This document shows positions 1 to 23,571 of a stretch of 23,571 nt of DNA, piece by piece. The DNA is from a virus, in the IMG/VR virus record IMGVR_UViG_3300025379_000078, positions 1 through 23,571 of that record; one strand, written 5' to 3'. Every line of letters begins with the position of its first letter. The stretch's first letter is position 1. Below the pieces are notes generated by a model that saw only the letters and a list, made by a program, of their open reading frames with translations, had not been told where the DNA came from and did no database searches. The position numbers and the translations under genes are program-made.

Positions 1-435
1 CTTGTAGGTATCCTTAATATGCTCAATGATGCGCCTTTGTGCCAAAAACCACCAAACCTCCAAATCCTCGTCCTGTTTGCCGGGTTCGATGCTGTTCTGC
101 CGGCTTTTAGGGTCTTGTAACCGCGCCTCGCGCGTTTCAAAATCCAGCGATTTCGTGGGGTCGGCATAACGCTGGCTGAACTCCTGAAATCGGAACCCGT
201 GCCGCAGGATTTGCCGGCCAATGTCGCGCGTGGTTTCGATCTCCATCACGATGTTGACCATTTCGAAGATCGAAAAGTGCTTATTTTCATAGCAATATTT
301 CAGCAGCTTCCCGCCGGTTTCGGTATTCATCTGATTGTCGGGGTTGCTCACTCTTGCAGCGTAGACGATAAATTCCTCGGGTGTGTTGATGCCCTCAACA
401 CGGGGCTGCGTGACGGCGACGATGCGAACTTTCAT
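1..435 (-). CDS. thyX: Flavin-dependent thymidylate synthase ThyX (3' end outside window)
   Basis: The 145 N-terminal codons of a ThyX protein are present; the C-terminus lies beyond the left edge. ThyX makes dTMP from dUMP using FAD, NADPH and methylene-tetrahydrofolate, and phages use it to enlarge the thymidine pool. The start MKVRIVAVTQP, the segment KHFSIFEMVNIVMEIETTRDI and the signature RQILRHGFRFQEFSQRY are typical of the family. The signature differs from the usual RHRxxSxxxxSxRY: the third Arg is missing and the stretch is one residue shorter. The start is supported by AAGGA about six bases upstream. It is the last visible gene of the leftward block, which fits a role in nucleotide supply. 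The family is secure; activity is less so because of the altered motif. Confidence 0.9.
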   Translation of the reverse strand, partial: MKVRIVAVTQPRVEGINTPEEFIVYAARVSNPDNQMNTETGGKLLKYCYENKHFSIFEMVNIVMEIETTRDIGRQILRHGFRFQEFSQRYADPTKSLDFETREARLQDPKSRQNSIEPGKQDEDLEVWWFLAQRRIIEHIKDTYK

Positions 436-445
436 GTGTTGTCCT

Positions 446-523
446 TCAGTGCCTGTTTGCCGGGTGGCGTGATTCGATGATATCCTGCACCATCATTTCG
501 ATCACTGTTTCGCGTGGGGTCAT
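446..523 (-). CDS. Small coupled ORF, 25 aa, unknown
   Basis: A 25-codon ORF starts MTPRETVIEMM and ends RHPANRH. Its ATG overlaps the stop of the upstream gene as ATGA, and it ends 10 bases before the thyX start, so it fills the gap exactly. The middle could form an amphipathic helix. No family is recognised. Support is positional only: if it is not a gene, 436-519 would be an untranslated gap in an otherwise gapless operon. Confidence 0.4.
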   Translation of the reverse strand: MTPRETVIEMMVQDIIESRHPANRH

Positions 524-882
524 TTCGGTGGCTCCGGTATGGTCGCGTAGTGCGTCGGCGGATGAAATTCTGGCTCCCATCCAGGCGGTTCATCTCCTTC
601 GGATGTCCAACATTCATGCTTGGGCCACCAGCGCGCAATAACTACCCACCGATCCTTTTTTGGGTTGTTTTCAACAAAACCAGAAATCAGCCATAACTGC
701 CCATTCCGGGCTTCGTCATCAATCTCTCGCCAGGGCGAGACGATCATTGCAGCAAGGCGCGCTTCTATTTTTACATCAGCTTTCCGAAAGGATTGTGAAG
801 GCCCAGTTAGCCATCTTTTGTTGTATGCTTCCCAAAATAACTCTCGCAGCGCATCGCGCCGCACGGTTACAAAATCGGTCAT
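520..882 (-). CDS. DUF551-like hypothetical protein
   Basis: A 120-aa protein with no membrane segment. The C-terminal half has a Trp-rich pattern (SPWREIDDEA, WVVIARWWPKHECW) and ends PPTHYATIPEPPK. This resembles the ending of DUF551 proteins (THWMPLPEPP-type), which are common in phage early regions and have no known function. The N-terminal 45 residues are basic and helical. The ATG overlaps the stop of the preceding gene as ATGA, suggesting translational coupling. The DUF551 link is by eye and moderate. Confidence 0.7.
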   Translation of the reverse strand: MTDFVTVRRDALRELFWEAYNKRWLTGPSQSFRKADVKIEARLAAMIVSPWREIDDEARNGQLWLISGFVENNPKKDRWVVIARWWPKHECWTSEGDEPPGWEPEFHPPTHYATIPEPPK

Positions 883-1226
883 TTTGCCCTCTTGGCTAAT
901 GCCGCACGGGCTTTACACCCACTGCATGTGTTTTCATCGAAGTTCGGGCCATACTCACGACAAAGACCCTCACAAAATTGATCTCCGTAATAAGTCAACG
1001 CAGCTTCTAACTCCGCGATTCTGGCCCGTGCTGCGGTCAGTTCGGCGCGCATACCGTCCGCGTCCACGACAACCGTGCCCATGCCGTCGCCGGCTCCGAC
1101 TGGTTTGTAATAGTGCTCGGTCATGGCGTGGGCCTCTTTTTTCCCGATGCGGTCTGCCGCAGCCTGCATCGCATGTTCTTTGGTTGGGTACGCTCCGCTT
1201 CCGCCGGCTCCAATAGTTTCGGTCAT
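879..1226 (-). CDS. Hypothetical protein with C-terminal four-cysteine cluster
   Basis: A 115-aa protein. The N-terminus is Gly/Ala rich, residues about 58-78 look like a short coiled coil (MRAELTAARARIAELEAAL), and the C-terminus has Cys85, Cys89, Cys101 and Cys104 (C-x3-C-x11-C-x2-C), a possible zinc site. The upstream start overlaps the previous small ORF as ATGA. An internal ATG at 1124 (Met35) has GAGG eight bases upstream and could give a shorter 81-aa form. Function unknown. Confidence 0.6.
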   Translation of the reverse strand: MTETIGAGGSGAYPTKEHAMQAAADRIGKKEAHAMTEHYYKPVGAGDGMGTVVVDADGMRAELTAARARIAELEAALTYYGDQFCEGLCREYGPNFDENTCSGCKARAALAKRAK

Positions 1227-1285
1227 TTCGCACCCCGCGCGGCGTCAACGGCGGCTAGGCCGGCTTCAACTTTCCATTCGCTCAT
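1223..1285 (-). CDS. Small ORF, 20 aa, with strong RBS
   Basis: A 20-codon ORF beginning MSEWKVEAGLAAV. It is preceded by AGGAGATAGAAG, a strong Shine-Dalgarno site, and its stop overlaps the next ATG as ATGA. The ribosome site is better than those of many neighbours. It may be a small protein in its own right, or mainly a device that loads ribosomes for the 115-aa gene downstream. No family recognised. Confidence 0.5.
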   Translation of the reverse strand: MSEWKVEAGLAAVDAARGAK

Positions 1286-1295
1286 CTTCTATCTC

Positions 1296-1481
1296 CTATT
1301 TCATCGGCGCTAATTGTTGCAGATCACAAGTTGCTGATAGCACATCAGCTTTCTTCGCTTGAAGGTTTTGCACCTGCTCCACCAACGCGGCCTTGCAGAG
1401 GTCTTTTGTTGAGTAGCGTTGCTCCGGCGGGCAAAGCCCGATGCTGCCGAGCATAGCAATCAGGTGAAGGGTGAAAATCAC
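1296..1481 (-). CDS. Small protein with hydrophobic N-terminus, unknown
   Basis: A 61-aa ORF starting at GTG, overlapping the stop of the glycosyltransferase as GTGA and preceded by GGAGGAAAGGAC. The first 17 residues (MIFTLHLIAMLGSIGLC) are hydrophobic and could be a membrane anchor or signal. The Cys is not in a proper lipobox because Leu sits at -1. The rest is hydrophilic, with two more Cys. A spanin-like or export role cannot be shown. Confidence 0.5.
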   Translation of the reverse strand: MIFTLHLIAMLGSIGLCPPEQRYSTKDLCKAALVEQVQNLQAKKADVLSATCDLQQLAPMK

Positions 1482-2248
1482 GTCCTTTCCTCCAACAAGC
1501 CTCCTTCAAAGATATACGTCCCGACATGAGACAGCTTCACCCACGGTGCTGCGTGGATTTTGCCGCCCATTTCCCTCCACTTGAAACAGAAGTGATAATC
1601 CTCACTGAGCAGGCGATTGCTTTCCTTGTCGATGCTGGTGGCAAAAAACTCGCGGATCTTCTCAGCGCCCATTTGTCCGGCCAAGTCATTCACATCATTG
1701 GTGTATGACGGCACTTCCAAAGCCATCTTTGTCAGCACTTCGCGCTTGATGAGCATACAGCCGGTGCCACCGGCGAGGATCTCAAACGGCTTATTCTGCG
1801 CCACCGTTATCTCGTTGGCGTTGTCCAACAGGTTCAAAACGAAGCTGGCGGTGTGCTTCTTTAGATCATCGACAGGAACGTTCATTTTCACCGCACGTTC
1901 AACGGTATGCCAGTTGATTTCTTTTTTCGGGTAGATACCGCAGACAACATCAACGTCAGCCATCACCATTCCCATAATATGCTCGGCCTGGAAGCGAATA
2001 TCAGCGTCAATGAACAACAGGTGTGTTGCCTGCGTCTTGAGAAACTGATGCACCAGGGCATTCCGAGCACGAGTGATGAGCGATTCATTAAAGACGAAAC
2101 TGTTGGCGAGTTGCCATTTAGCTGCCGCAAACTGCGATTGCAGTTGGCAGACGCTTTGCATGAAGAATCCGGTTGTCATGCCGCCATACATTGGCGTTGC
2201 CAGCATCACAAACGGCCTTTTGCCGCGTTTAGTCGGTGCTTTCGGCAT
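1478..2248 (-). CDS. GT-A fold glycosyltransferase (family 2-like)
   Basis: A 256-aa protein. The N-terminus PFVMLATPMYGG, then NESLITRARNALVHQFL, HLLFIDADIRF and DVDVVCGIYPKK, match the nucleotide-sugar domain of GT-A glycosyltransferases. Asp81-Ala-Asp83 would be the DxD metal and sugar-nucleotide site. GGTGCMLIKREV and SEDYHFCFKWREMGG further on fit the acceptor side, where the ED is the usual base region. The chosen ATG at 2248 has AAGGGG seven bases upstream; an upstream in-frame start at 2281 would add 11 residues with weaker support. It overlaps the nuclease gene by 20 bases. The substrate is unknown: phage DNA bases, host surface sugar or a virion protein are all possible, and the early-gene position favours an intracellular target. 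Confidence 0.75.
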   Translation of the reverse strand: MPKAPTKRGKRPFVMLATPMYGGMTTGFFMQSVCQLQSQFAAAKWQLANSFVFNESLITRARNALVHQFLKTQATHLLFIDADIRFQAEHIMGMVMADVDVVCGIYPKKEINWHTVERAVKMNVPVDDLKKHTASFVLNLLDNANEITVAQNKPFEILAGGTGCMLIKREVLTKMALEVPSYTNDVNDLAGQMGAEKIREFFATSIDKESNRLLSEDYHFCFKWREMGGKIHAAPWVKLSHVGTYIFEGGLLEERT

Positions 2249-2561
2249 TGTTTGTCCCCTTAAGAAGCGGCAGGAAGTCATCCAACCGCATGATGATGAT
2301 ACTCTCCCGCCTGTCTGCCCTAGCTATCACCAAAGGCTTCTGAGCGGGGTTTGCGGCTCTAGTGGCTTGGTCTAGCCAATCATACACGGCAATGCCTGCG
2401 CGGCGCTTGCACTCCACGAGGTAGCCGGGGAGGTTTATGTCCCCCCCGCCATCCCTGGTTTGGTTTAGGTTGCGTTCAACCTGAATCCCCAGCGCATCCT
2501 GCAATACATGCACAATGTCGCGTTCAAACGAAGCTCCCTTAGTGCGCTGAGACTTGCCCAT
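2229..2561 (-). CDS. PD-(D/E)xK nuclease, Holliday-junction-resolvase-like
   Basis: A 110-aa protein with the layout of small archaeal/phage Hjc-type resolvases: KGASFERDIVHVL (Glu13), RDGGGDINLPGYLVECKRR (Asp41, Glu50-Cys-Lys52) and a helix with Gln65. The E...D...ExK set is complete. These enzymes cut branched DNA, which would help resolve recombination and replication joints before packaging. Its neighbours (SSB-like, RecT-like, Exo-like genes) support this. Start ATG and upstream stop overlap as TAATG. A general VRR-NUC-type endonuclease is the main alternative. Confidence 0.75.
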   Translation of the reverse strand: MGKSQRTKGASFERDIVHVLQDALGIQVERNLNQTRDGGGDINLPGYLVECKRRAGIAVYDWLDQATRAANPAQKPLVIARADRRESIIIMRLDDFLPLLKGTNNAESTD

Positions 2562-2836
2562 TAGAACGGGATATCGTCGTCAAAAGCTTCGATTTCTTTT
2601 GGTTTGAACGTCTCGGCATCGGGCTTGGCCCTGGGCTTAAAGTTGTCGATCTTCATGCTTAGGAACATGCCGCTAGCCCCTTGGCGGTTCCACATGGCGA
2701 TTTTGATCTGTTGTCCGGCCTTGCAGTCTTCATCCAGCACCAAAATAGCATCCCAATCGGGCGCTTTTTCGTGCTTTTTCTCCTTCACCTTGAAAGCAAT
2801 GCCTGCTCCAACTTGTGGCGGGTTTTTGAGTTGCAT
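2561..2836 (-). CDS. Putative single-stranded-DNA-binding protein (SSB-like)
   Basis: A 91-aa protein rich in beta-type sequence (GIAFKVKEKK, AILVLDEDCKAGQQIKIAMW, GMFLSMKIDNFKPRA) ending in DDDIPF. An acidic tail ending in D-D-D-I-P-F is the hallmark of bacterial SSB proteins, where it recruits partners such as RecO and exonuclease I. The body is shorter than a classical SSB (about 110 aa for the OB fold alone) and I do not recognise a standard OB pattern, so it may be a reduced form. The position between RecT-like and resolvase-like genes fits. Start supported by AGGA eight bases upstream. Confidence 0.6.
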   Translation of the reverse strand: MQLKNPPQVGAGIAFKVKEKKHEKAPDWDAILVLDEDCKAGQQIKIAMWNRQGASGMFLSMKIDNFKPRAKPDAETFKPKEIEAFDDDIPF

Positions 2837-2845
2837 CTTCGCTTC

Positions 2846-3595
2846 CTACTTCAGCATGTTGAGATATTCGGGTTCCAGTTCGTCAAACACCGCTTTGTTT
2901 ACTTCCGCCAGTTCCTGGCCGGTCATGTGTTTGCTTTCCTGCGACAGTTTGGGCGAGTTGCGGATACGATCCACAAGGTCATTGTAGCCTTCCACCCATT
3001 CAGACTTACCCGAATGCGTTGCGTGGAGTTTCCCACCTGGAAGATAGAGTGGAAAATCGTCGGGCGATGCAACCGGGGCTGCCAAAGCTGGCATAGAAGC
3101 AGGGGCTGGCGTCAGAGCCGGTGAAAAGCTTTCCATCTCCTCCTCGGTGTATGTTCCGACAATGCAGCCCGGATAGACCGTTCGGATACCTTCCGAGATG
3201 CAGCGCGAACGCAGCATGGCCCTGGGGTATTTGTTCCAGTTATCCTTGCCTGCCAGCCCGATTGCGTGGGCCTGCTTTATCGTCCAGGTTAGTTCGAGAC
3301 TGCCGCCTTGTGGGTGCGTAAACACGCCCGTCACTTGCTGGTCGGTGTAGGTCTTCCATTCCACCTTGCCGCCTGCATTTTGAAAACGGGCCAGCATCGC
3401 ATCCGCTTTAAGCGCAGGCCTACCCTGGATAACGTGATAATCACGAGCAGCAATCGCTGGGTGCAGACCTTCGCCTTGCGCGATGAGCATCAGGGCCAGC
3501 GCCTGATCCTCGGTTTTAATGCCAAACAAACCGCTCTTGGCAACGGCAAGAGCCATTTGCCGCATTTCACCAACAGGGATGAGTGCGTTACTCAT
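2846..3595 (-). CDS. RecT-family single-strand annealing protein
   Basis: A 249-aa protein with the RecT-superfamily pattern: KSGLFGIKTEDQALALMLIAQ, EGLHPAIAARDYHVIQGRPALKADAM, and WNKYPRAMLRSRCISEGIRTVYP. RecT proteins pair complementary single strands made by a partner 5'-3' exonuclease. That partner is probably the YqaJ-type gene two genes upstream. A Pro/Ala-rich linker (residues about 160-182) separates the core from a helical C-terminus. The start was set at 3595 (MSNALIPVG) rather than the upstream in-frame codon at 3625, because of AAGG upstream and an 8-base overlap with the preceding gene. Confidence 0.8.
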   Translation of the reverse strand: MSNALIPVGEMRQMALAVAKSGLFGIKTEDQALALMLIAQGEGLHPAIAARDYHVIQGRPALKADAMLARFQNAGGKVEWKTYTDQQVTGVFTHPQGGSLELTWTIKQAHAIGLAGKDNWNKYPRAMLRSRCISEGIRTVYPGCIVGTYTEEEMESFSPALTPAPASMPALAAPVASPDDFPLYLPGGKLHATHSGKSEWVEGYNDLVDRIRNSPKLSQESKHMTGQELAEVNKAVFDELEPEYLNMLK

Positions 3596-3854
3596 CTGCT
3601 TCAACCTTTTCCATCGCTGCGTCAAAAATGCTCATCCCGGATCGGGGCTTGTTCCCCCGAATAACGTCGGCAACAACATCCACAACGCGCTGCACTGCGG
3701 CCGCACCCACCCCCTTCAAGCGGCGAAGTTCTCCAAGCGGCATGTCCGCTACGTCGCCCAGCGTGACAGCATCACCAAATTCAGCCACCATCGCATTTTT
3801 CGCCCGCGCAGGGATTTTAGTATCCACGACGTAAACATCTTTCCAATCTGTCAT
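3588..3854 (-). CDS. Small helix-hairpin-helix protein
   Basis: An 88-aa protein with one likely helix-hairpin-helix: LGELRRLKGVGAAAVQRVVDVV, with Leu-Lys-Gly-Val-Gly as the hairpin. Such motifs bind DNA backbone without sequence preference. It sits between the exonuclease and annealase genes, so it may assist recombination, but no named family is recognised. Start supported by AGGGG seven bases upstream. The C-terminus overlaps the RecT-like gene by 8 bases. Confidence 0.6.
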   Translation of the reverse strand: MTDWKDVYVVDTKIPARAKNAMVAEFGDAVTLGDVADMPLGELRRLKGVGAAAVQRVVDVVADVIRGNKPRSGMSIFDAAMEKVEADE

Positions 3855-3863
3855 GATTCGCCC

Positions 3864-4775
3864 CTATTTAACGATAAGACGCCGAGAACCGGCGCGTTCA
3901 ACGATGAACTTGTTATAAGTATCAGGCATTGTCGATTTAAACAACGCGGTATCAAGTGTTTTTGTGGGTTTTGCTGCTTTCCAAGTGACCAAAGTGCGGC
4001 CATCAATCGTGCGGATTTCGCTGGCATTACCCATAGAGGTTTGAAGATAAGCAGCAATCTGCTCCTCTTGATCTTCGAGCGTTTTGCGTTGTGTTTTAAT
4101 CGCCTTAAATTTCTCCACGATCTGTTCGCATTCCGCGCTAGCCAATACGAAGTCGCCATTGTCCTGCGGCCAGGCCAACCGGGCGTCATTGCTGGTTTGG
4201 GGGGCTGGGAGCGTCCCTTGTTGCACATGTGCCCACAACGTCGCGTAGTGTTTAATATGCTCAACGCGCATTTCATCAGTTACGTCGATCCTGAACGTGC
4301 GAAAATGCTGACCGCCAAACAGCACCGCTAAATAAACGGTGCCGACGCCCGCAACGCAGGCTTCGTGGATGCACTGCACCATATCTGCCGCAGGAATACG
4401 AACAGGTTCACCGTCCTCACTAAACTTGTGCGCTGCCGCATGATTATAGTTTTTGCACTCCACCAGGGCGCGCTGGTCTTCAGTGATATAGTCGAAGTGG
4501 GACTTCATCCACGTCTCGCTTGGATGCGTCAAAGACACGTCAAACTCTTTGACGCGCAGCTTGTGCTTGTCTTCAAACAAGCGCGCAATGTGCGGCTGCA
4601 TGAACAGGCCCATCCGCATTGCCTCCTGTTGCCGCTCAGGCAGGCTTTCAACCGGGTTACGGGTGCGTTTCCCCTGTTTTTCGAGGATTAGCTCGACGGT
4701 CTCACCATTCACGTCTCGCCGGCAATCTGTTGACCACCAAGCAGATGCACGATTTTCGGAACTAAAGTCATCCAT
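3864..4775 (-). CDS. YqaJ / lambda-Exo-type 5'-3' exonuclease
   Basis: A 303-aa protein. The N-terminus has RASAWWSTD, as in YqaJ viral recombinase domains, then MRMGLFMQPHIARLFEDK, MKSHFDYI and ALVECKNYN. Asp95 and Glu106-Cys-Lys108 give the PD-(D/E)xK centre, and QCIHEACVAGV follows as the usual helix with Gln. The family digests 5' ends to leave 3' single strands for the RecT partner encoded nearby. At the place of the first acidic residue (Glu85 in lambda Exo) this protein has Gln60. A helical C-terminal region (about 215-255) contains a coiled coil. Start supported by TGGAG seven bases upstream; it overlaps the previous ORF by 8 bases. Confidence 0.8.
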   Translation of the reverse strand: MDDFSSENRASAWWSTDCRRDVNGETVELILEKQGKRTRNPVESLPERQQEAMRMGLFMQPHIARLFEDKHKLRVKEFDVSLTHPSETWMKSHFDYITEDQRALVECKNYNHAAAHKFSEDGEPVRIPAADMVQCIHEACVAGVGTVYLAVLFGGQHFRTFRIDVTDEMRVEHIKHYATLWAHVQQGTLPAPQTSNDARLAWPQDNGDFVLASAECEQIVEKFKAIKTQRKTLEDQEEQIAAYLQTSMGNASEIRTIDGRTLVTWKAAKPTKTLDTALFKSTMPDTYNKFIVERAGSRRLIVK

Positions 4776-4944
4776 GATCTTTCTCCAAAAAACCTTTAAG
4801 CAGGTCAGATAGCTCTTGCGCCTGCTCGCGCTTAAACCTCAGCGTCATATCGTGCGCGTGGTGCATGGTGCTGAGACAAAAAATGTCGCCATCGACAAGA
4901 TGCGTCAGGATCAAGCGACTATGCTGCAAAACAACAGACGGCAT
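4768..4944 (-). CDS. Hypothetical small protein, 58 aa
   Basis: A 58-aa ORF beginning MPSVVLQHSR and ending FLEKDHG. The ATG at 4944 was chosen over an in-frame GTG at 4959 because GGAGG lies eight bases before it and because it overlaps the upstream stop as TAATG. The sequence has beta-like N-terminal and helical C-terminal parts. No family recognised. Confidence 0.55.
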   Translation of the reverse strand: MPSVVLQHSRLILTHLVDGDIFCLSTMHHAHDMTLRFKREQAQELSDLLKGFLEKDHG

Positions 4945-5141
4945 TACCAAATCCTCCACCAGGAGCGTTTAACAGGCTCAAGTTCGTGATTTATGCAGAT
5001 GAGTGCGGCAAGCTGCTCCAGCTGGAGAGCGATAGACCGCAGGTTGCGAATTGAGCTCACCGGCAAGCGCCGGTATTCGCCCGCTTCAATCCCGCCAGAC
5101 AACTGACGGGCTAAGTGAAGTAATGTTTTGCGGTGCGTCAT
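4944..5141 (-). CDS. Hypothetical small protein, 65 aa
   Basis: A basic, helical 65-aa protein (MTHRKTLLHLARQLSGG...), start overlapping the upstream stop as ATGA. The segment IRNLRSIALQLEQLAALICI looks like an amphipathic helix. A perfect 6-bp inverted repeat (5059-5064 with 5069-5074) lies inside it, probably by chance. No family recognised. Confidence 0.55.
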   Translation of the reverse strand: MTHRKTLLHLARQLSGGIEAGEYRRLPVSSIRNLRSIALQLEQLAALICINHELEPVKRSWWRIW

Positions 5142-5338
5142 TCGCCGCCGTCCAATTCGTCCAGTGCTGCGCGGATTTCACGCGCCATCCATAACGGCAA
5201 ATCCAACACCATTAGGCAGCCGGGATGACCCTCTTGTTCGATCGTGGTGCTGATGTAGAGGTTTTTTTTGTCCACCTCGACGGCAAAATATGTGAGGTTT
5301 TTGTGCTCGCTAATCGTATTTTTGTAGAGCGTTCGCAT
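5138..5338 (-). CDS. Hypothetical protein, first gene of leftward block
   Basis: A 66-aa protein (MRTLYKNTISEHKNL...) with alternating beta strands (LTYFAVEVDKKNLYIST, GCLMVLDLPLWMA) and an acidic end LDELDGGE. An in-frame TTG at 5374 would add 12 residues, but it would lie on the -10 element of the predicted promoter, so the ATG at 5338 is preferred. No family recognised. Confidence 0.6.
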   Translation of the reverse strand: MRTLYKNTISEHKNLTYFAVEVDKKNLYISTTIEQEGHPGCLMVLDLPLWMAREIRAALDELDGGE

Positions 5339-5374
5339 TGGAGTGTTCCCGCATTCGCCAGGATTGGCAAACAA

Positions 5375-5403
5375 ATAATCTCATGCTCGGGTTGCGCGGT
5401 CAA
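5375..5403 (-). promoter_or_regulatory. Leftward sigma70-like promoter
   Basis: Read on the minus strand: TTGACC (5403-5398), a 17-base spacer, then GATTAT (5380-5375). Five of six -35 bases and four of six -10 bases match the consensus, and the spacing is ideal. The ATG of the first leftward gene is 37 bases downstream of the -10. It overlaps the start area of the divergent ribbon-helix-helix gene, so that regulator could act here. Confidence 0.6.
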
Positions 5404-5450
5404 TAGGCGATATGATAGAAACACGCTCCAAAACAGGAAAAGAGGTCATT

Positions 5451-5612
5451 ATGCAAAAAACCATGTCGATTATCGTGCCGACGGAGTTGCTCGACGGTTT
5501 GACGGAAATTGCAAAACGCGAGGATCGGACGGTTTCTAGCTTGGTCCGAGTTGCGCTGCGGGCGTTCCTTGAACGTGAGCGTATCGAGGATGAGGCTAGG
5601 GATGATGCATGA
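5451..5612 (+). CDS. Ribbon-helix-helix (CopG/Arc-type) regulator
   Basis: A 53-aa protein: a short beta strand (KTMSIIVPTELLDGL), helix (LLDGLTEIAKRED), turn (RTVSS) and second helix (SLVRVALRAFLERERIED). This is the Arc/MetJ/CopG dimer fold, which binds DNA operators through the paired beta strands. The ATG at 5451 has AGAGG seven bases upstream; an earlier in-frame ATG at 5412 lacks a site. It is divergent from the leftward promoter 50 bases away, so self-regulation or early-gene control is a reasonable inference. Confidence 0.8.
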   Translation: MQKTMSIIVPTELLDGLTEIAKREDRTVSSLVRVALRAFLERERIEDEARDDA

Positions 5613-6313
5613 GCGCGACACCGTGGATGCCTCTGTACGTCGCTGATTACCTAGCGGACACCGGCCACTTATCCACCGATGAGCATGGGGCGTACCTGTT
5701 GCTCATCATGCACTACTGGCGCACGGGAGGCTTGCCTGACGATGACACGCGCCTTGCCAGCATCACTCGATTGGGCAAACGGTGGCTCAAAGTCTCTCAA
5801 ACAGTGCGCGATTTCTTTCACGCCGAAAATGGAATGCTAAAGCACAAGAGAATAGACTTGGAACTAGCTAAGGCATTGAAAATTCGCGATATCAGGGTAG
5901 CAGGAGGTATAGCAAGATCGCAGCAGCGTTATAGCAAGCCGCTAGCAGAATGCCAGCAGGAGGCTAGCCAATCACAGTCACAGTCACAGCTACAATCACA
6001 GCAATTAGAAAGAAGCATAAGAAAACCCCCTCTATCCCCCACTCGCTCGTGCTCGCTGAGTGTGATTATGGAGCCTGACGGGTTTGAGGATTTCTGGGCT
6101 GCTTATCCGCGTAAGATCGGCAAAGGTCAGGCCCGCAAAGCCTGGAATGTGGCCGTCACCAAAACGTCAGCCAGTGCCATCGTGCAGGCGTGCGAGGGTT
6201 ATCGCTGGACCGGATCGGAAAAATACACGCCTCACCCGGCAACGTGGTTGACCGGAGAACGGTGGACTGACGAAAGACCAACGGAAGTAGATTTCTTGGA
6301 GGGACTGACATGA
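5609..6313 (+). CDS. DUF1376 (YdaU-like) phage replication-type protein
   Basis: A 234-aa protein with two domains. Residues 5-70 (PWMPLYVADYLADTGHLS, EHGAYLLLIMHYW, RTGGLPDDDTRLASI) are a clear DUF1376 domain, which occurs in phage replication initiation regions. Residues about 158-222 (FWAAYPRKIGKGQARKAW, YTPHPATWLTGERW) match the C-terminal module common in phage O-like replication proteins. A Gln/Ser linker joins them. Start overlaps the upstream stop as ATGA. It probably binds DNA or loads the helicase, but no biochemical role is proven for the family. Confidence 0.8.
   Translation: MSATPWMPLYVADYLADTGHLSTDEHGAYLLLIMHYWRTGGLPDDDTRLASITRLGKRWLKVSQTVRDFFHAENGMLKHKRIDLELAKALKIRDIRVAGGIARSQQRYSKPLAECQQEASQSQSQSQLQSQQLERSIRKPPLSPTRSCSLSVIMEPDGFEDFWAAYPRKIGKGQARKAWNVAVTKTSASAIVQACEGYRWTGSEKYTPHPATWLTGERWTDERPTEVDFLEGLT
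5972..6001 (+). repeat. TCACAG tandem repeat coding the Gln/Ser linker
   Basis: Copies of TCACAG at 5972, 5978, 5984 and 5996. The first three are adjacent, and they code for the repeated Ser-Gln linker of the DUF1376 protein. Such a tract can change length by slippage in 6-base steps without breaking the frame. Confidence 0.85.
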
Positions 6314-6774
6314 CCAAGCAGGAACAATTTTTTCGCGCACTCGCAAAGTTGGTGCAGCCCGATGATCCCGAAGCGGCTTATCAGGCTCTTAAGCCAATGG
6401 CCGCAATGCTGACCAGCACGCCGGAGAGAGTGTGGCAATCTCGGCAATGCTTGGAAGCAATCGCAACAGCCAAGCGCAGGACGATTGTGCCTAACTACGC
6501 CGATCTGCAATCCGCAATCGGGCAATGGCTCAGGGACAACCCGGACACAACAGCGATACCGGACGATCGCATGTCAGGCTGGTCTGAGATGGACCGGCGG
6601 TGGCTGGATTTTTATCGCACACGCAAGGCGGAGGGTTTCGTGCCTCGAGGCAGGTCAAACCTCATGAGCCTGATCGGGCAGCAGGCACCCGCGATATTGC
6701 CGTTTATAGCCGCAGAGGAGCGCGTAGAGCCTGGTGCGGGGAGGCGCTGGTATGATGATACCGGAGAGAAGTGA
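6310..6774 (+). CDS. Hypothetical protein following the replication gene
   Basis: A 154-aa, mostly helical protein. Start overlaps the DUF1376 stop as ATGA, so the two are translated together. The first 75 residues (FFRALAKLVQPDDPEAAYQALKPM... RTIVPNYADLQSAI) resemble the helical N-terminal part of phage proteins beside O-like genes. A helicase-loader role would suit the position, but there is no Walker motif and no firm family match. It is the last gene of this short rightward block. Confidence 0.6.
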   Translation: MTKQEQFFRALAKLVQPDDPEAAYQALKPMAAMLTSTPERVWQSRQCLEAIATAKRRTIVPNYADLQSAIGQWLRDNPDTTAIPDDRMSGWSEMDRRWLDFYRTRKAEGFVPRGRSNLMSLIGQQAPAILPFIAAEERVEPGAGRRWYDDTGEK

Positions 6775-6817
6775 AAAGCCCTCTATGGGCCTCTGACGGG
6801 CTTCAGAGCGTGTAGGC

Positions 6818-6846
6818 AAAAAAAACCCCCGGATAGCGACCGGGGG
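6818..6846 (-). terminator. Intrinsic terminator for the 8932-6883 leftward block
   Basis: Perfect 7-bp GC stem CCCCCGG (6826-6832) / CCGGGGG (6840-6846) with a 7-base loop. On the minus strand it is followed by eight T. It sits 37 bases after the last leftward stop, at the meeting point with the rightward block. A weaker hairpin (CTCTGA 6791-6796 / TCAGAG 6803-6808) without a T tract lies on the rightward side. Confidence 0.88.
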
Positions 6847-6882
6847 CAAGTTCACGGAGAGGAAACACCGACGGAGCAAAAA

Positions 6883-7158
6883 TTACGGCTGATCCTCGCC
6901 CTGGTCAACATTAAACTTGTCGGCAAACACTTCATGCACGTCTGAAATCGCGCGTGGAGTTACTTTCGGAGTCATATCTCGCAGAGTTGCCAGCACGTCG
7001 GCATAATCATAGCCGTCTGCGAGATATAATTCGGGTTCTTTCATCTGCTCCAAAATGTGTATAATCGCCTGCATAGCGCCAGCAATTACGATATTTTGAT
7101 TTATGCATAGTTGCGCTTCGTCTTCAGCTAATTTTTTCCAATATCTACGGTTTGTCAT
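6883..7158 (-). CDS. Hypothetical protein, last gene of antirestriction block
   Basis: A 91-aa acidic protein, mainly helical (MTNRRYWKKLAEDEAQLC..., AMQAIIHILEQMKEPELYL). The start overlaps the preceding gene by 14 bases. The predicted terminator follows at once. No membrane segment, no known motif. Confidence 0.6.
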   Translation of the reverse strand: MTNRRYWKKLAEDEAQLCINQNIVIAGAMQAIIHILEQMKEPELYLADGYDYADVLATLRDMTPKVTPRAISDVHEVFADKFNVDQGEDQP

Positions 7159-7312
7159 TGGTTTCTATCTCATTCCTAAGAGCGATCAGTTCGACCATCC
7201 CGCCGTTGAGCGATATCCGATCATCTTTCGATTTGCTGTTGGTTATCTGTTGCCGCAGGATCGAGATGCGGCGGGTTATCCGTTCAAGCGGGGTGAGGGG
7301 TGGAAGCATTTT
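7145..7312 (-). CDS. Hypothetical small helical protein
   Basis: A 55-aa ORF (MLPPLTPLERITRRISILRQQ ... VELIALRNEIETNDKP). The same frame stays open to 7588, but the upstream part is the shadow of another gene, so the ATG at 7312, preceded by GGGA, is chosen. It overlaps the 71-aa gene by 29 bases, which is more than usual here. Looks like two helices; function unknown. Confidence 0.45.
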   Translation of the reverse strand, partial: KMLPPLTPLERITRRISILRQQITNSKSKDDRISLNGGMVELIALRNEIETNDKP

Positions 7313-7499
7313 TTTCCCAAAATACCAAATAGATGGAACCATCGACGTCACGCATCGGCTTGTGGCGTCTGTTGCCATGCAAGCATGTTTTCGCTTTTGC
7401 GTCTGCATCGGCATGGCTCTCAGCCTGCCCATCCCATCGAAAAGTGCCCACATTCCCGGCGGGTGTTTGGTAAGTGTATGTTGCGATATACCGCGCCAT
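7284..7499 (-). CDS. Hypothetical small beta-rich protein
   Basis: A 71-aa protein: MARYIATYTYQTPAGNVGTF, then SHADADAKAKTCL, and a strand-like end SIYLVFWEKN. The pattern strand-strand-helix-strand and the phrase 'Y.T...ARYI' type start recall small phage proteins with a beta-alpha-beta fold, but no named family is certain. The ATG follows the stop of the membrane-protein ORF by one base. Confidence 0.6.
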   Translation of the reverse strand: MARYIATYTYQTPAGNVGTFRWDGQAESHADADAKAKTCLHGNRRHKPMRDVDGSIYLVFWEKNASTPHPA

Positions 7500-7500
7500 G

Positions 7501-7665
7501 TCAAAATATCCCCACCAGAACGAGGGTCAGCACAACCCCAGCGAGGGCGCCAAACATGAAACAGGTGGAATGGTAGGACATCAACCACCTAGCCCAAAAC
7601 GACGGTTTCGTGTGCTCCTCCCAGATCCCGTATTTGAGATTAGCCGTGCGTTTTTTCATGTTCAT
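7501..7665 (-). CDS. Small single-span membrane protein, 54 aa
   Basis: A 54-aa ORF beginning MNMKKRTANLKYGIWEE. Residues about 35-54 (CFMFGALAGVVLTLVLVGIF) form one hydrophobic span reaching the C-terminus, after a basic, Trp-rich N-terminal part. AAGGGG lies nine bases before the ATG, and the next gene starts one base after its stop. The arrangement fits a tail-anchored inner-membrane protein. Its role is unknown; superinfection or lysis functions are only guesses. Confidence 0.65.
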   Translation of the reverse strand: MNMKKRTANLKYGIWEEHTKPSFWARWLMSYHSTCFMFGALAGVVLTLVLVGIF

Positions 7666-7686
7666 GATGTATCCCCTTTTGAGTAT

Positions 7687-7728
7687 CCTGCCGAGTGCAG
7701 GCCATAGCAGGCGCCGCAGCCCCTGCTA
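7687..7728. other. Two adjacent hairpins in the gap after ardC
   Basis: CCTGC (7687-7691) / GCAGG (7697-7701) and TAGCAGG (7705-7711) / CCTGCTA (7722-7728). They fill much of the 72-base gap between the ArdC-like stop and the next leftward start. There is no T tract on either strand, so an mRNA stability or processing element is more likely than a terminator. Confidence 0.5.
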
Positions 7729-7737
7729 GAGTCCGGA

Positions 7738-8586
7738 TTAGGCAGCGATGCGCTTCGCTTCAAACGCTTGGATGTAATCCGCTGCCTTGGACGCCTTGGA
7801 TGCAGCTGCAACTACCGATTTGTTGTCAGCTTTCATCGCTGTAATCCAAGACGCCAAATAATCAGCATGACGAACGGCGGGCTCTACGCCCAAAGACGCG
7901 CACAAAAACGCGCTGGTCATTTCCGCCGTCAATTCCTCAATTGCGTATGCGTGGTCTCCGAACCGTCTACCGAACTGCCGATCTAACCGGCTGGCATGGC
8001 CGGTCCAATGCCCAAGTTCGTGTAGTGCGACCTGATACCAACCCATCGGATTAGGAAATGCACTAAGGGGAGGCATCACAACGTGATCCGCAGTAGGGTT
8101 ATAATAGGCGCGGTCGCCGCTAATCATTACGTGCGCCCCTGTGTTGGCGATCAAATCGTCGGCAGCAATGTGCTGTTGCGGTACGCTTAACGGCAAACGC
8201 TCTGCAATCGCAGCCAAACCCGAACATTGGGCAGCGTTGAAAACAGTGTACGATTTGAGGAAAAATATAGGCTTTGCATCATCCCCCTTCGGCATAAACC
8301 GATCGGCATAAACAACCGAGGTGCCCTTCTCTCCCTTCATCACGGAACCGCCAAGCGCAACCGCCTGCTTGAATGTAAGCCACGATTGCGAGCCGAACCG
8401 CGATCCGGCGATCCACAACAGGGGGATGTTAATCCCGGAATACGCTTTCCCTGTAACCGCGTTGTGGGGCAATTTCGTGGTGGTGGCGTTGCCATCCTTC
8501 CACGGCTTAACCCAAGGAATGCAACCCGCCTCTAATTGAGCGAGGATACTGTCAGTCACGGCTTGATAGATATCGGTTTTGGTCAC
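7738..8586 (-). CDS. ArdC-type antirestriction protein
   Basis: A 282-aa protein if it starts at the GTG at 8586, which has AGGGGA seven bases upstream. An in-frame ATG at 8661 would add a Ser/Thr/Ala-rich stretch and overlap the preceding gene. The N-terminal domain (DIYQAVTDSILAQLEAG, PWVKPW, NAVTGKAYSGIN) is the ssDNA-binding ArdC/TraC domain. The C-terminal domain has the zinc metallopeptidase motif HELGHWTGH (about 189-197), then YAIEELTAEM with the likely third ligand. ArdC proteins protect incoming single-stranded DNA from host restriction. In a phage this would act early after injection. Family assignment is strong; peptidase targets are not known. Confidence 0.88.
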   Translation of the reverse strand: MTKTDIYQAVTDSILAQLEAGCIPWVKPWKDGNATTTKLPHNAVTGKAYSGINIPLLWIAGSRFGSQSWLTFKQAVALGGSVMKGEKGTSVVYADRFMPKGDDAKPIFFLKSYTVFNAAQCSGLAAIAERLPLSVPQQHIAADDLIANTGAHVMISGDRAYYNPTADHVVMPPLSAFPNPMGWYQVALHELGHWTGHASRLDRQFGRRFGDHAYAIEELTAEMTSAFLCASLGVEPAVRHADYLASWITAMKADNKSVVAAASKASKAADYIQAFEAKRIAA

Positions 8587-8608
8587 GGGATAATCCCCTA
8601 TGTTGTGG

Positions 8609-8622
8609 GGGGCCGAAGCCCC
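8609..8622 (-). other. TTCG-tetraloop hairpin before the ArdC-like gene
   Basis: On the minus strand GGGGC-TTCG-GCCCC, a very stable tetraloop hairpin, lies 14 bases after the previous stop and 22 bases before the preferred GTG. It supports a start downstream of it. It may limit read-through or protect the mRNA; no T tract follows. Confidence 0.55.
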
Positions 8623-8635
8623 GCTGTCTGTTGTT

Positions 8636-8932
8636 TTAGAAGTCGCCGTAGAGCTGGCCATCTTCGCCGAGCCAAACGCAGTAATCTCCGACCGGCTCGC
8701 CGTATAAGTCTATGACTGGCACGAGGACCACCGTCACGCCGTCATCGTCATGCCATCGAGCCGGGCCGGTCGTGTGGCCGTCATAGCCCCAGCTCGAGAG
8801 CATGGATTGCGCGTATTCCGTTGCGGCCGCCACCATCCAGGCGCTAAACCAGTACACTGCCGGCTTGTCGGTTGCGATCACATCGGCGCGAGCTGCTTCT
8901 ACTAAACGCATGATGTCTGCGGGAATGTTCAT
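8636..8932 (-). CDS. Hypothetical protein, first gene of antirestriction block
   Basis: A 98-aa acidic protein. Residues 1-47 look helical (MNIPADIMRLVEAARADVI, AWMVAAATEYAQSML) and the rest beta-rich (GVTVVLVPVIDLYG, DYCVWLGEDGQLYGDF). Start supported by GGAGA nine bases upstream. It leads the leftward block with the ArdC-like gene, so a counter-defence function is possible, but nothing in the sequence proves it. Confidence 0.6.
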   Translation of the reverse strand: MNIPADIMRLVEAARADVIATDKPAVYWFSAWMVAAATEYAQSMLSSWGYDGHTTGPARWHDDDGVTVVLVPVIDLYGEPVGDYCVWLGEDGQLYGDF

Positions 8933-9062
8933 GTCTTCGTCTCCGTGGCGTGATTGCCTAAGCGCATACTGCCAGAGCTAGACCTGGTTGTGTGTCTTAT
9001 CTTTTCACCGTTTGTCGTATTTTATTGCAGCCTGCTGTCGCAATCTCTTCCCCTGCGTGCGC

Positions 9063-9114
9063 GTCTATAGCTCTACAGCTCTATAGCTCTATAGCTATAG
9101 CTATATATCTATAG
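9063..9114. repeat. CTCTATAG tandem repeat tract
   Basis: Units in order: gTCTATAG, CTCTACAG, CTCTATAG, CTCTATAG, CTATAG, CTATATAT, CTATAG. The 8-base unit repeats almost perfectly four times and then shortens. Each CTATAG is its own reverse complement. The tract is AT-rich inside GC-rich flanks, as expected for a strand-opening element or an iteron-like binding array. Confidence 0.85.
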
Positions 9115-9124
9115 ACTGCCCACC

Positions 9125-9139
9125 GCGCTGTCGCAGCGC
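9125..9139. other. Perfect hairpin next to the repeat tract
   Basis: GCGCTG (9125-9130) and CAGCGC (9134-9139) with a TCG loop. A wider inverted pair, GCCCAC (9118-9123) and GTGGGC (9155-9160), encloses it. Confidence 0.6.
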
Positions 9140-9149
9140 CACCCAGCAA

Positions 9150-9350
9150 CTCGAGTGGGCAAGTGTGCGGGAGTGCTCCTACTCTGACCGCCCCTCGAGC
9201 TACCGCTCGACCGCCCCTCGAGCACCGCTCGAGCTACCGCTCGACCTCCCCCCGGAACGCTATTTGGGCCAGCAATCTCGACCAGTCTCGAGCATAGACA
9301 TGCTCACGCTTCACGCGCAGCCTGCTCGAGCATTGGACGCCTTCCTCGAG
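9150..9350. repeat. Cluster of seven CTCGAG palindromes
   Basis: CTCGAG starts at 9150, 9194, 9217, 9228, 9287, 9325 and 9345, and the near-copy CTCGAC at 9206, 9240 and 9277. Part of the cluster is a direct repeat of about 23 bases (9188-9210, 9211-9232, partial copy 9233-9244). By eye I find only two further CTCGAG in the window (6644 and 8793). The common form is (C/G)CTCGAGCA. This suggests binding sites for a dimeric protein or a packaging signal. Confidence 0.85.
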
Positions 9351-9456
9351 CATCCGCTCGGCAGGCAAACGGGATGGCCACGGCATGGGCCCTGGGCCCC
9401 CTCATGCGGGTGCCCCTTTCGCAACTCCCCCCAAGAAAAAACCATGTTTGCGGCAC

Positions 9457-9485
9457 TTCAATTATTTGTTAAAACCATATATAAC
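9457..9485 (+). promoter_or_regulatory. Candidate promoter for the late block
   Basis: TTCAAT (9457-9462), 17-base spacer, TATAAC (9480-9485). The -10 matches five of six bases, the -35 only three. It lies in an AT-rich island just before the strong ribosome site at 9492-9497. If used, the leader would be very short. Confidence 0.4.
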
Positions 9486-9506
9486 TTTATGAGGAGGATT
9501 TGTTGT

Positions 9507-9923
9507 ATGGCGATGCGTGAAGAATCATTGAAGCGTTTGAACCGGATACTTGACCGTTGGGCGGTTAATGTTCGGTTGCGGGACATTGCTGATGGGGAGG
9601 GCGTTAGCCTGACCACAATTTTGTCTTACTTGAAGTATGCTCGTGAGACTGGGGACCATCGTGCGCATGTTCGTCGAGTGCGTCCGGCTGAACAGCCTAT
9701 TCGGTTTTTGGATGCGTGTATGCTCTCTGGGAAGGAGGGTGTTTCGTATGATGATCTGAAGGAATTGCTTTGGCCGCACGGTTATTTGCCTGTGTCCTGG
9801 CGGTCAATCATGAGTTTGTGTGCGCAGAAGAATAGGAAGCAGGGACATGCAATCATCGCCTCGAAGCAAAGGTATTACTACGTTGGCGAGGATGAGCCTG
9901 CGGCAAAGGTTGATGCTGAGTAG
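9507..9923 (+). CDS. HTH protein, candidate small terminase subunit
   Basis: A 138-aa protein directly before the large terminase gene. Residues about 4-45 (EESLKRLNRILDRWAVNVRLRDIADGEGVSLTTILSYLKYARETGD) have a helix-turn-helix look, and the C-terminus ends in a strand-like QRYYYVG. Small terminases recognise packaging DNA through an N-terminal HTH, so position and fold agree, but I cannot see a known family signature; a transcription factor is the alternative. AGGAGG at 9492-9497, nine bases before the ATG, fixes the start. The frame is open back to 9165, but that part covers the CTCGAG repeats and is not considered coding. Confidence 0.65.
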   Translation: MAMREESLKRLNRILDRWAVNVRLRDIADGEGVSLTTILSYLKYARETGDHRAHVRRVRPAEQPIRFLDACMLSGKEGVSYDDLKELLWPHGYLPVSWRSIMSLCAQKNRKQGHAIIASKQRYYYVGEDEPAAKVDAE

Positions 9924-9947
9924 CAGCTTCTACGTGGAGAGCGTGGT

Positions 9948-11708
9948 ATGAAGTTCGATCTTAAGAAGTTCTACAAGTTTTGTTCGGAGCTTCAGATTGA
10001 GACCAAGGAACAGGGTCTGAAGAAACTTGGCACCCTGCTTGGCACTCAGACCTATGTGATGGAGGAGATTCAGAAGGGTCTTGAGAACGATATCCATCAT
10101 TATGTGATTCTGAAAGGGCGTCAGCAAGGCATTACGACAATCAGTCTGGCGTTGGACTTGTATTGGGTGTTCACACATCCGGGTTTGGGTGCGACGTTGG
10201 TGACTGACACGGAGGAAAACCGTGAGATGTTCCGCAGCACTCTTGGCATGTATCACGAGCATTTGCCGCGTGAATGGAAGATGCCGGTTGATAGCCACAA
10301 CCGGAATCAGATGGTGCTGAAGAACCGAAGCCGGTTGTTTTATCAGGTGGCCGGGTTGCGAGCGAAAGGCACTCTGGGGCGCGGCAAAGCTATTACCTAC
10401 CTTCACGGCACGGAGACAAGTTCATGGGGTGATGAGGAGGGTTTGGCGTCCTTGTTGGCTTCGTTGGCGGAAACCAACCCCGACAGGTTGTATATGTTTG
10501 AGAGCACGGCTCGCGGCTTCAACATGTTTCATGACATGTATATCACGGCCAAAAGAGCCAAAACGCAGAAGGCTATTTTCTGCGGTTGGTGGCGGAACGA
10601 GTTCTACTCTGTCGATGCGGAATCTCAGGTTTACAAAGTCTATTGGGATGGTCGATTGACCGGCGAGGAGAAAGAATGGGTCCGGGATATCAAGAAGCTT
10701 TATGGCGTAGAGATCAATTCACGTCAGATGGCTTGGTGGCGTTGGAAACTGTCTGAAGGCATTCGTGATGATGCTTTGATGTATCAGGAGTTTCCGCCCA
10801 CTGAGGACTACGCTTTCATTATGACCGGCAGTTCGTTCTTCTCGAACGCTCGCTGCACGGATGCGATGAAAGACGCGAAGAAGATGGTGCCGGAGGTGTA
10901 TCGCTATGTGATGGGCGCGCACTTTGCCGACACTGAGGTTGTGCGTTCGTCTGACAAGCTGGCAACGCTTAGGATTTGGGAACAGCCGATTGACACGGCT
11001 TACTACGTCATTGGCGCTGACCCGGCGTATGGATCTAGCGATTGGGCAGATAGGTTCTGCATTAGCGTCTGGCGTTGCTACTCGGACGGCATGGAACAGG
11101 TTGCCGAGTTTGCAACCAGTGAAATGAACACTTATCAATTTGCCTGGGTGATTAGTCATCTTGCTGGCGCGTATCGCAATTCAACGCTTAACCTGGAAGT
11201 GAACGGACCTGGACAAGCCGTCATCAATGAGTTGCGCAACTTGCGGCGTCAGGCGGTCAGCATAGGCGGGCAGCACGGTAAAGATCTGATGGATGTGCTG
11301 GGGCATATGTCCAACTACATCTGGCGGAAGAACGACACGTTGAGCGGTCCAAGCAATGCTATGGGATGGGTAACAACGGTATCGTCCAAAGAGCGGATGA
11401 TGAGTTACCTGAAGGACTATTTTGAACGAGGCATGATGCGCGTATGCAGTCAGGATCTGATCGAAGAAATGAAGACCATTCGCCGTGACGGCGCTTCGAT
11501 TGAGGCTGGCGGACGCGGAAAAGATGATCGCGTGATTGGCGCTGCGTTGGCGGCAGCTGCTTATGCTGAACAGGTGCAACCACGATTGGTGGCAATGAAA
11601 CTAAGCCGTGCGGTCAACAAGTCTCAGGAGAACAGGACTCCTGAACAACTCAGCGTGGGCCGCAACGTATCGGACTACCTCAAAAACATTGGCATGTATG
11701 GTTCCTGA
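9948..11708 (+). CDS. terL: Terminase large subunit (packaging ATPase/nuclease)
   Basis: A 586-aa protein that drives DNA into the prohead and cuts it. The ATPase domain shows the Walker A variant ILKGRQQGITT (Lys56, Arg58, Gly61, Thr63) typical of terminases, and a Walker B-like ITYLHGTETSSW with Glu156 as likely catalytic residue. The coupling motif region MFESTARG is at about 183-190. The RNase H-like nuclease has Asp358 (VIGADPAYG), Glu417 (NLEVNG) and Asp526/527 (GKDDRVIGAAL). All acidic residues are present, so it should be active. GGAG lies nine bases before the ATG. It overlaps the next gene as TGATG. Confidence 0.95.
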   Translation: MKFDLKKFYKFCSELQIETKEQGLKKLGTLLGTQTYVMEEIQKGLENDIHHYVILKGRQQGITTISLALDLYWVFTHPGLGATLVTDTEENREMFRSTLGMYHEHLPREWKMPVDSHNRNQMVLKNRSRLFYQVAGLRAKGTLGRGKAITYLHGTETSSWGDEEGLASLLASLAETNPDRLYMFESTARGFNMFHDMYITAKRAKTQKAIFCGWWRNEFYSVDAESQVYKVYWDGRLTGEEKEWVRDIKKLYGVEINSRQMAWWRWKLSEGIRDDALMYQEFPPTEDYAFIMTGSSFFSNARCTDAMKDAKKMVPEVYRYVMGAHFADTEVVRSSDKLATLRIWEQPIDTAYYVIGADPAYGSSDWADRFCISVWRCYSDGMEQVAEFATSEMNTYQFAWVISHLAGAYRNSTLNLEVNGPGQAVINELRNLRRQAVSIGGQHGKDLMDVLGHMSNYIWRKNDTLSGPSNAMGWVTTVSSKERMMSYLKDYFERGMMRVCSQDLIEEMKTIRRDGASIEAGGRGKDDRVIGAALAAAAYAEQVQPRLVAMKLSRAVNKSQENRTPEQLSVGRNVSDYLKNIGMYGS

Positions 11709-12109
11709 TGAGCGTCCTGCCCAAAAAAGTCTTGATGGAGCGTATTGACAGGTTTCTCGCGGATAAGAAACGGGGGATCTCGGCGGCGTTGTTTGCCAAC
11801 GTGGCGGGCATTACCGAGGATCTGTTCAAGAAATGCTTTATCCAAAAAATCAACCCGGTCTCAGAGATAACGCAGATTCGGGTTAGCAGGGCCTTGCAAC
11901 AGTGGGAAAATGGCGAAATTGCCGTGATGCAAGGCATGTATAACACCCGGTTCACCGAGTATCGGCGTTCGCCTAAACCACGCATGTACCGCCACCTGGG
12001 GCTTCAGGTGGTTGACGGGCAAATAAAGATGGATGTGGGTATTCGCAACCGTGCGGACTATTCGCGACCAAGTTTCAATCAACAGCTTGAAGGCAATAAA
12101 GGGGACTGA
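11708..12109 (+). CDS. Hypothetical protein between terminase and portal
   Basis: A 133-aa basic protein. Residues about 20-70 (RGISAALFANVAGITEDLFKKCF ... ITQIRVSRALQQWENGEI) read like a lambda-repressor-type helix-turn-helix. The C-terminal 50 residues are basic and without clear secondary structure (RRSPKPRMYRHLG, NRADYSRPSFNQQLEG). Coupled to terL by TGATG. It could bind DNA during packaging or act as a late regulator; function unknown. Confidence 0.6.
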   Translation: MSVLPKKVLMERIDRFLADKKRGISAALFANVAGITEDLFKKCFIQKINPVSEITQIRVSRALQQWENGEIAVMQGMYNTRFTEYRRSPKPRMYRHLGLQVVDGQIKMDVGIRNRADYSRPSFNQQLEGNKGD

Positions 12110-12110
12110 T

Positions 12111-12581
12111 ATGGCTGTAAAACGTGACTACAAATGCGACCAGCATGGGTTCTTTGAGGCTTGGGAGCCTGTATGCCCGAATGGCTGCGAGCATGGCATT
12201 AACGTTGTGTTCCTTCGCGCACCGTCATACATGTCGGCAAGAACGAAAACTGCTGATCGCTCGCTTAAAGGCATGGCTCAAGAGTTCGGCATGAGCAACA
12301 TCAAAAGCACTCGTGAAGGCGAAAGCCAACAGGGGTATTTCACAAGGAACAACACGCCGGTTTCTAAACAAGAACAAGAAATGCGTGAAGCGCGTCCGGG
12401 TGACAATGCCATTTGGGGCGGCGGAGGCGGCATTAGCATGTCTAATGTTATGGGCGGAAAAGCATACAAGTCTGTTAAAGGGGAATCTGTTAGTCTATTG
12501 CCCAGAGATGTAGGAGACTTGCAAGGACCACGCACCGCAAGTTATATTGCCGATCATGAGGGGTTAAAGATCAAAACATGA
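12111..12581 (+). CDS. Hypothetical protein with N-terminal zinc-ribbon-like site
   Basis: A 156-aa protein. Cys9, His12, Cys22 and Cys26 (YKCDQHG ... VCPNGC) form a possible single zinc site like that of FmdB-type ribbons. The rest is polar and Gly-rich (IWGGGGGISMSNVMGG) and probably disordered. The frame is open from 12033, but the ATG at 12111 has AAGGGG about eight bases upstream and follows the previous gene by one base. It overlaps the portal start as ATGA. Similar short Cys-containing proteins often sit beside phage portal genes; role unknown. Confidence 0.65.
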   Translation: MAVKRDYKCDQHGFFEAWEPVCPNGCEHGINVVFLRAPSYMSARTKTADRSLKGMAQEFGMSNIKSTREGESQQGYFTRNNTPVSKQEQEMREARPGDNAIWGGGGGISMSNVMGGKAYKSVKGESVSLLPRDVGDLQGPRTASYIADHEGLKIKT

Positions 12582-14212
12582 TTATCCCGTCCGATGCTGA
12601 TGAGCGAGAGTTTTTCTATTTAGACCTAGCTGAGAAGTGTTACGTTTCGCAAAATGAGCGAAAGGGCGATTATGTTTCCCTGCGTAGCTATTTCTTGTTT
12701 GGCTCTGGTCCTGAAGAAAGCCCAGCGCATTATAACAAGATCTACCCGCATATCGACCAGCTTGTGTCATTCCTCTACAGCGCGGACCAAACCCGTTTTT
12801 CTATTGCGTTGGGTGCAGCAGTCAAAGAAGCGGAACATTCCAAGATCCCCGTCTTGACTCAGGCTCTTAACGACGAATGGTCAAACACCAACGCTGACAA
12901 CATCTTTAGCATGGCCCTAACGTGGTCACTGGTGTTTGGCTGCACGTTTGTCAAATTGGTGCGTCGCCCTGGCGGCATTACACCGTATATGGTTGAGCCT
13001 GGAGCCATTGGCGTGTTGCGCGAGGATGTGCCTTACACGGATCGCCAAGAGGCTTTGTGCCAGACCTACTACATCACCAAATCCGAATTGGCGCGAAACC
13101 TATACCGACACCCGCGCCGTGAAGCGTTGATGAAACGCATTACCTCCTCCATCCATGCACCGACCGAGATTCCGAATGCGGTCAACCGCATTATCATGTC
13201 GCAGAGCAATCCGACCATTTACGGCAACGTAAACTTGGATCTGTCTGGGGTGAACCGCATGCGGCCGCAGGTGGCTGAAGATACGATCGAGATGCGGGAG
13301 CTCTACGTCTACAACGATGAGACGCAAGACTATCAGATTGTCACGATTGCCGACCCCGGCGTTGTAATTTATGACCGCCCGTTGTGGAACGAGGATTCAA
13401 ACAAGGCAATTTTCTTAAAAGGAGAGTTGCCGTTTGTGCATTTGAATCCCAACCCCCAGTTTGACTACTATTGGGGGCAGTCTGAAGTTTCTCGCCTCAT
13501 TTATCTGCAAGAAATGCGCAACAAGCGGATGAGTGAGATACTTGATCTGTTGTCCAAGCAAGTAAACCCTCCGACAGCTTTGATGGGCTTTACTGGCATT
13601 TTGGATGAAAAGAACTTTGCTCTTAACCGTGCTGGCGGGTTGTTGGCGACCGACATGCCCAATTCAAAGGTTGAGAAACTTGCGCCTGAAATCCCGCAGG
13701 ACCTTTACAAGGAAATTGGCGAGATTGACGCAATGTTTGCTGAAGCCTCTGGTATCAGCAGCATTCTCTCCGGTCATGGCGAGTCTGGAGTTCGTTCTTC
13801 TGGTCACGCTTCGCAGTTGGCGCGGCTTGGGTCTTCCCGTGCGAAGAAGCGCGCTCTTATCGTTGAGGATGCGCTTGAGAAAATGGCGACACTCTATCTG
13901 CGGCTGATGCAGATGGACGACGACACGTCTTTCCGCGATGCAAATGGCATGGATTTTATCGCGGAGCAGTTTACTAAGGATTTTGTCGTCAAGGTTGACG
14001 CGCATTCCAATAGTCCAATTTTCATGGAAGATTTGCGCACTTTGGCGTTTAATCTGTTCAAGGCAGGCGCGATCGACAAAGAGAGCTTGCTGGATCTTCT
14101 GGAGCCTCCAATGAAGCAGTTGTTGAAAGACAAGCTGAAAAAGAACGAGGCAAAAGCAGCCGCGCAACCGCACCATGAAGGCGGTGGCGCAAAATTAAAA
14201 CAGGTGAAGTAA
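12578..14212 (+). CDS. Portal protein
   Basis: A 544-aa protein of usual portal size, placed between terminase and scaffold/capsid genes. The dodecameric portal is the DNA channel at one head vertex. Supporting segments: HYNKIYPHIDQLVSFLYSAD, ALTWSLVFGCTFVKLVRR, VEPGAIGVLREDV, LPFVHLNPNPQFDYYWGQSEV, long helix LIYLQEMRNKRMSEILDLLSKQVNPP, and SGISSILSGHGESGVRSSGHASQLARLGSSR, which is a typical portal tunnel-loop/helix region. The charged Lys-rich C-terminus (LLKDKLKKNEAKAAAQ) would face the packaged DNA. No frameshift. Stop overlaps the next start as TAATG. Confidence 0.88.
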   Translation: MIIPSDADEREFFYLDLAEKCYVSQNERKGDYVSLRSYFLFGSGPEESPAHYNKIYPHIDQLVSFLYSADQTRFSIALGAAVKEAEHSKIPVLTQALNDEWSNTNADNIFSMALTWSLVFGCTFVKLVRRPGGITPYMVEPGAIGVLREDVPYTDRQEALCQTYYITKSELARNLYRHPRREALMKRITSSIHAPTEIPNAVNRIIMSQSNPTIYGNVNLDLSGVNRMRPQVAEDTIEMRELYVYNDETQDYQIVTIADPGVVIYDRPLWNEDSNKAIFLKGELPFVHLNPNPQFDYYWGQSEVSRLIYLQEMRNKRMSEILDLLSKQVNPPTALMGFTGILDEKNFALNRAGGLLATDMPNSKVEKLAPEIPQDLYKEIGEIDAMFAEASGISSILSGHGESGVRSSGHASQLARLGSSRAKKRALIVEDALEKMATLYLRLMQMDDDTSFRDANGMDFIAEQFTKDFVVKVDAHSNSPIFMEDLRTLAFNLFKAGAIDKESLLDLLEPPMKQLLKDKLKKNEAKAAAQPHHEGGGAKLKQVK

Positions 14213-14361
14213 TGGCTGATGAAACTCCTCGTGGCGATCAGCCAAGAATTCAAACTTCCCAGTTGAATGCAGGTAGAGATGGCGCAGGCATTGAATATCG
14301 CGTATCCTCTATTCGCACGTCCGCGCCGCGCGCTAATACGCGCCGCTTGGATCGTGAATGA
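14212..14361 (+). CDS. Small basic hydrophilic protein, 49 aa
   Basis: A 49-codon ORF (MADETPRGDQPRIQTSQLN ... NTRRLDRE) starting at TAATG with the portal stop and AGGTGA before it. Its residues are polar, with no helix-forming hydrophobic core, so it is probably unstructured. The C-terminal third is Arg-rich. First of a row of tiny ORFs between portal and scaffold. Confidence 0.55.
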   Translation: MADETPRGDQPRIQTSQLNAGRDGAGIEYRVSSIRTSAPRANTRRLDRE

Positions 14362-14375
14362 AGGGGGGTGATTTG

Positions 14376-14417
14376 ATGTATCGCGCCATGAAACGTGCTC
14401 GCCGTCGCGCTCGCTAA
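14376..14417 (+). CDS. 13-aa arginine-rich micro-ORF
   Basis: MYRAMKRARRRAR, with the strong site GGGGGGTGATTTG directly before the ATG. Eight of 13 residues are basic. Very short ORFs like this are usually discarded, but the ribosome site is among the best in the region. Confidence 0.45.
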   Translation: MYRAMKRARRRAR

Positions 14418-14467
14418 ATGACGGTGGCCCAGGGGACGCAACTCAAATTATGAAAGGAGGATTTATT

Positions 14468-14500
14468 ATGGCTAAGGGCCGCAAGCACCGCCGGAAGTAA
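14468..14500 (+). CDS. 10-aa Arg/Lys/His-rich micro-ORF with perfect SD
   Basis: MAKGRKHRRK, preceded by AAAGGAGGATTTATT, a perfect Shine-Dalgarno at ideal distance. An in-frame ATG at 14450 would overlap that site. Seven of ten residues are basic. The stop codon is followed immediately by a hairpin and then by a terminator-like hairpin, which suggests a leader peptide. A true micro-protein, for example one binding RNA or packaged DNA, is the alternative. Confidence 0.5.
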   Translation: MAKGRKHRRK

Positions 14501-14528
14501 CTAACAGACGGGTTTAGCCCGTTGTTAG
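14501..14528 (+). other. Long hairpin directly after the 10-aa ORF
   Basis: Left arm 14501-14512 pairs with right arm 14518-14528 in 11 base pairs with a single bulged G at 14507 and a TTTAG loop. It begins on the base after the micro-ORF stop. No T tract follows, so it is not an intrinsic terminator by itself. Confidence 0.7.
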
Positions 14529-14544
14529 TCTCCGATGTCCGCTG

Positions 14545-14583
14545 AGGGGGACGGACCTCAAATATATTCCCCCTTGTTTTATT
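14545..14583 (+). terminator. Putative intrinsic terminator/attenuator before the scaffold region
   Basis: AGGGGGA (14545-14551) pairs with TCCCCCT (14568-14574), with a 16-base loop, followed by TGTTTTATT. Two other stems use the same bases: GTCCG (14537-14541) / CGGAC (14552-14556) and TGAGG (14543-14547) / CCTCA (14556-14560). These would compete with the terminator, allowing regulated read-through into the capsid genes. Confidence 0.5.
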
Positions 14584-14629
14584 ATGCCAAAATCTGCTAA
14601 CGCGGATTCATTATTAACTGGAGCGTAAG

Positions 14630-15127
14630 GTGTCTGATTCGACTTCTAAGATGATGGAGTTGATGCAAGCGCAGCAATCTGCGCCGGGCGCTGCTATTGG
14701 GTCTGACCCCAATGCTCCTCAACCGCCGTCTGCGGCTCCTATGTCAAATCCTGAACCTCGTCTTGGAACGCAGGAATCGGCTCGAATCAATATTGGTTTG
14801 GCGATGGATCTTCTTGAGCAATCGCTGCCGGGTCTTGGTGCTGAAAGCGATGAAGGGCAAAAAGTCATGTCGGCTCTTAAGAGCCTGACGGGCATGATGG
14901 GTCCGCGCACCGCCAAGACTAACAGCCTCAAGAATGCTGAGATTCTTCAGATGCTGCAAACCCTGCCAAATGCAGGCGGTGGCAGTCCTGAAGCTAGGGC
15001 TATGGCGGCTTCTCCGCCGATGCCCGGTGCGCCTCCTGGCGCTCCTCCGCCCATGCCGCCCGGTGGTATGCCCGGTGGTATGCCTCCAATGCCGCCCGGT
15101 GGCGGCGCTCCGCCCATGCAAGGATAA
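14630..15127 (+). CDS. Pro/Met/Gly-rich virion-region protein
   Basis: A 165-aa protein starting at GTG, with GGAG seven bases upstream. The middle (residues about 50-115, INIGLAMDLLEQSLPGLGAES ... SLKNAEILQMLQTLP) is helical. Both ends are low-complexity: Ala/Pro/Gln at the start and a Pro-Met-Gly tail of about 45 residues with PPMPPGG and PGGM repeats. Proteins of this kind sit between portal and scaffold in several podovirus-like genomes; the function is not known. The position suggests head assembly. Confidence 0.6.
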   Translation: MSDSTSKMMELMQAQQSAPGAAIGSDPNAPQPPSAAPMSNPEPRLGTQESARINIGLAMDLLEQSLPGLGAESDEGQKVMSALKSLTGMMGPRTAKTNSLKNAEILQMLQTLPNAGGGSPEARAMAASPPMPGAPPGAPPPMPPGGMPGGMPPMPPGGGAPPMQG

Positions 15128-15131
15128 GATC

Positions 15132-15317
15132 ATGGAACTTTTCAAGCCGAGGGGCGCTGGTGTCATCCGCCGCCCGACTAGCGACCAGCAGATGCATGGT
15201 CCAATCTACAACCCGCCGCGCTACGCGCATCTTGGTGGGCTTTCTTCTGCGTCCAAGACTGGACCGAAGAACAACCTGTCGATCAAGAAGCCCGGCGACG
15301 GGCATAAAGTCATCTGA
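15132..15317 (+). CDS. Hypothetical basic protein, 61 aa
   Basis: A 61-aa polar protein (MELFKPRGAGVIRRPTSDQQM ... NLSIKKPGDGHKVI). The frame is open from 14934, but AAGGA before the ATG at 15132 and the 4-base spacing after the previous stop favour this start. Rich in Pro, Gly and basic residues and probably unstructured. No family recognised. Confidence 0.6.
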   Translation: MELFKPRGAGVIRRPTSDQQMHGPIYNPPRYAHLGGLSSASKTGPKNNLSIKKPGDGHKVI

Positions 15318-15335
15318 ATAGGTTAGGGGACAGAC

Positions 15336-15878
15336 ATGCCTTCTCTCGAAGATCTTTCGCCGGAAGCCCGCGATGAACTCGCGGCTTTGGCGCGTCAGCT
15401 TGCTGAAAATCCGGCCACTCGCAAAGACTTTTTGCGTCTGACCAAAAAAGCCAAGCCTGACATGACGATCCCGGAAATCGACATTGAAGATCGCACCACG
15501 AGTGCGATTGACGCTTCAGACGCCCGTGTTCGTCAGCTTGAAGCTAGGCTTCAGGAAAAAGAGGCTCTTGAAGATCTTGAGCGTCGCCGCACCAACCTTA
15601 TGAAAAAAGGCATGGTGAAAAGCGAAAGCGAGATCGAGGAAGTGGAGAAGATCATGTTGGAGAAGGGTATTACTTCTCACGAAACCGCAGCGGATTACCA
15701 TCGCTGGATGCGTGAACAGGCCGCGCCGACTCCCACTTCCTATAACCGGAACGTGATGGACGACACTGCCAAGACTACGCTTTCGGCGTTCTGGAAAAAC
15801 CCGCAGATGGCTGCAAGGAATGAAGCGGCAAAGGCTTTTAATGAGTTGCGCAAACCCACGCGACCCATTGGCATTTGA
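15336..15878 (+). CDS. Scaffolding protein (by position and coiled coil)
   Basis: A 180-aa, highly charged helical protein just before the major capsid gene. Residues about 60-115 (ARVRQLEARLQEKEALEDLERRR, ESEIEEVEKIMLEKG) form a coiled coil. The C-terminus is helical and basic (FWKNPQMAARNEAAKAFNELRKPTRP), as expected for the capsid-binding end of scaffold proteins. No protease domain is seen, so the scaffold is probably released or exits rather than being self-cleaved. AGGGG lies six bases upstream of the ATG. Confidence 0.75.
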   Translation: MPSLEDLSPEARDELAALARQLAENPATRKDFLRLTKKAKPDMTIPEIDIEDRTTSAIDASDARVRQLEARLQEKEALEDLERRRTNLMKKGMVKSESEIEEVEKIMLEKGITSHETAADYHRWMREQAAPTPTSYNRNVMDDTAKTTLSAFWKNPQMAARNEAAKAFNELRKPTRPIGI

Positions 15879-15916
15879 CGTTTTGTAGGGGACTTAATTT
15901 TTTTCGGAGATAAACC

Positions 15917-16933
15917 ATGCCTATTGGTGGTGGCATTCTTCCGGCGACGGGATCAACGCAGTATACCGAGCTGACTTATGTCACGCGGCGTGCGTTTATT
16001 CCCAAGCTGGTTGTTCAAATCTACAACTCGACTCCGCTTCTTGCGGCGTTGATCTCGAACAGTCAGGTTGCTTCTGGCGGTGTGTCTTCTGTTACCGTGC
16101 CGGTGCAGGGTTCGCAGTTTGTCAACGCGCAATGGTCTGACTACAGCGGTTCGTTCAGCCAGCCGAGCGTCCAGCAAGGCGCGTTCGACGCTGAATTTAA
16201 CCTAAAGTTGATGATCGCTCCCGTGCCGTTCCTGGGCATGGAAGGTGCGGTTCAGCAGGATCATGCTGTTATTCCGCTCATTGAGGCTCGCATGAACGAT
16301 GCGACCAACGTGATGATGGATGCGATGGCGACGGCGCTTTACAACAACACGACCAACACGCAGCAGTTTATTGGGCTGCCAGCCGCGGTTGATGATGGCA
16401 CTGGCACTGCGACTTACGGCAACATCACTCGCTCGACCACTCAGAACACTTGGTGGCGCTCGAAGGTGTATGCGGCTGGTTCGGTGAACCCGACTCGTCA
16501 GAACATCTTGCAATACATTTCCGGCACCGTGAAGAATGGCGCTGAAGTTCCGACCTTTGCGGTTTGCGGCTTTGGCACTTGGACACTTCTGGCGCAGGAC
16601 TATGTTGGTCAGGAGCAGTATGTCATTACGCCAGGTCACGGCTTTGACACTGATGCCAATGGCCCGCAGGCTGCGTTCCGCGCTTTGATGGTTGCCGGCG
16701 TTCCGGTTTACCCGGACCCGTATTGCCCTGAAGGCACGGTTTACTTCCTGAACACAAACTATTTGTCGCTCTATATCCATGAGCAGGGTTCGTTTGTGTT
16801 TACGGGTTTTGAGTCCACTTTGCCGAATTGGCAAATTGGTTATGTCGGTGCGGTTCTGATGATTGCGGAATTGGTTAACACCAAGCCGCGTTCTATGACC
16901 AAAGTCACCGGCTACAACAGCCTTTCGATCTAA
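15917..16933 (+). CDS. Major capsid protein
   Basis: A 338-aa protein following the scaffold. The N-terminal TYVTRRAFIPKLVVQIYNSTPLLAALI, central EARMNDATNVMMDAMATALYNN (a spine-helix-like segment), and C-terminal VAGVPVYPDPYCPEGTVYFLN and VGAVLMIAELVNTKPRSMTKV match HK97-fold capsid proteins, where the late 'AGVPVYPDP' strand belongs to the A-domain. It would form the icosahedral shell. GGAGAT is seven bases before the ATG. The absence of a prohead-protease gene upstream suggests no cleaved delta domain. Confidence 0.88.
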   Translation: MPIGGGILPATGSTQYTELTYVTRRAFIPKLVVQIYNSTPLLAALISNSQVASGGVSSVTVPVQGSQFVNAQWSDYSGSFSQPSVQQGAFDAEFNLKLMIAPVPFLGMEGAVQQDHAVIPLIEARMNDATNVMMDAMATALYNNTTNTQQFIGLPAAVDDGTGTATYGNITRSTTQNTWWRSKVYAAGSVNPTRQNILQYISGTVKNGAEVPTFAVCGFGTWTLLAQDYVGQEQYVITPGHGFDTDANGPQAAFRALMVAGVPVYPDPYCPEGTVYFLNTNYLSLYIHEQGSFVFTGFESTLPNWQIGYVGAVLMIAELVNTKPRSMTKVTGYNSLSI

Positions 16934-16944
16934 GGAGTTAGTCA

Positions 16945-17301
16945 ATGGCACTCGCTCTTAACAAGATCCTCGTCAACAACGTCAGCGCCAACTCGGCGGC
17001 GGCGTATTTTCAGCCGGTATCGGTGGCGAATGTTGGCGCGGGCAACTCGACTGCGATGCTTAACTCGCAGTTTGTCCCGGCTGGCATGTATCTCATGCTT
17101 CCGTCTGCTAACGTCACCATTGAGGTGAACAACTACACTGGTAGTGCGAATAGCTGGAGCACGCTCCTTGCTAACAACACTGGCGGCGTTCTGTTCTCTG
17201 ACGGTTTCAACGTCCGCGCGAACGCCGTCACCGGCACTCAGACGGTCACGTTGTTGACGGTGAATGGCGGTCAGGCGGCTTCTGGAACCTTCACTTCCTA
17301 A
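16945..17301 (+). CDS. Small beta-rich structural protein, possible head decoration
   Basis: A 118-aa protein rich in Asn, Ala, Val, Thr and Gly, with alternating strands (TVTLLTVNGG, NVTIEVNNYTG). No membrane segment or charged clusters. Its position directly after the capsid gene, with its own AAGGAG site, and its composition fit a decoration or cement protein exposed on the head. No exact family match. Confidence 0.6.
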   Translation: MALALNKILVNNVSANSAAAYFQPVSVANVGAGNSTAMLNSQFVPAGMYLMLPSANVTIEVNNYTGSANSWSTLLANNTGGVLFSDGFNVRANAVTGTQTVTLLTVNGGQAASGTFTS

Positions 17302-17312
17302 AGGAGTGACCG

Positions 17313-17768
17313 ATGGCTAATCCTGATTCCGTAGGTCAGTTTTACCAAGACGCTTTTGGGTCTTTTCGTGTGTCTTTCTCGCCAGCGACTTCGTTGGCAA
17401 GCACTGGCAATGCGGTTGCGACCCTCCCGATTCTTTCGGGCGGCGTTGGTAGCACTGGCTCTTACATCATCCGTCGCATTACGGTGACAAACCCTGCCAA
17501 CACTGCGGGCGGCACAGTTCCGTCTTTGGCTACTGCCAATGTGACCATCCTCACCAGCAACGACGGTAACACGTCAAACGCGGTGACGACGGCTGCTGGG
17601 CAGACGCTAGGTAACGTCACTGCTGCCAATACTTGGCAAGACCTGACGCTTGCCTCCGGTGCGGCCACTACTGCCTACACTGCAAATGCTTTGTTCGTTA
17701 AGGTTGGCGTTGCTGTCGCCAATACCTCGGTGAACATTAGCGTTTGGGGCGACGTGGTAAGTTTCTGA
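17313..17768 (+). CDS. Second beta-rich structural protein
   Basis: A 151-aa protein with Thr/Ala/Asn-rich strands (YIIRRITVTNPANTAGG, NVTILTSNDGNTSN, ALFVKVGVAVANTSVNISVWG). AAAGGAG precedes it. The composition is like that of the preceding gene, and the two may be distant copies or partners on the virion surface. It overlaps the next gene as TGATG. Confidence 0.6.
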   Translation: MANPDSVGQFYQDAFGSFRVSFSPATSLASTGNAVATLPILSGGVGSTGSYIIRRITVTNPANTAGGTVPSLATANVTILTSNDGNTSNAVTTAAGQTLGNVTAANTWQDLTLASGAATTAYTANALFVKVGVAVANTSVNISVWGDVVSF

Positions 17769-18112
17769 TGGACAAAGTGTGGGTCACTAATACGGGTTCT
17801 GACTTCTTGCAGGGTTCTTGGGACGGGGAAATTTTCAAATTTCCGCCTCAGACCTCTGTTGAAGTTCCTGTAGAAGTGGCCCGCGCTACTTTTGGCTATC
17901 AGATTGAAGATAAAGCGCCGTTTTTGACCCGTTTGGGCTGGGTTAAAACGTCAAATGACGTTCCGCAGGGATTGGTGCGCCTTGCTGAGATTCAAATCAG
18001 TGAGGATGCGCCTCAGAATCGTCGTTCGTTGTCCCCGGCGACGGTCAATGCTCCCCCTTCAGCCCGTCACAGGGTTGTTGGGGGAGTAAAGACGCTTCAC
18101 GCCACTCGATAA
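17768..18112 (+). CDS. Hypothetical structural protein, 114 aa
   Basis: Begins MDKVWVTNTGSDFLQGSWDG. The N-terminal half is beta-rich (EIFKFPPQTSVEVPVEVARATFGY) and the C-terminal 40 residues are basic and polar. The start was set at 17768, overlapping the upstream stop. Small proteins with a 'VTN...F.G..DG..Y.FP' start are often found near capsid genes; function unknown. Confidence 0.6.
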   Translation: MDKVWVTNTGSDFLQGSWDGEIFKFPPQTSVEVPVEVARATFGYQIEDKAPFLTRLGWVKTSNDVPQGLVRLAEIQISEDAPQNRRSLSPATVNAPPSARHRVVGGVKTLHATR

Positions 18113-18124
18113 TGAGGAGGGCGC

Positions 18125-18763
18125 ATGTCCACGACGCTTCAAAACTACATTACGCAGTGCCAGAGGCTTCTGCACGACGCTAACGCCAACTTTTATTCGA
18201 CCAATGAACTGACTGACTACATCAACGAAGCGAGAAATCGCTTGGTGCGCGATACCGGCTGCCTTCGCACCATTCAGATGTTGAATACCGTCACCAGCCA
18301 AGAGATCTACACGTTTTCATCAATGCCGCAGGGTGCGCAGACGATGGATATTGTGAACATCAACCTGTATTGGGGCAACAGCCGCGTTCCTTTGCGCTAT
18401 CTGGCGTGGAGTGATTTCAACGCGCAGCTTCGCTATTGGCAGAACTACATTGGACGCCCAATCGCGTTCACCATGTATGGCACTCAGACCTTTTACCTTG
18501 GTCCGGTGCCTGACCAAGTTTATGCAATGGAAATCGACACGGTTATTGAGCCAGTGCCGCTCGTAAACTTGTCGGACGTAGACCCTATTCCCGATCCTTG
18601 GACTTCTCCAGTGGCTTACTACGCTTGCCATACTGCCAAATACAAAGAGCAGTCTTACGGCGAGTCCGAGATCTTCAAGAACGAATACATCAAAAAAGTG
18701 CAGAACGTGCTTGCTGGCACATTTACGCGCAGGCTGCCTAATCCGTATAGCTCAGGGTATTAA
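18125..18763 (+). CDS. Head-tail adaptor (gp4/gp6-like neck protein)
   Basis: A 212-aa protein. The N-terminal helix pair (LQNYITQCQRLLHDANANFYSTNELTDYINEARNRLVRDTG) is the pattern of phage adaptor proteins that bind beneath the portal. The middle is beta-rich (IYTFSSMPQGAQ, PIAFTMYGTQTFYLGPVPDQVYAMEID) and the C-terminus is a helix (EIFKNEYIKKVQNVLAG). AGGAGG lies six bases before the ATG. Its place between capsid and gp10-like genes agrees. Confidence 0.75.
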   Translation: MSTTLQNYITQCQRLLHDANANFYSTNELTDYINEARNRLVRDTGCLRTIQMLNTVTSQEIYTFSSMPQGAQTMDIVNINLYWGNSRVPLRYLAWSDFNAQLRYWQNYIGRPIAFTMYGTQTFYLGPVPDQVYAMEIDTVIEPVPLVNLSDVDPIPDPWTSPVAYYACHTAKYKEQSYGESEIFKNEYIKKVQNVLAGTFTRRLPNPYSSGY

Positions 18764-18766
18764 CCT

Positions 18767-20734
18767 ATGGCGTCGGCAGAGCAGCGCAAACAGTATCTGG
18801 TCATAAAAGACTTTAGGGGTATCAATACTCACGCCAATCGCACGGCAATTCCTGAGAACGAATTTTCGTGGCTTGAGAATGCGATGCCTATTGGTTCAGG
18901 CAATCTTAAGATTGTCCCGGCTCAGATCTCAGTCACAAACAGCGGCGGCAATGTAGTTACCTGGACCACGGCGACAACTTATTTTACGTCGTCTAATATC
19001 AATTTGTCTGACTACTTGCTTTCATTCCAGAGCAACGGCGCAGCTGAGAATTTTAATATCCAAACGGCGACTAAAGGCACTATTGCATCTGCGGGTAAGT
19101 TTAGTGGATCGGGATTGCGCTCGGCTCAATGGAAAAATGAGCGTTTGTTGATTCTTGACCCGGCAAACGGGTTGTATAGTTGGAATGGTAATAACGTAGT
19201 CGCCATTGGCTCCGTTGGCACGATCGCAATTACCAACCCTGGAACCGGCTATACTAGCGCACCGTCTGTATCTATTAGCGCGCCGAATGACGCAAACGGC
19301 GTTCAAGCTACGGCCCAGGTATCGCTTACCGGCACTGCGGTATCTTCCATCACTTTGACTAACGCCGGTTCTGGCTACACAGGGCCGGTAACAGTGACTT
19401 TGAGCGGTGGTGGTGGATCAAGCGCAACTGCGGTTGCTAGTTACATTAGCTTTGCGACCGGCACTGTTGTTGTAAACCTTCAAAGCGGTGGCACAGGTTA
19501 TAGCGCCACTCCCACGGTCACTATTTCCGGTGGTGGTGGCGCAAATGCGGCTGCCAAAGCGGTTGTTGTCGCCAATGTTATCACGCAGATTGTGATGACT
19601 AACTTGGGCAACGGTTACACGTCCAACCCGTCTGTCTCTATTACCGATTCTACGGGTTCAGGAGCCATTGCTACGGCGGTTGCCAGCACTAGCCCAAACA
19701 TAGACGTGGCGACGTTCTCGGGGCGCGTGTGGGTGGCTCAAGGGCGCACGGTGTATTACTCCGCCGCAGGCTCTTACAGCGACTTTGTGACCGTTTCTGC
19801 GGGCGCTGTGACGCTGACCGATGAGACGCTGCACGGCAACATTCAGGGCCTACTTTCGGCCAACAACTTCCTCTACATTTTTGGTGACGACAGCATCAAC
19901 GTGTTTTCTGACGTTCGCGTTCAGAGCAACGGCACAACGATCTTCACCAACACCAACGTCAGTGCGTCTGTTGGCACTAAACGCGTCTACAGTTTGTTCC
20001 CATATTTCCGCAGCGTTTTGTTTATGAATGACTACGGCGTTTATGCGTTGGTGGGTTCTACGACAACGAAGTTGTCTGACGCTTTGGATGGCATATTTCC
20101 GCTCATTGATTTTTCGCAGCCTGTAAGTGGCGGTCAGGTGCTGCTGAACGGCATTCTTTGCGCTGCGTTTAATTTTTACTACCAAGATCCTGCGCAAGGA
20201 ACGCGCCCGCTTCAAGCAGTGTTTTTTGACAAAAAATGGTTCCTGACTAGCCAAGGCACTATCAAATATATTAACGGCGTTCCGGTTGGTGGGGTGCCTT
20301 CGATCTACGGCACTGATGGTACATCACTGGTTAAGCTATACCAAAGCAGCACAGCCTCTATATCGTCCAACGTGCAAAGCGCGCTATGGACTATGGGCGA
20401 TATTATCCGAGACAAACAAGCCCTGAAATTTGGCATTGAAGCCACTTTGACCAATAGCGGCGTGTTAAACGTCACCGTTGACAGTCAAGTTAACTCAAGC
20501 CCGATTTACACGCTAACGAACCAAGTGCCTTGGTTTAATTCATCTGGCGCTTTTATACCGTGGGTCAACAACGTCTCATCCATTATCCCATGGGACTTTA
20601 CCAACGGTTATTACCTCTACAAAAGCGATGCCCAACAGTGGGGCAAATATATCGGGTTAACCATAACCTCTACTTACGGCGGGTTTGTGATAAACACGCT
20701 TGAGACAGAGCATGAATTGAGGGCGAGGTTCTAA
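18767..20734 (+). CDS. gp10-like packaged-DNA stabilisation / tail hub protein
   Basis: A 655-aa protein. The start YLVIKDFRGINTHANRTAIPENEFSWLENAM and later beta-propeller-like phrases (FSGRVWVAQGRTVYYSAAGSYSDF, GLLSANNFLYIFGDDSINVFSD, YFRSVLFMNDYGVYAL) resemble P22 gp10 and related hub proteins that plug the portal and build the short tail. Residues about 149-307 form an inserted module of four repeats not expected in gp10. No frame break. The gene starts three bases after the adaptor stop and overlaps the fibre gene as TAATG. Confidence 0.75.
   Translation: MASAEQRKQYLVIKDFRGINTHANRTAIPENEFSWLENAMPIGSGNLKIVPAQISVTNSGGNVVTWTTATTYFTSSNINLSDYLLSFQSNGAAENFNIQTATKGTIASAGKFSGSGLRSAQWKNERLLILDPANGLYSWNGNNVVAIGSVGTIAITNPGTGYTSAPSVSISAPNDANGVQATAQVSLTGTAVSSITLTNAGSGYTGPVTVTLSGGGGSSATAVASYISFATGTVVVNLQSGGTGYSATPTVTISGGGGANAAAKAVVVANVITQIVMTNLGNGYTSNPSVSITDSTGSGAIATAVASTSPNIDVATFSGRVWVAQGRTVYYSAAGSYSDFVTVSAGAVTLTDETLHGNIQGLLSANNFLYIFGDDSINVFSDVRVQSNGTTIFTNTNVSASVGTKRVYSLFPYFRSVLFMNDYGVYALVGSTTTKLSDALDGIFPLIDFSQPVSGGQVLLNGILCAAFNFYYQDPAQGTRPLQAVFFDKKWFLTSQGTIKYINGVPVGGVPSIYGTDGTSLVKLYQSSTASISSNVQSALWTMGDIIRDKQALKFGIEATLTNSGVLNVTVDSQVNSSPIYTLTNQVPWFNSSGAFIPWVNNVSSIIPWDFTNGYYLYKSDAQQWGKYIGLTITSTYGGFVINTLETEHELRARF
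19211..19688 (+). repeat. Four-copy repeat module inside the gp10-like protein
   Basis: Four copies of about 40 residues centred on GTGYTSAPSVSI, GSGYTGPVTVTL, GTGYSATPTVTI and GNGYTSNPSVSI. Consensus: (T/N)xGxGYtxxPxVtIsg followed by an Ala-rich strand. The spacing of GY residues is 43, 41 and 39. Likely a beta-solenoid or Ig-like spike inserted between propeller blades. Confidence 0.85.
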
Positions 20735-22188
20735 TGACTACACTCCCGCTGACTGTTCCATATACCTTTGGCAACACGACTACTCAGAACCAGTTGACCT
20801 ACTTGGATACGGATTTTACGACTATTTTTAATGCCGTGAACGGCATCGGAAATGGTTCAGTCACGCTTTCAACGCCCGTCATAACGGGTGCGCTGACCCT
20901 TTCCACCCCCCTGACCGCAGCCAACGGCGGCACCGGAGTCTCGAACGCATCGCTCACACCGATCACAGCCACAGGGAGCACCACGGCTAGAACGTTGGGG
21001 GATCGCTTTGGCGATGTGGAAAATGTCAAAGACTTTGGTGCCGTTGGGAACGGGGTGGCAGACAATTATGCCGCGTTTAATGCGGCCTATACTGCAGCGA
21101 CGGCTGGAAGCGTTATTGATATCCCATTTGGCAAATATTATTTTTCTCTTTCAGTCAGTGGGTCAAAACAAGTTCTTTGGAGTTCAAACGGCGCAACAAA
21201 TGGTGATGGGTCATTGCCCATCGCGGATTACAATCTTCCGGGAGTCACAGAGACATTTTGGCAAGGTTCCAAGATGTTCAAAAAAAGCGTGTCAGAAGCA
21301 ACTGACTACGCTGTAACTCGTTTTGACTATAATATGACGCATAGCGGAGGGTCCGCTGTTGTTAACTCAAACATTGTTGGAAACTTGACGGTTAGCGGGT
21401 CTCCTAATTCTTACGGGTGGTGCACAAACTTTACGCTTAATTCTACCGCCACTGGGTCAGGCCAGCATGTTGCGCTGCATGGAGCCGCAAATCGCACGGC
21501 AATACCTAGCGGTGGTTCCGGCATCATGTCTCCTTTGTTTGCAGCAGGCATAGCCGCTGCTGATCAAACCAATCAACCAAGTAGCATTGCGGGATCTTTG
21601 GTTGGTCTTGAGCTTGATGTTTATGGGGGTGGTGCAGATGATTTCAATGCGGAGGGAATCCGAACCGGCCTTGATTTAATTTTTGGAAAATATAGTTCCA
21701 CCAATACAACTTTTGGCGTGGGAACAATGCTGCGTATCAGGCGTAGCGCGGCGGATGGTTCAACCGACACAACCTCCACGATGAAGCGCGGAATTGAGGT
21801 TAGAGACACTTATACCGTCGCCGCAATTGATCTTTCCCTCGCAGTCCCATCTGGCACATACGCATCGGCAGGAGGTTCCCTTCTGGGCGCAATCGTCATA
21901 GAAGCCGGGCAGCGCCTTGCCTATTCCGGCGATGGCTCAGTTTGGAGCGCATTCGACGGCACTACATGGTTCCTAGCAAATGGCTCCTCGCCGATCATCA
22001 CTGCAACCGCAGGAACCGGCGCAGTTTCGGTTACTGGCGCATTCACAATTGGCGGTAATGTCGGGTTTTACGGCCACGCATCGGCAGCCAAACCAACCGT
22101 AACCGGATCACGCGGGGCCAACGCCGCACTCGCTTCACTGCTCACGGCCCTTTCTGGCCTGGGCCTTATAACGGATAGCAGTTCATGA
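20734..22188 (+). CDS. Tail fibre/spike protein
   Basis: A 484-aa host-recognition protein. The N-terminal 70 residues (LPLTVPYTFGNTTT ... LTAANGGTGVSNA) resemble the virion-attachment part of fibres. DVENVKDFGAVGNGVADNYAAFNAAY (about 94-119) is the typical start of pectate-lyase-3-type tailspikes. A Ser/Thr/Gly-rich beta region follows, and the end KPTVTGSRGANAALASLLTALSGLGLITDS is a common phage fibre tip. The beta-helix part is short, so full depolymerase activity is uncertain. Confidence 0.82.
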   Translation: MTTLPLTVPYTFGNTTTQNQLTYLDTDFTTIFNAVNGIGNGSVTLSTPVITGALTLSTPLTAANGGTGVSNASLTPITATGSTTARTLGDRFGDVENVKDFGAVGNGVADNYAAFNAAYTAATAGSVIDIPFGKYYFSLSVSGSKQVLWSSNGATNGDGSLPIADYNLPGVTETFWQGSKMFKKSVSEATDYAVTRFDYNMTHSGGSAVVNSNIVGNLTVSGSPNSYGWCTNFTLNSTATGSGQHVALHGAANRTAIPSGGSGIMSPLFAAGIAAADQTNQPSSIAGSLVGLELDVYGGGADDFNAEGIRTGLDLIFGKYSSTNTTFGVGTMLRIRRSAADGSTDTTSTMKRGIEVRDTYTVAAIDLSLAVPSGTYASAGGSLLGAIVIEAGQRLAYSGDGSVWSAFDGTTWFLANGSSPIITATAGTGAVSVTGAFTIGGNVGFYGHASAAKPTVTGSRGANAALASLLTALSGLGLITDSSS

Positions 22189-22202
22189 TAAAGCCAGGAA
22201 CA

Positions 22203-22355
22203 ATGATGACTGTCACTCTTACAGCAGAGCAATGGCAGATTGTAGAACGCGCTCTAATTGAGCTTCCGTTTCGGATTGCTCAGCCAATAATTGAGTCATT
22301 GGTTAACCAATTCAATCTCCAAATTGAAAGCAAGGAGGCGGAAATCGCACAATAA
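22203..22355 (+). CDS. Small helical protein after the fibre gene, 50 aa
   Basis: A 50-aa ORF (MMTVTLTAEQWQIVERALIEL ... ESKEAEIAQ). AGGA is five bases before the ATG; an in-frame ATG at 22185, overlapping the fibre stop as ATGA, would add six residues. Many phages carry a short protein of the form 'TLTxxQWQxVxxALxELPxRxAxPII' behind the fibre gene, always with unknown function. The likeness is good by eye. Confidence 0.7.
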   Translation: MMTVTLTAEQWQIVERALIELPFRIAQPIIESLVNQFNLQIESKEAEIAQ

Positions 22356-22387
22356 CTCGAAAATATAAAGTTTGGGCAAAAGCGCAA

Positions 22388-22618
22388 ATGGATCAAAACC
22401 TAATCAACATAATGGCAGCTTCTTTTGGGGCTGTCCTCGGGTGGCTGCTGAAGGTTGTATGGGACGCAATTCGCAGTCTGGAAAAAGACTTGAAGGACTT
22501 GGAGAAGGATCTCCATACCAAGTATGTGACCAAAAACGAGTATCGTCAGGATATTCTTGATGTGAAGGATATTCTAAAGCAGATATTCGACAAGCTAGAC
22601 CGCAAAGCGGACAAATGA
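22388..22618 (+). CDS. Small membrane protein with coiled coil (holin-like candidate)
   Basis: A 76-aa protein with one span (about residues 5-26, LINIMAASFGAVLGWLLKVVWD) and a charged coiled coil (LEKDLKDLEKDLHTKYV ... ILKQIFDKLDRKADK). This topology matches phage proteins often annotated as holin or haemolysin XhlA-like. No endolysin gene is visible in the window, so the lysis link is an inference. No strong ribosome site precedes the ATG. Confidence 0.6.
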   Translation: MDQNLINIMAASFGAVLGWLLKVVWDAIRSLEKDLKDLEKDLHTKYVTKNEYRQDILDVKDILKQIFDKLDRKADK

Positions 22619-22624
22619 GAACAA

Positions 22625-22966
22625 ATGGATTTCGATCAACTCAGCGCGGTGGAGTTTGGCAATACGGATAGCTTAAAGAGCTTTCTGTTCGAGAACGGGC
22701 TTCAGCACAACCTGTTCAGGGATACGTTTTTCCTTCAGGGCATTTCCGTGCCTGTATATCCGCTCATGGATGCGGATACTGATAATCTTGATGACTGGCT
22801 ACAGGCTCATCAGGTAGAACATCAATCGTTCGCGGGGCTGACTGGTCTCAGCAATCCGTTTAATATGTTGGATGTGAACTTCAACAACGAGGGTTCTTTT
22901 TACGATTGGCTCTCTGAGCATTTGCTGATTCACCAACAAATAGCGGCGGTGTTAGGGCTTTCTTAA
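22625..22966 (+). CDS. Hypothetical protein of three degenerate repeats
   Basis: A 113-aa acidic protein with three similar units: residues 11-39, 49-76 and 86-113. Each has a (D/N)xx(D/G)xLxxWL-type helix start, then H...H and LxGLS-like end (DNLDDWLQAHQVEHQSFAGL, GSFYDWLSEHLLIHQQIAAV). Unit 1 is the most diverged. The repeated His pair suggests a binding or packing role. It overlaps the next gene as TAATG. Function unknown; the late-block position suggests a virion or assembly role. Confidence 0.65.
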   Translation: MDFDQLSAVEFGNTDSLKSFLFENGLQHNLFRDTFFLQGISVPVYPLMDADTDNLDDWLQAHQVEHQSFAGLTGLSNPFNMLDVNFNNEGSFYDWLSEHLLIHQQIAAVLGLS

Positions 22967-23472
22967 TGGCACGAGTAGCGGAAGCACAGTCTAAGATAGA
23001 CGCCCCTAACAAAAGCGTAATGGGGGCTATTGCACGCCAGCGCGGCAAAACGCTGCCGTCAGAAACTGGCCCTGCCAGCATTATCAAGCAGTACATGCAA
23101 ACAACGGGTGCTGACGAAAAGACCGTTAATCAGTTTATCCTCAACCTTAACCAGTTGGCTAAGTCTGGAAAAGCAAGACTGGTGCAAATTGGCAACACAT
23201 TGCTTCTTGCGGTGGGCTACACGCCAGATCAAAAAATTCTGCCTAAAGGCACGGTTGATGTGCATGTCATATCTACGGAAGATGCCAACCAGATTGCGCA
23301 GCGGTTTGTGACTGCTTTGAACACGTTCAAGAGCATGGGCATTAACCGAGTTACTTCAACAACTGAAGATCCGCAGGCAGCTATGGCGGTTAAGCAGTTG
23401 TCCAAGAAATACCCCGTGAACATACGCCAATCGACTCAACCGGGTGGCTATGTTTTGGAGGTTGCTCTCTAA
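22966..23472 (+). CDS. Hypothetical late protein, 168 aa
   Basis: A basic, soluble 168-aa protein. N-terminal part is polar (MARVAEAQSKIDAPNKSVMGAI), then a helical segment (DEKTVNQFILNLNQLAKSG) and alternating strands (KARLVQIGNTLLLAVGY, TVDVHVISTEDANQ, YVLEVAL). Overlaps both neighbours as TAATG. Similar proteins are seen near internal virion protein genes in podovirus-like phages, but no named family is recognised. Confidence 0.65.
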   Translation: MARVAEAQSKIDAPNKSVMGAIARQRGKTLPSETGPASIIKQYMQTTGADEKTVNQFILNLNQLAKSGKARLVQIGNTLLLAVGYTPDQKILPKGTVDVHVISTEDANQIAQRFVTALNTFKSMGINRVTSTTEDPQAAMAVKQLSKKYPVNIRQSTQPGGYVLEVAL

Positions 23473-23571
23473 TGTCTTGGCTCAGTAGTTTAATCAAACA
23501 CAACAAGACGATCGCTCCTATTGTGTTGGCGGTTGTGTCGGCTGGCATCGGATTGGTTGCCGCTCCTTTGA
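23472..23571 (+). CDS. Start of a membrane-containing late protein (cut by window end)
   Basis: Only 33 codons are visible: MSWLSSLIKHNKTIAPIV, followed by a hydrophobic span (about 14-33, APIVLAVVSAGIGLVAAPL). Start overlaps the preceding stop as TAATG. Could be an internal virion or membrane protein; too short to assign. Confidence 0.6.
   Translation, partial: MSWLSSLIKHNKTIAPIVLAVVSAGIGLVAAPL

Follow-up and report, generated by a model that had tools for sequence, protein, structure and literature searches.

In lambda-type phages the cos site (cosQ-cosN-cosB) carries in cosB the repeats to which terminase binds, and relative to the cut these repeats are located towards the terminase genes (PMC4669245). 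At the cos site of HK97, the stretch bound by the small terminase is 15 bp long and begins 15 bp downstream of the cut, and an A-tract (9 bp) adjoining C:G pairs is needed (PMC10370121); the left end of the HK97 genome (NC_002167) reads ...ACCCGATTTTTTTAG. Phages also possess iteron and operator arrays for RHH and HTH regulators, in which many short, partly symmetric words occupy a non-coding divergent junction. Short repeats in arrays are the binding sites of some RHH regulators.

We analyzed a stretch of 23,571 bp, hereafter called the window, which is part of a metagenomic phage and which, judging from the sample series and the relatives, is probably of freshwater origin. A near-identical record of the same species (G001, 36,080 bp) contains the window with one mismatch, and its relatives include two genomes of the Manatee Spring set, MW202753 and MW202825. 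The features of the locus are as follows.

7738 to 8661, minus strand: ArdC-like anti-restriction protein on the left side of the divergent junction; MW202753 has a similar neighbour.
9064 to 9115, no strand: AT-rich block in which CTATAG palindromes occur five times, together with an imperfect inverted repeat of 21 nt.
9150 to 9360, no strand: the array of seven CTCGAG and three CTCGAC, the densest cluster of a repeated 6-mer in the window.
9385 to 9449, plus strand: the family element, ATGGG ... GCGGGTGCCCC ... CCCCCCAAGAAAAAACCATGTTT, a candidate for the cos-type start of packaging, for the promoter of the late operon, or for both.
9507 to 9923, plus strand: the 9507 product (138 aa), a DNA-binding protein by predicted fold and a candidate small terminase or regulator; first gene of the rightward operon.
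9948 to 11708, plus strand: large terminase subunit, TerL (Terminase_6C; phrog_2).

The array region is non-coding and lies at a divergent junction. On one side are mostly leftward early genes (ArdC, RecE, RecT), and on the other are the rightward genes of the 9507 protein, the large terminase, the portal and the major capsid protein. A rightward block at 5412-6774 is embedded in the leftward arm, and it encodes an RHH (Arc/CopG-like) protein at 5412-5612 and a replication initiator at 5609-6313, the latter 3 kb from the array. The location of the cluster before the packaging genes, as given in the initial annotation, agrees with this map, which places it in a non-coding control region. In the reading frame of the 9507 gene, no stop codon occurs in the 140 codons that precede its ATG (9087-9506), and this open stretch spans the entire array. 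In relatives, the frame upstream of the 9507-type ATG is open for 55 codons in L096, for 9-11 in L013 and L017 and for few in most others, and AGGAGG precedes the ATG of the 9507 gene; we therefore rejected the array as coding DNA and regard the open frame as a chance one.

The number and positions of the palindromes were confirmed by our count. CTCGAG starts at 9150, 9194, 9217, 9228, 9287, 9325 and 9345, and CTCGAC starts at 9206, 9240 and 9277; the remaining CTCGAG of the window are only those at 6644 and 8793. When 9150-9350 was shuffled 2000 times with the dinucleotides preserved, CTCGAG appeared 0.34 times on average and three times at most, as against seven in the real sequence, and the best count of any palindromic 6-mer reached at most five. 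The cluster is thus beyond chance, as had been supposed from its density. The total in the window was unremarkable (nine, with a mean of 4.9 in shuffles, of which 8 of 100 reached nine), so that what is surprising is the clustering of the word and not its number. The count over a fuller genome, which the initial annotation had proposed, gave the same picture: G001 possesses the identical nine sites and none extra, clustered only here.

All 10 copies share the 5-bp core CTCGA, and the other flanking bases differ. The copies are extended in one direction, reading CTCGA(G/C)C (CTCGASC) in 9 of 10, and their spacings (44, 12, 11, 11, 12, 37, 10, 38 and 20) are irregular. Selection on the word itself would be expected to leave such an identical core, a C after the hexamer, differing flanks and irregular spacing. 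Exact repeats also occur within the array, one of 15 nt at a distance of 23 bp and one of 19 nt at a distance of 34 bp. Direct repeats therefore exist as was reported earlier, but these two describe them better than the single repeat of 23 bases given at that time.

Adjacent copies pair as short hairpins, for example CTCGAGC-acc-GCTCGAG, several of them of 5-7 bp. There are 11 short perfect hairpins in 9150-9350, compared with 1.7 in shuffles, the part of the window densest in hairpins is 9050-9350, and the array region folds better than shuffles, with a z of -3.8 for one strand and -4.4 for the other. These values might mean that structure and not sequence matters, that is, that the palindromes serve to form hairpins, cruciforms or a structured RNA. 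We consider this very unlikely, because repeated palindromes yield hairpins automatically and the two strands score alike. In addition, hairpins are not enriched family-wide in the corresponding spacer (mean z 0.46, versus 0.42 in control windows), and no Rfam family matched. A structured RNA was rejected on the last two points.

We then compared the array among records. It is unchanged in every contig of the same species that covers the region, and all the records bearing it are near-identical, so that the species shows no variation by which selection on the array could be judged. No CTCGAG was found before the same genes in L013 (large terminase 92% identical, 9507-type protein 56%), in L096 (9507-type protein 77% identical) or in L017-L022, which have the same layout. 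That is, the array is missing from relatives with the same neighbours, which is the observation that the initial annotation had set in advance as contradicting a maintained signal. By that criterion CTCGAG fails as a conserved signal, and the array is limited to one phage species, probably from freshwater. Searches of phage and plasmid collections gave no nucleotide matches. Triple CTCGA(GC) sites are common in viral contigs generally; we thus rejected CTCGAG arrays as a viral hallmark, and the word alone identifies nothing.

The RHH product had been named as a possible regulator of the array. The window does encode an RHH protein, and the array would then be its operator array. Of the four relatives searched, however, only L013 gave a match to this protein (31 aa, 48%), and L013 is without the array; moreover, no CTCGAG cluster lies beside the RHH gene itself. 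We regard this assignment as extremely improbable and rejected it, since the RHH gene is not shared with the relatives. The array is similar to phage iteron and operator arrays in having many short, partly symmetric words (7 + 3 copies, beyond chance) at a non-coding divergent junction. It differs from them in that even close relatives do not share the word, which is absent from L096 and L013, which have a 9507-type protein, and in that the regulator is only a candidate.

The relatives nevertheless have repeats at the same position. In the approximately 200 bp upstream of the element, repeated 7-mers were in excess over shuffles (p <= 0.05) for 30 of the 45 non-redundant relatives. The same was seen in 12 of 43 blocks further upstream, in 7 of 45 just downstream and in 13% of random windows. 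The spacer of the window is the richest, with 61 repeated 7-mers as against 6.8 in shuffles. The words differ by lineage: GATGCG in MW202825, CTACCTG in L297 and L303, GACAGACAG in L286 and CTCGAG in the species of the window. G-run repeats matching the G-quadruplex pattern occur in 7 of 45 spacers, compared with 0.006 per 290 bp elsewhere. These repeats (GGGCATGGGCATGGGCAGGG and similar) lie at -93 to -100 from the element in L017, L018, L021, L050, L072 and L076 and at -176 in L062, and they are absent from the species of the window. Most relatives have two-copy duplications of 7-16 bp. The CTCGAG array is the extreme version, in this species, of a family-wide repeat hotspot.

These observations bring in the main and serious rival to a binding array, namely neutral turnover of repeats, in which the spacer need only exist, slippage or recombination makes the repeats and CTCGAG is an accident of one species. 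The words that change with lineage, the plain two-copy duplications of most relatives, the near relatives lacking the array and the exact 15- and 19-nt duplications within it are all in its favour. However, the repeats concentrate upstream of the element and not in the blocks further upstream or downstream, and ten exact 5-bp cores with diverged flanks and irregular spacing exceed what plain duplication predicts. We think neutral turnover quite possible, though somewhat less probable than a binding array.

The array is followed, before the 9507 gene begins, by an element of about 65 bp, first spotted among the relatives of the large terminase. Its consensus, from 54 aligned non-redundant copies, is TGGGt-n20-G.GTGCnCCCC-n8-CCCCCCA-AAAAAA-nnn-GTTTTCTG. 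All viral contigs were searched with the core pattern CCCCCCAN{0,3}AAAAAN{2,8}GTTTTCT, using no protein information. The search gave 77 viral stretches, 59 of which encode the same large terminase downstream on the same strand, and across these 59 relatives TerL starts 446-2128 bp downstream of the element. In 15 of 16 records checked whole, the strict pattern occurs exactly once (one of the 15, the record of L274, being an unrelated match); the exception, the record of L096, has a variant. The copy in the window is a variant as well, CATGTTTGCGG, which misses the strict pattern. Other carriers among about 60 relatives include L063 and L248. In G001, MW202753 (copy near 35007) and MW202825, the element is at the divergent junction. 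Throughout a large family of uncultured phages, the place where the packaging genes begin is marked by this element, which offers a DNA-only signature for the family.

The element could serve as a promoter for late genes, as a site for packaging or in both roles. An extended -10-like TGnTAnnnT follows it in 31 of 54 copies, compared with 9% in shuffled letters; the window and its nearest relatives are without this motif after the element. With respect to packaging, the element lies just upstream of the terminase genes (the 9507 candidate, then TerL at 9948), where a cos site would be located. Six contigs (L043, L084, L298, L241, L005 and L070) start within 25 nt of one another inside the element, at -23 to -47 from its C-run (scan p about 0.017); these six are verified ends, and storage edges, such as that of L291, which was first taken for a contig end, were excluded. 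No contig ending at the element from the left was found in a single-lineage search and an array-specific search. The cluster of ends may represent genome ends, or it may be an assembly break or effect at a conserved sequence.

The locus resembles lambda-type cos (PMC4669245) in that a non-coding region of about 200 bp just before the terminase genes contains several short repeated sites, here putatively for a winged-helix protein, and in that repeat specificity differs between relatives, as it does among lambda, 21 and N15. Any cut site, cohesive end or terminase binding in the window is putative. In HK97, C:G pairs likewise stand beside an A/T-tract soon after the presumed cut and before the terminase genes; unlike here, no comparable palindrome array appears in the portion of the HK97 description considered (PMC10370121). 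This likeness is one of layout only, and not of homology.

It is conceivable from this comparison that the array itself belongs to the packaging recognition site, as a cosB- or pac-like region bound by the small terminase, with the element as the cutting site. The position before the terminase genes, the GC-rich, partly dyad GTGCnCCCC of the element followed by a C-run and A-tract comparable to those of HK97, and the six contig ends point in this direction. However, cosB repeats lie between cosN and the TerS gene, whereas the array is upstream of the element and not between it and the 9507 gene; that is, it is on the far side from the terminase genes, opposite to both lambda cosB and the TerS site of HK97. 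The missing left-side contigs and the possible assembly effect also weaken this explanation, and we judge it improbable. A pac/cos signal, which the initial annotation had proposed, may well be present in this region, but the element at 9385-9449 is a better candidate for it, or for a promoter signal, than the palindromes.

An origin of replication had also been suggested, and it would consist of the AT-rich block and an iteron-like array. The block does adjoin the repeats, and in 4 of 5 genomes the cumulative GC-skew minimum is no more than a few hundred bp away. But the skew is weak and mostly tracks the coding strand: the rightward genes of the replication region within the leftward arm give positive skew, so that no change of skew independent of transcription direction was seen. 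The replication initiator, moreover, is 3 kb away. An origin is therefore quite unlikely.

The explanation that we prefer, tentatively and with somewhat less than even confidence, is that the array is a lineage-specific fill of a fast-evolving spacer and that the CTCGASC copies are putative protein sites for the packaging start or the late switch. The spacer of about 200 bp lies between the AT-rich block and the conserved element, where the early and the packaging and structural genes diverge. The copies would be multiple sites at which a DNA-binding protein, dimeric or multimeric, attaches in this species, and the most economical candidate is the HTH/winged-helix protein of the adjacent 9507 gene. 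Once bound along the array, this protein may act on the neighbouring element, with the outcome that DNA packaging starts (cos/pac-like) or the late operon is switched on. The array word would change between lineages along with the protein.

Clustering far beyond chance and repeat enrichment, with different words, at the same spacer position in relatives support this protein-binding array, and the neighbouring 9507 protein probably has a two-domain DNA-binding fold: its AlphaFold model shows a helix-turn-helix at 1-48 and a winged helix at 63-128 (mean pLDDT 86.3). The 9507 product gave no match in Pfam and PHROG searches, no fold match with E <= 0.001, and, among its homologues, Sf6_terminase hits of only E 0.01 in 3 of 8. 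Its earlier designation as small terminase is thus unproven, being without family or fold support. Against the protein-binding array, a 9507-type gene is missing before TerL in many relatives whose spacers are rich in repeats, and the two-copy duplications of most relatives resemble slippage more than operators. Since the array is absent where the 9507-type protein is 77% (L096) or 56% (L013) identical, this protein family either retargets fast or ignores the array.

A species-specific array, a family-wide repeat-prone spacer, an adjoining conserved cis element and an early/late junction are established. The first reading of this DNA was therefore a true observation whose interpretation is partly supported. 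A wider speculation, to which we give little credence, is that the family has a conserved cos or late-control element of about 65 bp and that each lineage rewrites the upstream recognition array as its own packaging or late-switch address, co-evolving with the DNA-binding protein and excluding relatives. The words would then be CTCGAG here and GATGCG, CTACCTG or G-quadruplex-type G-runs elsewhere. The variable arrays, most clearly that of CTCGAG, provide a case in which the divergence of packaging or regulatory specificity among related phages can be tested. The palindrome cluster is a lineage-specific curiosity, and of wider reach is the conserved element, which points to where packaging or late transcription of the family starts, together with the family-wide repeat-prone spacer.

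Two further observations were made on the surroundings of the spacer. On its right side, the gene directly before TerL varies widely in relatives (e.g. L024-L028, L035, L046 and L085) and is often not of the 9507 type, and in L016 (TerL at 1561) extra genes apparently separate the 9507-type protein from the large terminase. On its left side, an AT-rich TATATA block is common in relatives; in the window the CTATAG block (9064-9115) is directly left of the CTCGAG array, and CTATAG and CTCGAG both fit CTnnAG.
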